Below, one piece after another: positions 1-64,000 of a stretch of DNA of 64,000 nucleotides. The stretch covers positions 1 to 64,000 of the forward strand of contig JAUZRX010000051.1 in assembly GCA_030949985.1 (NCBI GenBank). Direction: 5' to 3'. The DNA is from Acidobacteriota bacterium. Lineage in GTDB: Bacteria > Acidobacteriota > Polarisedimenticolia > J045. A program made the translations under genes and the position numbers. Numbering within the stretch: position 1 is the first letter of the stretch; every line of letters starts with the position of its first letter. The notes beneath the pieces are model-generated. The model made no database searches, was not told the origin of the DNA, and was given only the letters and a program-made list of their open reading frames with translations.

Positions 1-185
1 GCCAGTCCATGCCCCGTGGGAGAGCAAGAGCGGGGCCAGTTTGAACCCGCGCTCGGGCGCGGAGTTTGGGGACGAGGCGTCCGCATGCGGACAGGTGCCG
101 CGGACAGGGTCCGGACACCCCCGGCGGCTTGCGCCCCCCCCGGCCCCCGGGGCCACGGGGTACATTCTTCGCTCCACGGTGGGGG
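1..185. other. window edge, no gene recognised
   Basis: This G+C-rich stretch lies downstream of the minus-strand kinase gene that ends at 186. Short open frames cross it but have no recognisable protein features. A CCCCG/CGGGG-type inverted repeat around 150-165 could belong to the end of the kinase transcript, but there is no U-tract. Nothing else is supported. Confidence 0.4.
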
Positions 186-779
186 TCAACGGGGTCGTCG
201 GTGCCGGGCCAGCCATCGACCGGCGCGGTAGAGTCGGCCGACCAGGCCCCCCGGCAGCTCGGCCGGTCGGCCTTCGAGGTGCGCCCGAATGCGCTCGGCG
301 GCGATGTGGTCGAGGCGGAAGAGAGCCCGTTGCAGCGGGTCCGGCCGGGTCGCGGGGCGGGTTCGGGCGAGGGCGAAGTCCACCAGCCAGAGGCGGCCGT
401 CTTCCGCGACCAGCACGTTGGACCGGTGCAGATCCACGAGGGCCACACCCCGCCGGTGGCATCGGAGCAGCGCCCGGTCGAGGCGTTCGCAGAGCCCGGG
501 GGGGAGATCCGGGGCGGCCCATTCCGACAGGCAACGGCCTGGAACCCTTTCGAGGACCAGGCGGTCCGGACCTTCTCGGGCGATCAGTCGCGGGATTTCT
601 TCCAGTCCCGCCAGTCGGCGATAGGCCCTCTCCTCGCGGTCGAGGCACGGGCGGCCGTAGAGCCGCCGCAGCCACGGGCCCGCCTGTCGGTAGTCCTTGA
701 CCGCCACCTCCAGCCCGTCGCGCCGCTCGAAGCGCACGACGGCCTTGCTCCGGTTGCGCGGCTGCCCGGGTCGACTCAA
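186..779 (-). CDS. small WaaP/RIO-like protein kinase-fold phosphotransferase
   Basis: About 197 residues. The protein-kinase-like core shows a VAVKDY lysine strand, a catalytic-loop segment LVDLHRSNVLV (Asp and Asn kept, HRD-type His absent) and a metal-binding VDFALA segment in place of DFG. This pattern fits the lipopolysaccharide kinase/Kdo kinase (WaaP, InaA) group of small bacterial kinases, which phosphorylate sugars in the envelope; the substrate here is unknown. A TTG at 779 overlaps the upstream stop as TTGA, suggesting translational coupling to the secreted-protein gene. A GTG at 737 with a GGAG-like site is an equally possible start and would give 183 residues. The kinase-fold call is firm; the exact family is an inference. 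Confidence 0.6.
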   Translation of the reverse strand: MSRPGQPRNRSKAVVRFERRDGLEVAVKDYRQAGPWLRRLYGRPCLDREERAYRRLAGLEEIPRLIAREGPDRLVLERVPGRCLSEWAAPDLPPGLCERLDRALLRCHRRGVALVDLHRSNVLVAEDGRLWLVDFALARTRPATRPDPLQRALFRLDHIAAERIRAHLEGRPAELPGGLVGRLYRAGRWLARHRRPR

Positions 780-2434
780 GGCACCGCGCCTTCGTCCCGG
801 ACCGGAATCCCGTCGGGTTCTTCGGGCAGGGGATGCAAGGGGTCTTCCGGGGCGTGGCCCGTGTGGAGCCAGACGAAACTTCCCGACTTTTCCGGTAGGC
901 CCAGGTGCCAGTAGTAGCGGGCCAGGGCCAGGGCCAGTTCGCGGTCTCCCCGCAGGGCGCGCTGGGTCATCCAGGTATAGCGCAGGTGATCGAAGGACTC
1001 GACGATGCGGGAGGCTTCGAGGTCGATGGCGGCCAGTCGGGCCCGGCCCCAGGCGTCGAAAGGCAGGACTTCGAGCAGGCGTTCGAGCCAGGCTCGCCGG
1101 GTCCCGGCTGCGGCGCCCGTTTCGACCAGGAGCCCGTCGAGCAGGACGAAAGCGGGCAGACAGCGGGGCTGCTGCCGGATCGCCGCCTCGAGCAGCCGGC
1201 GGGCCTCGATGCGGTTGGGCGTGCGCGGCGCGACCCGTTGACTCCAGTGCGCCTGTCGCCGCTCGGCGACGATCAGTTCGCGGGCCAGCAGGAGCTTCCA
1301 GGCCAGGGCGTCCGGTTCGGCTTGCAGGCCCCGCCGGGCCAGCGGCACCCGCAGTTCGGCGCCCGCCCGCCGCAGCAACCGGGCCAGGAGCAGGGAGCGC
1401 ACCTTGGCCAGGGCGGCCCGGCGGGCGGTCTTTTCCAGCCGTGCGCTGTCGCCCTCGAGCCGCTCGACGAAGCGGTCGAGAGCGCGGTCGATGTCTTCCG
1501 GGCTGCGATCGGCCAGGGCCAGGCCGTCGACCAGCAGGGCGGCCACCCGCAGGCGGAGCGAGCCCAGCACGGCGTGCTCCTTGTTTTTCAGCAGGTGCAC
1601 GGTGCGACGTTCGGTCACGCCGCCTTGGGTGTACTGGAGTTCGCTCAACCCCGGCTGGTAGCCCTCGGCGACCACGACGAAGCCGACCCGTACCTTGCGG
1701 GGGAAGATCGAGCCGGGAAAGCGCCGCGGATCGGCCATGTCGAAGATGCCGCTGATCGAGCGCAGGGTGCCGCTCGTGCCGGTCCGTCCCAGGTATTCGA
1801 TGGGGAGCCGGGGCAGGGCCTGAAAACCGGTGCCGAAAGGATGGTGGTCGGGCGACCAGCGTCCCGAGGCCCGCTGCACCGCCGTGTAGCCGGACTGGCG
1901 CCACCAGGGATCCAGGTCGCGTACCAGTTCCAGGGCGTGGACGGCCGGGAAGGGGTAGGGCAACCAACGCCGCAGGCCGAAAAGACGGGCGCCGTCCGGG
2001 GCTTCGCTGACGCCGTAGAAGGAAGGATCGTGGTAGCGATAGACACGGGCGCCCTCGATGGGCTGTTCGTGCTCGCCGAGCACCAGCAGGTCGGTGACGA
2101 TGGCCCGCCGCTTGAGGAAACGCCGCGGGAGGGGCTCATCGAGCGGTGCGCCTTCCCGCGGCAGAAGCAGCCGGTGGGTGACGGGCGCGTCCGCCGCTTT
2201 GCGCAGCGCCCGTTTCCCGCGGCGCCGGGCGGTCCGCGCCGAGGTTGGCAGGCGTCCGTCCCGGGCCGCCAGGTCGGGTCTTGCGATACCATCGACGACC
2301 GGCACATAGCCGTCGTAGTCACTGTCGTAGACCACGGGAAGCCGTTGGGCCCCCCAGGCCGGAACCGTCGGGGCGAGACCGGCGCTGAGCCATGCGAGGG
2401 CCATCGCCCACCATGGTATTCGAGGCGAGGTCAT
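776..2434 (-). CDS. secreted protein of unknown function with TPR-like C-terminal half
   Basis: 552 residues starting with a clear signal peptide (MTSPRIPWWAMALAWLSAGL...PAWGAQ). Residues about 80-300 are a non-repetitive domain rich in Trp, Tyr and Gly that I do not recognise. The C-terminal half is Leu/Ala/Arg-rich, with helical pairs resembling tetratricopeptide repeats (for example RLLEAAIRQQPRCLPAFVLLDGLLVETG). The gene is transcribed leftwards, and its stop overlaps a possible TTG start of the kinase gene. It is divergent from the enoyl-CoA hydratase gene with only 46 bp between start codons, so the two promoters must overlap. Longer upstream extension of the frame runs through the hydratase gene and is not credible. 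Function unknown; periplasmic or surface location is inferred. Confidence 0.75.
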   Translation of the reverse strand: MTSPRIPWWAMALAWLSAGLAPTVPAWGAQRLPVVYDSDYDGYVPVVDGIARPDLAARDGRLPTSARTARRRGKRALRKAADAPVTHRLLLPREGAPLDEPLPRRFLKRRAIVTDLLVLGEHEQPIEGARVYRYHDPSFYGVSEAPDGARLFGLRRWLPYPFPAVHALELVRDLDPWWRQSGYTAVQRASGRWSPDHHPFGTGFQALPRLPIEYLGRTGTSGTLRSISGIFDMADPRRFPGSIFPRKVRVGFVVVAEGYQPGLSELQYTQGGVTERRTVHLLKNKEHAVLGSLRLRVAALLVDGLALADRSPEDIDRALDRFVERLEGDSARLEKTARRAALAKVRSLLLARLLRRAGAELRVPLARRGLQAEPDALAWKLLLARELIVAERRQAHWSQRVAPRTPNRIEARRLLEAAIRQQPRCLPAFVLLDGLLVETGAAAGTRRAWLERLLEVLPFDAWGRARLAAIDLEASRIVESFDHLRYTWMTQRALRGDRELALALARYYWHLGLPEKSGSFVWLHTGHAPEDPLHPLPEEPDGIPVRDEGAVP

Positions 2435-2480
2435 GCGAAGATCCTGCCCGCAACCCGCCTCTCCTGCCAAGAGGGTCTCC

Positions 2481-3278
2481 ATGGGCAACGAGTCTGACGC
2501 CTCCCGCTGGGTCCACCGGGACGAGCCCGTCGCGGGGGTCGCCCGCCTGGTTCTCGATCGCCCCCCCGTCAACGCCCTGTCCCGGGCCCTGGTGGCCCGG
2601 TTGCGCGAAGAAGTCGACCAGGTGGGGCGTGATGCCGCCGCACGGGTGATTCTCATCGCCGCCCGGGGTCGGGCTTTTTGTGCGGGAGCCGATCTCAAAG
2701 AGCGCCGCGGCATGAGCGAGAGCGAGGTGCGGGCCACGGTGGCGGGTATCGGCGCGCTGACCCGAGCTGTCGCCGGCTTGCCCCAGCCCACCCTGGCGGT
2801 GATCTCCGGCGCGGCGTTGGGGGGAGGCCTCGAACTGGCCCTGGCCTGCGACCTGCGCATCGCCGCACGGTCGGCGAAACTCGGGTTGACCGAATGTTCG
2901 CTGGCCATCATCCCGGGTGCCGGGGGGACTCAGCGCATGGCTCGCATCGCGGGGCCCGCGGTGGCCAAGAAGTGGATTTTCTCCGCCCGGGTGGGCACCG
3001 CGGACGACGCCCTGGCCGACCGTATCGTGGACTGGGTGGTCGATGACGATCGGCTCGAGGAAGCCGCCCTCGAGCAGGCCCGCGCCATGGCGCGCTGCGG
3101 CCCCGTGGCCCTGCGGGCGGCCAAGACCGCCATCGATGCGGGACTCGGCGCGGGCAGTCTCGAAGCCGGCCTGGCCGTCGAACAGGCCTGCTACCAGCGG
3201 GTGCTGCCCACCGAGGACCGGCGCGAGGCTCTCAGCGCCTTCGTGGAAAAGCGTCCCCCTCGTTTTTCGGGCCGCTGA
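2481..3278 (+). CDS. enoyl-CoA hydratase/isomerase family protein, methylglutaconyl-CoA hydratase (AUH/LiuC)-like
   Basis: 265 residues, full length for the crotonase superfamily. Visible family features are AFCAGADLKER (CoA/oxyanion loop), ISGAALGGGLELALAC (second oxyanion Gly and a Glu at the first acid position) and GLTECSLAIIPGAGGTQR (Glu at the second acid position). The wording of these blocks is closest to AUH-type 3-methylglutaconyl-CoA hydratases of leucine breakdown, but general enoyl-CoA hydratase activity cannot be excluded. The start at 2481 has an AAGAGGG ribosome site; an upstream in-frame ATG at 2433 would overlap the divergent gene. No other leucine or beta-oxidation genes are adjacent, although a dienoyl-CoA-reductase-like gene lies at 17359. 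Confidence 0.85.
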   Translation: MGNESDASRWVHRDEPVAGVARLVLDRPPVNALSRALVARLREEVDQVGRDAAARVILIAARGRAFCAGADLKERRGMSESEVRATVAGIGALTRAVAGLPQPTLAVISGAALGGGLELALACDLRIAARSAKLGLTECSLAIIPGAGGTQRMARIAGPAVAKKWIFSARVGTADDALADRIVDWVVDDDRLEEAALEQARAMARCGPVALRAAKTAIDAGLGAGSLEAGLAVEQACYQRVLPTEDRREALSAFVEKRPPRFSGR

Positions 3279-3543
3279 GAGCTCAAGAATCGACGATCCC
3301 GGCCGATCTGAGCAAGGGGGGCTGCGCCGCGGGACCGGGATCGATGAACTACGAAGGGGTCAGTGCTTTCGACCATGCGGCCGGCAGGATGCCCGGAGAG
3401 TCTCCCGCCTGCGGATCCGGTTCGCCCCGCGTCCTTGCCGGCGGGCTTCCCGCGCCGGTTTCCCCGGTCCGCCCGGGTCCTTTCCCGCGGCCACTTCCTC
3501 GGCATCGCTCCTCCGCGCCGGCCGGGTCGAGGGGAGTCTTCTG

Positions 3544-4098
3544 ATGGACGTCGAAGCGGTCATCGCCATCGCCCGGCACCGGGCCGAGGACGATCTCGAG
3601 GGCGCCGTCGCCGCGCTCGAGCGTTATCGCGCGTCTCACGAGCCCCACCCGGAGTTGCTCGCCGCGTTGGCGGAACTCCATGATCGGCGGCAACAACCGC
3701 AACGGGCCCGCGCCTTGCGCGTCGAGGCGTTGCCTCTCTTTCTCCGGCAAAGCCGGGTGGAGCGGGCCGCGGCCCTGCTCGCCGGGGATCTCTCCCTCGG
3801 TCGGGACGCCGGTCTTGGGATCGAGGTCCTGCTGACCCTGGCCGGAGCCCTCAAGCCCGCAGGGGAAACGCGGGCTTCCGCCCGGATCTATGTCCAGGTG
3901 TTGCGGGTCGAGCCCGGACGCTCCGAGGCGATCCGGGGATTGCTCCAGGTCGCGGAGATGATGGAGCGTGACGGGAAAAGCCGGGAAGACGCCGCCGGCA
4001 TTTACGACTTCATCCTCCAGCACTGCTCGGACTCGTCCCTCGCCCACTTCGCCGTGGAGGGGCGCGACCGACTCCGCCGTCAGCCGGCCCCGGTTTGA
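3544..4098 (+). CDS. TPR-like helical protein
   Basis: 184 residues, all-helical, without signal peptide or membrane segment. Repeating helical pairs (for example AVAALERYRASHEPHPELLAALAELHDRRQ and TRASARIYVQVLRVEPGRSEAIRGLLQVAEMM) have the Ala/Leu/Tyr spacing of tetratricopeptide repeats, four to five in all, and are probably a protein-binding scaffold. ATG 3544 follows a strong GAGGGGAG site. It is separated by 265 bp from the hydratase gene and followed by an independent small secreted-protein gene. No partner can be named from the neighbourhood. Confidence 0.7.
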   Translation: MDVEAVIAIARHRAEDDLEGAVAALERYRASHEPHPELLAALAELHDRRQQPQRARALRVEALPLFLRQSRVERAAALLAGDLSLGRDAGLGIEVLLTLAGALKPAGETRASARIYVQVLRVEPGRSEAIRGLLQVAEMMERDGKSREDAAGIYDFILQHCSDSSLAHFAVEGRDRLRRQPAPV

Positions 4099-4260
4099 CG
4101 CCTCCCGGATCCCGCCCCGTCCCCGTCGATGGACGGTGTGGGGGGAAAAGGTGGACACGCCGGTCCGGAAAACGCCCGCAAGCCGCTGAAAGCATGCGTT
4201 TCGGCCCCTTGGCGCGCCTTTTGCGGCTTTCGAGGGTCCAGTCCCCGAAAGGAGCCGACC

Positions 4261-4806
4261 ATGCGCCCCCGAAGCCTGCTGATTGTCTCCCTGCCGCTGC
4301 TCTTCACCGCCGGACCGGCTCTCGCCGACCGGGAGCACCACCATCGTTTCCGCCGGCCGCCCGCCGTCCGGGTGGAAGTCGAGGCCGGCGGGCTGGTCGT
4401 GGCGGCGCGACGCCTGCGCGTCGCCGTCGAGCACGCCTGGCGGCCCCCGAGCCGTTTCGAACACGCCGCGCTGGTCGGGGCCGCGGAGGACTTCGAACGA
4501 CACACGCGCCGACTCTACCGCGCCACCCGCAGACGCGGGCTGGATCGCCGGGAGGTGGCCGAGCGCTTCCTGCGGGTCGAGAGATCCTGGCACCGCCTTT
4601 CGAGCCGGCTGCGCCACTATCGGCCGGGCCGCCGGGTGACGCGAGCGGCGGCGCTTGCGGGGGAAGCCGTGTGGCATCTCGAGCGCCGGGTGGATCCCTG
4701 CCGGGTGAGCCGGGCTCGCCCTTGTCGGCCGGGTGCGCCGACCCGGGAAGATCGGCTCTTTGCGCGAGAAGGGCGCTTTGAGCGGGCCGTTAGGCCGGAG
4801 TTCTGA
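4261..4806 (+). CDS. small secreted protein, function unknown
   Basis: 181 residues with an N-terminal signal peptide (MRPRSLLIVSLPLLFTAGPALA). The mature part is extremely Arg-rich and His-rich near its start (DREHHHRFRRP) with predicted helices such as RLRVAVEHAWRPPSRFEHAALVGAAEDF. The start is well supported by AAAGGAG eight bases upstream. It resembles periplasmic helical proteins of unknown role found in several high-GC bacteria, and I do not recognise a family. The 3' end overlaps the converging heme A synthase gene by 17 bp. Confidence 0.7.
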   Translation: MRPRSLLIVSLPLLFTAGPALADREHHHRFRRPPAVRVEVEAGGLVVAARRLRVAVEHAWRPPSRFEHAALVGAAEDFERHTRRLYRATRRRGLDRREVAERFLRVERSWHRLSSRLRHYRPGRRVTRAAALAGEAVWHLERRVDPCRVSRARPCRPGAPTREDRLFAREGRFERAVRPEF

Positions 4807-6109
4807 GCAGGCGACGGGTCCAGCAGGCGAGAAGCACGCACAGGCCCAGTAGCAGGGCGCCGTTGAGCTGATGGGCCGTGGCGACCAGTACCTCGGTCCA
4901 GGAGGGCTCGCCCCGGCCGCCGCGGAAGAGCACGGCCACCAGGGCGCCGAGTCCCAGCAGAAGCTGGAGCGGCATGATCCACAACAGCCAGGCGCCGAGC
5001 CGCCGGAGAATCGGGATCTCCCGGTGGGCGCCCCACGCGCGCAGGCCGGCGATCAGCGCGGCGACCGCCACCAGGCCGGCCAGGGAAACGTGGGTCACGA
5101 TGCCCGCGTCCATTTGCTGACTTTCCACGTGACGGACCAGGGCGCCGAGCATGAGCTGGATCACGACCACCACGGCCAGCCCCGCGGAGAGCCTCTGATC
5201 GAGGCGGGCGGAGGGGTGGGGCGTGGGGGTCGCCCGACTCCAGGCGGTGGAGGTGAAGGCCGCCAGGGCGGCGAGCACCGACAGGAAGAGCTGCCCGAAG
5301 ACTCCATGGACCATGGCCAGGGTCAGGCTGGGTGAAACCTGGGAGGGATCGGTCGTGAGAGTCAGTTTGCCGGTGACCCGCAGGCCGCCGAGAAGTCCTT
5401 GCACGGCCACCATCACCAGGGCGGCCAGGGCGAGCCATCGCCAGCGCCGGCCGCGCTCGTCGCGGAAGAAGCGGAAGGCCAGCACCAGGGTGGTCAGTCC
5501 GACCAGCGAGCCGAACAGGCGGTGGGCATGCTCGTAGTAGATGCCCCCGGTCATGCGCGACAGCGGATAGAGAAACATGTTGTAGCCGAAGGAATTCGGC
5601 CAGTCGACGACGGCCAGGCCCGCCTCCCAGCTGGTGACCAGGCCGCCCACGCCGATCAGCAGGCCCGTGGCGACCAGGTCGACGACGACCAGCAGCCACA
5701 GCCAGTTGAGTTCCCGGGTCGCGGCCCCTCGCCGACGCGATCCGACCCAGCCGCCGACGGCGCCCAGCGCGGCGCCCAGCGCCAGGGCGCCGGGGAACCA
5801 CCAGAGGGCCGAGGGGGCCAGGGTGCCCGGAGCATCGCCCGACAGGAGGCTGCCGAGGATCAGCATGTTGAGGACGGCGGCGAGCAGGCCCGTGGCCAGC
5901 CCGGCCGCCGCGCCCCGCCCGGTGGTCTTGCCGGCGACCACGCCGCCGGCGAAGACCAGGGCCAGCAGGCCGCCCAGCAGCAGGGGACTGGGGACCCGGG
6001 CCGGGGGGATGCGGCAGAAATAGCCTACGGCCCACATGGCCACCGTGGTCCCGAAGGCGAGAGCGACGATGGCGCCCCGATCCGGGGCGGGTGCGATGGA
6101 CTCGGACAT
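4790..6109 (-). CDS. ctaA: heme A synthase (CtaA/Cox15 family)
   Basis: 439 residues, polytopic membrane protein. It would convert heme O to heme A for aa3-type cytochrome oxidase. The family core is visible: YYEHAHRLFGSLVG (Glu plus heme-ligand His), the middle LTLAMVHGVFGQLFL His helix, GALVRHVESQQMDAGIVTHVSLAG, and the last-bundle ATAHQLNGALLLG. An extra N-terminal region of about 100 residues carries three to four additional hydrophobic helices before the usual first helix, making it longer than a typical bacterial CtaA. Start chosen at MSESIAP (6109) rather than further upstream. No cox genes lie beside it, so the oxidase must be encoded elsewhere. Confidence 0.88.
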   Translation of the reverse strand: MSESIAPAPDRGAIVALAFGTTVAMWAVGYFCRIPPARVPSPLLLGGLLALVFAGGVVAGKTTGRGAAAGLATGLLAAVLNMLILGSLLSGDAPGTLAPSALWWFPGALALGAALGAVGGWVGSRRRGAATRELNWLWLLVVVDLVATGLLIGVGGLVTSWEAGLAVVDWPNSFGYNMFLYPLSRMTGGIYYEHAHRLFGSLVGLTTLVLAFRFFRDERGRRWRWLALAALVMVAVQGLLGGLRVTGKLTLTTDPSQVSPSLTLAMVHGVFGQLFLSVLAALAAFTSTAWSRATPTPHPSARLDQRLSAGLAVVVVIQLMLGALVRHVESQQMDAGIVTHVSLAGLVAVAALIAGLRAWGAHREIPILRRLGAWLLWIMPLQLLLGLGALVAVLFRGGRGEPSWTEVLVATAHQLNGALLLGLCVLLACWTRRLLRTPA

Positions 6110-6192
6110 GGCGATCGCCTCCAGCCGGAAGACGATTGCACGGGGCCCGCCGGGTTGCAACGGCCGCCGGTCCGCCCGGCGGACTCGCGGAC

Positions 6193-8028
6193 TCAGGGAC
6201 AGGCGTTCAGGCTGCGGGAAGATCCGTCGCTCGCGCTGCCGGGAGTGGATTCGCCGCAGATGTTCTCGCTGGTCACCAGGTAATGGAAACCCGCGGCCGT
6301 CGCCGGTGTGTCCGTGTCGTCATGGCTCGAGCCGGCGATGTCGGCGGCCAGGCAGTTCCACGAGGCGTCGAAGGTGATGGCGAAGTCGCCCCGGTAGACA
6401 TTGGAAAAGGCGGCCTGGCTGCCGGGGGTCCAGGTCAGGGTGACCTTGCTCGGCGCCGCCCACGCGACGTTGTCCGCCTCGCCGGCCACCGCGGAAACGG
6501 AGGCGTCGAGTGGGGCGCAGTCGGCGGCGTCATCGACGCCGTCGTTGTCGTCATCGGCGTCGCAGGCGTCGCCGGCTCCGTCGGCGTCGAAGTCGGCCTG
6601 GTCGGGGTTGCTGGTGTTGACGCAGTTGTCGCAGACGTCCCCCAGGTCGTCGCCATCCGCGTCCGCCTGGTTGTTGTTGGCCACGGTGGGGCAGTTGTCG
6701 ATCAGGTCCTGCACCTCGTCGCCGTCATCGTCGCTGCAGACGCCGATGTCCGTCACCGAGGCGCCGGCGAGGAACGAAGGGTTGTGGTAGGTGTCGCATT
6801 CCGCCTGGACCAGTCCGCGGTTGGCGCCGTTGTCGGTGCCGTACATGATCTGCCGGCTGTCGTTGGCGTGGGGCAGGCCCGTGTTGTGCCCGTACTCGTG
6901 GATCCACAACACGGCCTCGGTGCCGAAGCCGCTGGTGCGGACCACCGCCAGGCCGTTGCCGGGGGTCCAGGCGCAACCGATGATGTTGAAGCCGGGACCG
7001 CCGCACCAGTTGATGGCGCGGACCACCTTGGCCCGCGCGACCGAGTCGTTGAGTACCGCGTTGAGTTCCGCGCTGTCGTCGATCACGTCCAGCCCGTCAC
7101 CGGTGCTGCCGAAGCTCCTGGCGTTGCCCGAGCGGGCCACGGTGATGCAGCAGCCCACGTCTCCCGAGTAGTCGGACCGGCCGGCGCGGAGGGAGGCCTC
7201 CTCGAGGATCGCGTCGAGGCGGCCGTTGTCCATGGGATTCGAGATGCTGACATGATTGGCGTAGGTGATGTCGTTGCGGTGCACGCGACCGGCGGGGTCG
7301 AAGGCCTCGGCTCCCGGCGGGGAGGGGGCTCCCCCCGGATCGATTTCGCCCCACCCGTCGCCCGTGGCCCGGGGACCGGCGGCAACGGAAGGTGTCGGCA
7401 AGACACCGGAGCGTTCCACGCTTTTCAGCAGTTCGAGGGCCGCCAGGGCGGCTTCGGCCGGGTCGCGGCTCATGCCCCCGGGCACCAGGCGCCCGAGGGC
7501 GATGTCGGAGACGCGGTTCCGGGCCGCGGGGAGTCCCGACCAGCCCAGCCCCCGCACCGCCGCCTCGATCAGGGCGTCACGCCAGTCGGTCGGGGTCTCG
7601 AAGCGGCGGGACGAGGCCAGCAGGCTCTCGTCCGGGGTGGCGGCGGTCATGCGCAGTAACAGGTCGAGGGCGTGGCTGTCGCCGCGGGCGGCGATGCGGC
7701 CCAGGGCCTGGGGAGCGAGCAGCAGGGCCCGCTCCTCCTCCGGCCTGCGGGGATCGGCGGGAGGATCCGTCAGCAGCCGGGCCAGGGCCCCGGTGGCCTG
7801 CGGGCCGCCGAGGTGGGCGAGGAAGGCGACGATGTTGTCGCGCCGCGGGAACGTGGGGTCGGCAAGGGCTGCGAGCAGCCGCTCGCCGGCCTCGGCGCCC
7901 ACGGCCCGCCGGGCCGTCTCGGGGGTGATGCCGTGGATGTAGGTGGCCGTCAGCGGGTCTTCCGCGGCCAGGGCCGGAAGCAGGCCGGCGAGGGCCCACA
8001 GGAGTCCACAGACCATGTATCGCATCAT
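6193..8028 (-). CDS. secreted metzincin-like zinc metallopeptidase with thrombospondin-3-like repeats
   Basis: 611 residues. Signal peptide ([22 protein letters not shown]), then about 200 residues of helical HEAT-like repeats. A peptidase domain follows with [11 protein letters not shown] at residues 377-387 (three His ligands, catalytic Glu378) and an IMYG Met-turn, as in metzincins. Next come three Asp-rich calcium-binding repeats of thrombospondin type 3 kind ([43 protein letters not shown]). The last 90 residues form a beta domain ending in Cys-Pro that also occurs on the M14 peptidase at 36132-38585. Start at 8028 has a GGGAG site; two nearer in-frame ATGs exist. Probably an exported or surface protease; substrate unknown. 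Confidence 0.85.
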
Positions 8029-8162
8029 TCGGACGCTCCCCGTTTGCGGTGCTCGGTCCCAGAAACTACGGGCAAAGTGCCGCCGGATCAACGGACGAGG
8101 GCGATGCCCGCCCCGTCGCCCCCGGCCCGCCCGGGCGGGCACGGTGCGAGTCGTGGCTTTCT

Positions 8163-9599
8163 TCAGCGGCGCCAGAAGCCGGGCGAGAAGACCAGCAGCA
8201 CCGTGTAGAGTTCGAGGCGGCCGCAAAGCATCAAGAACGAGAGCACGAGTTTGTCGTATGCCGACAGCCAGGCGAAATGGTCGGTGGGGCCCACCCCGGC
8301 CAGTCCCGGCCCGACGTTCCCCAGGGCCGTCAGGGCGGCGCTCCACGAAGTGACCAGGTCGATGCCGCCGGCGTTGAGGATCAGGCTGCCGATGGCGGCC
8401 AGGGTCAGGTAGGCCGCGAAGAAACCCCACACTGCCGCCATGACTTCCGGGGGCACGGCGCGGCCATGGTAGGTCACCGGGCGTACGGCGTGCGGGCTTT
8501 CCATCCGCCGAAACGAGGAACGCAGGCCGCGGAAGGCGAGCAGCGTGCGCAGGGTCTTGACACCGCCGCCGGTGGAGCCGGCCATGCCGCCGAGGATCAG
8601 CAGCAGGACGATCGGGCCCTGCATGCCCACCGGCCAGAGCTCATAGTCCGCCGTCGCGTAGCCTGTCGTGGTCATCAGGGAGACCACCGTGAACAGGGCG
8701 TCCTCTCCAGCGCGAAGCAGCGGCGCGCCGTGGGCCGCAAGACCGATCCAGGTGGGGAGGAAGAAGACCAGGGTCAAGGTGATGTACCAGCGGAACTCGG
8801 GATCCCGCAGCACCTCCCGGCCGCGCCCCGAGACGACCTTGAAGTGCAGCACGAAGTTCATCCCGGCCATGAACATGAAAACGATGATCACCGCGCGCAG
8901 GTAGGGGCTGGCATAGGCGGCGATCGACGCGTTGCGGGGCGAGAAGCCCCCCGTGGCGAGGGTCGTGAAGGCATGGTCGAAGGCTTCGAGAAGGGGCATG
9001 CCGCCCAACTTCAGCGCCATGGCTTCGGCCAGTGTCAGGCCGACGTAGATGTACCAGAGATAGCGTGCCGTGACGGCCAGCCGCGGCGCGATCTTGTCCG
9101 CCACGGGCCCCGGGACCTCGGCCTTGAAGAGTTGCATGCCGCCGACACCGAGCAGGGGGAGGATGGCGATGGTGAAGAGGATGATGCCCATCCCGCCGAT
9201 CCACTGGGTGAACGAGCGCCAGAAGAGCAGGCTCTGGGGCAGGGCCTCGATATCGGTGATGACGGTCGAGCCGGTGGTGGTGATGCCCGAGACCGCCTCG
9301 AACCAGGCGTCCGTCGGAGCCAGGGCGCCGGCGAAGACGAAGGGCAGGGCCGAGATCGCCGATGCGACGATCCATCCCGAGGTGACGACGATGAAGCCGT
9401 CGCGGGTGGACAGGGCGCGCGGCGCACCCCGGCTCGGCAGGAAAAAGGCGAGAACGAGGCCCGCACTGACGGCCAGCGCCGAGAGGAACGGGGCCGGGCT
9501 CTCGCCGAGGATGATGGCCAGGCCCGCGGGCAGCAGGAGGAAAGTGGTCATCAGCGCCGCCAGGGCGGCGAGGATGCGCAGGTTCAGCCGGAGATGCAT
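8163..9599 (-). CDS. trkH: potassium uptake protein TrkH
   Basis: 478 residues, membrane channel subunit of the Trk K+ uptake system. The four pore-loop regions are visible: [40 protein letters not shown] and the weaker [12 protein letters not shown], with about ten hydrophobic helices. The partner TrkA gene lies directly upstream on the same strand (18-bp gap), so the two form an operon, TrkA then TrkH. Length and start ([13 protein letters not shown]) fit the family. Confidence 0.93.
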
Positions 9600-9617
9600 C
9601 TTCTGGACCGGTCCGGT

Positions 9618-10976
9618 TCAGGCATCTTCGACGAAGCTCACGAACTTTTCCGAGGCCTCGGCCAGGACGAAGACCACGGCCCTCGACCCCCGGGGGATCC
9701 GGTCGTCGCCGCCGGGCACGAAGACGCGATCGGGCGTGGCCACCGCCGCGAAGATCACGCCATCGGGGAGTTTCAGCTCTCGCAGCGGACGGTCGGCCAG
9801 CGGCGACCGCTCGTCGACCTCGATCACGGAGATTTCCACCGCCTCGTGGGGAAGACTGGCCACCTCCTCGAAGTGAGTGCCGCGGACGAAGCGCAGGATC
9901 TCCGAAACCGAGGCCAGGCGCGGCGAGACGACGGCATCGACGCCCATGCCCTCGGCCACGGCCAGGTAAGTGGTGTTGTCCACCAGCGGGATCGTCCGGG
10001 GACAGCCCATGCGCTTGGCGAGCACCGCCGAGAGCAGGTTCGTTTCCTGGTCGTTGGTCGCGGCGATGAAGGTGTTCGTGCGCTCGATGCCGGCTTCCGC
10101 CAGCATGCTCTCGTCGAGAATGTCGCCGTGGATGACGAAGGCGTCCGGAAGCTCCACGGCCAACTTCTCGGCTTCCTGCCGGTTTCTGTGCAGAATCGTC
10201 GTGCTGTGGCCTTGCTCGAGGGCCCCCCGGGCCACCAGTCGGCCGATATTCCCGCCGCCACCGATGACCAGGCGGGGCAGGCGGTCGACGTCCCGCCCCA
10301 TCATGCGCAGGATGTTGATGATCCCTTCGGGTTCGGAGGAGAAGTAGGCGATGTCGCCGGGCTCGATGGCGGATTCGCCGCCGGGGAGCAAGGCGCGCCC
10401 GGCGCGGTAGATGACCGGGATCAGGAAGCGGTAGCGGGGAAACATCCGCGGCAACTCCCGCAGGGTCTTACCCGCCAGGGGAGAGTTCCGGGCGATGCGG
10501 AAAGCCGCCACCAGGACTCGGCCGCCGAGCAACTCCGCCACGTCCACGGCCTCGGGCACGTGGATCAGCGAGAGGATGCGTCGTGCCGCCACCTGGTCGG
10601 GATTGATGGCGTGGGTCTGACCGGACCAGATGCGGGTCAGATCGGGCAGGTTCTCGAGGTAGTCCTGGTGGCGCAGGCGGATCACCTTGGTCGGCACGTC
10701 GAACGAGGCGCCGGCGATCAGCGAGGCGATCATGTTCACCTCGTCGGAGTCGGTGACCGCCAGCAGCAGGTCTGCGCTGTCGAGGCGGGCCTCCTTGAGG
10801 ACCGGCAGGGCGCAGCCGTTACCGGTGACCACCTGGATGTCGAGGCGGTCGAGGAGTTCTCGCGATTTCTCGCCGTCCCGCTCGATCATCACCACGTCGT
10901 GACCGTCGGCGGACAGGCGCCGCGCACAGGTCATGCCGACCACGCCGGCGCCGATGATCACGATCTGTTTGCTCAT
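9618..10976 (-). CDS. trkA: Trk system potassium transport regulatory protein TrkA
   Basis: 452 residues, cytoplasmic NAD(H)-binding regulator of TrkH. Two tandem RCK-N/Rossmann plus TrkA-C units are visible. The first begins MSKQIVIIGAGVVGMTCARRL with an acidic residue ending beta-2 (MIERD); the second begins RLVIGGGGNIGRLVARGAL. Each is followed by a TrkA-C domain (around residues 140-215 and 365-450). Start placed at MSKQ (10976); an ATG five codons upstream at 10991 sits directly on the GGGAG site and is less likely. First gene of the trkA-trkH operon. Confidence 0.93.
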   Translation of the reverse strand: MSKQIVIIGAGVVGMTCARRLSADGHDVVMIERDGEKSRELLDRLDIQVVTGNGCALPVLKEARLDSADLLLAVTDSDEVNMIASLIAGASFDVPTKVIRLRHQDYLENLPDLTRIWSGQTHAINPDQVAARRILSLIHVPEAVDVAELLGGRVLVAAFRIARNSPLAGKTLRELPRMFPRYRFLIPVIYRAGRALLPGGESAIEPGDIAYFSSEPEGIINILRMMGRDVDRLPRLVIGGGGNIGRLVARGALEQGHSTTILHRNRQEAEKLAVELPDAFVIHGDILDESMLAEAGIERTNTFIAATNDQETNLLSAVLAKRMGCPRTIPLVDNTTYLAVAEGMGVDAVVSPRLASVSEILRFVRGTHFEEVASLPHEAVEISVIEVDERSPLADRPLRELKLPDGVIFAAVATPDRVFVPGGDDRIPRGSRAVVFVLAEASEKFVSFVEDA

Positions 10977-11079
10977 ATCGAGTGGGATCATCTCCCGCGG
11001 GCGGGGGCCGGGGCAAGGCCCTGGGCCCCGCGGAACACCGCGACTCCGAACGGCGCGGGTGCCGGTCCTCCGGGGAGGC

Positions 11080-11715
11080 TCAGGACCCCGCGCGGACTCC
11101 GCGCAGCAGGGCGATGAAGGCCTCCCTTTCAGAGCGTACCGTGGCCTCGGGTCCGGTCATCTTGAAAAACCACGGAGCGTCGGGGCCGGAGGCGATGGCT
11201 CCCAGCAGCATGGCGTTGTCCATGGCGTCGCCCGGCCCCGAGCCCATGCCGCCGGTGTAGGTGCCGGTGACTTCGACCATCTTGACCGGGACCGCCGTGC
11301 CCTCCAGGTCGGTGACCTGCATCGCTTCGAAGGACGGCGAGCCGTCGGGCTGGGTGAACTGGTGGGCCCAGCGCTGAACGTTGGCCATCGGGTCGCCGCC
11401 CTGGCCGGGACCGAAGTAATAGACGACCAGTTCGGCATCGCCTCCCGGGCCGCTGATCCGGTACTGCGCCCGGCGCATGGTCGAGGCGGGTGTCTCGGCG
11501 ATCCACCGGTCCGGGGCCTGCCAGGACAGGGCCGCCGGGCCCGTGCCGGCGTTCTCCGGGGGGGCGGGGATGACGATCGGTCCGTCGCCGGCAGGGGCCG
11601 GAGGCGCGGCCTCGGCGCTCTCCGCCCGGGGGGCCGGGTCGGCGCAGCCGGCGGCAAGCAAGGCGGCGGCCGCGAGCAGCAGGAAAGGAAGACCAGCAGG
11701 GCATCTCAACGACAT
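11080..11715 (-). CDS. lipoprotein, function unknown
   Basis: 211 residues. It has a lipoprotein signal with lipobox LLAAGC at about residues 19-24, then a Pro/Ala-rich linker (about 30 residues) and a compact domain of about 150 residues. The domain contains ALSWQAPDRWIAETPASTMRRAQYRI and an AELVVYYFGPGQGG segment, close in style to small periplasmic lipoproteins found in planctomycetes and acidobacteria; function unknown. A 7-bp hairpin (11731-11751) lies in its leader just upstream of the GGAG ribosome site. Likely membrane-anchored and facing the periplasm. Confidence 0.75.
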   Translation of the reverse strand: MSLRCPAGLPFLLLAAAALLAAGCADPAPRAESAEAAPPAPAGDGPIVIPAPPENAGTGPAALSWQAPDRWIAETPASTMRRAQYRISGPGGDAELVVYYFGPGQGGDPMANVQRWAHQFTQPDGSPSFEAMQVTDLEGTAVPVKMVEVTGTYTGGMGSGPGDAMDNAMLLGAIASGPDAPWFFKMTGPEATVRSEREAFIALLRGVRAGS

Positions 11716-11730
11716 GGCAAGGACTCCGGG

Positions 11731-11751
11731 GCAGGGCTGGCAATGCCCTGC
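11731..11751 (-). promoter_or_regulatory. hairpin in the leader of the lipoprotein gene
   Basis: A perfect 7-bp inverted repeat (GCAGGGC / GCCCTGC) with a 7-base loop lies 16 bp upstream of the ATG at 11715. It could be an operator or a translation-modulating stem; the sequence alone does not say which. Confidence 0.35.
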
Positions 11752-11897
11752 GAGGTCCAGACGCTAATGCCGAATCCCGGCGGGCGCCAGTACCCGGCGG
11801 GACGCCGAGTCGCAGGTCGAATCGCGACCGGAACGGCCGGCAAGGTCTGGTAACCTCGGTGCGGTGCGGTGCCGGGTCCGGTGCCGTGGAGGGAGCG

Positions 11898-12539
11898 ATG
11901 CGGAAGAGGCTCTGGCCCATGATGGTGGGCCTGCTGATGCTGAAGGGATGGATCTTCTCCTGTGGGCGGGGGGGCGCCACGGAGGAAGCGCTCCGGGCGC
12001 CGTCCGGGACGCCCCGGTCCACGGTGGCGCTGGAGATCGATCCCGACTCGCTGCCGAAACCCTTCCGGGAGATCGACGGGATCCGCCGGGAAGTGCTGAA
12101 GGACGGAAGGGTTTTCATCACCGGCCAGCCCTCCGAGTCGGCCTTGCGGGCCCTGGCCCGGCGCGGCGTGCAGGCGGTGGTGAACCTCAGGACCCCCGCC
12201 GAGATGAACAACCGTCGGGCGGTTCCTTTCGATGAGGCCGGGGTCGTCGAGGCACTGGGGATGGAATACGTGCCGATTCCCCTCGGTGGGCGGGACTATC
12301 CCTACTCCCCCGAGGCCGTGGACCGGCTGGAGGATGTCCTGCGGCGTCACTCAGGGGATGTCCTGCTGCATTGCGCCGTCGCGGGCCGGGCCATGCACCT
12401 GTGGGTGGCCTATCTCATCCGTTACCAGGGCTACGACGTGGACGCCGCCCTGCAGCGGGGGCGGGCGTTGGGAGTGCGGCGGCGGGATCTCGCCGGCCTG
12501 TTCCCGGCCGCGCCGCATCGCGGGGGGGAGGGCGACTAA
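11898..12539 (+). CDS. DUF442/BLH-like cysteine phosphatase domain protein
   Basis: 213 residues. After a short hydrophobic N-terminus (possible signal or lipoprotein segment ending at FSCG) there is a dual-specificity-phosphatase-like fold: DGRVFITGQPSESALRALARRGVQAVVNLRT, then IPLGGRDYPYSPEAVDRLEDVL, then the loop VLLHCAVAGRAMHLWVAYL. The Cys and Arg are separated by four residues (C-x4-R), as in the beta-lactamase-hydrolase-like DUF442 group rather than the classical C-x5-R of tyrosine phosphatases. The substrate is unknown. ATG 11898 has GAGGGAG upstream. Divergent from the lipoprotein gene. Confidence 0.7.
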   Translation: MRKRLWPMMVGLLMLKGWIFSCGRGGATEEALRAPSGTPRSTVALEIDPDSLPKPFREIDGIRREVLKDGRVFITGQPSESALRALARRGVQAVVNLRTPAEMNNRRAVPFDEAGVVEALGMEYVPIPLGGRDYPYSPEAVDRLEDVLRRHSGDVLLHCAVAGRAMHLWVAYLIRYQGYDVDAALQRGRALGVRRRDLAGLFPAAPHRGGEGD

Positions 12540-12614
12540 AGGCCCGCCCGCAAAGCCCCTCCCGCGCGGGGAACCGGGTTTCCGGCGGTCGGCACACCCG
12601 GCGAAACCCGCCGT

Positions 12615-12645
12615 GCGCCCGATACGACTTCGTCCCGTCGGGCGC
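12615..12645. terminator. bidirectional hairpin between converging genes
   Basis: GCGCCCGA and TCGGGCGC form a perfect 8-bp stem enclosing a 3x3 internal loop, a GAC/GTC stem and a TTC loop. It lies in the 159-bp gap between the converging phosphatase and pseudopilin genes. There is no U-tract on either strand, so it would act as a hairpin-type terminator or RNA end only by inference. Confidence 0.45.
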
Positions 12646-12698
12646 GCTGACTGCGCAAACTCCGCCCCTTGCATCGAAAAGGCTTGATCAACGGGCTG

Positions 12699-13202
12699 CT
12701 ACTCTCCCCGGGGAGCTTTCACGGTGTCGGTGAGGTCGTCGATGTAGAGTTGGGCCGGGCCCTGGCCGATCTTGACCCACAGGTCGGGCCAGTCATCGCC
12801 GTCGAGGTCGTTGGCCAGGAACGGGTGAGCGCAGGCGAAGATGATCGGTTCGTGAAAATGGGATTCCAAGCGGAACACCGAAAACGTGTATTTTCTGTTG
12901 CCGGCCGGCAGGGTGACGTTCTGGCCGGCGAGAAACATCGGCTCGTCGTGCGCAAAGGTCGCCCAGGCCAGGGCCCGGGATCCGAAGTGTGGAAGCTCGG
13001 GGTAGAAGGTGCCGTGGTCTCGTTCGTAGAGCGACTCGTCATTCATCAGCATCTTCATCTGGCTCTGCATGCGGGCTCGCTCGACGGCGAAGATGGCCGA
13101 ACGATAGGCCGGCACGGCCAGGGAGCTGACCAGCGCCAGCAGGGCCAGGACGACGAAGAGTTCGACGAAGGTCAGGCCGCGGTTGCCATGAGGGATCATC
13201 AT
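12699..13202 (-). CDS. type IV pilin / type II secretion pseudopilin-like protein
   Basis: 167 residues. The N-terminus shows the class III prepilin signature: a short basic leader (MMIPHGNRG), then LTFVELFVVLALLALVSSLAVPAY with Glu at mature position 5 and a hydrophobic helix. The usual Phe after the cleavage Gly is replaced by Leu and the segment reads LTFVE rather than FTLIE. The C-terminal part is beta-rich with an aspartate-rich NDLDGDDWPDLW segment that could bind calcium. The start codon overlaps the stop of the upstream gene (ATGA), so it is translationally coupled in an operon with the PilB-like ATPase gene. Probably a minor pilin. Confidence 0.82.
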   Translation of the reverse strand: MMIPHGNRGLTFVELFVVLALLALVSSLAVPAYRSAIFAVERARMQSQMKMLMNDESLYERDHGTFYPELPHFGSRALAWATFAHDEPMFLAGQNVTLPAGNRKYTFSVFRLESHFHEPIIFACAHPFLANDLDGDDWPDLWVKIGQGPAQLYIDDLTDTVKAPRGE

Positions 13203-13807
13203 CGCTGGGCTTCCTCGAACAGGGGGGTGGGGGGAGGAGATTCGAGGATGAGCGGCGTGGAGCCGGCGGTGATTTGCAGGCGATAGCGCCCCTGTTCGAT
13301 CTTGCTGTAGGCGATACCGTCGGCGAGAATTTTCCCGGCGATGGCCGGCGGCAGCCGGTGCGTGATGACGGCCAGGTCTTCCGGGTAGTCGCCGGTGCGT
13401 CGGCGGTGGGCCTCGAGGCCCGCCTGGAGGAGAAAGGCGTTGGCGGCCTGCTGGACCAGGGTGGACCGCTCGACGGACGGACCGCCGCTGCCCGGCAGGC
13501 TGCCCGGGGATGGAGGCCCGAGCCACAGGATGGCCGCGATTTCTCCGGCCGCGACGATCAACCCGGCGGCGATGAGCAGCCGCAAGACCGTGCGCCGGTG
13601 GCGGCTGCCGTCGACCGGGGCCACCGACCGGCGTGCGTGGCCGTTGACGGCCTTGCTGCCGACCTGGCTCCCGGCGATGGCGATGGCGCACTCGATGCAG
13701 ACGGGAGGATGGCTTCCCGCCATCAGGCACTCGTCGCAGAAGTCTCGCCTGCACGCACTGCAGACGGCCCGGACGGGGCGCTCAGGGTGTGTGCAACACT
13801 TCGGCAT
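13199..13807 (-). CDS. zinc-finger membrane protein of the pilus operon
   Basis: 202 residues. The N-terminal 45 residues hold a Cys/His-rich B-box-like zinc finger (CCTHPERPVRAVCSACRRDFCDECL...CIEC). A basic linker is followed by one membrane helix (LLIAAGLIVAAGEIAAILWLG) and a periplasmic part of about 90 residues. That part includes QQAANAFLLQAGLEAHRRRTGDYPEDLAVITHRLP, the helical pattern often found in pseudopilins with a GDYP element. It overlaps the ATPase gene by 26 bp and the pseudopilin by an ATGA, placing it between two pilus genes. A pilus assembly or regulatory role is inferred from position only. Confidence 0.7.
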   Translation of the reverse strand: MPKCCTHPERPVRAVCSACRRDFCDECLMAGSHPPVCIECAIAIAGSQVGSKAVNGHARRSVAPVDGSRHRRTVLRLLIAAGLIVAAGEIAAILWLGPPSPGSLPGSGGPSVERSTLVQQAANAFLLQAGLEAHRRRTGDYPEDLAVITHRLPPAIAGKILADGIAYSKIEQGRYRLQITAGSTPLILESPPPTPLFEEAQR

Positions 13808-15590
13808 GATCGGTCTCCCCGGGCGATCGTGAGGTGGATCGCGAGGCCGTATCGTTCTCGAGTGCAGCGTGATCCGGATCGGCCTGGCGGGCGAGTTCTC
13901 TCAGGGATGTCAAGCGGGCGCGCACCTTCTCGAGGCCATCCCACCAGAGCCGGCGGAATCCCTCCTCGGCGGCCATCGCTTCGAGGGCGTCGTCGGCGGC
14001 CCCCTGGGCGATGAGGCGCCGCATGTGGGGGCCGATCGATACGAGTTCGTGGACACCGATCCTGCCCCGGTAGCCGATGCCCATGCAGCGGTCGCATCCT
14101 GCTCCCGCCAGGTAGGGCAGGGACTCGCGTTCGATCCACGGGCCGAGGTAGAGCCGTTCGTCCTCGGTGGGCTCGACGGGATGCGCACAGTGGGAGCACA
14201 GGCGCCGAACGAGCCGCTGGGCCAGCACCGCGACGAGGGAAGCCGAAATCAAGTAGCGCGGCAGGCCCATGTCGAGCAGTCGCGTGATGGCCGACAGGGC
14301 GTCGTTGGTGTGGAGGGAGGCGAGAACGAGGTGGCCGGTCTGGGCCGCCTGCACGGCGATGTGGGCGGTTTCCTCGTCGCGGATCTCGCCGACCAGGATG
14401 ATGTCGGGATCCTGCCTGAGGATCGAGCGCAGGCCCTTGGCGAAGGTGAATCCCACCGCCGGCTGGACCTGGGCCTGGGTGACGCCGGGTAATTCGTACT
14501 CCACCGGGTCTTCCAGGGTGACGATGTTGACGTCGCTGCGGTGCAGGTGCCGCAGCGTGGCATAGAGCGTCGAGGACTTACCGGATCCGGTGGGGCCGGT
14601 AACGAGGACGATCCCCTGGCGCCGGTTCAGCACCGACTTCCACGCGGTGAGGATCGAGTCGGACATGTCGACCGTTTCGAGAGTGAAGTTCTGCTGTTCC
14701 TTGTCCAGCAGGCGCAGGACCACCTTCTCGCCGTGGATCGAGGGGAAGGTCGAGACGCGAACATCGATGTTGCGTCCGCGGTAGCGGATGCGGATCTTCC
14801 CGTCCTGGGGCATGCGCTTTTCGGCAATGTCGATTCGGGCGAGGATCTTGACCCGCGATATCAGCGCTGGAACGGCGGCGTCGGCCAGGACATAGGGCTT
14901 GGGCTGCAGGCTGCCGTCGATGCGGTAGCGCACCTGCATCTTGTCTTGCTGGGGCTCGAGATGAATGTCGGAGGCCCGTTCCTGGATGGCGCGGGCGATG
15001 ATCAGGTTGACCAGTCGGATGACCGGACGATCCTCCTCTTCGCCCTCGACGTTCAGCGCCAGGTCGGAGTCCTCGTTCTCTTCCATGGCCTCGAATTCGA
15101 GGCCACAGAGTTCCTCGGCGTCTTCCGCCATCTCGCCGTAGTAGTGGGTGAGATGCCGCTCGATGTCGCTCTCGAGGGCGAGGACGGGCAGAATCTCCTT
15201 GCCGGTCAGAAAGCGCAGTTCGCCGAGTTTCGCCAGGTTGTAGGGGTCGTGCAGGGCGACGGTCAGTTGATGGCCCACCAGGAAGAGGGGGATCACCTTC
15301 AGTTCGAAGGCCTTCTCCTTGGGGATCACGTCGCGGATCTGGGGGTCGCCGTAGGTCGCGTCGAGATTGATCACCGGTGTGTCGAGCAATTCGCCGAGCA
15401 TCGAACACAGGGTCGGCCTGTCGAGGAGCCCCATTTCGACCAGGGTCTCCCCGAGAGGTTTGCCGGAACTCTTGTGCAGCACGAGCGCCTTGCTCAATTG
15501 GGCGGGGGTGATCACGCCACGCTCGACGAGGAGGTCACCGAGCCGTTTACGCCTTTTCATCTTGTCGTCCTGGCGGCTGGTCGAATTCAT
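13782..15590 (-). CDS. GspE/PilB-family secretion/pilus assembly ATPase
   Basis: 602 residues. The N-terminal MshEN-type domain (RRKRLGDLLVERGVITPAQLSKALVLHK...) is followed by the hexameric ATPase core with Walker A GPTGSGKSSTLYA, Asp box, Walker B ILVGEIRDEETAHIA and His box. A tetracysteine zinc element (CSHC...CDRCMGIGYRGRIG) sits near the end. This combination is the PilB/GspE extension ATPase that powers pilin polymerisation in the cytoplasm. ATG 15590 has GGAG nine bases upstream; an internal ATG at 15560 is possible. First gene of a tightly overlapping three-gene operon with the zinc-finger protein and the pseudopilin. Confidence 0.9.
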   Translation of the reverse strand: MNSTSRQDDKMKRRKRLGDLLVERGVITPAQLSKALVLHKSSGKPLGETLVEMGLLDRPTLCSMLGELLDTPVINLDATYGDPQIRDVIPKEKAFELKVIPLFLVGHQLTVALHDPYNLAKLGELRFLTGKEILPVLALESDIERHLTHYYGEMAEDAEELCGLEFEAMEENEDSDLALNVEGEEEDRPVIRLVNLIIARAIQERASDIHLEPQQDKMQVRYRIDGSLQPKPYVLADAAVPALISRVKILARIDIAEKRMPQDGKIRIRYRGRNIDVRVSTFPSIHGEKVVLRLLDKEQQNFTLETVDMSDSILTAWKSVLNRRQGIVLVTGPTGSGKSSTLYATLRHLHRSDVNIVTLEDPVEYELPGVTQAQVQPAVGFTFAKGLRSILRQDPDIILVGEIRDEETAHIAVQAAQTGHLVLASLHTNDALSAITRLLDMGLPRYLISASLVAVLAQRLVRRLCSHCAHPVEPTEDERLYLGPWIERESLPYLAGAGCDRCMGIGYRGRIGVHELVSIGPHMRRLIAQGAADDALEAMAAEEGFRRLWWDGLEKVRARLTSLRELARQADPDHAALENDTASRSTSRSPGETDHAEVLHTP

Positions 15591-15783
15591 GGGAACTCCG
15601 CCCGCCTGGGTTCGCCCCGGGGCCGGGTGTTGGGTCGGGTCTCCCCCGCACGTGGAAATCCCCTGGGGTCAATATCGGCGGGCGTCAGCAGAACGCAAGG
15701 TCCGCCGGGGCGGGCGGTGAGAGACGGAATTTTCCGGCAAGATGGCCAGCCGTCGCCCCATGCCGCAAAGGAGCGGGTAGCCG

Positions 15784-16389
15784 ATGTCGATCTTTCGCCA
15801 ACGTGTGCGTGGCCTGCGTGCCGCGGTTTTCGACCTGGATGGCACGCTGGTCGCGTCGCCCTACGACTGGCCCGCGATCCGCCGGGAGCTGGGGATCCAT
15901 GGTGACTCGTTGATCGACGAACTCAATGCCCGCGATCCCGCCGCCCGTCGGGCCGGCTGGGCCCGCCTCGAAGAGCGCGAGGCGGAGGCCACCCGGGGGG
16001 CGAAAATCATCGCCGGGGCCCGGGAAGTGCTCGACTTCCTGCGTCACCGCGGCATGGCCCTGGCGCTGGTCACGAACAACTCCGAAACCAACGCCCAGGC
16101 CCTTCTCCGGCGCTTCGCGTTGCGCTTCGACGTGGTGCTGACCCGCGATTCGGGACTCTGGAAGCCCTCGGGTGAGAGCCTGCTCGAAGCCCTGCGGCGG
16201 CTGGGGCGCCGGCCGGAGGAAAGCATGATGGTGGGTGATACCCGCTGGGATCTCCAGGCGGCTCGAGAGGCCGGCTGCGCCCTTGCGGTGATGCTGGGGC
16301 CTGCGGCCCGGGATCTTCCCGCGGATCTGATCCTCGAGGGGCCGGCGGCTCTGCTCGGCGAACTGGAGCGGGCCTTCGGCTCCGCGTAG
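15784..16389 (+). CDS. HAD-superfamily phosphatase
   Basis: 201 residues. Classical HAD motifs in order: FDLDGTLVASPYDW (nucleophile Asp), VTNNSE (motif II Thr/Asn), LWKPSGESL (motif III Lys) and MMVGDTRWDLQAAREAG (motif IV Asp pair region). The cap domain is short. It resembles phosphoglycolate phosphatase-like and nucleotidase-like HAD-IA enzymes; the substrate is not determinable. GGAG upstream of ATG 15784; divergent from the PilB-like gene with 193 bp between. Confidence 0.85.
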   Translation: MSIFRQRVRGLRAAVFDLDGTLVASPYDWPAIRRELGIHGDSLIDELNARDPAARRAGWARLEEREAEATRGAKIIAGAREVLDFLRHRGMALALVTNNSETNAQALLRRFALRFDVVLTRDSGLWKPSGESLLEALRRLGRRPEESMMVGDTRWDLQAAREAGCALAVMLGPAARDLPADLILEGPAALLGELERAFGSA

Positions 16390-16398
16390 AATCCGGCC

Positions 16399-16890
16399 AT
16401 GCCCTACTGCCCCCAGTGCCAGGGAGAGTTCCGCGACGGCTTCACCCACTGCGGGCAATGCCAGGTGGAACTGGTACACGACCGCCTGCCCGCCGATCCT
16501 TTCGCCGATCCCCGCGCCATGGCCGAGATGCTGCGCGGGCGGGACCTGGTGCCGGCCTTCTCGGGCTCGCCCGCCGGTATCGGCGAACTGCGTGACGCCC
16601 TGGCCCGCCGGCAGATTCCTTCCGTCGCGGCATCTCCCGGCGAGTGCGGCGCCTCCTGCCGCCCGGAGCTGTTGCTGCTGCTCGAAGCGCGGGACGTGGA
16701 GCGGGCCGAGGCCTTCTTTCACCAGGAGCACCGGCCGACCCTGGCCGCCGAGTTCGTCCAGGTCATCGCGCCGGGAGCGGAGGAGGAGACGGCCGCCGCG
16801 GCGGACGGCCCTTGCCCCGCCTGTGGGGCCGCCGCCCGCCTCGATGCCGATGGCTGCTGCGGCGCATGCGGACTCTTCCTCGGCGGCTGA
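16399..16890 (+). CDS. double zinc-ribbon protein with DUF2007-like middle
   Basis: 163 residues. CPQCQGEFRDGFTHCGQC at the start and CPACGAAARLDADGCCGACG at the end are two zinc ribbons. The middle (residues about 35-110: LVPAFSGSPAGIGELRDALARRQIPSVA...LLLLLEARDVERAEAFFHQEH) resembles the DUF2007 alpha-beta domain, sometimes called a putative prokaryotic signal-transducing protein. It begins nine bp after the HAD gene and may be co-transcribed with it. No enzymatic motif is seen; function unknown. Confidence 0.7.
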   Translation: MPYCPQCQGEFRDGFTHCGQCQVELVHDRLPADPFADPRAMAEMLRGRDLVPAFSGSPAGIGELRDALARRQIPSVAASPGECGASCRPELLLLLEARDVERAEAFFHQEHRPTLAAEFVQVIAPGAEEETAAAADGPCPACGAAARLDADGCCGACGLFLGG

Positions 16891-16981
16891 GACGCTCGAT
16901 TCGGGGCTCCGTCGGAGGCCCGCTTCCCTCCGCCGGGGGGCTCGCCTTTTGCGCCGACGTCTTCAGGGCTATCCTCGGTCC

Positions 16982-17362
16982 ATGACCGAGGACGATATCC
17001 GGGGTTTTTTCGACGCGTTGCAGCGCGCCGATTTCGACGATCTCGAGCGGGTGCTCGCCGAGGACGTCCTGCTGGTCTTTCCCGGACGCCGCTTCGGGGG
17101 CGAGGTGCGGGGCCTCCGGCGCGTGCGGGTCTTCCTGCGCCAGAACCAGCGCCTGTTCCGCGGCGGCCTGCGCTTCGACCTCTCCTGGGTCGGAGTGATC
17201 GGTGACCGGGCCGTGGCCCAGTGGACCAACCGGGGCACGACCCGCGATGGCCGGGCCTATGCCAACCGCGGTGTGACCCTCTTCCGCGAGGAGGGAGGCA
17301 AAGTCGTCGAGATCCAGGACTACCTGGACACCGAGCGCGTGGCGGAGACCTGGCCCCGATGA
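16982..17362 (+). CDS. SnoaL/NTF2-like ketosteroid-isomerase-fold protein
   Basis: 126 residues with the SnoaL-like pattern: an N-terminal helix (DIRGFFDALQRADFDDLERVLAEDVLLVFPG) and antiparallel strands including VAQWTNRGTTRDGRAYANRGVTLFREEGGKVVEIQDYLDTE. It is small, cytosolic and without signal peptide. Its stop overlaps the start of the reductase gene (ATGA), so the two are probably produced together. Members of this fold bind small hydrophobic molecules or act as isomerases; activity here is unknown. Confidence 0.75.
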   Translation: MTEDDIRGFFDALQRADFDDLERVLAEDVLLVFPGRRFGGEVRGLRRVRVFLRQNQRLFRGGLRFDLSWVGVIGDRAVAQWTNRGTTRDGRAYANRGVTLFREEGGKVVEIQDYLDTERVAETWPR

Positions 17363-18192
17363 GTGACCGTTCGCGGTGGCTGCCCGGGGGGATTCTCGAG
17401 GGCCGGTGCGCCATCGTCACGGGAGGGGGCACGGGTCTCGGCCTGGAGATTTCCACCCGCCTCGGTGAACTGGGCGCACGGGTCGCTTGCGTCAGCCGTG
17501 ACACCGCGCATCACGAGGAACTGCTGTCCCGGGCCGCGAAACACGGATTCGAGGTGATCTCGAGGGAACTGGACGTGCGGGACTATCGCGCCGTGCGCCG
17601 GGTGGTGCGAGAGATCGGCGAGGAGTGGGGCCGGATCGACATCCTGGTCAACAATGCCGCCGGCAATTTCGTGCGGCCCGCCCTGGCCCTGCCTCCCAAG
17701 GCCTTCGAGACGGTGATCGACATCGCCCTGGTCGGGGTGTTCACCATGTCCCGGGAGGTGGCCCTGCAGATGAGAAAGACGGGGGGGGCGATCGTCAACA
17801 TCTCGGCGCCCTACGCGCGGGATGGCAAGCCCGGTGTGGTGCACTCGGTGTGCGCCAAGGCCGGCGTGGAAGCCATGACCCGTTCCCTGGCCGCCGAGTG
17901 GGCCGAGCTGGGTATTCGCGTCAACGCGGTGTCTCCCGGACCCTTCACCTCCCAGGGAGCGGCGGATCGTCTCTGGCCCAGCGAAGAGATCGAACAGGCC
18001 GTGCGCGGGCAGATTCCCCTGGGGCGCTTCGGCAAGACCGAGGAGATCGCCGAACTGGTCTGCCTGCTCGCCGGCCCGACGGCGGCCTGGATGACGGGCA
18101 CGATTTTGCTGGCGGACGGCGGCTGGAGCCTGCCCAGGCCCCTGGTGGAAGGCGCCGATCAGCGGATTCTCCGGCGGCGCAGCCAGAGATAG
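17359..18192 (+). CDS. SDR-family reductase, 2,4-dienoyl-CoA reductase (DECR)-like
   Basis: 277 residues, Rossmann fold with TGGGTGLG cofactor loop and NNAAGNF. Where most SDRs have Tyr-x-x-x-Lys, this protein has VHSVCAKAGVEAMTRSLAAEWAELGIRVN: Lys is present but the Tyr is replaced by His/Cys context. That pattern, together with SPGPFTSQGAADRLW, is what peroxisome-type 2,4-dienoyl-CoA reductases show. The reaction would be NADPH-dependent reduction of 2,4-dienoyl-CoA in the breakdown of unsaturated fatty acids. It starts inside the stop of the SnoaL-like gene. Its last 34 bp overlap the converging TPR protein gene. Confidence 0.8.
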   Translation: MSDRSRWLPGGILEGRCAIVTGGGTGLGLEISTRLGELGARVACVSRDTAHHEELLSRAAKHGFEVISRELDVRDYRAVRRVVREIGEEWGRIDILVNNAAGNFVRPALALPPKAFETVIDIALVGVFTMSREVALQMRKTGGAIVNISAPYARDGKPGVVHSVCAKAGVEAMTRSLAAEWAELGIRVNAVSPGPFTSQGAADRLWPSEEIEQAVRGQIPLGRFGKTEEIAELVCLLAGPTAAWMTGTILLADGGWSLPRPLVEGADQRILRRRSQR

Positions 18193-20750
18193 AGGCCGGC
18201 GGCGGCGGCGGCCATGGCGGCCAGCAGCGCCAGGCTCGCCGCCCGGGAAAAGCGCCCCGGCGAGGGGAGCCTTCCGGGGGCCGTCCACAGGGTCAGGCGG
18301 GAGGCCAGGCGGGGCTGCCGGGTCGCGAGTCGAACGGCGCCGGCCAGGGGGTTGCGATCCCAGGCGGGCAGAAGCCCCGCCAGGGTTTGGGCCTGCTCCG
18401 GTTCGAGGGGTTCGACAGAGAGCAGCGCGTAGCGGCGGGGGCCGTCGAGGGCGGCTTCGGCCAGGACCCGCAGGCCCAGCCGGTCGGCTCCCGCCCGGAG
18501 TCCCACGACCACCAGCCCATCTTCGATATCCGGGGCCTCCGCCTGTCGACCGAGCCGCTCGACCTCCATCCAGCCCCGTTCTCCGGCGCCGGCCGGCGGG
18601 ATCAGCCACCCGGTGGCCAGGGGCCAGCGGCGGGGGACCAGGCCGGCTCCCACGTGCAGGGGCCAGTGTCCCTCGCCTCCGGCGGGAGCCGCCTTTCCCG
18701 GGAACTCCGGGGCTCCGGCCAGGTCCTCCACCAGGCGGCGCAGGGGGCGCTGGGGTCCGGGGCCCACGAGCCGCCAGGGGCGGCGGGCGCCGGTCGGCGT
18801 GGCGGGGCTGCGGGGGAGTGCCACGGGGCGCACCACGCGCACCACCAGCAGGTCCGGCCTGCCGGGCCAGGTGAGCCCGGGCGGAGCGGCGGCGGGGCCC
18901 GCCCAGTACAGCACGCTCGCGGCGGCGCAAGGGGGTCGGGAGAGGGCCTGGTCACCGGGGGGCAGGGCCGCCGCGGCGCCTTCGGGGCCGATCGCGATCC
19001 AGGGCGCCCGGGGATCGGCGGTGGCCAGCACCAGGCAGGCTTCCCCCGGCAGGCTGCGAGCGATTTCCGCCGGGCTCTCCCCCCAGCTCCGGTCGAGCAC
19101 CGACCAGCCGCGGGAGGTGCGGGTGAGATTCTTCAGCAGCCGGGAGGTGGCCGCCGCCACCGGGTGCCCGGCAGCCAGGTCCGCGGCCAGACCGACTCCC
19201 GGCAGGGCCAGGGCCGGCCGGCCTTCCATCTCCTCGATGGGGCGCAGCTCCTCCGGCGCGACGATGCGCGTCAGGTCGGCTTCCTGCAGATCGAGCAGGC
19301 CCTCGGCCACCGCCGCGGAAGCCTCCTCCTCGTCACCGGCCGCCAGGGCCGCGCGGGCGGCGGTCAGGTGCATGGCGGCCAGCAGGCGGCCGGGGGTCGC
19401 CGAGGCCGCCCGGGGCCCCAGCCGACACAGCTCTTGCGCCACGGAAGGTTCGGACCGGTCGAGAGCCCAGGAGGCCCGGAGGATTCGTGCGGCGGCCTCG
19501 AGCCGGGGGTCGCCGCCGGCCGCCAGGCGGCCGAGCGCCCTGTCCAGGATCCGGTGTCCAGGCTCCTCCCCCAGCAGGAAGGCCTGGGCCGTCTCGAGCA
19601 ACGCGGCGCGGTGTACCAGCCCCGCGCCGGCGAGAGAGGCGGCCACCTCCCCCAGGCGGTGGGCGAGGGCCGTTCGATCCGGGCCCCGGCTCGCCGCGGC
19701 GGACAGGGCGAGGGACTGCCCCCGGTCGGCCAGGGCCAGGGCGCCGACGGACCGCGCCTGCAACGGCACGGGCGAGAGGCCCAGGCCGGTCCGGGCGCGG
19801 GTGCGGACGGCTTCGGCCGCGGTCCGCCAGGCTTCCGGCAGCGGCTCTGTCGGCAGACGCTCGAGGGCCCGCAGCGGTCGGCCCCGGGCCAGTTCCAGTT
19901 CGGCCCAGACTACTTGGATCATCGCCTCCAGCCGGCGCGTGTCGCGGGGGGCGACCACGGGGCCGAGGGTTGCCAGCACGCCCCGCGCCGGATCCGGTCG
20001 GTGGGCGGCGATCAGTGCCCGGGCCAGGGCCAGCCGGCCGGGGATTCGGACTTCCGGCACCTGGGGCATGCCCGGCAGGCCCACCGCCAGGGCCGCCGCC
20101 GCGCCGGCTTCCCGAAAGCGGCCATCGGCCCGCAGGCGATCGGCGTGGAGAGTGAGCAGCCATCGACTCTGGGGATAGCGGGAGACCGCCGCCGCCAGAA
20201 CCTCTCCCGCCGCGGCGGGCTGGGCGCAGGCCAGCAGGGTCTCCACCCGCAGGGCGGCGAAATCGGGGTCCTTGCCGATGGCCCGGGCTCGGGCGGCCAT
20301 CCACTCGTGCAACCCCGGGGGATCCGGAGAGGTGCGACAGAGGGGCTCGGCCAGCAGGGGGCTGCGGGCGCCGGCCATGACGGCCGAAAGCAACAGGTTG
20401 TGGGCCTCACGGCGCCGGTCGAAGGCGGCGAGGATCAAGGCGCGCCCTACGCTGGCCCCCACGTCGCGCCGGGTGCGGCGCAGACGCTTGCGGAAGACCT
20501 TGGACCAGCGGGTCGCTTCTTCCGTGCCCTGTTCGAGGGCCATGAGAGCCAGGGAGCGATGGACCGGGATCGAGGCGGGGGCCCGCTCGGCCAGCTCCGC
20601 CAGTTGCTCGAGGGCGGCCGGGGCGTCGCCCGCCAGGTGAGTCCTCAGGGCGCGCACGTAGCGCTCCCGGAGCTCGTCCGGTGCGGCAGGGGTCGGCGCC
20701 GGCAGGCTTGCCAGGAGCCCTGCCAGGATCAGGAGTCTGGGCCCGTTCAC
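18159..20750 (-). CDS. large secreted/membrane-anchored TPR protein
   Basis: About 863 residues. A signal peptide follows the GTG at 20750 (VNGPRLLILAGLLASLPAPTPAA), then many Ala/Leu/Arg-rich helical repeats in TPR style and a C-terminal beta/alpha part. A final membrane helix and basic tail (AASLALLAAMAAAAAGLYLWLRRRRIR) follow. It looks like an extracytoplasmic scaffold anchored at its C-terminus; some such proteins carry a CHAT peptidase domain, but I see no reliable His/Cys pair. The start is uncertain: the frame runs open upstream through a region with no good ribosome site, so an earlier start cannot be excluded. Confidence 0.6.
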   Translation of the reverse strand: MNGPRLLILAGLLASLPAPTPAAPDELRERYVRALRTHLAGDAPAALEQLAELAERAPASIPVHRSLALMALEQGTEEATRWSKVFRKRLRRTRRDVGASVGRALILAAFDRRREAHNLLLSAVMAGARSPLLAEPLCRTSPDPPGLHEWMAARARAIGKDPDFAALRVETLLACAQPAAAGEVLAAAVSRYPQSRWLLTLHADRLRADGRFREAGAAAALAVGLPGMPQVPEVRIPGRLALARALIAAHRPDPARGVLATLGPVVAPRDTRRLEAMIQVVWAELELARGRPLRALERLPTEPLPEAWRTAAEAVRTRARTGLGLSPVPLQARSVGALALADRGQSLALSAAASRGPDRTALAHRLGEVAASLAGAGLVHRAALLETAQAFLLGEEPGHRILDRALGRLAAGGDPRLEAAARILRASWALDRSEPSVAQELCRLGPRAASATPGRLLAAMHLTAARAALAAGDEEEASAAVAEGLLDLQEADLTRIVAPEELRPIEEMEGRPALALPGVGLAADLAAGHPVAAATSRLLKNLTRTSRGWSVLDRSWGESPAEIARSLPGEACLVLATADPRAPWIAIGPEGAAAALPPGDQALSRPPCAAASVLYWAGPAAAPPGLTWPGRPDLLVVRVVRPVALPRSPATPTGARRPWRLVGPGPQRPLRRLVEDLAGAPEFPGKAAPAGGEGHWPLHVGAGLVPRRWPLATGWLIPPAGAGERGWMEVERLGRQAEAPDIEDGLVVVGLRAGADRLGLRVLAEAALDGPRRYALLSVEPLEPEQAQTLAGLLPAWDRNPLAGAVRLATRQPRLASRLTLWTAPGRLPSPGRFSRAASLALLAAMAAAAAGLYLWLRRRRIR

Positions 20751-21104
20751 GGCGGTGCATTCTACCCGGCTTCGCCCGATGGCTGCGGCGGGCCGGTCGG
20801 GGGGAGGCCCGGAAAAGTGGCGCGGCTGAAGGCTCCAGAGCTGAAAACAGCATTCTCGGGAGGTCAGTCGACGTGGGGGCCAGAGCCCGCGCCGCGCCTG
20901 GGCAGAGAGACGGACGCGGGAAGGAGCGCCGGCGTCCAGGAAAAAATGTCCCATGAATTTCGGCGCCCGGAAAGACCAGGCGGGTCTTCTCGCTGTAAAA
21001 AAACCGCGGTCAAGTTTTTGTATGTATTCGGTTTAGCTTCGGTTCGGGATCGCCTCGGCGCTGGGAGGCCGCGCCGGCCGGGGGATTCCACCGATGACGA
21101 AAAT
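20751..21104. promoter_or_regulatory. A+T-enriched intergenic region upstream of the TPR protein gene
   Basis: No gene is recognisable. The middle (about 20938-21040) is noticeably richer in A and T than its surroundings. It contains an AAGACC/GGTCTT hairpin at 20972-20988 and a TTGACC read on the minus strand next to a run of T. It probably holds the promoter and leader of the TPR gene and the end of the KAS III transcript. No convincing -10 partner was found. Confidence 0.4.
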
Positions 21105-22112
21105 TCAGTCGACCCTCAGGGCCATCCCGCTCCAGGTCAGCCCGGCGCCGAAGGCCACGAGCAGAATCACGTCTCCCGACCGGACTCGACCGGATTCGAC
21201 CAGCTCGGTCAGGGCCAGCGGCACCGAGGTGGAAGCGGTGTTGCCGTAGTTCTCGATGTTGATCACCCAGCGTTCGGGTGGGATGGCGCTGCGGCCGATC
21301 ATCGACGTCAGCATCCGCAGGTTGGCCTGGTGGGGGATCAGCCAGGAAACCTCGGTGGGGTGGATACCGGCCCGCTCGCAGAGTTCGTCCATCACCCGCA
21401 TGCCCCGGTCGACGCCGAAGCGGAAGACGGCTCGCCCGTCCATCTCCACGGAGGGCGCGGCTTCGTGCCGCACCCCGTTGAGCATCGGGGGGTGCACCGA
21501 CCCGCCCGCCGCGACCCGGAAGAGATCGGCGCCGGAGCCGTCGGCACCCAACAGGTTGGCCAGAACGGTCCAGCCGGTCCCCCGCCCCCCCTGGGTCTCG
21601 AGCACGAGAGCCGAGGCTCCATCGCCGAAAACCAGGCGGGTCTTGGGATCGTCCGGGCGAATGTACTTGGTCGTCACGTCCGCGGTGACGACCAGGATGC
21701 GCCGGAAGCTACCCGAGGCGAGCAGGGCGGAGGCGGTCATCAGGGCTGTCACGCCGCCGGAACAGGCCCCGTTGATGTCGAACGCACCCGCCCGGTGGGC
21801 CCCGATGCGGTGGGCCAGCGCGGGGCCCGTGGGGCAGAGGAGGTGGTCGGGGGTGTAGGTGGAGAGCAGGACCAGGTCCAGTTCCTCGGCGGGGAGTTCG
21901 GCCCGCTCGAGGGCCTGGACGGCGGCCTGGGCTCCCAGGCTGGAGGCCGTGTCCCGTGTCGAGGCGATCCGTCGCTGTTCGATGCCGGTGCGGTCGCGGA
22001 TCGATCGTGGATCGGTTCGTAGGGCGCGCCCCAGTTCCTCGTTGGAAAGCCTGCGCTGCGGAAGTGCCTTGCCCACACCGCGCAAGGCGAAATGCGAGAG
22101 TTCCCGCTCCAT
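21105..22112 (-). CDS. beta-ketoacyl-ACP synthase III (KAS III, FabH-like)
   Basis: 335 residues, cytosolic. The Cys-His-Asn triad is visible: DINGACSGGVTAL (Cys), IPHQANLRMLTSM (His in the HQANxR motif) and ENYGNTASTSVPLAL (Asn). Initiating condensation of acyl-CoA with malonyl-ACP is the classical role; related enzymes acylate secondary metabolites, so the substrate is not certain. Start given at MERELSHF; in-frame ATGs with decent ribosome sites also exist at 22127 and 22139. It stands alone rather than in a fab cluster, which weakens a housekeeping assignment. Confidence 0.85.
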   Translation of the reverse strand: MERELSHFALRGVGKALPQRRLSNEELGRALRTDPRSIRDRTGIEQRRIASTRDTASSLGAQAAVQALERAELPAEELDLVLLSTYTPDHLLCPTGPALAHRIGAHRAGAFDINGACSGGVTALMTASALLASGSFRRILVVTADVTTKYIRPDDPKTRLVFGDGASALVLETQGGRGTGWTVLANLLGADGSGADLFRVAAGGSVHPPMLNGVRHEAAPSVEMDGRAVFRFGVDRGMRVMDELCERAGIHPTEVSWLIPHQANLRMLTSMIGRSAIPPERWVINIENYGNTASTSVPLALTELVESGRVRSGDVILLVAFGAGLTWSGMALRVD

Positions 22113-22265
22113 GGCCCGACCCCTCATCTTGTCCGACATCTGGCCCCCAAGAGGTACGGTGGACGGGCCTCCCATGCAACCGGGTGCGTGCCGGGGACGT
22201 TGTAGTAGGGTACGGCACAGGCACCCCCCCGCCCACCGCCATCACCGTTCTCTTCGGAGACCAGC

Positions 22266-23549
22266 TTGACGGGTCAGCCCCTACTCCGCATCCACACCTG
22301 GCCCACCGGCCGGGTGCTCCGCCGGGTGGTTCACCCTGTGCGCGGGTTCCTGTTGTGGTTCGTCGGCGCCGCGCTGGCGGGGGCGGTTTTCGGTCTGACG
22401 GTGGAACTGCTATCCCACACCGTGGCGGGCCAGCCCATCCAGTGGTCGCTGGTCTGGCAGTACATCCTGGCGGTGGAGATGATCGTCTTGACCGCGGTGG
22501 TCGGGGCGCGCCACGCCTTTCCCCACTTCGAGCACCTGCCGGTCCTGCTGCACTACGGCATGATCGTCCTGACCCTGTTGGGCGGTGCGTTGCTCGCGGG
22601 GCTGATTTCCCTGGCCACCCGGCCGGGGATCATCTTCACCCGGCCCCTGGCCTTTTTCGCCCTGGTCGCGGTCAATACCCTGTTGGCGGTGATGCTCTCC
22701 GTCGCTCTGATCGCCTGGGATTCCCTCAAGCGCTCCCTCGAGCGGGCCTGGGAAGAACTGCGGGTCAAGGAAGCTTTCGAAAGGGAAATGGCCCTGGCCC
22801 GGGAGGTGCAACAGGAGCTGCTGCCGGAGGCCTCTCCCCGGATCGCCGGGCTGGATATCGCCTTCACCTGTCGCCCGGCCGCCGCGGTGGGGGGAGACAG
22901 CATCGATTTTCTCGAGTTGCCGGAAGGCCGGCTCGGCCTGGTGGTCGGTGACGTGGTGGGCAAGGGCATCGCCGCGGCCCTTTTGATGGCCAACCTCCAG
23001 TCGCTGGTGCGGGCGCTGGCCCCGGGGGAGCCCTCCCCGGCCCGCCTCCATCAACGCCTGTCCGCCGCCCTGGGGCGGCGCGGCCGACCCGGTCGTTTCG
23101 TGACCCTGGCGTGCGTCTACCTCGACCCCGCCACGGGAGACCTGCGTTACAGCCTGGCCGGTCATCATCCTCCGCTGGTGGTGGGACCCGCGGGGGTGCG
23201 CGAACTGGACCGGGGGGGGCTGCCCCTGGGCATCACCGACCTGGTGGCGTACCGGGAGGGGACCGACCGGCTGGCTCCCGGGGAGACCCTGCTGCTGTTC
23301 ACCGACGGCCTGGTGGAAGCGCCGCCGGAGAGCGGCGCCGACGAGGAGTTCGGCAAACAGCGGCTGATGGATCTGGCCCGGCGCCATCACGAACAGGGAG
23401 CCGAGGCGCTGCTCGAGCGGGTGCTCGAAGCCCTTGCCGCCTGGGTCGGGGACAAGCCTGCGGCGGACGACACCACCGTGCTCGTCGTGCGCCGTTCCGG
23501 GGCCGCCGTTCTCCCCGGGGAGGGACCCGATGACCAGCCTGCGGGATGA
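22266..23549 (+). CDS. membrane SpoIIE/RsbU-type PP2C serine phosphatase
   Basis: 427 residues. The N-terminal half contains four hydrophobic helices (about residues 25-165), then a linker helix (LERAWEELRVKEAFEREMALAREVQQELLPE). The SpoIIE-type PP2C domain follows, with AAVGGDSIDFLEL, GDVVGKGIAAALLMA and LLLFTDGLVEA, which hold the metal-binding Asp residues. RsbU-like enzymes dephosphorylate anti-anti-sigma factors. The start is a TTG at 22266 with GGAG upstream. The 3' end overlaps the histidine kinase gene by 20 bp, so the proteins are co-expressed; no RsbV/RsbW-type genes are seen nearby. Confidence 0.83.
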   Translation: MTGQPLLRIHTWPTGRVLRRVVHPVRGFLLWFVGAALAGAVFGLTVELLSHTVAGQPIQWSLVWQYILAVEMIVLTAVVGARHAFPHFEHLPVLLHYGMIVLTLLGGALLAGLISLATRPGIIFTRPLAFFALVAVNTLLAVMLSVALIAWDSLKRSLERAWEELRVKEAFEREMALAREVQQELLPEASPRIAGLDIAFTCRPAAAVGGDSIDFLELPEGRLGLVVGDVVGKGIAAALLMANLQSLVRALAPGEPSPARLHQRLSAALGRRGRPGRFVTLACVYLDPATGDLRYSLAGHHPPLVVGPAGVRELDRGGLPLGITDLVAYREGTDRLAPGETLLLFTDGLVEAPPESGADEEFGKQRLMDLARRHHEQGAEALLERVLEALAAWVGDKPAADDTTVLVVRRSGAAVLPGEGPDDQPAG

Positions 23550-24639
23550 GATCGGTTCGGGGCGGGGTGCCGGCGACGGCCTGCTGGCGCGGATGAGCGT
23601 GGAGCTGATCCTGGGCGGCGGCTTCGGCGGGGGCATCGGGGCCCTCAACGCGGTGCTGGCCTCGGTGCTGGAAAAGGGGAGGGTCGAGGCTCCGCTGCTG
23701 GTGCTGGGAGTGATCAGCGGTCTGGTCACCGGGGTGGTGGCCGTGGTCACGGGCCGCGAGGTGCTGCCGCGCCTGGTGGGTTACTCGTTTCCGGTGCGGG
23801 CCGCGCTGATGGTGCTCAGCCTGGTCGGCGGCGCGTTCGCGGCCACCTTGCTCGGCTTCTGGATTTATCCCTGGTACGTGATCCGCAGCGTTCGCAGCGT
23901 GATTCTCGTCGGTTCGATCAACGGTCTTTTGGCCCTGGTGGCCGGGGCGCTGGTCTTCGTCTACGAGGACCTGGTCCGCCGGCTCGATCGCACCCGGGCG
24001 ATGCTGGCCGCCGAGCGGGTGGCCCAGGCCCAGGCCCGCGAGCGGGCGGCCCGGGCCGAACTCCAGGCCCTGCAAGCCCGGATCAACCCCCACTTCTTTT
24101 TCAACGCGCTCAACACGGCCACGGCTTACGTCTCGGAAGATCCAGCTTACGCCGAGCATCTTCTCGAGCGTTTCGCGGGCCTGTTCCGCTACGCGTTCCG
24201 CCGGGGCAGCCAGCGGGCCGTTCGACTCGACGAGGAAATGGCTTTCATTCGCGACTACCTGGAGATCGAGCAGGCCCGCTTCGGCGACAAGCTGCGCTTC
24301 GAGGTCGATTACGACGCGTCACTCGCCTCGCGAACCCTGCCGCCGCTGATTCTCCAGCCCCTGGTGGAGAACGCCGTGTTGCACGGTCGTGACCCGGAGA
24401 CCGGCGAGGGCCGGGTCCTCGTTCGCGCCGAGGAGGGACGGGCGGGAAGCCTGGTGCTGGAAGTCCGCGACGAAGGACCCGGTCCCGGGGCTGTCGACGG
24501 CCAGTGGCCACAGGGCCATGCTCTCGAGAACGTGGCCTCCCGCGTCGACGCCTTCTGCGGGGGTCGGCTGGTCGTGGGCCCCGCCGCGCCGGGCCCGGGG
24601 ACCACCGCCCGCATCGTGTTGACCAGCCAAGGAGACTGA
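23530..24639 (+). CDS. LytS/YehU-type membrane sensor histidine kinase
   Basis: 369 residues. Four to five hydrophobic helices (residues about 22-150) lead via a coiled-coil linker into a HisKA_7TM/LytS-type kinase: RINPHFFFNALNT (phosphorylated His), PLILQPLVENAVLHG (N box) and DEGPGPG (G1 box). The second Gly-rich box is weakened to GHALENVASRV, where relatives have GIGLxNV. ATG 23530 overlaps the phosphatase gene; the response regulator starts three bp after its stop. The pair is probably a LytS/LytTR two-component system. Confidence 0.88.
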   Translation: MTSLRDEIGSGRGAGDGLLARMSVELILGGGFGGGIGALNAVLASVLEKGRVEAPLLVLGVISGLVTGVVAVVTGREVLPRLVGYSFPVRAALMVLSLVGGAFAATLLGFWIYPWYVIRSVRSVILVGSINGLLALVAGALVFVYEDLVRRLDRTRAMLAAERVAQAQARERAARAELQALQARINPHFFFNALNTATAYVSEDPAYAEHLLERFAGLFRYAFRRGSQRAVRLDEEMAFIRDYLEIEQARFGDKLRFEVDYDASLASRTLPPLILQPLVENAVLHGRDPETGEGRVLVRAEEGRAGSLVLEVRDEGPGPGAVDGQWPQGHALENVASRVDAFCGGRLVVGPAAPGPGTTARIVLTSQGD

Positions 24640-24642
24640 CCG

Positions 24643-25386
24643 ATGACGCTGAAAACCCTGATCGTCGAAGATGAGCCGCCGGCCCGGAGGCGGCTGAGGC
24701 GGTTGCTCGAGGAGACCGGACGCGTGGACGTGCTGGCCGAGGCGGACACGGTGCGCGACGCCGTGACCAAGATCCGCCATCACGACCCCCAGGTGGTCTT
24801 CCTCGACATCCGGATTCCCGGTGGCGAGGGCTTCGACGTGCTCGAGCGTCTCGAAACCCTGCCGCTGGTGGTCTTCGTCACCGCCTACGACGATTTCGCC
24901 GTGCGCGCCTTCGAACGGGATGCCGTGGACTACCTGGTCAAGCCGGTCACCTCCGATCGCCTGGTGGAAGCCCTGGACCGGGTCGAGCGGCGCCTCGAAA
25001 GGGAGCAGGTCCAGGCGGGGATTCCCGGGATGCTGGCCCAGCGGCCGGGCATGCCGCCGCGGATCGTCGCCCGTCGCCGGGGCCGGATCGTGCTCCTCGC
25101 GCCGGAAGAGGTCAGTCACGTCAGTGCGGACCACACCCTGGTCTTCGCCTGGAAGCAAGGTCACTCCTACCTGGTACCGCGCACCCTGCAGAGCCTGGAA
25201 GAGGAACTCACCCCTTTGGGGTTCCGGCGGACCCACCGCTCGGTGCTGGTCAACCTCGCCGCCATTGCCGCGGTGCGTCCCGCGGAATCCGGCAACTTCC
25301 TGCTCGAACTCAGCGATGGCCAGGGGACTCGTGTCCCTCTCAGCCGCCGCCGGGCCCGGGCGCTGCGAGAGGAGATCGGGTTTTGA
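24643..25386 (+). CDS. LytTR-family response regulator
   Basis: 247 residues. Receiver domain (1-120) with IVEDEPPARRRL, phospho-acceptor VVFLDIRIPGGEGF, VTAYDDFAVRAF and the Lys of YLVKPVTSDRL. The LytTR DNA-binding domain (about 133-247) shows RGRIVLLAPEEVSHVSADHTLVF, FRRTHRSVLVNLAAI and VPLSRRRARALREEI. Regulators of this type bind short direct repeats upstream of targets. It forms an operon with the adjacent histidine kinase. The gene at 25514 is a candidate target by position. Confidence 0.9.
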   Translation: MTLKTLIVEDEPPARRRLRRLLEETGRVDVLAEADTVRDAVTKIRHHDPQVVFLDIRIPGGEGFDVLERLETLPLVVFVTAYDDFAVRAFERDAVDYLVKPVTSDRLVEALDRVERRLEREQVQAGIPGMLAQRPGMPPRIVARRRGRIVLLAPEEVSHVSADHTLVFAWKQGHSYLVPRTLQSLEEELTPLGFRRTHRSVLVNLAAIAAVRPAESGNFLLELSDGQGTRVPLSRRRARALREEIGF

Positions 25387-25513
25387 GCGCTGTTCGCCGT
25401 GCACCGCTCGTCGGGCGGGGACGACCGCTGGTGGTCGAAGCGGCGACCGCTCGCCACTGGGGAGGGGCAGTGGAACGGCCAAGGTGCTTTGTTGGACAAG
25501 GGACTTTCCTCTG

Positions 25514-26758
25514 ATGCGCCATTTTCCGGAGCGAGTGCGACGACCGATGAGAAACCGCCCCGTCATCGCGATGCTGGCGACCGTGCTGGCGGTCCTGGCC
25601 GGCATCTCCGCGGCCGAGGCGGAAGAGTGCGCCGATCGGGTGATGCGGCTGGGGACCACGCGGTTCGTCCAGGCGAGCAGGCTGCTGGTGGAGAGCGACC
25701 GGGTCGATGTGGGCGACACCTACGCTTTTTCCGGTGATACCACGATTCGGGGCGTCGTCGAGGGGGACCTGTCGGTCCTGACCCCCGAGCTCGATATCGG
25801 CGGCAGGGTCAGCGGCGATCTCAACGTTTGCGCCCGCCACGTCGAAATCGACGGTGAGGTGGCCGATGACGTGCGGGTCTTCAGCGAGTCGTTGAGGGTC
25901 GGAGGGCGGGTCGCCGGAGACCTGCTGGCCTTTGTCGGCAGCTTCTATCTCGAGCCCGCCGGCTCCGCACTCGGCGGGCTGTTGATCTACTCGGCCGATG
26001 TCTCGCTCGAAGGCGATGTGGCCGGCCCCGTGCGGATCTACGGGGCCGCCGTCCGTCTTTCGGGGAGCTTCGGTGCCGATGTCTGGGTCGAGTGCGACGA
26101 ACTGACCCTCGAGCCGGGCGTCCATATCGCCGGGGACCTGGTCTACAAGGCGCGCAACACGGTGGCCCCCCCCGCGGGGAGCGTGGACGGCGAGATCCGG
26201 CAGGTGGAGATGACTCCCGAGGAGTTGGCGGAGGAGGACGGCGGCAACTCCTTCCTCGCGTTCTCGCCGGCGGCGCGGGTGACGTTCCACGTCTACCTGG
26301 CCTTCGTCGCCCTGCTCGGCGGCCTGCTCCTGGTGCTTTTCTTCCGCCCCTTCGTGGACGGGTCGCTGGCCCATGCCGGGGGCGCCACGCTGCTCGTTTC
26401 GAGCTTCGGCGTCGGCCTGGTCTGCCTGCTGGTGGCCCTCGTGCTCTCTCTGCTCTGCCTGATCGTCCTGCCGCTGAGCCTGGGACTGCTCTCGGCTCTC
26501 GGTGCGTTGATCTACTTCGGCTCGCTGCTGGGCAAGATGATCGCCGGCCAGATGCTGCTGCGTCCCCTGCTGCGCGGCGAAGGGCACCCGGCGTTGGCCC
26601 TGGTGGTGGGGGTGGGAGCGTTCTTCGTGGTCGATTTCATTCCCGTGGCGGGCGAGCTGCTCTGGCTGTTCTTCACCATCGCCGGCATGGGAGCGGCGTT
26701 GCACCAGCTCCGGTGCTCGATGCCCGCCCCGCAAGCCTCCAGCGCCCCCGCCGAGTAA
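25514..26758 (+). CDS. bactofilin-like/polymer-forming membrane protein
   Basis: 414 residues. Signal peptide (VIAMLATVLAVLAGISAAEA), then about 170 residues of repeated short beta turns of the polymer-forming cytoskeletal type (GVVEGDLSVLTPELDIGGRVSGDLNVCARHVEIDGEVADDVRV...). The C-terminus has four or more membrane helices (ARVTFHVYLAFVALLGGLLLVLFF onwards). Unlike cytosolic bactofilins the beta part would be extracytoplasmic. Start ATG at 25514 has an AAGGGA site; 25547 is an alternative. The 127-bp gap from the LytTR gene leaves room for its own promoter. Confidence 0.72.
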   Translation: MRHFPERVRRPMRNRPVIAMLATVLAVLAGISAAEAEECADRVMRLGTTRFVQASRLLVESDRVDVGDTYAFSGDTTIRGVVEGDLSVLTPELDIGGRVSGDLNVCARHVEIDGEVADDVRVFSESLRVGGRVAGDLLAFVGSFYLEPAGSALGGLLIYSADVSLEGDVAGPVRIYGAAVRLSGSFGADVWVECDELTLEPGVHIAGDLVYKARNTVAPPAGSVDGEIRQVEMTPEELAEEDGGNSFLAFSPAARVTFHVYLAFVALLGGLLLVLFFRPFVDGSLAHAGGATLLVSSFGVGLVCLLVALVLSLLCLIVLPLSLGLLSALGALIYFGSLLGKMIAGQMLLRPLLRGEGHPALALVVGVGAFFVVDFIPVAGELLWLFFTIAGMGAALHQLRCSMPAPQASSAPAE

Positions 26759-26768
26759 TCTTGGGGCC

Positions 26769-28745
<1,977 letters not shown>

Positions 28746-28762
28746 CCCTGCCGGGAGGGGGG

Positions 28763-28781
28763 GCGGGACGGCCCGCTTCTT
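28763..28781 (+). terminator. probable Rho-independent terminator
   Basis: A GCGGG/CCCGC stem with a 4-base loop, followed by TTCTT, lies 18 bp past the ABC-F stop codon. The stem is short and the U-rich tail is interrupted, so confidence is moderate. Confidence 0.4.
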
Positions 28782-28833
28782 GCAACAATGGGGGGCCAAG
28801 CGCGTGTCCGGGAACATTCGCGGCCACCCGGGA

Positions 28834-28863
28834 TTGCCAGCTTCGTCCGCCGCCCCCTAGATT
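28834..28863 (+). promoter_or_regulatory. sigma-70-like promoter candidate
   Basis: TTGCCA at 28834-28839 and TAGATT at 28858-28863 are separated by 18 bp and lie about 100 bp ahead of the beta-barrel gene start. The match is moderate. Confidence 0.3.
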
Positions 28864-28963
28864 GGGTGGTGGAGGAGGGCCCGGGCCGGCGGTCGAGTTC
28901 CGGTGCCGCCCGACCTGTCTCGCCCGGAGCCCGTGGCGACGGACGAGATCGCGGAGATGAGTG

Positions 28964-29623
28964 ATGGAGAGGGTACTTGGAAGGGTCGTGCCGGTCTGCG
29001 TGATGCTGCTGTGGCTGACGATCCCGGCGACGCCGGCGGCCGCCCCCATCGGCCACTGGGCGGCTTCGGCGGGACTGGTCCAGACAGGCGACGGGGATGC
29101 GCCGATCACCGGCTCCCTCGGGTTCGAGGCGACAGGATGGTATGTGCTCTCACCAAAATGGGACCTGGGGTTCCGTCTCCAGTCCCTGGCTTTCAGTTCC
29201 GACGGCATGCAGGAGGGCCCGGCTCCCTGGCTGATGCCCGGTGACGGCACGGTGCTGTTGGGCTCGGCGGTGCTGCGCTGGTACCCCCTGGGTTCGGACC
29301 TGGCCTTTTTTCCCTTCGTGGGCCTGGGGGTCGGCACACCGCTGGCCGACAGTTTCGACGCCGAGCGGCGGGTCGTTCCCGACGTGGGCTTCGTTCTCGA
29401 TACCGACTGGTCGGTCGATTCGGTGGGGTTCAGCGCCGAACTGGGGCTGCGTTTCGACCTGGCCGACGGTCGCTGGTTCGTCGAGGCTCAGACGCGCTAC
29501 CAGGCTCTCGGAGCGACCAGCGAGGGGAGTCTCGAAGTCCCGCCGACGATCCGTCGCACCCGCGAGTGGACGACCAACCTCGACTCCCTCCATTTCGCAA
29601 TTCTCATCGGGTACTACTTCTAG
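28964..29623 (+). CDS. outer-membrane beta-barrel-like protein
   Basis: 219 residues. A signal peptide (about 1-25) is followed by alternating amphipathic strands such as GSLGFEATGWYVLSPKWDLGFRLQSLAF, LGSAVLRWYPL, FFPFVGLGVGTP and VGFSAELGLRFDL. The protein ends in AILIGYYF, where a terminal aromatic is typical of the beta-barrel insertion signal. About eight strands fit the length. ATG 28964 (GGAG seven bases upstream) is preferred over the GTG one codon earlier. Only ten bp separate its stop from the pseudo-subtilase start, so the two are probably co-transcribed. Confidence 0.72.
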   Translation: MERVLGRVVPVCVMLLWLTIPATPAAAPIGHWAASAGLVQTGDGDAPITGSLGFEATGWYVLSPKWDLGFRLQSLAFSSDGMQEGPAPWLMPGDGTVLLGSAVLRWYPLGSDLAFFPFVGLGVGTPLADSFDAERRVVPDVGFVLDTDWSVDSVGFSAELGLRFDLADGRWFVEAQTRYQALGATSEGSLEVPPTIRRTREWTTNLDSLHFAILIGYYF

Positions 29624-29633
29624 GGGATCGACC

Positions 29634-31754
29634 ATGAACACCCGTCTGCAGCCGTCGTTGAGGCTTCTCGTCGCGCTTCTCGCCTGGTTCCTGCTGCTGC
29701 CGCCGGTCTTCGCGGTGGAGCGGAGCGCTTCCCGGCGGGCGGCCGCCCAGGCTCGGCGCGAGGCTCTCGCGCACGTGTCGCCGCGCCGCCAGGTTTCCCC
29801 CCGAGGCCAGGTGCGCACGCGCGGGGTCTCGAACCGGACGCCGCTGGCGGCCAGCCGTCTCGCCCGTCTGGGGGGGCGGCTGGGTCGCGACCCGGGGCAG
29901 GGTTCCGGCGCGCTCCTTTCCGGCCTGCGGCGTCAACGGGTCGTGGCGGCCAAGAACCGCCCGCAGGGCCCGCGGCGGCTTTCCCCCCTGGTCCGGGAGC
30001 TGGTGCAGGCCAGTCGCCGGGGCGCAGCCCTGCCGGCGCACCTGCTGGGGGAGGACACCCTCGAAGTGCTCGACGGCGATCGCATCCGCCTGCAGCTTCT
30101 GCTTCGCCCGGGGGCGGTGGGGCTCGAGCGCGATCTCGAGAGGCTCTCGGCGGAGGTGATTCGCGCGACAGACGCGGTGGTCACCGCCTGGGTGCCCTAC
30201 GACAGCCTGTCCCGGCTCGAGGATGCGGGCACGGTGCAGGCGGCCCGCCTGGCGCGCCGACCCGGGCGTGACAGCGACCGGTCGCGGGTGCTGGCCGCGG
30301 GCGCGGGTAGCCTGGCGGCGGGCAGCGTGGTTTCCGAGGGCGTGCCCCTGAGCGGCGCCGATATCTGGCAGGCCTTCGACAGCTCGGAGTTCGGTGTGGA
30401 GCGGGAGACCCCGGTGACCGTCGCCATCGTCGACGCGGGCTTCTTCGGTTACGCGGACCTTCTCGGTACCGAGTTGCCGGCCGCGGTGACCACCGCCGAC
30501 TTCGCTCCGGCGTGGGACATCGAGGGGTGCCTGGCGGCCGATCCCCTGGCGCCTTGTTTCGCCGCGGGCACCGCGCTGGCGGAGATCGTCACCGACATGA
30601 ACCCGACCGTCGAGCTGATTCTCGTCGCGGTGGATCCGGACAGCTACTCCAGTTTCCAGCAGGCCATCGATTACCTGGCGGGTTCCGGAAGCGGTGGTCC
30701 CCTGGCGCCGATCGTCGTCGGAGGCGCGGTATGGGCCCCCGGCCTCAGTGGAGATGGCTTCGGCAGCGGTCCCTACAGCCGGCTGATCTCTCGACTCACC
30801 GCCCAGGGCGTGACCTGGATCAACGACCTGGGTGACCTCGACTATCTCAGCTTTCTGCTCTACGGCACCGATACCCCGGCCCCGGCCCGGGATCACTGGA
30901 CCGGGCCCTTCGCCGACCAGGTCGACCACCTCTTCCGGGGCCAGTTCGACGCGGACGGCTACATGGACCAGTGGTTGCCGGACCAGGACCCCCAGGCGGG
31001 GGAGACCTGGCTCAACGAGTTCTGCCTCGGTCCGGGAGACTACATCTTTTTCGACCTGGTCTGGGACGATTGGGTCGACGCCGACAATGACGGTATTCCG
31101 GAGACCACCGAGGACTACGCCCTCGATTTCTGGGAACGGGTCGACGGCAAGCTGGTGCTTTTCGACACCTCGTCCTCGCTGCCCGACAACTTCCAGGGAG
31201 GGGAGGAGGGGGACTATCCCTGGGACACCTTCGATCTGTTCAACCCGGGGACCGGGACCGTGTGCTACGAGCTGGCGATCTTCGCCGAGTTCGCCCTGGG
31301 GGACAACCGCTTCCACCTCTACTGGGCGGCGGACAACCTGTCCCTGCCGGGCCAGCTCTCCGCGGGCTTCCAGCCCCCGTTTTCGATCACGGCCGGCAAC
31401 AGGATGATCCCGGCGGACACTCCCGGAGTCGTGGGGGTGGGCACCTCTTCGCCGGCCGATCAGGTCGAACCCTTCTCGCCCTGGGGCCTGGAAGGCGAGG
31501 CCTCGCCGGCGCTCTGCGCTCCGGCCGACGTGAGCACGGCGACCTTCTCCGGCGGTGGTTTCGTCACCTCCTTCGCCGCGGCCCACGTGGCCGGGGCCAC
31601 CAGCCTGCTGATGCAGAAACTCGGCTTCGTCAGCACCACCGAAGCTCTCGAACTGCTCGAGGCCCGGGCGCGGGACATCACGGGGTCGGCGCCGGACGTG
31701 CAGTGCGGTGCGGGCCGGCTGTGCATGTTGACCGGGCGCTGCGCCGCGCCGTAG
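29634..31754 (+). CDS. subtilase (S8)-like secreted protein lacking the catalytic His
   Basis: 706 residues, signal peptide (PSLRLLVALLAWFLLLPPVFA), then an Arg-rich segment that may act as a propeptide. The S8 fold is recognisable from VTVAIVDAGFFGY (catalytic Asp267), AAGTALAEIVTDMNPTVEL (the block that normally begins His-Gly-Thr) and FVTSFAAAHVAGATSLL (Ser646, with Gly-Thr-Ser-x-Ala partly changed). At the His position residue 311 is Ala. Asp and Ser are retained, so this is probably a degenerate or inactive protease, or one with altered chemistry. An internal region from about residue 400 contains an acidic insert (WDDWVDADNDGIPETTED). Co-transcribed with the beta-barrel gene. Confidence 0.85.
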   Translation: MNTRLQPSLRLLVALLAWFLLLPPVFAVERSASRRAAAQARREALAHVSPRRQVSPRGQVRTRGVSNRTPLAASRLARLGGRLGRDPGQGSGALLSGLRRQRVVAAKNRPQGPRRLSPLVRELVQASRRGAALPAHLLGEDTLEVLDGDRIRLQLLLRPGAVGLERDLERLSAEVIRATDAVVTAWVPYDSLSRLEDAGTVQAARLARRPGRDSDRSRVLAAGAGSLAAGSVVSEGVPLSGADIWQAFDSSEFGVERETPVTVAIVDAGFFGYADLLGTELPAAVTTADFAPAWDIEGCLAADPLAPCFAAGTALAEIVTDMNPTVELILVAVDPDSYSSFQQAIDYLAGSGSGGPLAPIVVGGAVWAPGLSGDGFGSGPYSRLISRLTAQGVTWINDLGDLDYLSFLLYGTDTPAPARDHWTGPFADQVDHLFRGQFDADGYMDQWLPDQDPQAGETWLNEFCLGPGDYIFFDLVWDDWVDADNDGIPETTEDYALDFWERVDGKLVLFDTSSSLPDNFQGGEEGDYPWDTFDLFNPGTGTVCYELAIFAEFALGDNRFHLYWAADNLSLPGQLSAGFQPPFSITAGNRMIPADTPGVVGVGTSSPADQVEPFSPWGLEGEASPALCAPADVSTATFSGGGFVTSFAAAHVAGATSLLMQKLGFVSTTEALELLEARARDITGSAPDVQCGAGRLCMLTGRCAAP

Positions 31755-31859
31755 GCGTCACGGCGCCCGGCTCCCCGAGGGTCTTGCCATCGGGTGCCCG
31801 ATCGAAGAAGATGCACGACTTCGACCTGGACCCCGCTGCGCTTCCGGAAGGAGCGGCCG

Positions 31860-33791
31860 ATGGCATTCGGACACCCCAAGGGACTGTTCCCGCTGTTCTT
31901 CACCGAGATGTGGGAGCGGCTGGCCTTCTATACGATGGTCGGCATCCTGCTGCTCTATACGACCGACACGGAGCGGGGCGGCCTGGGCCTTCCGGCCCAG
32001 CAGGGCAACGAGATCTACGGCCTCTACCTGGCCTTCGTCTACTTCACACCGTTCATCGGCGGGATGATCGCGGACCGTTTCCTCGGCTATCGACGGGCGG
32101 TGGCCCTGGGTGGGCTGCTGATGGGCGGCGGCCTGCTGCTGATGGGCGTGCCGGGCTTCACCTACTTCGTGCTCGGCCTGATCGGGCTGATCGTGGGCAA
32201 CGGCTTCTTCAAGCCCAATATCTCGGTGATGGTCGGCAACCTCTACGAGCCGGGTGACCCTCGCCGGGACGCGGGCTTCAACATCTTCTACATGGGCATC
32301 AATATCGGGGCGTTGCTCGCCACGCTGCTGGTGGCGCCCCTGATGCGTAACGTCTTCGGCTGGTTGTGGACCTTTCGCGCGGCAGGCATCGGCGTGCTGT
32401 TGGCGGTGGTCATCCTGGCGACCCAGTGGCGCATCCTGGCCCACGCCGATCGCCAGCCGGAACACAGCGAAGAGGACATGGGTTTCGGCGCGGTGCTGGC
32501 CAAGATCATCCTTCCCGCCTTCGCGGTGGGCCTGGCGGGCTATTTCTTCGCCCGCCAGGTGGGGATGAGCGTCGTCAGCCCCTCCGACTTCGGTTTCCTC
32601 GTCGGTTCGATTCCCGTCTTGCTCTTCTTCGTGGTGCTGGCGCTCAAGGCCAGGGAAGAGGAACGCCCGGGTCTACTCGCGCTGCTGCCGATATTCGTGG
32701 CGGGTGGCGCGTTCTTCATGATCCTCCACCTCAACGGCAGTGCCATGACCCAGTGGGCGCGGGACGAGACCGATCGCCAGGTGGGGGGTGTGACCCGGGC
32801 GCTGACGTGGACCCACCAGGAAGCCCTGCCGCGCTACTACATCAATGCCGCCGAGGACGTGCCGCGGCCGGACCCGCGCACGCTGCTGGTGGTGGAAGAT
32901 GCGCGGGTGGCCGCCATGTACGGTCAGCAGCGCCTCGACGAGGAGGCGGTGCGGGCCATCGCCGCGACGGGGGAAGTGCGGGTCGAAGAGATCGGCGAGG
33001 GCGCTCAGGGCCCCCTGGCCCGTCGCGCCGCCGCGGTCTACGCCTCGGGGACGGTCACGGTGGAGGAAACCGCCGACGCTCACGGGGTCCGTTCGATCTC
33101 GGTGTCGGTGCCCGACGGGGCCGAGGCCCTCCGGCAGGTCGCCTTCGTGCGCGAGGTGGAGGGCCGTCCGATGGCGGTCTTCGTGGTGGATGCCCATACC
33201 TACGAGAGCATCTATGAGGGCTACCGGCGGCTCTACGGCAAGGAGCCGGCGCTCCTGCCTCCCGGCGAGTTTCTGACCGTGGTTTCGCCCGAGGTCTACC
33301 AGTCCTGGAATCCGTTCTTCGTCATCCTGCTCACGCCGGTGGTGGTGGCCTTCTTCGCGTGGCGGGTCAAGCGGGGCAAGCCGGTACCCACGGCCCACAA
33401 GTTGCTCTACGGCATTCTGCTCACGGCGGCGGCGCTGGCTTTCATGGCCCTGGCGGGGTTGATGACCCGGTCGGGAACCGTCAAGGTCTCGGGCTTCTAC
33501 CTGGCGACGTTCTACATGATCGTCACCCTCGGCGAACTCTGCCTGTCTCCCATGGGCCTGTCACTGGTGACCAAGCTGACACCCAGGAGACTGGTCGGCC
33601 TGGCCATGGGGGGCTGGTTCCTGGCCACGGCGATCGGGAACAAGTTTTCCGGCTTCTTCGGTACGATCCAGGGGCTGATGGACCCCCTCTACTTCTTCCT
33701 GCTGTTGTCAGGGGTCTCGGCGCTGGTGGCGCTGTTCCTGTTCTTGGTGCTCTCGCGCCTGGATCGGGCGATTCGCCGCTACGGTGCCTGA
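31860..33791 (+). CDS. POT/PTR-family proton-dependent oligopeptide transporter
   Basis: 643 residues. Characteristic motifs are the ExxER helix (FFTEMWERLAFYTMVGILLLY), GGMIADRFLGYRRAV and the family signature FNIFYMGINIGALLA. About twelve membrane helices can be counted, but between the seventh and eighth lies an unusually long hydrophilic insert of roughly 190 residues (around 315-500). It contains VVEDARVAAMYGQQRLDEEAVRAIAATGEV and is predicted outside the bilayer. Similar inserts occur in some Bacteroidetes and Acidobacteria members of the family. Start at ATG 31860 with GGAAGGAG. Stops nine bp from the converging bipA gene. Confidence 0.85.
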   Translation: MAFGHPKGLFPLFFTEMWERLAFYTMVGILLLYTTDTERGGLGLPAQQGNEIYGLYLAFVYFTPFIGGMIADRFLGYRRAVALGGLLMGGGLLLMGVPGFTYFVLGLIGLIVGNGFFKPNISVMVGNLYEPGDPRRDAGFNIFYMGINIGALLATLLVAPLMRNVFGWLWTFRAAGIGVLLAVVILATQWRILAHADRQPEHSEEDMGFGAVLAKIILPAFAVGLAGYFFARQVGMSVVSPSDFGFLVGSIPVLLFFVVLALKAREEERPGLLALLPIFVAGGAFFMILHLNGSAMTQWARDETDRQVGGVTRALTWTHQEALPRYYINAAEDVPRPDPRTLLVVEDARVAAMYGQQRLDEEAVRAIAATGEVRVEEIGEGAQGPLARRAAAVYASGTVTVEETADAHGVRSISVSVPDGAEALRQVAFVREVEGRPMAVFVVDAHTYESIYEGYRRLYGKEPALLPPGEFLTVVSPEVYQSWNPFFVILLTPVVVAFFAWRVKRGKPVPTAHKLLYGILLTAAALAFMALAGLMTRSGTVKVSGFYLATFYMIVTLGELCLSPMGLSLVTKLTPRRLVGLAMGGWFLATAIGNKFSGFFGTIQGLMDPLYFFLLLSGVSALVALFLFLVLSRLDRAIRRYGA

Positions 33792-33800
33792 AGCCCGCGG

Positions 33801-35639
33801 CTAGCCGGCTTCCGAGCGCGCGCGCTTGCGCTCGACCTCGCGACGGGACGGGTCGAGCGTGCGCTTGCGCAGGCGTACGGCCTGGGGCGTGATCTCCACC
33901 AGCTCATCGTCGGCGATGAACTCGATCGCCGCCTCCAGGCCCATGCGCCGCGGGGGGCGCAGGGTGACGAAGGTGTCGGCGGTGGCCGAGCGCATGTTGG
34001 TGAGCTTCTTTTCCCGCACGATGTTGACATCCAGGTCGCCGGCCCGGTTGCGCTCGCCGACGATCATCCCCTGGTAGACCTCGTCACCGGGGGAGACGAA
34101 GATCTCGCCCCGCTCCTCGAGGCTGTAGCTGGCGTAGGCCGTGACGCGGCCCGGTCGATCGGCCACCATGGCGCCGCTCTTGCGCCGGGGAATCTCGCCG
34201 GCCCAGGGTCCGTAGCCTTCGAGCTGGCTGTTGATCACGCCGGTGCCGCGGGTATCGGTGAGGAACTCTCCGCGAAAGCCGATCAGCGCCCTCGAAGGAC
34301 AGATGAACTCGAGCCGGGCGCGCCCCGAACCGGTATTGACCAGATTGACCATCCGACTGCGGCGCAGGGAGAGTTTCTCCGTGACCACGCCGACGTAATC
34401 TTCCTGCAGGTCCAGGTGAATCCGCTCGAAGGGTTCGAGTCGCTGGCCGTTCTCTTCGCGCTCGATCACCCGGGGGCGGGAGACCAGCAGTTCGAAGCCT
34501 TCCCGGCGCATGGTTTCGAGCAGCACGGCCAGTTGCAGTTCGCCCCTGCCACAGACCTCGATCGCGTCGGCCCGGTCGGTGGGTCGGAGTTCCAGGGCCA
34601 CGTTGCGGCGTACCTCGTTCTCCAGCCGGTCCTTGATCTGGCGCGAGGTGACGCGGCTGCCTTCGCGGCCGGCGAACGGGCCGTCGTTGACCATGAAGAC
34701 CATCGATACCGTCGGTTCGTCGACGTAGATCCGCGGCTCGATCACCGGGTTGTCGGGGTCTGTGATCGTGTCGCCGATGCGCACTTCGTCCATACCGGCC
34801 AGCATCACGATTTCACCGGCTTCGGCGCGCGGGACCTTGACCCGCGTCAGGCCCTGGAAGCCGAGCAGGGCCGACAGGCGGAAACGACACAGGGAACCGT
34901 CTTCCCTTGCCTGGGCGTAGGTCCGTCCCGTCTCCAGCACACCGTCGAGCAGCCGGCCCAGTGCGAGCTGACCGAGGTAGGGGTCGTAGTCCAGGTTGGT
35001 GACCAGGAAGCGCGGCGGGGCTTCGAGATCGCCCCGGGGAGCGGGTATCGCCTCGAGGATCGTTTCGAACAGGGGCAGCAGGCTTTCCGAGCCGTCGTCC
35101 AGGCGGCGGTGGGCCACGCCCCGGCGCGCATCGGTGAGCAGCACCGGCAGCTCGATCTGCTCGTCGGTGGCTCCCAGGTCGATCAGCAGGTCGTAGACCT
35201 CGGAGATCACCTCTTCGACCCGGGCGTCGGCACGGTCGATCTTGTTCACCACCAGCACCAGGGGAAGCCGCGCGGCCAGGGCCTTGAGCAGCACGAAGCG
35301 GGTTTGGGGCAGGGGGCCCTCGCTGGAGTCGACCAGGAGCAGGGCGCCGTCGACCATGTGCAGCGCGCGCTCCACCTCGCCGCCGAAGTCGGAGTGTCCA
35401 GGGGTGTCGACGATGTTCAGTCTCGTTCCCCGGAAGTCGATGGCGGTGTTCTTCGCCAGGATGGTGATCCCCCGCTCGCGCTCGAGGTCCATCGAGTCCA
35501 TCACCCGATCCTGAACCTCCTGATGGTCCCTGAAGACGCCCCCCTGGCGCAGCATGGCGTCGAGCAGGGTCGTTTTGCCGTGGTCCACGTGGGCGATGAC
35601 GGCGAGGTTGCGGATATGATCTCGGGAAGTGGTAGGCAT
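33801..35639 (-). CDS. typA: ribosome-associated GTPase BipA/TypA
   Basis: 612 residues, standard length. The GTPase domain shows [15 protein letters not shown] (G1), [13 protein letters not shown] (G2), [16 protein letters not shown] (G3) and [10 protein letters not shown] (G4). Domains II, III and V resemble EF-G, and the C-terminal unique domain ([47 protein letters not shown]) is diagnostic of BipA. It helps 50S subunit assembly and stress adaptation. The start is MPTTSRDH at 35639. It shares a 36-bp divergent gap with the cupin gene. Confidence 0.95.
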
Positions 35640-35675
35640 CCGGCGAGCATACCCCCAAAAACGAGGAGAAGCCCC

Positions 35676-36056
35676 ATGCTGGTACGTAATGTCGATCGGA
35701 CCCCCGCAGAGCCGATGGAACTGGAAGGAGCCCGCGAGGTCACCCTGCGGATGATGATCTCGCGCCGCGACGGCGCGCCCAACTTCGCGCTGCGTCATTT
35801 CACCGTCGGCGTGGGCGGTCACACGCCACGGCACCGGCACGACTACGAGCACGAGAACTACATCATCTCCGGTCGCGGAACCGTGGAGGCCGATGGCGAG
35901 GTGCGGGAGATCGGCGCCGGCGACGTGGTCCTGGTGCCCCCGGGGGCGTTGCACCAGTACGTCAACACCCACCCCCGGGAGCCGCTGGTCATGCTTTGCC
36001 TGGTGCCGACCACTTTCGATTCGGGCGAGGGGCCGTGCCCGGTGCCGGGCTCCTGA
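35676..36056 (+). CDS. cupin-domain protein
   Basis: 126 residues, single-domain cupin. Two metal-ligand motifs are visible: GGHTPRHRHDYEHENYIISGRG (two or three His plus Glu) and PPGALHQYVNT (third His). A bound metal and small-molecule binding are expected; the substrate is unknown. ATG 35676 follows GAGGAGAAG. The gene lies head-to-head with bipA and is followed 75 bp later by the carboxypeptidase gene on the same strand. Confidence 0.8.
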   Translation: MLVRNVDRTPAEPMELEGAREVTLRMMISRRDGAPNFALRHFTVGVGGHTPRHRHDYEHENYIISGRGTVEADGEVREIGAGDVVLVPPGALHQYVNTHPREPLVMLCLVPTTFDSGEGPCPVPGS

Positions 36057-36131
36057 CCGGGGATCGGCCGGACGGCCGCGGGCGTGCCCTTGAACGTATA
36101 CTCGCGGCTGGCTTTGACAGAGGAGATCCCC

Positions 36132-38585
36132 ATGGTCCGGAGTCTGGGCGGTCGCTGCTGGTGGTGGGTGTGGGGGGTGTTGGTGCTGTTCGGCGGAAGC
36201 GCCGCCGCCGAGGGGCCGGTCTGGCGGCTGCTGGTGGAGGCGGATGCGGCCGGCCGGGATCGGCTCTCGGCCATGGGGTACGACATCGCGGGCCACGATC
36301 TGGAGCGCGACCGCGTCGAGGTGATCACCGATGAACGGGGGCTTCGACGGTTGGTGGAGCGGGGCTTTCACCTGGTGCTGATCGAGCATCGTCCGGCTCC
36401 CCGGCCCCTCGAGCAGGGCAGTGGCGGCCGGGCGGATCTCGACGGTCCCCTGCCCGATGACCGCTACCACGACCCCGCCGAGGTGCAGGCCTTTCTCGAA
36501 ACCGTCGCCGCCGACCACCCGGCGATCACGCGCCTGGTCTCGCTGGGCCAGAGCGTGGAGGGGCGGACCCTTTGGGGGCTGATGATTTCGGACAACGCGG
36601 ACCGGGACGAGGACGAGCTGGCGATTCTTTTCAACGCCGCTCATCACGCCCGCGAGGTGATGACCCCCGAAGTGGTCATGGACACCATCGATCAACTCAC
36701 CGACAACTACGGTACGGATCCCCGGATCACGTCGATGGTCGATACCTACCAGATCTGGTGCGTTCCGATGGTCAATCCCGATGGTGTGGCCCGGGTCCAC
36801 GAGGTGGACGACAACTGGCGCAAGAATCTGCGGGACAACGATGGCAACGGCGCGATCGACAGCCAGGACGGCGTGGATCTCAACCGCAACTACCAGTGGG
36901 GCTGGGGCGGTCAATGCCGGGGGTCGTCGAGTCTCTTCGCTTCGGCCACCTATCGTGGCCCCCGGGAGCTTTCCGAGCCCGAAAGCCAGGCCCTGATCGA
37001 GTGGGGCCGCACCTGGCGGCCGGTTTTCGACGTGGAGTACCACGCCTACGGGGAAGACGTCTTTTACGCCCTGTCCTGCGATCCCTCGCTCTCGCCGACG
37101 CTGAGCACGATCCCGGGCGGCGATCCCTCCATCAGCCGGGTCATCGCCGAGGACTACGCGGCGCGCCTGGTGCAGGCGGACGGCGGGCAGGGTTTCAGCG
37201 CCGCTCCCTACGGCTCGCGGGTCGACGGCACCGGGCGGGACAACCAGTACCGGGAAAACGGTTCGATCGCCTTCGTCACCGAGGTCAACAACGCGGCGGA
37301 AGGAGGTTTCCGGCCCGACTACGGCACCTATCGCGACGCCACGGTGCAGGGGCAGCGCCCCGGATGGAAGTGGTTGATCGAGCGCATGGGAGGGCCCGCC
37401 GTCGGCGGCCATGTCACCGACGCACTGACCGGCCGGCCGCTCGAGGCGGAGATCAGCCTCGACGAGATGAATCTTCCCGACGGGCGCCAGCCCACCAGCC
37501 GGGCGGATACCGGTCGCTTTCACCTGATCGTCGTGCCGGGCGACTACACCCTCCGGGTGCGGGCGCCGGGATACGCCGAGGCGGTGATTCCCGTGACCGT
37601 CGCCGATGCTCCCTACGTGCCCCTGGGCGTCGCTCTCGAGCCGGCCGGAGCGAACGTGCTGGCGCGCGAAGACTTCGAGGATCCGGCCACGGCTCTCGCC
37701 TGGACCTCCGGTTTCCCCGGTGATACCGCCACCGACGGCCGGTGGCAGTGGGGCGAGCCCCAGGGCACCCACGACGGGGACGCCGTCTTCGGCGACCTGG
37801 AATTCGGCGCGCCCCGATTCGACGGCACACCGGGGCGGGGCGTCAACGCGTGGGTCACGGGCAACCAGGCGGCGGCCGGCTTCACGTCCGACGACGTGGA
37901 CGGAGGCGTGACGAGCCTGGTCTCGCCCTCCTACGACCTCTCCGGCTGGTACGGGGTGCGGGTGGGCTGGCGCCGGTGGTTCCGCAAGGATGCGGCGGAT
38001 CCCGTCGATCGCTTCGACCTGGAGGTCTCCACCGACGGCGGGGCGAGTTGGCTCCTGCTCGACTCGCTGCGGACGACCAGCGCCACGGCCGACGCGGCGC
38101 CCGCCTGGACGCGAACGGAAGTCTTGCTCGACGCGGTGGCGCAACCCGGGGCCGATACGCGCTTCCGCTTCCGGGTCGCCGACGACGGCGCGGAAAACGT
38201 GGTGGAGGGCGCGATCGACGATTTCCTGCTGCTGGGCTTCGACCTGCAAGGCCAGGGGGAGGTGAGCGGAGTCCGGCTGGTGGACACGGTCGAAACCGTG
38301 GTCGAATGGGATGCCGTGCCCGGAGGCGAAGGGGCTGTCTACGACGTGGTGCGGGGGGATGTCGCGTCCCTGGGGGCGGACGCGTCGGGGGTCGACCTGG
38401 GCCCGCTCCTGTGTATCGAGGACGACTCCGTCGATACGAGCACCGCCGATCACCCGGACGGCGACTCGCCTTCGGCGGGGGCGGGTTTCTTCTACCTGGT
38501 GCGCTTCGAACTGGGTCTCAGCCGCGGGGGTTGGGGATCGGGAAGCGGGGGCGGGACCCGCAGCGGCAGCGGAGGCTGTCCGTAG
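36132..38585 (+). CDS. secreted M14 zinc carboxypeptidase (carboxypeptidase T-like) with accessory domains
   Basis: 817 residues. Signal peptide (about 1-27), propeptide (to about 110) and an M14 domain follow. Zn ligands are His172 and Glu175 (in HHAREVM) and His304 (EYHAYGE), with catalytic Glu384 (FVTEVNN) and NPDG and VDLNRNYQWGWGG substrate loops, so it is complete and probably active. After that comes a carboxypeptidase-regulatory-like beta domain (VGGHVTDALTGRPLEAEISL), then a jelly-roll-like domain (EDFEDPATALAWTSG...). The final domain of about 90 residues ends in Cys-Pro and is homologous to that on the metallopeptidase at 6193-8028. Likely cell-surface or secreted. GGAGATCCCC precedes ATG 36132. 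Confidence 0.9.
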   Translation: MVRSLGGRCWWWVWGVLVLFGGSAAAEGPVWRLLVEADAAGRDRLSAMGYDIAGHDLERDRVEVITDERGLRRLVERGFHLVLIEHRPAPRPLEQGSGGRADLDGPLPDDRYHDPAEVQAFLETVAADHPAITRLVSLGQSVEGRTLWGLMISDNADRDEDELAILFNAAHHAREVMTPEVVMDTIDQLTDNYGTDPRITSMVDTYQIWCVPMVNPDGVARVHEVDDNWRKNLRDNDGNGAIDSQDGVDLNRNYQWGWGGQCRGSSSLFASATYRGPRELSEPESQALIEWGRTWRPVFDVEYHAYGEDVFYALSCDPSLSPTLSTIPGGDPSISRVIAEDYAARLVQADGGQGFSAAPYGSRVDGTGRDNQYRENGSIAFVTEVNNAAEGGFRPDYGTYRDATVQGQRPGWKWLIERMGGPAVGGHVTDALTGRPLEAEISLDEMNLPDGRQPTSRADTGRFHLIVVPGDYTLRVRAPGYAEAVIPVTVADAPYVPLGVALEPAGANVLAREDFEDPATALAWTSGFPGDTATDGRWQWGEPQGTHDGDAVFGDLEFGAPRFDGTPGRGVNAWVTGNQAAAGFTSDDVDGGVTSLVSPSYDLSGWYGVRVGWRRWFRKDAADPVDRFDLEVSTDGGASWLLLDSLRTTSATADAAPAWTRTEVLLDAVAQPGADTRFRFRVADDGAENVVEGAIDDFLLLGFDLQGQGEVSGVRLVDTVETVVEWDAVPGGEGAVYDVVRGDVASLGADASGVDLGPLLCIEDDSVDTSTADHPDGDSPSAGAGFFYLVRFELGLSRGGWGSGSGGGTRSGSGGCP

Positions 38586-38650
38586 CCGCAGCGTCCGTGC
38601 CGTGACATTCTCCCCCACACGGGGCGCCCGGTCCGCCCCCGGAGGACACC

Positions 38651-38983
38651 ATGCACTATTACGAATCCGAGGATCTGAAGAAGTTCAAGGACGTGGGCAA
38701 GTTCCGCAAGGAACTGATGGATCTCTTCTTCGACTACTACGGCAAGGTCACCGGTGAAGACGGTGCCCTGACCCGCCGGGAGAAATCCCTGATCGCCCTG
38801 GCCGTGGCCCACTCGCGCCAATGCCCCTACTGCATCGACGCCTACACGGAAGCGTGCCTGGAAGCCGGTGCCGACCCGGAGCAGATGACCGAGGCCGTTC
38901 ACGTGGCCGCCGCGATGGACGCGGGCATCACCCTGGTCCACGGGGTGCAGATGCACAACGCGCTCGATCGACTGGGAGTCTGA
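38651..38983 (+). CDS. carboxymuconolactone-decarboxylase/AhpD-family protein, arsenosugar-associated type
   Basis: 110 residues. The AhpD-like Cys motif CPYCID and the surrounding REKSLIALAVAHSRQCPYC...AYTEACLEAGADPEQMTEAVHVAAAMDAGITLVHGVQM are very close in wording to the small peroxidase-like proteins found beside arsenosugar radical-SAM enzymes. Family members use the CxxC pair for thiol peroxidase or disulfide chemistry. No radical-SAM or arsenic methyltransferase gene is present in the window, so the pathway link is inference from family resemblance. Strong GGAGGACACC site. Convergent with the GGDEF-EAL gene, 10 bp apart. Confidence 0.8.
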   Translation: MHYYESEDLKKFKDVGKFRKELMDLFFDYYGKVTGEDGALTRREKSLIALAVAHSRQCPYCIDAYTEACLEAGADPEQMTEAVHVAAAMDAGITLVHGVQMHNALDRLGV

Positions 38984-38993
38984 CGGGGGCTGT

Positions 38994-40646
38994 TCAGCGC
39001 ACGGTGGGAGTCAACAAGTAGGCCCGTTCGATCAAGGCTTCGGCCTCGCCGGCGCAGACGGGCTTCGAGAAGAGGAACCCCTGGGCCTGGTCGCAGCCGA
39101 GCGCCTCGAGCCGCGAGAGCTGGTCGAGGGTCTCGACGCCCTCGGCGACGACCTTCTTGTTCAGGTTGCGGGCCAGGGCGACGATGGTGCGCACGATCTC
39201 CGAACTCTCCACGTCGAGGCCCATGCGGCTGACGAAAGAGCGATCGATCTTGATGGTCTGGATCGGCAGGCGGTGCAGGCAGGAAAGCGACGAATAGCCG
39301 GTGCCGAAGTCGTCGACGCAGAGATACACGCCCAGGCTGCGCAGGCGGGCGAGAACCTGGATCGCGGCCTGCTCCCGTTCCATGACCATGCTTTCGGTGA
39401 TCTCCAGCTTGAGATGGGAGGGCTCGAGCCGGGTCGCGGTGAGAATCTCCTCGACCCGCCGGACCAGGTCACCGTCACACAGCTGCTTGCGGGAGAGGTT
39501 GACGTTCATCGTCAGGTTGCGGGCCAGGGGCAAGTCTTTCTGCCACAGGGCGAGTTGCCGGCAGGCCTCCTCGAGCACCCAGTCGCCGATGGGGACGATC
39601 AACCCGGTCTCCTCCGCGACGGGAATGAATTCGGCGGGGGAGACGAAACCGCGTTCGGGGTGATGCCAGCGCAGCAGGGCCTCGAAGCCCAGGACCTTGC
39701 TCTCGGACATCGAGAGGATCGGCTGGTAGTAGAGCTGGAACTCCCGTCGTTCCATCGCGCCGCGCAGGTCCGATTCGAGCAGCAGGACGTCCCGCGCCTT
39801 GCGACGCATCTCCGGGTCGAAAATCTCGTACCCCGCTTCGGTGCCCTTGGCCCGGTACATGGCCGTCTCGGCGTCCTGAAGCATTTCCTCGGGGCGGTCG
39901 TAGCCGGTGGCGGACAGTGCGATACCGATGCTCACGGTGGGGAAGATCTCCTGCCCGCTGACGAGGAAGGGATCTTTCAGGGCGGCGTGAACCCGTTCGG
40001 CGATGCGCACCGCGTCGCTGGCGTCCTCCACGTCGTCGAGCAGGATCGTGAACTCGTCGCCCGAGATGCGCGCCACGGCGTCGGAGAAGCGCAGGTGGCC
40101 GAGCAGCCGCCGGGCGACACGGATCAGCAGGCGATCCCCTGTCTCGTGCCCCAGGCTGTCGTTGACGATCTTGAATCGGTCGAGGTCGAGGAGGAGCACC
40201 GCGAACCGGTACCCGTCCTGCTGTTCGGCCCGTTCGATCGCCCGCGCCAGCCACTCGGTGAACAGCGCCCGGTTGGGCAATCCGGTCAGAGGGTCGTAGT
40301 AGGTCGAGGGCAGGGGACGGGCCTGGTCGGTGACCAGGGTCGGCTCGTCTTCCGGAAGCCTGTCGGCCGAGGGATTCCTGATGCAGATCAGCGGAATCTC
40401 GAAGCCGCAGCGGCGGGCCTGTTCGAGCCAGCGCCACGCTCCCGCGCTGTCGGCGTTGAGGTCCCTGACGACGACGCAGCCTTCGCGCCGGGCAAGGGCC
40501 TCCATCGCCTCCTCGGGTGCCGCCGACTCGGCCGCAAGCGCCAGTTCGCCGGCCATCTTCCCCAGGCGCTCGAGGACGCTCTCCTCGCCTTTGATGAGCA
40601 GGACGTCTTCCCGTTCACGGGTCTTGGTTGTGTTTCCGCTGGCCAC
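38994..40646 (-). CDS. GGDEF-EAL bifunctional cyclic-di-GMP protein
   Basis: 550 residues from a GTG at 40646. Residues about 1-120 look like a degenerate receiver-type fold without a phospho-Asp (CVVVRDLNADSAGAW). The GGDEF domain starts YYDPLTGLPNRALF and carries RISGDEFTILL (SGDEF, a variant usually still active). The EAL domain carries FEALLRWHHPERG, NVNLSRKQ, LKLEITES, VDDFGTGYSSL and KIDRSFV, with the metal and base residues retained. Both cyclase and phosphodiesterase activity are possible. The start is uncertain; no strong ribosome site precedes the GTG, and the frame is open to 40769. Confidence 0.88.
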   Translation of the reverse strand: MASGNTTKTREREDVLLIKGEESVLERLGKMAGELALAAESAAPEEAMEALARREGCVVVRDLNADSAGAWRWLEQARRCGFEIPLICIRNPSADRLPEDEPTLVTDQARPLPSTYYDPLTGLPNRALFTEWLARAIERAEQQDGYRFAVLLLDLDRFKIVNDSLGHETGDRLLIRVARRLLGHLRFSDAVARISGDEFTILLDDVEDASDAVRIAERVHAALKDPFLVSGQEIFPTVSIGIALSATGYDRPEEMLQDAETAMYRAKGTEAGYEIFDPEMRRKARDVLLLESDLRGAMERREFQLYYQPILSMSESKVLGFEALLRWHHPERGFVSPAEFIPVAEETGLIVPIGDWVLEEACRQLALWQKDLPLARNLTMNVNLSRKQLCDGDLVRRVEEILTATRLEPSHLKLEITESMVMEREQAAIQVLARLRSLGVYLCVDDFGTGYSSLSCLHRLPIQTIKIDRSFVSRMGLDVESSEIVRTIVALARNLNKKVVAEGVETLDQLSRLEALGCDQAQGFLFSKPVCAGEAEALIERAYLLTPTVR

Positions 40647-40786
40647 GTAAAAGAAAGTGGGGCTTGGAGATCGTCGGTGCCAATGGCGGTTGTTGAACAC
40701 ATCGGGCCGAACTGCGGTCAAATCTCCGTCGGCTCCCGGCGGTCGGGCTGTTGGCGACCGGCGGGCCACGGTGTAAGGTTCGCTCC

Positions 40787-41509
40787 ATGTCCTACTACGG
40801 TGGTGTTCCCGGCGGGAGCGGCCCCACTTTCGCGGCGCCCCCAGTCACTCCCATGGTGCGGCGGATCCTGATCGTTCTGGCCGCGACCTTCTTCGTCCAA
40901 GTCCTGCTGGCCAAGGCGGGCTTCTTCTTCATCGAGCGCTGGTTGCGGCTGGACCTGCCCTCCAGCGGCTATCTCGCCCTCTGGCAGTTGGTGACCTATG
41001 CGCTGCTCCATGGCGGTTTGTGGCACCTGTTGATGAACGCCCTGGGGCTGTGGATGCTCGGTGGCGAGGTGGAGCGCTACCTGGGCTCCCGGGGGTTCCT
41101 GCAGTATTTCGCGGCCTGCGTGGTGGGAGGGGGGGTCCTGCACACCGTCTTTGGCCTGTTCAGCAGCTATCCCCAGCCGGTCATCGGGTCTTCCGCCGGA
41201 GTGCTCGGGCTCGTTCTGGCCTACGCGATGTTCTTCCCGCAGCGGCAGTTGTTCATTTTTCCGCTGCCCTTTCCGATTCGCGCACGCACCTTCGCGTTGA
41301 TCTTCGGGGCGATCGATCTCTTCGGCGCCATCGACGCCAACCCCGGCGACGGTATCGCCCACTTCGCCCACCTCGGCGGTATGGCCGGTGGTTACCTCTA
41401 CATCCGCTTCATGCTGCGTCGGGGAGGCGGTGGCGGGTTCGGCCTGTTCCGGCGTAAGCCGAAGTTTCGCACCTACGATGGTGGTGGCGGTCCCGGTGGA
41501 TGGCACTGA
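40787..41509 (+). CDS. rhomboid-family intramembrane serine protease
   Basis: 240 residues, six hydrophobic helices. Features: YALLHGGLWHLLMNALGLWMLGGEVE (the HxxxN region of the second helix), GSSAGVLGLVLAYAMF (catalytic Ser in the GxSA-type motif) and AHFAHLGGMAGGYLYIRF (catalytic His). It cleaves single-pass membrane proteins within the bilayer. The C-terminal tail is Gly-rich and basic (RRGGGGGFGLFRRKPK). Divergent from the GGDEF-EAL gene with a 140-bp gap. Substrate unknown. Confidence 0.92.
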   Translation: MSYYGGVPGGSGPTFAAPPVTPMVRRILIVLAATFFVQVLLAKAGFFFIERWLRLDLPSSGYLALWQLVTYALLHGGLWHLLMNALGLWMLGGEVERYLGSRGFLQYFAACVVGGGVLHTVFGLFSSYPQPVIGSSAGVLGLVLAYAMFFPQRQLFIFPLPFPIRARTFALIFGAIDLFGAIDANPGDGIAHFAHLGGMAGGYLYIRFMLRRGGGGGFGLFRRKPKFRTYDGGGGPGGWH

Positions 41510-41886
41510 GGACGGTCCCGGGGGCGCGGCGTTTCAGCGGGGTGGCGCCTGCGTCATCCGTTTTCGGCGAAGTTGGTTCGCTCTTTGTTCGAAGACGAAA
41601 TCGTAGTTGACGGCCGGGCCGTTTTGCCGTCAAATTGGGTATCAGAGATAGAAGGCGATATCGGCGGCCGGGCAAGATCGAAAGACAACGGCAAGGTCGA
41701 AGCGAAGAAGAACGGTATCGTCGGCGGATGGGGAAATGGGGAGTCTTTCATCCGCAACGGGGAAGAAGCCGTTGGGAAACGGCACAGGCGGGAAGGGATA
41801 ACTGGCAGATCGAGAATCGGGCTGTTGGTCGGCTCGGAGATGTCGGTTCCGAATCCTTTGCGTCTGCGGCGAGGCACAGGAGCGAA
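41510..41886 (+). promoter_or_regulatory. long structured leader of the sigma-factor gene
   Basis: No protein-like frame. This region is less G+C-rich than its surroundings. It contains a perfect 8-bp inverted repeat TTGACGGC/GCCGTCAA (41607-41614 and 41626-41633), a GCGGATG/CATCCGC stem (41724-41730 and 41749-41755) and an AACGG/CCGTT stem (41756-41760 and 41769-41773). The ribosome site AGGAGCGAA lies just before the sigma-factor ATG. A promoter plus a structured 5' untranslated region is the simplest reading. Confidence 0.5.
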
Positions 41887-42774
41887 ATGGGAATCGACAG
41901 CAGCGAGAAAACCGTTCTCAGTCGATACTTCACAGAGATCCGCGCGTACCCCCTCCTCACCAAGGAGCAGGAGCAAAACCTCGCCAAGCGAGTCAAGAAG
42001 GGTGATACCGAGGCCTTCGAGACACTGGTCGCCTCGAATCTCTCCTTCGTCGTCAAGGTGGCCAGCGAATACCGCAACCTGGGTCTGCCCCTCGAAGACC
42101 TGCTCAACGAGGGCAACCTGGGCCTGATCGAGGCCGCCCGGCGCTACGACCCCTCCAAGGGCACCAAGTTCATCACCTATGCCATCTGGTGGATCCGCAA
42201 GTCCATCCTCAAGGCCCTGGCCGAACAGGTGAACCTGGTCCGGGTGCCCACCTACCAGATGAAAAAGGTCAAGGAAGTGCGGGAGACCGAGCACACCCTG
42301 CGCAAGGAACTCGGTCGCCGCCCCGAGCGTCATGAAATCAGCGACCGGCTTTCCGTGTCGGTGAAGAAGGTCGACCAGGTGCTGCAGGTCAACACCCGGG
42401 AGATGTCGATCGACGACACCATCGGGAAAGAAAAAAAGACGCCGGTCAGCGACTACCTGGTGGATCGCGATGCCGACAGCCCCGAGGATTGGGTGTTGCG
42501 TCGCGAGGGCACGGGGCTGGTGACTCGGGCCCTGACCCATCTCAACGACCAGGAGAAGGTCGTCATTCGCCACCGGTTCGGCCTCGACGGCTGTCCGATC
42601 CTGACCCTCAAGGAGATCGGCGCGAAGATGGGTGTCAGCCGCGAGCGGGTACGCCAGATCGAAACCCAGGCCAAGCAGCGCCTGCGGCGGATGTTCAGCC
42701 GTCCGCGGAACCTGCGTGGCTCGCGCAACACCGGCTACGCCTCCCGCAGCATGCGGTCGCGCACGAATCTCTGA
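41887..42774 (+). CDS. RNA polymerase sigma-70 family factor (group 2-like)
   Basis: 295 residues. Region 1.2 (LSRYFTEIRAYPLLTKEQEQNLAKRVKKGD), region 2 (NLSFVVKVASEYRNLGLPLEDLLNEGNLGLIEAARRYDPSKGTKFITYAIWWIRKSI), region 3 and region 4 with helix-turn-helix LTLKEIGAKMGVSRERVRQIETQAKQRLRR are all present. It lacks region 1.1 and is shorter than a primary sigma, so it is a group 2/stress-type or alternative major sigma; RpoS/RpoH-like roles are possible. ATG 41887 follows AGGAGCG. The 377-bp leader has stem-loops suggestive of post-transcriptional control. Confidence 0.92.
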   Translation: MGIDSSEKTVLSRYFTEIRAYPLLTKEQEQNLAKRVKKGDTEAFETLVASNLSFVVKVASEYRNLGLPLEDLLNEGNLGLIEAARRYDPSKGTKFITYAIWWIRKSILKALAEQVNLVRVPTYQMKKVKEVRETEHTLRKELGRRPERHEISDRLSVSVKKVDQVLQVNTREMSIDDTIGKEKKTPVSDYLVDRDADSPEDWVLRREGTGLVTRALTHLNDQEKVVIRHRFGLDGCPILTLKEIGAKMGVSRERVRQIETQAKQRLRRMFSRPRNLRGSRNTGYASRSMRSRTNL

Positions 42775-42838
42775 CTCTTCACCGCTCCGACCGGCTACAA
42801 TCTCCCGCGGGTGCCCGGTGCGCCCGGAGGAGAGAGTC

Positions 42839-45181
42839 TTGCCGGTCGAGCACGACGCGCACGGAGAGGGGATGTCCCGGGCCCCCCGCTGGGCCGCTCT
42901 GGCCACTGCGCTGGTCGGCGCCGCGGACGCCGAGGAGTGCCTTGGTCGCTGGGCGCTCGAGGTGCGCCCCCCGGCCGACCTGGTGGCCCTGCTCGACCCC
43001 CGCACCCTGGCCCCGCTCCGGGCTCTCAGGCGCGAGGACCGGAAGTGGGTCCCGGTGGCGTTGCCTCCCGCCGGTCTCGAGGCCCTGCCCCCCCGCACCG
43101 AGGAACTGCTCCTGGCTTCCGGGCGCTCGAGCCCGCTGGCCGACCTCCTCTACTCGCTCTCGCTGACCCGGGCGATGATCGTGCCCCTGGGGGAGCCGGT
43201 GGGCGCGCTGGTGCTGGCGCGTGCGGGGGCGGCGTTCAGCCCGGCGGAGGTGTCGGCCGCCGAGCAGGAGGCGGCCTGGCTCGCCGCGGCTCTCGAGCAT
43301 CACCGCGGGGGGCGGGCGGAGCGGGACGACGCCGGCACGGCGAGAGAACTGTCGGCCCTGTTCGAGATGAATCGCTCCCTGGCCCGCGCCCTGGGCCCGC
43401 GGGACGTGATGGATAGTGCGTGGCGCTGTCTTGTGGAACTCGTCACGCCGGTTTGCGGCGCGATCCGGCTGGAGGCCGCCGGGCGCGAGCCGGAGACGGG
43501 CTGCTGGCCCGCGGGTGAACTGGGCCGGAGAGCCCGCGCCCGTCTCGACGGCTCCAGCGCCTCCGACCCTTCGCTCCACTGGCTTTCCCTGCTCCCGGAG
43601 GAAGGCGCCGCCGGCCTGGTGCTCGGCTGGCACGGCTCCCCGCCCCCCTCCGCGCGCCGTATCGCGGGAGCCGTCCAGGCGTCGCTGGTCCTCGCCGCCG
43701 GGCGGTTGGAGGCCCAGCGGCGGCTCGAAGAGGACCGCCTGCTGCGGACGATGGAGGGCCTGCCCCTGGGAGTGGCCCTGCTCACCGGGGAGGGGCGGCT
43801 GCGGCTGGTCAACCCCGCCGCCCGCAGGTTGCTCGAGAGTTTCGATGCCTGGCCGGGTGCCGGCGGCGTGCTCGAGCGACTCGGTTCGGTGGAATTGTTG
43901 CCCCAGGTTCGCGCGGCTCTCGAGGGCCGCTCTTCCTCGGCCGAGGCCTTCTTCCCCGAGGGTCGCCGGGTGGTGGAAATGCGCCTGGTCCCCGCCGCGG
44001 CCAGGGCGGCCACCGGGGAGGTGGTCCTCGTACTCGACGAGGTCACCGAGCAGCGACGTCAACGGCAGCAGTTGGCCCAGGCCGAGAAGCTCTCGGCCAT
44101 GGGGGAACTGATCGCCGGTGTCGTTCACGAGATCAACAATCCCCTGTCGACCATCCTGGGCTACGCCGAGATGCTGGTGGCCGACTCCGACGCTCCGACG
44201 CGCCAGCAATGGATCGCCACGATTCTCGAAGAGGGACGTCGCTGCCAGCGCATCGTGGGCAACATGCTCTCCCTGGCCCGTTCCCACGAGAGCGAGGGAG
44301 AACTGGTCTGCCTCGGCGCCATCGCCGAAAAGGCCCTGTCCCTGGTGGCCTATCCCTACCGGCGGGCCGGGATCGCGGCGTCCCTGCGGGTCGACTCGAA
44401 GACGCCCGCCGTGCGGGTCGGCGCCGACCGCCTGCTGCAGTTGTTGATCAACCTGCTGACCAACGCCCTCCATGCCCTCGAGGAGCACGATGGCCCGCGG
44501 CAGGTGCGGGTGGAGATCGCCCCCCAGGGTGAGCACGTGTCGCTGGTGGTCGCCGATAGCGGCCCCGGTATTCCGGCCGCCCTGCGGGAGCGGATCTTCG
44601 AGCCCTTCTTCACCACCAAGGAAGAGGGCAAGGGCACCGGCCTGGGTCTCAGCCAGGTGGCCGCCACCGTGGAGGACTTCGGCGGCAGGATCGCGGTGGA
44701 TCCGGGAGAGGACGGCGGCGCCTGCTTCCGCATCCTGCTGCCGGCCGCGGTGGAGACCGCCCCGGCCGCCGCCCCAGCCTCGTCCGGGCAGGTCCGGGTC
44801 GAAGGCGGCCTGGACGGCGTTCGGGTCCTGGTGATCGACGACGAGCCCGCCGTGGCCGACTGCCTGACGGAATTCCTGCGCCAGGCGGGGGCCGTCGTCG
44901 AGCAGGTTCACGAGGGGGCGGGGGGACTCCAGCGCCTGCTGGCGGATGCCTACGACCTGGTGATCTGCGATCTGCGGATGCCCCGCATCGACGGCCCGCG
45001 GATCCTCGAGGCCGTTTGCCGGCGACGGCCCGAGATGGTCGAGCGGATGGTCTTCTCCACCGGCGATCCCGAGGCCCTCGCCGAGGAGTCGCTGGTGCGC
45101 CGGCTCCACCGCCCCTGTCTGCCCAAGCCCTTCGACTTTCGCGTCGTGCTCGAAACGGCCCGCGCGATCGTCGGCAGGTGA
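42839..45181 (+). CDS. hybrid sensor histidine kinase (GAF-PAS-HisKA-HATPase-REC)
   Basis: About 780 residues, soluble. Two GAF-like N-terminal regions (about 20-190 and 190-330) are followed by a PAS-like segment ([22 protein letters not shown]). The kinase core has [21 protein letters not shown] (His box), [14 protein letters not shown] (N box), ADSGPGIP (G1) and [20 protein letters not shown] (G2). A C-terminal receiver domain follows ([18 protein letters not shown], phospho-Asp in [13 protein letters not shown], Lys in CLPKPFDF). Start placed at a TTG with a strong GGAGG; an ATG at 42872 with GGAGAGGGG upstream is equally plausible. Signal unknown. The gene stops 16 bp before selB. Confidence 0.87.
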
Positions 45182-45197
45182 TGCTCGCTCCCCGGTC

Positions 45198-47093
45198 ATG
45201 ACGCTCGATCGCCACGTCGTCGTCGGAACCGCCGGCCATATCGACCACGGCAAGTCCACCCTGGTCAAGGCCCTGACAGGTATCGACCCCGACCGCTGGG
45301 AGGAAGAAAAGCGCCGGGGCATCACCATCGATCTGGGTTTCGCCCATGTCGAACTGGAGGGGCGCGGCTTTTCCTTCGTCGACGTACCCGGCCACGAGCG
45401 TTTCGTGCACAACATGCTGGCGGGGGCCACCGGGCTCGACCTGGTTCTGCTGGTGGTCGCGGCCGACGAGTCGGTGATGCCGCAGACCCGCGAACACCTG
45501 GCGATCTGCCGGCTGCTCGGCCTGCAAGGCGGTGTGGTGGCCTTGACGCGGGTCGATCTTGCCGACGCGGAGTACGTCGACCTGGTGGAGGAGGAAGTGC
45601 GGGGGGTCCTGGCGGGCACCTTTCTCGAGCGGGCTCCGGTGGTACGGGTCAGCGGCGTCACCGGTGAGGGGCTGCCGGCACTGCGGCAGGCCCTGGTCGA
45701 GCAGGCGTCGGGCCTGGCCGAGCGGGAGGGGGGGCCCTGGCCTCGGCTTCCCATCGACCGCGTCTTCGCGGCCAAGGGCTTCGGCACGGTGGTGACCGGC
45801 ACGCTGCTCGGCGGCCCCCTCGAGGTGGGCCAGAGCCTGGTGGCGATTCCCGGTGGCCGTCGCTGCCGGATTCGCGGCCTGCAGGTGCACTCCCGGTCCG
45901 CATCCAGGGTCCAGGCCCACCGGAGGGTGGCGGCGAATCTCCAGGGGGTGGACCGGGAACAGCTTCGGCGGGGGATGGTGCTGGTTCCCGAGGGCCGGGA
46001 GGTCACCGCCCGTGTGCTGGACGCCTGGATCACCGTGATCGACGAAGCTCCCGTGGGGGTGGACGACGGACAGCGGCTGCGCCTGCACCATGGCACCGCC
46101 GAGGTGTTTTGCCGGGTGCGCATGCCCGGGGGGGGCAGCCTGGCTCCGGGCGCGACCGGGGCGGTGCAGCTGCGCCTCGAGGCGCCCCTGGCGGCACTGC
46201 CCGGGGATCGCTTCATCCTGCGGCGCTACAGCCCCCTGGTCACTCTCGGCGGAGGGCGCATCGCGGAACTGGATCCCCCCCGTCATCGTCGCCGTCGGTC
46301 GGATTGGCCCGAACACGTCCGGGCCCTGGCGGAGGCCGCACCCGCCGAGCGGATCCTGCTCCAGGTCTGCGCCGCCGGCCCGCCGGGGCGCTCTGTCGCC
46401 TCGCTGGTGCGGGAGGGTGTCGAACCGGAGGTCGTGGCCGCCTCCCCGCCGGGCTCCCTGGTGCTGCTCGCCGGGGAGCACCTGCTCGCTCCCGAGGCCG
46501 AGGCGGCGATTCTCGATGACCTGCTCCGGCGACTGGCCGAGCACCACGCCCGGCATCCCCTGGCCCCGGGGCCGGCGCCGGAGAGGCTGCGGGCGGATGG
46601 CGCCCCCACGCTCTCGCCGGCGGCATGGCGTGCCCTGCTGGCCCGTGCCGAGAGGGCGGGGCGGGTGATCTGGAGCCGCGAGGAGGTCCGCCTGGCCGAC
46701 CACGACACCCGGCCCGGCGCCGCCGAGACCGAGGCGCTCGAACGGGCCCTCGCCAGGCTGGAAGCCGCCGGCCTGGAAGCGCTGGACGAGGAGGCCTGGC
46801 TGGGCGCCGAGGCGGCGTCCATGGGGCACCTGCTGGGCTGGGCCGAGCGGACGGGTCGGGCGGTGCGGCTGGGTAACGGAACCTGGATCGCCGGCGGACC
46901 CTGGCAGGAGATGATCGCTGTCCTGCGGGCCGAGGCGGCCGGGGGCCGGAAGACGCTCGACGTGCCCGCATTCAAGAATCTTTTCTCCCTGACCCGCAAG
47001 TACGCCATCCCGATTCTCGAGAAGCTCGACGACCAGGGGGTCACCCGCCGGGCCGGTGCGACGCGGGTGCTGCGCGTGGACAGTGACGCTTAA
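45198..47093 (+). CDS. selB: selenocysteine-specific translation elongation factor SelB
   Basis: 631 residues. The EF-Tu-like N-terminal GTPase has GTAGHIDHGKSTLVKALTG (G1), KRRGITIDLGFA (G2), DVPGHERF (G3) and TRVDLADAE in place of NKxD. These details are characteristic of SelB. Two beta-barrel domains follow, then winged-helix domains at the C-terminus (RKTLDVPAFKNLFSLTRKYAIPILEKLDDQG) that bind the SECIS hairpin. It delivers selenocysteinyl-tRNA to UGA codons, so the organism should make selenoproteins. No selA, selD or tRNA-Sec is found in the window. The start at 45198 is well placed after the histidine kinase gene. Confidence 0.93.
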   Translation: MTLDRHVVVGTAGHIDHGKSTLVKALTGIDPDRWEEEKRRGITIDLGFAHVELEGRGFSFVDVPGHERFVHNMLAGATGLDLVLLVVAADESVMPQTREHLAICRLLGLQGGVVALTRVDLADAEYVDLVEEEVRGVLAGTFLERAPVVRVSGVTGEGLPALRQALVEQASGLAEREGGPWPRLPIDRVFAAKGFGTVVTGTLLGGPLEVGQSLVAIPGGRRCRIRGLQVHSRSASRVQAHRRVAANLQGVDREQLRRGMVLVPEGREVTARVLDAWITVIDEAPVGVDDGQRLRLHHGTAEVFCRVRMPGGGSLAPGATGAVQLRLEAPLAALPGDRFILRRYSPLVTLGGGRIAELDPPRHRRRRSDWPEHVRALAEAAPAERILLQVCAAGPPGRSVASLVREGVEPEVVAASPPGSLVLLAGEHLLAPEAEAAILDDLLRRLAEHHARHPLAPGPAPERLRADGAPTLSPAAWRALLARAERAGRVIWSREEVRLADHDTRPGAAETEALERALARLEAAGLEALDEEAWLGAEAASMGHLLGWAERTGRAVRLGNGTWIAGGPWQEMIAVLRAEAAGGRKTLDVPAFKNLFSLTRKYAIPILEKLDDQGVTRRAGATRVLRVDSDA

Positions 47094-47154
47094 TCGTGAA
47101 TAATGGAACCCCGTGCTGCCTTGGCATCGAGAGCCGCACTTCGGAGGAAACACC

Positions 47155-47367
47155 ATGACCTTCTCCGCTGCTCCCCTGGCGCTGATCGGACCCCTCGGGG
47201 CCCCCGAACTGCTCATCATCGCGCTGATCCTGGTCCTGCTCTTCGGTGTGCGGAAGCTCCCCGAACTGGGTAAGGGGCTGGGAGAAGGGATCAAGAACTT
47301 CCGTGGTGCCATGAAGGAAATGCAAGAAGAGGACAAGAGCGATCCCAAGGGAGGGTCGCCATCCTGA
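47155..47367 (+). CDS. tatA: twin-arginine translocase subunit TatA
   Basis: 70 residues. One hydrophobic helix ([17 protein letters not shown]), the typical [25 protein letters not shown] amphipathic helix, then an acidic tail. It forms the variable-size pore of the Tat system for folded proteins; TatC is not in the window. ATG 47155 follows GGAGGAAACACC. Its TGA overlaps the apparent CTG start of the next gene. Confidence 0.93.
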
Positions 47368-48710
47368 AGCGCAGCTCGGCCTCGGCCGAGCACCTGCGCC
47401 GCCGCCTCGGCGTCTACGATCCTGCCGCCGGTTCCCGCTACGTTCGACGATTCGAAGACGAGGCCGACAGCCTGGGCTGGTCGCCCTGCGGGGGGCGGGG
47501 TGTACCCCGCGCCCTGGCATCGTGTTCCCTGGTGTTGATCGGCGAGTACCATCCTCTACCCGGGGCCCTCGAGACGGCGGGAGAGTTGCTCGTGACCTGG
47601 GCCGAGCGGAGTCGCGGGCCCCGGCTGCTGGCCCTCGAGATGGTCTATCGTCGTGACCAGGCCGCCCTCGACGCGCTGATGGCCGGACGGATCGGTGAAC
47701 GGGAGTTTCACCGCCGCATTCGCTACCGGGAGGAGTGGGGATACCCCTGGCGGCCGGTGCGGAGATTGTTGCAGGTGGCCCGGCGCACGGGGGGCCGGGT
47801 GGCGGCCCTCGACATCTCGCCCCGGGGCGGGGCGCAGGACCTGCCCCTGCGAGACGAGGTGGCGGCCGAGCGCCTGGTCCGGCTGAGCGCCGAGGCCGGA
47901 AGGGGGGGGCGGGTGGCGGCGGTTTTCGGTGAGGCCCACCTGGCCTCGGAGCATCTGCCCCGGCGGCTCGAGCGCATGGGGGGCGCCGGACGCGTGGCCC
48001 GGGTGTTGACGGACCTCGAGTTCGAGTCCCGGCCCGCCGCGCCCTGGATGCGCGCGCGGGGCCGGCTTTGGGCCACCAGGCCGCGCAAACCCGGCGAGCG
48101 CCTGGCGGCCCTGTCGCGGGTCTACCGTCACTGGGCCCGGCAGACCGTAGCACGCGGTGAAATGGATCTGCCCCTGATGGTTCACGGTGTGATCACGGCC
48201 CTGGCCCGCGCCGTGGACATCGATCCCCGACGCCTCGAGATCGGGCCGGCCCTCTACCTGGCGGATCTCTACCCGGAGGTCTACCTGCTGCGCGAAGAGG
48301 CGCGCCTGGGCCGACGCCTGCGGGAGACCGGGCAGGGGACGGCGCTCCTGCGACGCGTGCTCTCCGGCTGTCGGCGGCGCGGCGCGGTGTACCAGGCCCG
48401 GGAGAATCTCCTGGTGGCTTCAGGCCGGGGGGTGCAGGGGCTGGGCCGGGCGGCGGGGGCCTTCCTCGTCGCGGCGCTGCGGGCCCGGGCGATGGGCGCG
48501 GAGCACCCCCTGCCGCCCGGGTCGGCGGCGCTCGAGCGTCTCGATGCCGTCCTGGCCGCCCACCTGGCCGCTCCCGTGGAGCCTCGCTCGGTGGCGGGCG
48601 CGCGGCCGGGCCCCCGGACCCTCCGCCGCTGGCTGCTTCGTCCGGCGCTCACCGACCGTGCCGCCCGCCGTCGACTCGCCGCCCTGGGCGTCGGGGGCGC
48701 GAACGAATAG
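47364..48710 (+). CDS. ChaN-like/TraB-Tiki superfamily protein
   Basis: About 448 residues. [21 protein letters not shown] and [19 protein letters not shown] show the GExH and GEAH repeats of the ChaN/Tiki (haem-binding uptake, TraB-like) fold, where the Glu and His line a metal site. The upstream 56 codons (47364-47531) are open and protein-like, including the strand leading into IGEYH. A conventional GTG (47529) or TTG (47532) start would truncate that strand. The likely start is a CTG (or ATC at 47361) within the tatA stop region, with GGGAGGG upstream. A long C-terminal part is Arg-rich. Function unknown. Confidence 0.65.
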
Positions 48711-48728
48711 CCCGGCTCGCGCCGGGCT
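48709..48728 (+). terminator. GC-rich hairpin at the end of the ChaN-like gene
   Basis: AGCCCGGC and GCCGGGCT form a perfect 8-bp stem with a 4-base loop that starts in the stop codon. There is no U-tract after it, so termination is inferred from the stem only. Confidence 0.45.
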
Positions 48729-48730
48729 CT

Positions 48731-49045
48731 GTGGGGGAGGAGAGAAAGTGGCGGGGCCGCGACAGGGTTGGGTCGGGATTCGGGGAAGCCCTGTACGCGG
48801 CCCCATGCCATCAGGCCGGACCAGCGAGCCTCCGGGGAGCGGTCGGAGGGAGTCGAAAGGAAGCTCGCTGCCTGGTCTGCCAAAACCAGGTTGAGGTCCT
48901 GGGGTATGAAGCTTGCGCGGGAACCCTTTTTGTCCGGGCTCCCGCCGAGGTCCACTCTGACAAGCCTGCCTCTCCATCTGCGAAGAGCGTGCCAGATCCG
49001 CGGTTCGGAGGGGGGTGATCGCCAAGTCCCTGTTCTGACGAAGGA
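48731..49045. ncRNA. candidate structured RNA in convergent gap (family unknown)
   Basis: No protein gene fits. The strongest stem pairs 48753-48767 with 48789-48804 (15 base pairs with one bulged A, 21-base loop). Further potential stems on the same strand are GACCAG/CTGGTC plus CGAGC/GCTCG in about 48818-48886, CTCCG/CGGAG nested inside, CCAGG/CCTGG around 48889-48905, and GCGGGA/TCCCGC around 48917-48945. These could equally be read on the minus strand. No match to RNase P, tmRNA, SRP, 6S or a known riboswitch was recognised. Strand and ends are unknown, so this is only a candidate. Confidence 0.3.
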
Positions 49046-49047
49046 TC

Positions 49048-49077
49048 GCCCGGTCCGGTCCCGGCGGGAGACCGGGC
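49048..49077 (-). terminator. hairpin at the end of the kinase-activator gene
   Basis: GCCCGGTC (49048-49055) and GACCGGGC (49070-49077) form a perfect 8-bp stem with a 14-base loop, 19 bp past the minus-strand stop codon. No U-tract is present. Confidence 0.4.
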
Positions 49078-49095
49078 GGGGGCGTCGAAAGGGTC

Positions 49096-53895
<4,800 letters not shown>

Positions 53896-54057
53896 GCTTC
53901 ATCGTAGCATGCGGCGGGGGACGGACCGTCCACCGTCGAGCGAAGCCTGCCCTGGCCGTTGGAGCCGATCCGAAAGGTCGCCCTCCCGCCCAAAAGGCAA
54001 CTCCCCCCGGGGAGGACCCGGAGGGAGTCGGGGGTGGGTTCCGCCCGGGGGGGGCGG

Positions 54058-54384
54058 CTATGGCCAGGGGCCGGAGGGGTCGTCACCGCCGCGGGCCGGC
54101 GCCACATCGGAGCTTCCCGTCGTTTCTCCGGGGGGCAGTACCCCGGAGCTGGCGGTGTCGGCGGGCGGCGGCGTGGGGGTCTTTCCGATGGCTCCGGCGA
54201 TCAGGCCGGGCAGGTCGAAGTCGAGGACGGCCTCGATCACCGCTGCGGGCGAAAAGGCGCCTACAGTGGCGAGGAGGCCCGGCGTGGGTGCGGGCGTGTT
54301 CAGCTCCGCCTGCTGCTCGCCGGCCAACGCCATGGGAACGAGCAGGACAACCGCGATGATGATCCAGATCTTCCTGCCGAACAT
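54058..54384 (-). CDS. small secreted Pro/Thr-rich protein, function unknown
   Basis: 108 residues. A signal-like N-terminus (MFGRKIWIIIAVVLLVPMALAGEQ) precedes a short helical stretch (VIEAVLDFDLPGLIAGAIG). The tail is a low-complexity Pro/Thr/Ser/Gly stretch (KTPTPPPADTASSGVLPPGETTG). A very good ribosome site (GGAGAG) precedes ATG 54384. The sequence could be a small secreted or envelope protein. No family recognised. It lies between the kinase-activator gene (same strand) and the divergent S55 peptidase gene. Confidence 0.6.
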   Translation of the reverse strand: MFGRKIWIIIAVVLLVPMALAGEQQAELNTPAPTPGLLATVGAFSPAAVIEAVLDFDLPGLIAGAIGKTPTPPPADTASSGVLPPGETTGSSDVAPARGGDDPSGPWP

Positions 54385-54532
54385 GGGTCTCTCCTCTCTG
54401 GCCTCTCCGCCCGGGTTGCGTTTCCCCGGGGCGTTGCCCCTGGTGGGCCTGTGACGGGGCATCCACGGAAAAAGCTCGGTTCCGCGGCCAGCCGAGTCAA
54501 TGCCGCGGGATACACGATCCCGGAATCGATGC

Positions 54533-54592
54533 GACAGGCGCGGACAGGTCTTGTTGGAGTCCGGAACAGGCCAAACAGGGCCAGCCTGTCCG
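54533..54592. promoter_or_regulatory. ACAGG-element operator candidate
   Basis: Four ACAGG pentamers start at 54534, 54544, 54566 and 54575, and an inverted CCTGT starts at 54585. Spacings of 10, 22, 9 and 10 bp place most of them on the same face of the helix. The outer pair belongs to a perfect CGGACAGG/CCTGTCCG repeat (54541-54548 and 54585-54592). It lies in the divergent gap between 54384 and 54672. The regulator is unknown. Confidence 0.35.
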
Positions 54593-54671
54593 TGTTACCT
54601 GGAAGCGAGGATGGGTGCGTCTTGCCGACGGCCCCTATAATCCAAGCCCGCTGCACAACCGGGAGACCCCT

Positions 54672-56432
54672 GTGTCGAAACGGAACACCCTCCGCCATCT
54701 TTTTTTCGGCCTTTTCCTGCCCTTCCTGGCGCTGCCGGCGGCTCCGGCCGCCGCGGTGGAGGTGTTTCCCCTCGCCGAGGTCCACGCGGGCCTGGAGGGT
54801 GAGGTCCTTACCGTCCTGCAGGGGAGGGAGCCGGAGACCCTCCGGGTGGAAGTGCTGGGCGTTCTCGACGATTGGATCGGGCCGGGGGTGCCGCTGATCC
54901 TCGGGCGTTTCACCGACGAACGGGGCCGCTTCGAAGGCGTGGCCGCCGGCATGTCCGGCTCCCCGGTGATGATCGACGGTCGCCTGGTGGGCGCCCTGAG
55001 CTACAGCGTGGGCAACTTCACCAAGGAACCGATCTGCGGCATCACTCCCATCGAGGCCATGCTCAGGCTCGGGAGTCTGCCGGCCGGCGAGCTGCCCTGG
55101 CGCCGGGAGGGGCGGGTGGCGGCCGTGGACGGTCTGCTGCAGGCGATTCCCCTGGCAGTGGGCGTGCGGGGTGTGGCCGCCGACCGGCTCGGTGCCTTCG
55201 ACGACTTGTGGCGGGAGATGGGCCTGGCCCCCGCGGCCGCGGCCCGGCCGGCGGCGGGCGCCGCGGCCATGGGAGCGGACGACCTGCAGCCCGGCATGCC
55301 GGTCAGCGCCATGCTGATCTGGGGCGACAAGGTGGTCGGTGCGACGGGAACGGTGACCTGGCGCGAGGGCTCCAAGCTGCTGGCCTTCGGCCACCCCTTC
55401 CTCGGTCGGGGGCGTAGCGGCGGACCCGTGGCCCCGGCGGAGATCGTCTGGACCGTGGCCTCCGGGTTCAACTCCTTCAAGATCTCCCGCTACGGTGCTC
55501 CGGCCGGCACCCTGACCCAGGATCGGCTGGTCGGCATCGCGGCGGAAATCGGTCCCGTCCCTCAGGGGCTGCCGATCGACGTTCGGGTCCGGCGGCCGGG
55601 AGCGCCCGACATCGAGCGGCACTTCCAGGTCCTGCGCTCTCCCCGCCTGGTGGGGCCCCTGGCCAACTTCGCCCTGCGCTCGGCGGTGGTCGACGCCAGC
55701 GGGGCGGAACTGGACGAGACCCTGCGCCTCGAGGGCAACATCCTCCTCGAAGGCAGGGCGCCTGTCCGGGTGGTCATCGGTGGCGGCGCGGGCCCATCCC
55801 CGCCGGTGGCGCGGATCGGTGCCGAACTGGCCCGGGTGCTCGCCGCCCTCTTCCAGGCCCCGATGGAGGTGCCCGCTGTCGAGGGCGTCGAACTCGAGGT
55901 GCGGGCCATCGAGCGGGATGGAGCGTGGAAGGTGATCCGCGCCGTGCCGGATCGCCTCAGTGTCCGCGCGGGAGGCCGTCTCGAGTTGCGGGTGGAATTG
56001 TCCGGCCCCCGGGGCGAGCGGAACTGGGAAGTCCTCGACGTGGAGATCCCGGCGGGAACCCTGCCGGGTCGCTGTACGGTAGCCGTGGGGTCTGCCCGGA
56101 CGCTCGACGGAGAACTCGGAGCGGTGGCCGAGGCCCGCCGGCGTACGGCCCGCACGGCCGACGAGTACCTCGCCGCCCTCGCCTCGTTTTCGAGCGACAC
56201 GCTGCTCGAGGCGCGGCTGGTCCGTCCGGCAGCCGGTATCGTCAGCCGGGGCCGAGAGTACCCGGCCCTGCCGGCGACGGCTCACCTGCTGCTGCGCTCG
56301 AGTCCCGGCGGCAACGAACTCTACCACTCGCGGTGGCGGCGGTTGGCCGGCGCCTGGCGCGAGATGGAACGCAGCGTGACCGGCCTGGCGCGCCTTTCCC
56401 TGGTCATCGAAGCAGAGGAGTCCACAGAATGA
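54672..56432 (+). CDS. SpoIVB (S55)-type serine peptidase-domain protein
   Basis: 586 residues. A signal peptide (LFFGLFLPFLALPAAPAAA) is followed by an S55 domain with GMSGSPVMIDGRLVGALSYSV (nucleophile Ser in the GMSGSP motif) and GSKLLAFGHPFLGRG (His of the GHPF motif). The C-terminal half contains beta domains. S55 domains in non-sporulating bacteria are common in Acidobacteria, where they probably act as envelope proteases or scaffolds. The start is GTG 54672 with GGGAG upstream. The stop overlaps the start of the following propeller gene (ATGA). Confidence 0.83.
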   Translation: MSKRNTLRHLFFGLFLPFLALPAAPAAAVEVFPLAEVHAGLEGEVLTVLQGREPETLRVEVLGVLDDWIGPGVPLILGRFTDERGRFEGVAAGMSGSPVMIDGRLVGALSYSVGNFTKEPICGITPIEAMLRLGSLPAGELPWRREGRVAAVDGLLQAIPLAVGVRGVAADRLGAFDDLWREMGLAPAAAARPAAGAAAMGADDLQPGMPVSAMLIWGDKVVGATGTVTWREGSKLLAFGHPFLGRGRSGGPVAPAEIVWTVASGFNSFKISRYGAPAGTLTQDRLVGIAAEIGPVPQGLPIDVRVRRPGAPDIERHFQVLRSPRLVGPLANFALRSAVVDASGAELDETLRLEGNILLEGRAPVRVVIGGGAGPSPPVARIGAELARVLAALFQAPMEVPAVEGVELEVRAIERDGAWKVIRAVPDRLSVRAGGRLELRVELSGPRGERNWEVLDVEIPAGTLPGRCTVAVGSARTLDGELGAVAEARRRTARTADEYLAALASFSSDTLLEARLVRPAAGIVSRGREYPALPATAHLLLRSSPGGNELYHSRWRRLAGAWREMERSVTGLARLSLVIEAEESTE

Positions 56433-58672
56433 GGCCTGCAGGAATCGTCGGGTTGATCACGGGGCTTGCCCTCGGGCTGGCTCTTCCCGCCGTCGTGGCG
56501 GTGGAAGAGCAGAGCTGGACGCGGGAAGGGGCAGGCTTTCGGGCCGGTCAGCTCGAGGGCATGCAGGTCACCCCGGCGGGCCGGCTCGTGCCGGCTCCCG
56601 CCCGGGTGGAACTGGGGAGACCCGCCGAAGGGGTGTTGTGGGACGCCGCGTTCAGTCGGGGGAGGCTGGTGGTGGCCGCCGGCGATCCGGCCCGGGTCCT
56701 GGTCTACGGACGGCCCGGTCAGCCCGCCGTCGAACACTTCCTGCCCGACGGCGGCCAGGCTTTTGCGCTGGCCCCCGGCAAGCGGGACGTCCTCTACGTG
56801 GCCACCGGGCCGCGGGGAGCGGTCTACCGCCTCGACCTGTCCACGGGCGACGTGAGGGAGATCTACCGCCCCCGGGCCGAGTACATCTGGGACCTGCTGC
56901 TCCTGCCTTCCGGGGCATTGCTCGTGGCCACCGGTCTGCCGGGCACCGTCGTGCGGGTCGACCCGGCCGGCGGCGAGGTCGAGCCGCTCTGGGAAAGCCA
57001 GGAGTCCCACGTGCGCTGCCTGGCCGCGGGGGGCGGGCGCATCCTGGCCGGGACATCGGATTCAGGCTGGATCGTGGAACTCCGCCCCCAGGGGGACGCT
57101 TTCGTCCTGTGGGACTCCGATCGCGCCGAGGTCTCGGCGCTGGCCGTGGGGCCGTCGGGCAGCGTGTGGGCGGCCTTTTCCGGGAGCCGCGAGAAAGCCG
57201 ACGGATCGTCGACTTCCGGCTCATCCCCGCGGGAAAAGAACGGAGGCCAGCGCGTCACCACCACCATCACGGTGCGGGCCCGGGCGGAAGACGCTGCGGG
57301 GTCCAACGGCAAGGACAAGAAATCGGGCGATGTACCCGCGTCCGCGGCGGCGTCCCCGGCCGGTGGCGAAGTGGTGCGCATCGATCCCGACGGGCTGGTG
57401 CGCCGCGTGTGGAGTGACGGCAAGCAGACGCCCCTGGCCTTGTCGAGTCACCGGGGCGGGGTGCTGGTGGCCACCGCTTCCCCGGCTCGCGTGCTGTGGA
57501 TCGACGGTGAGGGACGCGAGGGCCTGTGGCTCGAACAGGACGAGGTGCGCTCTCTGGCGGCGCTGGCCCGGGACGGTGAGCGCATGGCCGTGGCGGGCAA
57601 CCACCCCGCCCTCGTGCTGCTCTGGGAGGACGCCGTCACCGCCCGGGCCCGCTGGACTTCCGATGTTTTCGACGCGGGCTCGGCGGCGGTGTTGGGCCGT
57701 GTGCGGGTGGTGACGGCGCCCGAGGGCGCGGCCCGCTGGCGTGTGGAAGCGCGGTCCGGCAACACCCGGCGTCCCGACGCGGGGTGGAGCGCGTGGGTCG
57801 AGGTGCCCGGAGCGGCGGGGCCACCCACCGGTGACGGAGGCGCGGCGCCGTTGAACCGGGCGCGCTTTGCCCAGGTCCGGGTGAGCAGCGAGGATCCCCC
57901 GGCAGGGGCCGGGATCGACCGGGTGGCCTGGGATTATCGGCCGGTCAACCGTCCGCCCCGGGTGGAGCAGGTCGAGGCGTTGCCCCTGGGCGTGGCCTAC
58001 CGGCCGGTCCCTCCCTCCTCGATCACCTCCGGCGAGACACCGGTGGTCAGCGTGCCCCACGCCGCGGAGGTCCGTCGCGCGCTCAAGGGCAAAAGCCGCA
58101 ATTGGCGATCGAAGAAAGTCTACGAGGCCGGGGCGCTGACCTTGCGCTGGTCCGCCGGGGATCCGGATGGGGATCGCCTGGAATACCGCCTCGAGTTCTG
58201 CCGTGATCGCGGCGGGGCCTGCCGGCGGTGGCAGGTCCTGGCCGAGGAGCTGACCCGCAACTTCTTCTCCTTCGACTCGAGGACGCTGCCCGACGGGGTC
58301 TATCGCTTTCGGGTGACGGCCACGGACAGGGGCGTCAACCCCCTCGGCGAGGAGCGGAGCCACAGCCGGATCTCGGGTCCGGTGGTGATCGACCACCACC
58401 CGCCGACCATCGTCGAGGTGACGACGACGGCGCTGGCGCAGGGAGAGGGGGTCGAGGTGCGGGTCCGGGCCTCGGATCCGGGCGGGCGCCTGGCCCGGGC
58501 GGAGATCGCCGTCGCCGGCGGCCGCTGGCTGCCGCTGGCGGCCACCGACGGAGTGGCGGACGGTGCGGAGGAGAGCTTTGCCGCCGGGCTCGGGCAGGCG
58601 CCGCCGAAGGGAGGGCTGGCCGTGCGGGTCACCGACCAGGCGGGCAACGTGAGCACTTGGCGCAGCGAGTGA
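56429..58672 (+). CDS. secreted beta-propeller protein with Fn3-like C-terminal region
   Basis: 747 residues. Signal peptide (IVGLITGLALGLALPAVVAVE) followed by repeated blades of the propeller type, for example DVLYVATGPRGAVYRLDLSTGDV, GALLVATGLPGTVVRVDPAGGEV and GRILAGTSDSGWIVELRP. A low-complexity Ser/Lys/Gly linker (about 255-310) interrupts the blades. The C-terminal part includes ALTLRWSAGDPDGDRLEYRLEF and LPDGVYRFRVTATDRG, typical of Fn3-like/Ig-like domains. It is translationally coupled to the S55 peptidase gene (ATGA), so the two products may act together at the cell surface. Function unknown. Confidence 0.75.
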   Translation: MRPAGIVGLITGLALGLALPAVVAVEEQSWTREGAGFRAGQLEGMQVTPAGRLVPAPARVELGRPAEGVLWDAAFSRGRLVVAAGDPARVLVYGRPGQPAVEHFLPDGGQAFALAPGKRDVLYVATGPRGAVYRLDLSTGDVREIYRPRAEYIWDLLLLPSGALLVATGLPGTVVRVDPAGGEVEPLWESQESHVRCLAAGGGRILAGTSDSGWIVELRPQGDAFVLWDSDRAEVSALAVGPSGSVWAAFSGSREKADGSSTSGSSPREKNGGQRVTTTITVRARAEDAAGSNGKDKKSGDVPASAAASPAGGEVVRIDPDGLVRRVWSDGKQTPLALSSHRGGVLVATASPARVLWIDGEGREGLWLEQDEVRSLAALARDGERMAVAGNHPALVLLWEDAVTARARWTSDVFDAGSAAVLGRVRVVTAPEGAARWRVEARSGNTRRPDAGWSAWVEVPGAAGPPTGDGGAAPLNRARFAQVRVSSEDPPAGAGIDRVAWDYRPVNRPPRVEQVEALPLGVAYRPVPPSSITSGETPVVSVPHAAEVRRALKGKSRNWRSKKVYEAGALTLRWSAGDPDGDRLEYRLEFCRDRGGACRRWQVLAEELTRNFFSFDSRTLPDGVYRFRVTATDRGVNPLGEERSHSRISGPVVIDHHPPTIVEVTTTALAQGEGVEVRVRASDPGGRLARAEIAVAGGRWLPLAATDGVADGAEESFAAGLGQAPPKGGLAVRVTDQAGNVSTWRSE

Positions 58673-59061
58673 TGGCTCGAGTCCTGCCGTTGTGGTTCCT
58701 GGTGGGGCTGGGGGGCTTCGTCGGCTCGGTGACGCGTTACCTGGCGGCAGGGGCCGTCCAGCGGCTGTTTCCCGCCATGCGTCTGCCCGGCGGCACCCTG
58801 CTGGTCAACGTGGTGGGCTGCGCCCTGATCGGCCTGGCCGGGGCGCTGGTGGAGTACCACGGCCTGTTTTCTTCCCAGGCGCGGGTCTTCTTGATGATCG
58901 GCATCCTGGGGGGCTTTACGACCTTTTCCAGCTTCGGCTTCGAGACCCTGGAACTGGCCCGGGAGGGACAACTGGCTCTGGGCTTGGTGAATGTGGCATT
59001 GCAGGTCGGCCTGGGCCTCGCCGCGGTCTGGATCGGTCACAGCATCATCCGCTGGCTTTGA
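58672..59061 (+). CDS. crcB: fluoride channel CrcB (Fluc)
   Basis: 129 residues, four membrane helices. The family signature GGFVGSVTRY, GTLLVNVVGC and GILGGFTTFSSFGFE is complete. The channel exports F-. Its start overlaps the propeller gene stop (TGATG), and a DUF190 gene, a common partner of crcB, follows after 44 bp. No crcB riboswitch is recognisable because the gene is embedded in the upstream operon. Confidence 0.92.
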   Translation: MARVLPLWFLVGLGGFVGSVTRYLAAGAVQRLFPAMRLPGGTLLVNVVGCALIGLAGALVEYHGLFSSQARVFLMIGILGGFTTFSSFGFETLELAREGQLALGLVNVALQVGLGLAAVWIGHSIIRWL

Positions 59062-59105
59062 CCGGCGTGATGGGCCCGCCCCCGGGGGGCGAAGGGGAGA
59101 CGACC

Positions 59106-59459
59106 ATGAAGCAACGCCTCGAACCGGGCCTCCTCCTGCGGATCTTCATCTCCGAGAACGAGCGCCACGAAGGCCGGCCGCTGGCCGATTGGATCGTGCG
59201 GCGGGCCCTCGAGGAGGGGCTGGCGGGGGCGACGGTGCTGCGGGGACTGCAGGGTTTCGGCGGTCATCGGCAGGTCCGCAGCGCCCACATCCTGGCCCTG
59301 TCCGACGATCTGCCGCTGGTGGTGGAGATCGTCGACCGGGAGGCCCGCATCGAGGCCTTTCTCCCCCAGCTCGCCGAGGCGGTGCCCGAAGGCCTGATCA
59401 CCCTCGAAAAGGTGCAGTACCGGCTCTGCCGGCAGGACTCCGATCGGGCTTCTTCCTGA
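59106..59459 (+). CDS. DUF190 family protein
   Basis: 117 residues. The pattern RIFISENERHEGRPLADWIVRRALEEGLAGATVLRGLQGFG is typical of DUF190, a PII-like small protein often encoded beside crcB. ATG 59106 has GGGGAG upstream. A role in fluoride tolerance is suggested by repeated linkage with crcB in many genomes, but the mechanism is not established. Confidence 0.88.
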   Translation: MKQRLEPGLLLRIFISENERHEGRPLADWIVRRALEEGLAGATVLRGLQGFGGHRQVRSAHILALSDDLPLVVEIVDREARIEAFLPQLAEAVPEGLITLEKVQYRLCRQDSDRASS

Positions 59460-59602
59460 CCCCGCAGGAGCCCCGGACACGGGGGCAGGCCCCCATCTTC
59501 CCCCGGGGGATCTTTGCCGGTATGGTGGGGGCGGACAGGAGAGGCATGACGAACGGATGGCACTGACGCTGCTTCGCATCCCACCCGGGCCGGGACATGT
59601 CT

Positions 59603-59635
59603 CGACTCGGGCCCCGACTCGGGCCCCGACTCGAG
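59603..59635. repeat. 12-bp tandem repeat (2.75 copies)
   Basis: The unit CGACTCGGGCCC occurs twice in tandem (59603-59626), followed by a partial copy CGACTCGAG (59627-59635). It lies 29 bp upstream of the nhaA start, in the 204-bp gap after DUF190. Confidence 0.85.
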
Positions 59636-59663
59636 TGGTGCGTGAAGGGGTTTGCCGACTCCC

Positions 59664-60896
59664 ATGACTCATCCGCTCAACAGGCTGATCAAACCGCTCC
59701 AGGAGTTCATTCGCCTGGAAGCCGCCGGGGGGCTCGTCCTGATGGCCACCGCCGTGCTGGCGCTGGTGGTGGCCAACTCTCCCCTCGCGGCCTCTTACAC
59801 GGCCCTTTTGAACCTCTCCGTGGAGGTCAGGGTCGGTTCTTTCGGGATTGCCAAGCCGCTCCTGCTGTGGATCAACGACGGCCTGATGGCGATCTTCTTC
59901 TTTCTCGTCGGCCTGGAACTCAAGCGGGAGATTCTCGAAGGACACCTCTCGACCCTGCGCAAGGCGAGCCTGCCCGTCTTCGCCGCCCTGGGAGGCATGG
60001 TGCTTCCCGCCGCCTGCTACGCCGCCCTCAACTGGGGGGACGGTCTTGCCATGAGAGGTTGGGCGATCCCCACGGCAACGGATATCGCCTTTGCTCTCGG
60101 GGTGCTTTCACTGCTCGGCGAGCGCGTGCCGACCACCTTGAAAGCCTTCCTGCTCAGCGTTGCCATCTTCGACGATCTCGGGGCGATCATCGTCATCGCC
60201 CTCTTCTACACGGCCAAGCTTTCCCTGGTTTCCCTCGGTGTGGCCGCCGTGCTGATCCTGGCCCTCGCCGCCCTCAACCGGCTGGGCGTCACCCGGCCGG
60301 CGGCCTTCATCCTGGTCGGTCTTCCGCTCTGGGTGGCGGTGCTCAAGTCCGGCGTCCACGCCACGTTGGCCGGCGTGGTGCTGGCGATGTTCATCCCGCT
60401 GCGTGTCGAGAAAAGCGAGCCAGGCGCCGAGCCGGCCGCATCGCTCCTGCGCCACCTGGAGCACGTGCTGCACCCCTGGGTGGCCTTCGGCGTGCTGCCG
60501 GTCTTCGCGCTGGCCAATGCCGGCGTCCCTCTCGGCGGACTTTCCCTCGACGACGTGTTTCACGCGGTGCCCCTCGGCATCATGGCCGGGCTCTTCCTCG
60601 GCAAGCAGGTCGGCGTGCTGGGGGCATGCTGGCTGGCGATTCGCCTGAGGCTCGCCGCGCTGCCCGAGGGTGTCGGCTGGCGGCAGCTCCACGGCATCAC
60701 CCTGCTCTGCGGTATCGGCTTTACCATGAGCCTGTTCATCGCCTCGCTGGCCTTCGACGAGGGGGCGGGCGGTTTCGGGGGACTCGAACGCCTCGGCATC
60801 CTGGGCGCTTCGTTCGTTTCCGGCCTGCTGGGCTATCTCGCCCTGCGGGCGGCCCCCGGGCGTGGCGACGAGCCGGGGAGTCGGAGCGGCGGGTGA
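59664..60896 (+). CDS. nhaA: Na+/H+ antiporter NhaA
   Basis: 410 residues, about eleven membrane helices. Family hallmarks: [13 protein letters not shown] (helix II), [18 protein letters not shown] (helix IV, with Thr/Asp) and [19 protein letters not shown] (the two ion-binding Asp residues of helix V). [13 protein letters not shown] lies near the C-terminus. It exports Na+ or Li+ in exchange for protons at alkaline pH. Start placed at ATG 59664; the ribosome site (AAGGGG) is rather distant. The upstream gap contains a tandem repeat. Confidence 0.92.
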
Positions 60897-60941
60897 GGGC
60901 TCCGGAGCCCGTCCGGAAAGCGTTGAAAAACCCGACGCCGG

Positions 60942-60962
60942 GGCGCTGAATTTCGCAGCGCC
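60942..60962 (+). terminator. hairpin after nhaA
   Basis: GGCGCTG and CAGCGCC form a perfect 7-bp stem with a 7-base loop, 45 bp after the nhaA stop. The loop is AT-rich (AATTTCG). It could end the nhaA transcript. No U-tract follows. Confidence 0.4.
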
Positions 60963-61048
60963 GACAACCTCCACGTTTGCCGTCACTTGGCCGTCGGCGT
61001 CGAGATCTTTCTTCGGCGCTGTTGAAAAGTTCTGCAGCGAGCCTTGCG

Positions 61049-61060
61049 CAACACGTGTTG
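61049..61060. promoter_or_regulatory. 12-bp perfect palindrome, possible activator-binding site
   Basis: CAACACGTGTTG is fully self-complementary. Its centre is about 82 bp upstream of the transcription start inferred from the sigma-54 promoter at 61111, a usual place for an upstream activator sequence bound by a sigma-54 activator dimer. The binding protein is unknown. Confidence 0.45.
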
Positions 61061-61088
61061 GAGGTACCGTAAGTCATTGGAAAAACGT

Positions 61089-61104
61089 ACGATCATTCAA
61101 TCGT
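61089..61104. promoter_or_regulatory. ACGAT/ATCGT inverted repeat
   Basis: A 5-bp inverted repeat with a 6-base AT-rich spacer lies immediately upstream of the sigma-54-like promoter. It may be a second protein site or part of DNA looping. It is short, so chance is possible. Confidence 0.3.
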
Positions 61105-61110
61105 GACCTG

Positions 61111-61126
61111 TGGCACGACATTCGCA
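61111..61126 (+). promoter_or_regulatory. sigma-54 (-24/-12) promoter
   Basis: TGGCACGACATTCGCA matches the consensus TGGCACG-N4-TTGCW except for one base (TCGCA instead of TTGCA). The invariant GG and GC dinucleotides are present at the correct spacing. Transcription would start near 61137, about 36 bases before the ATG at 61173. Confidence 0.6.
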
Positions 61127-61172
61127 TGTCTCCTGTCCGTCGCGCAAGGGCGCTGCCGGACCTGGAGGTGAG

Positions 61173-61931
61173 ATGTCTGTCTACGCGATTCTCTTCGACC
61201 AAACGTTGTGCGTGGGGTGCCGCGCCTGCGAAGAGGCCTGTCAGCAGGAGAACGGTCACCCCCCCCACGAGGCTCGGCGTCTCGACGCCGACTCTTTCAC
61301 CTGGGTGGAGGACCTGGGTGACGACAACTACGCCCGCCACCTTTGCATGCATTGCGAGAACCCGACCTGTGCTTCCGTCTGCCCGGTGGCCGCTCTGCAA
61401 AAGAGCCCTCTCGGCCCGGTGACGTGGTCGGCCGAACGCTGCATCGGCTGTCGCTACTGCATGCTGGCCTGTCCTTTTCACGTCCCCCGCTACGAGTGGG
61501 ACAGCCCCAACCCCAAGTTGCGCAAATGCCAGATGTGCTTTCCGCGGGTCTCCGCGGGGCAACCCACCGCCTGTTCGGCGGCCTGTCCCGTGGGCGCGAC
61601 CGTTTTCGGCCAGCGGCGGACGTTGCTCGAGCAGGCCCATGCCCGCGTCGAGGCCGATCCGGAAACCTACATGGACACCGTCTACGGAGAGCGGGAGGCC
61701 GGCGGCACGTCGGTGCTGATGCTGCTCGGTCGCTCCGTCGGCGCCGCCCACCTGCCGGGGGACGTTCCGCTCTACGACCTGCCTCGCCTGACCTGGAGCG
61801 TGCTGGAAAAGTTACCGCTGATCATTCCGGTCTGGGGCGTGTTCCTCGGTGGAGTCTACTGGCTGACTCAGCGCCGTCAGGCGGTGGCCCGCGCCGAGGG
61901 CGAGGGGGGGAGAGAGGAGGTGTCCCGATGA
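61173..61931 (+). CDS. HybA/HmcB-like 4x[4Fe-4S] ferredoxin subunit
   Basis: 252 residues. Cys groups for four [4Fe-4S] clusters are visible: CVGCRACEEAC, CMHCENPTCASVCPV, CIGCRYCMLACPF and CQMCFPRVSAGQPTACSAACPVG. A C-terminal membrane helix (LPLIIPVWGVFLGGVYWL) then anchors it. This is the electron-transfer subunit that passes electrons between a catalytic partner and a NrfD-type membrane protein. It overlaps the NrfD-like gene by an ATGA. No twin-arginine signal peptide is seen, so the cluster-bearing domain is probably cytoplasmic or depends on a partner. A sigma-54-like promoter precedes it. Confidence 0.9.
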   Translation: MSVYAILFDQTLCVGCRACEEACQQENGHPPHEARRLDADSFTWVEDLGDDNYARHLCMHCENPTCASVCPVAALQKSPLGPVTWSAERCIGCRYCMLACPFHVPRYEWDSPNPKLRKCQMCFPRVSAGQPTACSAACPVGATVFGQRRTLLEQAHARVEADPETYMDTVYGEREAGGTSVLMLLGRSVGAAHLPGDVPLYDLPRLTWSVLEKLPLIIPVWGVFLGGVYWLTQRRQAVARAEGEGGREEVSR

Positions 61932-63094
61932 GCGGCCGCAAAGTGCGCAGTCCGGGTTTCTGGCCGGGTTTCTTCATTCTGCTGATGATTCTCTTCAGCG
62001 TGGTGCTCGTGCGCCGTTTCACCGGCGGCCTGGGAGCCGTTTCGAACCTCAGCGACGAAATGCCCTGGGGGCTGTGGATCGGCTTCGACCTGCTTTCCGG
62101 CGTGGCTCTCGCGGCGGGAGGCTTTACGATCACCGCGATCGTCTACTTGTTGCACCTGGACCGCTATCGGCCCATCGTCCGTCCCGCCCTGCTGACGGCT
62201 TTCCTGGGCTACCTGATGGTGATCGCGGCGCTGCTGGTGGATCTGGGGCGTCCCTGGAATATCTGGCATCCGCTGATCTTCTGGAATCCGCACTCGGTGA
62301 TGTTCGAGGTGGGCTGGTGCGTGATGCTCTACACGACCGTGCTCTTCCTCGAGTTTCTGCCCCTGGTTTTCGAGCGCTTCCGCATCCAGCGCGCCCTGAC
62401 TCTCTGGAGCCGCTACCTGACGCCGCCGCTGGTGATCGCCGGAGTGCTGCTTTCCACCCTGCACCAATCGTCCCTGGGTACGCTCTACGTCATCGTTCCC
62501 GGGAAGCTGCACCCCCTTTGGTATTCACCGATCCTGCCGCTGCTTTTCTTCGTCTCCGCGATTTCCCTGGGCCTGGCGATGACCAGCGTGGAGTCGTTCC
62601 TCTCCCTGCGCGCCTTCGGCAAACGCCTGGAGCCCGGGATCCTGCGGGGGCTCGGCCGGGCCACCGCGGTGACTTTGCTGCTCTACCTCACCTTGCGTTT
62701 CGAAGATCTCTTCGTGCGTGGTGTGCTCGACCAGGCCTTCCGTTTCGACACGGCCTCGATCTTCTTCCTGCTGGAAGTCGGCCCGGGCGGCATGCTGCCC
62801 ATGCTGCTGCTCTTCAGCAGCCGGGTGCGCCGCCGGCCGTTGGCGCTGCTGGGCGCGCAGCTGCTGGTCGTACTGGGTTTGATTTTTCAGCGCATGAACG
62901 TTGCGATCACGGCCTTCCAGTTGGGTACGGGGGTGTCCTACGTACCTCACTGGCAGGAATTCGTCATCTCTCTCGGCCTGGTCGCCGTTGGTTTTGCTCT
63001 CTTCGCCCTGGCCGTGCGCTTCCTGCCCGTGTTCCCGGAAGGCCCCCTCGCGCGACCGCGCCCCACCGATCCCCTCTCCACGCTGGCGCCCTGA
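61928..63094 (+). CDS. NrfD/HybB-family polytopic membrane subunit
   Basis: 388 residues with about ten hydrophobic helices. WGLWIGFDLLSGVALAAGGFTITAIVYLL, AALLVDLGRPWNIWHPLIFWNPHSVMFEVGWCVMLYTTVLFLEF and LHQSSLGTLYVIVPGKLHPLWYSP are characteristic of HybB-like NrfD family members. It would exchange electrons with the quinone pool. Start ATG 61928 overlaps the preceding stop. No catalytic subunit (hydrogenase, nitrite reductase, molybdopterin enzyme) is in the window, so the enzyme served is unknown. Confidence 0.9.
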   Translation: MSGRKVRSPGFWPGFFILLMILFSVVLVRRFTGGLGAVSNLSDEMPWGLWIGFDLLSGVALAAGGFTITAIVYLLHLDRYRPIVRPALLTAFLGYLMVIAALLVDLGRPWNIWHPLIFWNPHSVMFEVGWCVMLYTTVLFLEFLPLVFERFRIQRALTLWSRYLTPPLVIAGVLLSTLHQSSLGTLYVIVPGKLHPLWYSPILPLLFFVSAISLGLAMTSVESFLSLRAFGKRLEPGILRGLGRATAVTLLLYLTLRFEDLFVRGVLDQAFRFDTASIFFLLEVGPGGMLPMLLLFSSRVRRRPLALLGAQLLVVLGLIFQRMNVAITAFQLGTGVSYVPHWQEFVISLGLVAVGFALFALAVRFLPVFPEGPLARPRPTDPLSTLAP

Positions 63095-63130
63095 ACCCGG
63101 GCGCCGGCGCGGTTCCCCGGAGGTGCCGTG

Positions 63131-64000
63131 ATGCCGGGTACAGTCGCCGGAAAACTCACGATCCTCGTCACCGTCTCGCTGATCGTCGTCTTCGGCCTGG
63201 GAACCTGGCTCAACGTGATGATTCAGGAACGGGCCGCGCACACGATCTTGAGCCGGAACGGCGCCAGCATCGCCGACATGATCGCCGGCGCTACGCGGGA
63301 GTCGATGCTGCACAACGACCGGGAACGGATCGCGGCGATGGTCGACTCCCTCGCCCGTCAGCCCGATGTCGAACGCATCCGTATCTTGCGTAAGACCGGC
63401 GAGATCGCCTATTCCACCGTGGCCGAGGAACTCGGCTCCATCCTCGACAGCCGCCTCGAGCAGTGCATCACCTGTCACCAACAGCCCCAGCCCCCCGAGA
63501 TGCTGCCCGCCGCGGAAAGGGTCCGGGTGATCGAGTCCGGTGGTCGCCGGGCCCTGGGCATCACCCGCGTGATCTACAACGAGCCCGATTGCTCCACCGC
63601 CGCCTGCCACGAGCACCGGCCGGACGAAAGACTGCTGGGCATCCTGGACGTTCACCTGGCTCTCGGGCCGTACGATGAAGCCCGCGTGCGCAGCGCTCTG
63701 GAACTGGTGCTGACTTCGGCGGTCGCGATCTTCCTGGTGCTCGTCACCACCATCGTATCCGTGCAGAAAATGGTGCAAGCGCCCGTGCGGGCCCTGATCC
63801 GCGGAGCACGCAAGCTGGGCGACGGCGACCTTTCGGCGCGGGTTCCCGAAACGTCCGATGACGAGATCGGGGAGCTGGCCCGCACTTTCAACCAGCTCGC
63901 GCGGGATCTCGAGATTGCTCGGGGCGAGCTGATGGATTTGACCCAGACTCTCGAAGTGCGGGTCGAACAAAAGACCCGGGAGCTGAAAGAGGCCCAGGAC
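63131..64000 (+). CDS. heme-binding HAMP sensor protein, truncated at window end
   Basis: 290 codons visible, no stop before the edge. An N-terminal membrane helix (LTILVTVSLIVVFGLGTWLNVM), an extracytoplasmic domain of about 150 residues, a second helix (ALELVLTSAVAIFLVLVTTIV), a HAMP domain (ETSDDEIGELARTFNQLARDLE) and the start of a coiled coil (EVRVEQKTRELKEA) are seen. The extracytoplasmic domain contains CITCH (c-type heme site) and CSTAACH (C-x4-CH, unusual), followed by RLLGILDVHLAL. Such domains occur on sensor kinases and chemoreceptors of redox-sensing bacteria. It is downstream of the HybB-like gene (36 bp) with GGAGG before ATG 63131. The output domain lies beyond the window. Confidence 0.8.
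   Translation, partial: MPGTVAGKLTILVTVSLIVVFGLGTWLNVMIQERAAHTILSRNGASIADMIAGATRESMLHNDRERIAAMVDSLARQPDVERIRILRKTGEIAYSTVAEELGSILDSRLEQCITCHQQPQPPEMLPAAERVRVIESGGRRALGITRVIYNEPDCSTAACHEHRPDERLLGILDVHLALGPYDEARVRSALELVLTSAVAIFLVLVTTIVSVQKMVQAPVRALIRGARKLGDGDLSARVPETSDDEIGELARTFNQLARDLEIARGELMDLTQTLEVRVEQKTRELKEAQD

Follow-up and report, generated by a model that had tools for sequence, protein, structure and literature searches.

A conserved clade of pseudo-subtilases encoded beside an outer-membrane barrel gene in one family of Acidobacteriota

Introduction

Does a gene that reads as a subtilase, with an alanine at the position of the catalytic histidine, still encode a protease, or has its product been turned to another use? 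The question is raised by a locus on contig JAUZRX010000051.1 of an Acidobacteriota bacterium, of which we analysed positions 1 to 64,000 (the window). An initial annotation, made from the sequence alone, had noted the apparent loss of His and the start of the gene ten bp after a small barrel gene, and had suggested a linked function, as a scaffold or ligand-binding protein rather than a protease. To our knowledge, the surface biology of Acidobacteriota is little known. Few bacterial pseudo-subtilases have been described with their history traced. Among the literature matches listed, the Csp proteins are the sole bacterial group, and no title concerned a barrel-subtilase pair or a dead subtilase in Acidobacteriota.

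Results and discussion

The protein is an S8 subtilase homologue by sequence family that has lost two residues of the active site and kept two. The Pfam family PF00082 (Peptidase_S8) matched only the C-terminal half (residues 587-694; 27.5 bits, cut-off 21.8). Profiles built solely from relatives with intact catalytic motifs (active-only profiles) matched both halves, with 70.1 bits for the half that carries Asp, His and Asn and 67.5 bits for the half that carries Ser. They set Ala311 on the His column, where the expected His-Gly-Thr block reads Ala310-Ala311-Gly-Thr. Asp267, Ala311 and Ser646 stand at the annotated positions. The annotation missed a second loss: the oxyanion Asn, found in the AGN motif of relatives, is Asp401 in the window protein (INDLGD). 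Near the catalytic Ser the sequence is VTSFAAAHV, which no longer has a Gly ahead of Thr-Ser or the Pro of the PHV motif. Measured against an active S8 peptidase, the catalytic Asp and Ser are present and the catalytic His and oxyanion Asn are absent. The Ala311 codon would need more than two base changes to become any His codon, so a single-base error cannot explain the Ala. An inserted stretch lies between the Asp401 and Ser646 blocks in the alignment; active relatives also have a stretch inserted before the Ser block, but it is shorter. The coordinates of these features are given in Table 1.

Table 1. Features of the barrel and pseudo-subtilase locus (window coordinates).
Feature	Coordinates	Strand	Basis or remark
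Sigma-70-like promoter match ahead of the barrel gene	28834..28863	+	Sole match in 28600-32000; weak evidence
Small outer-membrane beta-barrel gene, 220 aa, OmpW/OprG-like	28961..29623	+	Start codon GTG (28961) or ATG (28964); N-terminus signal-like; C-terminal residues Tyr-Tyr-Phe
Pseudo-subtilase gene, 706 aa	29634..31754	+	Open reading frame translation; Peptidase_S8 and active-only profile matches
Putative signal peptide, residues 1-27	29634..29714	+	Hydrophobic stretch ending VFA, judged by eye
Arginine-rich stretch, about residues 28-140	29715..30053	+	Net-charge count
Prodomain-like region, about residues 141-215	30054..30278	+	Low-confidence model, in which residues 105-207 correspond to the N-terminal region of 3afg
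Asp267 codon, catalytic Asp position, kept	30432..30434	+	Alignment
Cys299 to Cys308, two clade-specific cysteines just N-terminal of the lost-His position	30528..30557	+	Alignment
Ala311 codon (GCG), catalytic His position	30564..30566	+	Sequence, alignment, profiles
Asp401 codon, oxyanion Asn position	30834..30836	+	Alignment
Inserted beta-rich stretch, about residues 411-585	30864..31388	+	Alignment; beta nature from a low-confidence model
Ser646 codon, catalytic Ser position, kept	31569..31571	+	Alignment

The loss is shared by all five members of a clade in the window's own GTDB family. We searched 100 genomes of relatives, 41 of the class and 396 of the phylum, and read the catalytic motifs at 32 of 37 subtilase places (G104:C247, G123:C484, G123:C582, G195:C258 and G266:C9 were left out). 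Proteins without the catalytic His came from five of the 12 genomes of the family and from four genera; we call these five the dead clade. Their His column reads A, T, T, D and D in five assemblies, which answers the annotation's question of whether orthologues also lack the His. The oxyanion Asn column is Asp in 5/5, and the catalytic Asp and Ser are retained in 5/5. The other relatives in the phylum, some of which are near copies of one another (e.g. L009-L011 and L087-L088), have Asp, His and Asn in 27/27 and Ser in 26/26, one contig ending before the Ser. A scan of genome contigs matched three loci, all in Acidobacteria MAG records.

The tree, computed with the ten catalytic-motif columns removed, placed the five proteins in one clade (100/100) on a stem of 1.72 changes per column. 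The clade is nested in a supported group of 24 rows (100/99) whose remaining rows are active; the tree does not order its nearest relatives within that group. Read from the alignment and the tree, the loss of His and Asn is common to the whole dead clade, and it is old and double.

The gene is conserved by selection. In a single pairwise comparison of the window with a congener, the pseudo-subtilase had a dN/dS of 0.147, which falls inside the span of 0.056 to 0.179 given by five further genes of the locus. The most constrained parts were the insert (0.059) and the Ser block (0.060), followed by the first half of the core (0.114); the N-terminal stretch (0.31), the prodomain (0.35) and the signal peptide (0.52) gave higher values. 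By this measure the gene is under purifying selection and has been rebuilt rather than decayed. Loss of catalytic motifs is what a decaying gene, a sequencing error or an assembly artefact might present, but the concordance of five assemblies in four genera, the dN/dS of about 0.15 and the full-length open frame refute such an origin, which we regard as hardly credible. The family holds a real, conserved clade of pseudo-subtilases, as judged from these comparisons, whose function we infer.

Features besides the catalytic positions also set the dead clade apart. The window protein has eight cysteines in total, all of them invariant in the five members. Among the 27 active relatives, five of the same eight columns have no Cys in any row, two have Cys in two rows each, and position 703 has Cys in six. 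Ahead of the prodomain, the dead clade has a longer stretch, richer in arginine, than the seven active relatives measured, and the net charge from residue 26 to the prodomain was +11 to +17 in four dead-clade proteins versus +1 to +5 in those seven. In sum, the pseudo-subtilase resembles S8 subtilases (PF00082) and its active Acidobacteriota relatives in its sequence blocks, prodomain region, pre-Ser insert and Asp and Ser positions, and differs from the active relatives in lacking the catalytic His and oxyanion Asn, in its eight invariant cysteines and in its longer arginine-rich N-terminal stretch.

No other histidine stands out in the alignment as a substitute for the one lost. The annotation had thought a residual activity with another base conceivable, and the pseudo-subtilase might indeed keep some residual or altered catalysis, through Ser646 and another general base or through substrate-assisted chemistry: Ser646, Asp267 and His561 are invariant in the dead clade, and retention of Ser and Asp leaves weak or altered chemistry possible. 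However, the oxyanion Asn is gone as well, as are the Gly and Pro near the Ser, and where the His was lost the clade members differ, with A, T or D. Three histidines are invariant in the dead clade (421, 651 and 561). His421 and His651 are common to nearly all active relatives, which have their own catalytic His, and His561 lies within the insert, at a column that in relatives is mostly Glu and is His in three. The alignment gives an alternative catalytic His no support, and we consider residual catalysis very unlikely.

The barrel gene is a consistent neighbour of the pseudo-subtilase gene in the family. Its stop codon closes at 29623 and the ATG of the pseudo-subtilase begins at 29634, the 10-bp gap that the annotation had reported. 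A scan of 28600-32000 for sigma-70-like promoters, which is weak evidence, gave no match between the two genes. A barrel gene lies immediately upstream of the pseudo-subtilase in all four family loci that have sequence there, and the family barrels are 83, 50 and 37% identical to that of the window. In the fifth genome one contig stops just past the barrel gene, which follows an ABC-F gene, and another contig starts inside the subtilase gene. Genes downstream of the pseudo-subtilase vary: a POT transporter in the window's genus, an M14 carboxypeptidase in G003, and neither in G008. In the window, a POT-family peptide transporter (31869-33788) and an M14 zinc carboxypeptidase (36084-38585) lie downstream; in G003 the carboxypeptidase match is directly 3' of the pseudo-subtilase gene.

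The two genes also co-occur, as the annotation had proposed to check. Both were found in five of the 12 family genomes and neither in the other seven, where absence means no subtilase at E 1e-15 and, with the family-barrel profile, only two marginal matches (0.004 and 0.009). If the genes were independent, such a 5-0-0-7 table would arise by chance once in 792 (Fisher, by hand), for genomes that are related and in some cases incomplete. A broader OmpW-type profile found weaker barrels in four of the seven pair-less genomes (G005, G006, G009 and G010; E 7.3e-14 to 2.4e-9).

Similar pairs recur beside active relatives in the phylum. At 22 of the 37 subtilase places a barrel was encoded on the same strand, no more than 622 bp separating the two matched stretches. 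The barrel lies upstream in 19 cases and downstream in three; four are those of the window's family, and 18 are beside active relatives, with one G045 barrel serving two places. Because the seed barrels were chosen for their adjacency to a subtilase, 22/37 is inflated as a test. The count took the 37 best barrel rows (E up to 2e-18); by eye, none of the weaker rows shares a contig with a subtilase place that lacks a barrel. The adjacent barrels of G104:C247 and G123:C484 are absent from the barrel profile. In a hold-out test of that profile, the best member of each group scored 36 to 185 bits and the weakest family member 14.6, against at most 9.2 for other open frames. Pairing as a trait special to the dead protein is rejected: the link that the annotation saw is real and conserved in the family, but many active relatives are paired too.

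Among the unpaired places are contig ends, L007 and L010. So are L089-L096, a separate set of distant subtilases, most of them longer, for which no barrel was found, L091 having almost no upstream sequence. No barrel was found beside the L007 subtilase or in the 1.5-kb flanks of L010, though the near relatives of L010, L009 (G076) and L011 (G050), have a barrel downstream, not upstream, of an active subtilase. Conversely, the barrel L117 is closely related to a paired one, and its flanks held no subtilase. In counting barrel changes along the tree, we scored L010, L006, L022, L023 and L091 as unknown. On contig C4 of G045 (152635-156609; L022, L028), two tandem active subtilases have one barrel between them.

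The paired barrels resemble OmpW-type proteins and do not form one clade in the tree. A profile of 19 barrels, including that of the window, matches OprG, AlkL and OmpW structures (OprG positions 18-210 of 210; best E 1.1e-13), and Pfam OMP_b-brl matches 15 of the 19. The window barrel itself is divergent from the OmpW/OprG/AlkL group, with no Pfam match at E 0.01 (Autotransporter fell below threshold, E 0.014), and it is encoded beside a subtilase. In the barrel tree the family's barrels form one clade (100/100) that stands no nearer the paired barrels than the unpaired OmpW-like ones. A profile made from paired barrels outside the family gave the five family barrels 14.4 to 32.2 bits and gave 12 of 14 unpaired OmpW-like barrels more (33.7 to 159.3 bits), most of the latter having been preselected as strong profile matches. 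A single inherited barrel for all pairs is not supported: a tree joining all 20 paired and family barrels against the 14 unpaired ones was rejected (p-AU 1.2e-98, with long branches). From the profile scores and the tree, the family's barrel may have been recruited separately. Since the tree does not support a single barrel lineage that tracks the subtilase, what we claim is recurrence of the pairing, not descent of one pair; the findings point to a recurring barrel-subtilase gene pair in Acidobacteriota.

Adjacency of the two genes is no proof that their products interact, and the barrel could be merely an upstream neighbour. Four of the five pair genomes retain an ABC-F gene, too, upstream of the barrel, and the fifth gave a match to a C-terminal fragment, so neighbours can persist through local synteny alone; in addition, the barrels of active pairs and of the dead clade are not one clade, and some relatives have no adjoining barrel. 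We nevertheless judge a neighbour without interaction to be quite unlikely, given the 10-bp spacing, a linkage kept while downstream genes change, and the recurrence of like pairing beside active relatives (18 of the 37 places). The ABC-F gene, moreover, was found in 11 of the 12 family genomes, including six of the seven in which both members of the pair are missing; by eye, no barrel lay downstream of ABC-F in three pair-less genomes.

Structure models added little. AlphaFold2, run on four-sequence alignments, modelled the pseudo-subtilase at a mean pLDDT of 42.2 and the barrel at 47.8, the latter with nine long strands and a hairpin, where an OmpW/OprG/AlkL barrel would have eight strands. 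The best-modelled part of the pseudo-subtilase (about residues 120-200) falls within a stretch that matched the N-terminal part of ProN-Tk-SP (3afg) at Z 8.0, tied with an unrelated row, and that of CspB (4i0w) at Z 6.0; this prodomain-like likeness is suggestive only. Foldseek also ranked the subtilase 3afg first (E 1.6e-5), but with an rmsd of 21.9, and the VIA rows were mostly common beta sandwiches and alpha/beta folds. With models this poor, any ligand site, disulfide or barrel contact is a guess.

We compared the window proteins with two further known systems. Subtilase autotransporters (e.g. EprS, NF051851) likewise combine a subtilase with an outer-membrane barrel, with passenger and barrel in one chain. 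The window pair, unlike these, is two genes separated by a stop and the 10-bp gap, its barrel has about 220 aa, and the pseudo-subtilase scored 16.4 bits against NF051851 (cut-off 1700).

The second comparison is with the Csp proteins, which are soluble spore proteins of Clostridia, whereas the window protein is from Acidobacteriota and has an adjoining barrel gene; we know of no barrel partner for the Csp proteins. According to PMC6636752, C. difficile CspC is a dead subtilase whose prodomain stays uncleaved and whose subtilase domain carries a jelly-roll insertion; it acts in signalling, and its catalytic His is Thr and its Ser is Gly485, with Asp kept; the window protein, by contrast, has Ser646. 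The window protein is, like CspC and CspA, a dead subtilase, and the likeness may extend to a prodomain and an inserted beta domain, about 130 aa long in Csp (PMC6636752, PMC12880746). The same order may hold in the window protein, where the insert is placed between the Asn and Ser blocks by alignment and the prodomain by the tied 3afg match of the low-confidence model. The window protein had no match to NF040809 (Csp) at E up to 1; six of the 12 proteins of alignment A3 matched it at E up to 0.001 (best 2.3e-9), at far fewer bits, not set against the cut-off. By analogy, CspC is the closest precedent we found for signalling by a protein of this layout; the likeness does not make the window protein a Csp.

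The pseudo-subtilase might instead regulate an active protease of the same cell, as a decoy or heterodimer partner, as pseudoenzymes often do. In C. difficile the pseudo-subtilases CspA and CspC work with the protease CspB, as described in PMC12880746, and the window's own genome has 19 PF00082 matches, the pseudo-subtilase included. Against this, that genome holds no second member of the subfamily (only a 21.5-bit match; one match at E 1e-30), and no other S8 was found among the seven neighbouring proteins scanned, though one is the M14 carboxypeptidase; we hold such a role to be unlikely. With 19 matches in 3.7 Mb, many in long open frames, the organism is protease-rich. Active-only profiles placed His-Gly on the His column in seven of the 18 other matches; two have an HGSH motif out of register, and nine were not resolved there. 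A regular-expression survey of the 19 was set aside as too crude.

The reading we prefer is that the window gene encodes a dead, exported S8 subtilase, made with the OmpW-like barrel, that works with it as a binding, receptor or scaffold subunit at the surface or in the periplasm; we put this at a little better than even (roughly 55%). The His and Asn are lost throughout the clade, the family blocks with Asp and Ser are retained, eight cysteines are invariant, the gene is under purifying selection and the barrel is linked. A non-proteolytic role, as the annotation had favoured, is the best reading of this record, and binding to something at the cell surface, in place of cutting it, is the protein's probable function. 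On this model the pseudo-subtilase would be exported, as its signal-like N-terminus suggests, and would not cut protein; its prodomain would stay attached, self-cleavage being impossible; the eight cysteines could form up to four stabilising disulfides; and the pseudo-subtilase and barrel would act together, in contact, with the groove or the inserted beta stretch binding a peptide or other ligand.

A broader proposal is tentative, with the odds against it: that Acidobacteriota use a widespread, undescribed two-gene unit in which a secreted subtilase carrying a beta insert is paired with a small OmpW-type barrel, and that in one family the protease became a receptor stabilised by disulfides. 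The former active site of this receptor (Asp267, Asp401 and Ser646) would bind a ligand, possibly a peptide or cation, and pass the ligand or a signal to the barrel. Because the dead clade has active relatives with a similar gene neighbour, a change from protease to binding protein can be compared directly.

Elsewhere in the window, a frame with a bactofilin match (24821-26758) has a start that overlaps a LytTR response regulator gene; its true start is probably downstream.

Follow-up and report, generated by a model that had tools for sequence, protein, structure and literature searches.

Two-component systems such as NtrC, ZraSR and AtoSC combine a histidine kinase with a receiver-AAA+-Fis regulator, a -24/-12 promoter and upstream inverted-repeat operators. 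The locus analyzed here has the same parts, but its sensor is a predicted periplasmic di-heme-c domain, the genes under control form an electron-transfer module, and the operator reads YGTTGAA-N3-TTCAACR and occurs in a fixed three-site layout. From sequence comparison, it is very probable that a sigma-54 promoter drives this redox operon and that the operon activates itself, its own two-component regulator acting through three operators.

Individual parts of the locus also have described counterparts. HybA/HybB of hydrogenase 2 and HmcB/HmcC of the Hmc complex place a 4Fe-4S ferredoxin-like subunit beside an NrfD-type membrane subunit, as does this operon. The best Foldseek match of our sensor-domain model was GSU0935 (PDB 3b42), a heme-c sensor that forms the periplasmic domain of a chemotaxis protein from Geobacter; here, however, the domain belongs to a histidine kinase and has a pair of heme motifs, of which one is Cx4CH. 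The glycine cleavage H protein, GcvH, shares the Pfam domain GCV_H with a protein of the locus that differs by an N-terminal hydrophobic membrane helix and, according to the alignment of the GcvH-like proteins, by the absence of a conserved Lys at the lipoyl position, which was located by the GcvH motif. Finally, archaemetzincins (peptidase family M54) have the motif HEXXHXXGXXHC-X4-CXM and a later CXXC (PMC3427221), while the protein found here is bacterial, is encoded in a two-component operon and has its last CXXC preceded by X16 rather than X17.

Composition and distribution of the operon

The window (the whole stretch of DNA analyzed, 64,000 nucleotides long) comprises positions 1-64000 of a 169-kb contig (C51) in a genome of 3.7 Mb. 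Its plus strand encodes, by homology, a HybA/HmcB-like 4Fe-4S protein (61173-61931) and an NrfD/HybB/HmcC-like membrane protein (61928-63094), followed by a histidine kinase (63131-64000, continuing to contig position 64720). Past the window edge, the same operon continues with genes for an NtrC-type response regulator (C51:64717-66072) and an archaemetzincin (C51:66069-66596). A gcvH-like gene on the minus strand, also outside the window (C51, about 66623-67288; L004 8626-9288), is convergent with the operon.

In contrast to HybA/HybB and HmcB/HmcC, no Tat signal was seen in the alignment of the HybA-like proteins, which have a C-terminal hydrophobic membrane helix, and the operon contains neither a hydrogenase catalytic gene nor a cytochrome subunit. 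The NCBIfam scores were well below the curated cut-offs for HybA (180.7; cut-off, 263), HybB (302; 450), HmcB (239.8; 420) and HmcC (312.3; 550). A link to a hydrogenase was considered and dropped: the large-subunit homolog is located on another contig, outside the operon. The sequence-only reading had described the operon as HybA/HybB plus a heme sensor; the heme sensor held up, while HybA/HybB is supported by homology but not at the curated cut-offs.

The kinase has a HAMP domain and periplasmic CxxCH and Cx4CH heme-c motifs. The Cys and His residues of both motifs are invariant among 36 aligned sensors, and nearly all of 70 kinase homologs have the two motifs. Two c-type hemes are predicted for the periplasmic domain. 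A comparison of the sensor-domain sequence with solved structures gave no meaningful match. The domain model (mean pLDDT, 81.6) resembles periplasmic PAS-like sensors, and VIA-align returned WalK as the best match (Z 14.3; rmsd 2.3 over 136 residues).

The regulator consists of receiver, sigma-54 AAA+ and Fis helix-turn-helix domains, which place it in the NtrC family, and its GSFTGA loop could be read. The archaemetzincin exceeded the cut-off of Pfam Peptidase_M54 (56.2 versus 24.4 bits) and narrowly missed that of NCBIfam archmetzin (123.5 versus 145). Its HEXXHXXGXXHC-X4-CXM motif recurs in 59 of 64 homologs, and the later CXXC is present.

Homologous loci have the order hybA-nrfD-kinase-regulator-archaemetzincin, usually with the gcvH-like gene first. 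Their records are labelled Acidobacteria, Krumholzibacteriia, KSB1, Planctomycetota, Ignavibacteriae, Bacteroidetes, Gemmatimonadota, NC10 and others; the record of a same-genus relative (G008, contig L147) is labelled Acidobacteria. When 48 loci were clustered by protein, all families present in at least 45 loci overlapped the module, and the next family was present in 7. The membrane-anchored GcvH-like protein without the lipoyl Lys is conserved together with the module. Nothing relevant to the module or the operator was found in open-licence papers, and the six-gene module (GcvH-like protein, HybA-like protein, NrfD/HybB-like protein, di-heme-c kinase, NtrC regulator and archaemetzincin) is apparently undescribed. 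We lean towards a self-regulating redox module, not previously described, of Acidobacteriota and other phyla, in which the HybA-like, NrfD-like and non-lipoylated GcvH-like proteins would form a membrane complex with a dedicated archaemetzincin, and which its own di-heme-c sensor would switch on by way of a conserved three-operator sigma-54 enhancer.

A predicted sigma-54 promoter conserved among relatives

The sequence-only reading had proposed a sigma-54 promoter, TGGCACGACATTCGCA, at 61111-61126 on the plus strand. Its position, the single mismatch to TGGCACNNNNNTTGCW and the correct spacing of GG (-24) and GC (-12) were all verified, and the site predicts a transcription start at approximately 61137. 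Sites with at most one mismatch and intact GG/GC occurred 4 times in the window, versus 0 to 1 times in shuffles. Genome-wide, the reversed pattern was at least as common as one-mismatch -24/-12 matches, and because of this a single match is weak evidence when taken alone.

The sequence evidence becomes strong once relatives are compared. In G008, the -24/-12 site is kept letter for letter; TGTGGCACGACATTCGCA is shared unchanged with the window, and the flanks diverge further out. We scanned 140 nt of each of 107 regions upstream of homologous operons and detected sigma-54-like sites scoring at least 10 in 27 of them. Shuffles gave 1.2 such sites and reversed sequence 2, and the opposite strand had none; the matrix weights were approximate, and the loci are related, so that the locus counts are not independent. 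No sigma-70-like site was found ahead of the operon. Furthermore, the genome encodes RpoN, the absence of which had been named as evidence against the promoter. The comparisons indicate that a real sigma-54 promoter, conserved across several bacterial phyla, serves the HybA/HybB-like and heme-sensor operon.

Probable operators upstream of the promoter

Comparison of the upstream regions and subsequent refinement yielded a 17-bp inverted repeat, YGTTGAA-N3-TTCAACR. Its seed was picked by eye from these same regions and then tested by spacer variation, shuffling and hold-out. The pattern TGTKGA-N5-TCMACA, with at most two mismatches, had 75 sites at spacer 5, versus 5.35 in shuffles; the same half-sites at other spacers (0 to 12) had 3 to 18 sites each. 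All positions of the 64-kb window were then scored with a matrix from the training of which the window and G008 had been held out. The best score (18.9 bits) was that of the promoter-proximal operator (UAS) copy 3, TGTTGAAAAGTTCTGCA (61020-61036; approximately -117 to -101), and the second best (16.4 bits) that of copy 1, CGTTGAAAAACCCGACG (60921-60937; approximately -216 to -200). Copy 2, CGCTGAATTTCGCAGCG (60944-60960; approximately -193 to -177), is weaker (10.0 bits) and able to form a hairpin. The counterparts of copies 1, 2 and 3 in G008 are CGTTGAGAATCACCACA, CGCTGAATTCTTCGACA and CGTTGAAAGAATCAACA, respectively.

The layout of the operators is conserved as well. At the hybA promoter of the window, the distance from copy 1 to copy 2 is 23 bp and that from copy 2 to copy 3 is 76 bp, and the start of copy 3 precedes the -24 element by 91 bp; the corresponding distances in G008 are 23, 99 and 91 bp, the last being equal in both. 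The gcvH-like gene has its own sigma-54 site and matching operators, spaced by 22, 77 and 90 bp, and the gcvH-like promoters of Krumholzibacteriia show 23, 77-78 and 81-91 bp. Spacing classes of 20-25, 76-83 and 97-106 bp were above random placement. At least two operators were present in 41 of 60 loci with a regulator ortholog (the other 19 had fewer than two) but in only 1 of 21 loci without one. Since the operators co-occur with the in-operon NtrC-type regulator, the circuit is most likely autoregulatory. In the open-licence literature, we found no described operator that matches YGTTGAA-N3-TTCAACR in a fixed three-site layout.

In Krumholzibacteriia loci L139-L143, operators lie ahead of hybA with no clear -24/-12 site there; ahead of the gcvH-like gene of L139, L141 and L143, operators and a -24/-12 site are both present.

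Alternative explanations

The sequence-only reading had assigned the enhancer role to a perfect 12-bp palindrome, CAACACGTGTTG (61049-61060), and pointed to an activator gene at 49096-53895. The palindrome is indeed present, with its center near -82 relative to the inferred start, a plausible distance for an enhancer, and the 49096 gene encodes a true sigma-54 activator (protein kinase-TPR-GAF-AAA+-Fis). Nevertheless, a promoter driven through CAACACGTGTTG by this or another unlinked activator is very unlikely. The window contains 39 perfect 12-bp palindromes, a number at chance level (30-49 in shuffles), and G008 has CAAGATCACCCG where the window has CAACACGTGTTG. The exact palindrome is unique in the genome, and with its loss in G008 it was discarded as a regulon marker. 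Because the genome has about 26 strong sigma-54 activator domains, one of them within the operon, the nearness of the 49096 gene counts for little, and it is the in-operon regulator that co-occurs with the operators. Since CAACACGTGTTG is lost in G008, occurs at chance frequency and lies in a region explained by other operators, it is probably not the enhancer. The repeats at 60921, 60944 and 61020 are most likely the enhancer sites instead, identified by comparing relatives and not from one palindrome; it is at the level of sequence that the promoter has such sites.

The same repeats could serve partly for repression, or be bound by another NtrC-family protein of like specificity, so that sigma-54 control would be real without being simple positive autoregulation. 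This is unlikely: although a Krumholzibacteriia operator lies near -60 of hybA, where no -24/-12 site is found, and operators are missing from some regulator-bearing loci, those of the window are all upstream of the conserved -24/-12 site, the usual enhancer position. We regard it as extremely improbable that the -24/-12 match is fortuitous, the operon using another sigma factor and the repeats being hairpins or remnants of an nhaA terminator. The genome-wide frequency of the reversed pattern, the hairpin capacity of copy 2 and one weak terminator-like match are in line with that explanation, but the positional enrichment of sigma-54-like sites across relatives and the failure to find a sigma-70-like site argue against it. 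Moreover, the repeats are still present upstream of the G008 locus, where no nhaA homology was detected.

Proposed circuit

The conservation of the promoter, the conservation and spacing of the operators and their co-occurrence with the regulator were observed directly, and on them we base the following model of autoregulation by the in-operon regulator. The membrane histidine kinase, with two c-type hemes presumably attached in the periplasm, would sense a redox condition or a ligand and phosphorylate the adjacent NtrC-type response regulator. The phosphorylated regulator would bind the 17-bp operators at 60921, 60944 and 61020, form an AAA+ oligomer and, by looping to RNA polymerase-sigma-54 at 61111-61126, open the promoter. 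Transcription from the predicted start would then increase for hybA-like, nrfD-like, kinase, regulator and archaemetzincin genes, and the convergent gcvH-like gene would be coactivated through its matching operator set. For an electron-transfer module that is widespread, the model thus names a regulator and an operator that can be tested together, and it offers a route to what this module senses and does.

Other sites in the genome

The sequence-only reading had suggested looking for other -24/-12 promoters that share the activator. Among 30 other sigma-54-like sites checked, none had a convincing operator copy nearby. In genome-wide searches with operator patterns, most of what came up was chance palindromes within coding sequence; among the matches listed, only 60921 and the site before the gcvH-like gene were recognized as promoter linked. 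One sigma-54-like site (L025; C10:111352) has a different palindrome, TGTTGCAAGCTGCAACA, at approximately -123, possibly the operator of another activator.

Within the window, a good -24/-12-like site lies ahead of the nhaA antiporter gene (59558-59573, plus strand), without the 17-bp operator. Another (48979-48994, minus strand) is intergenic and lies immediately downstream of the activator gene at 49096-53895. At the start of the window (23-38, minus strand), TGGCCCCGCTCTTGCT was found; copies of it lie close to the ends of about ten contigs of the genome, and it thus marks a repeat at which the assembly breaks.
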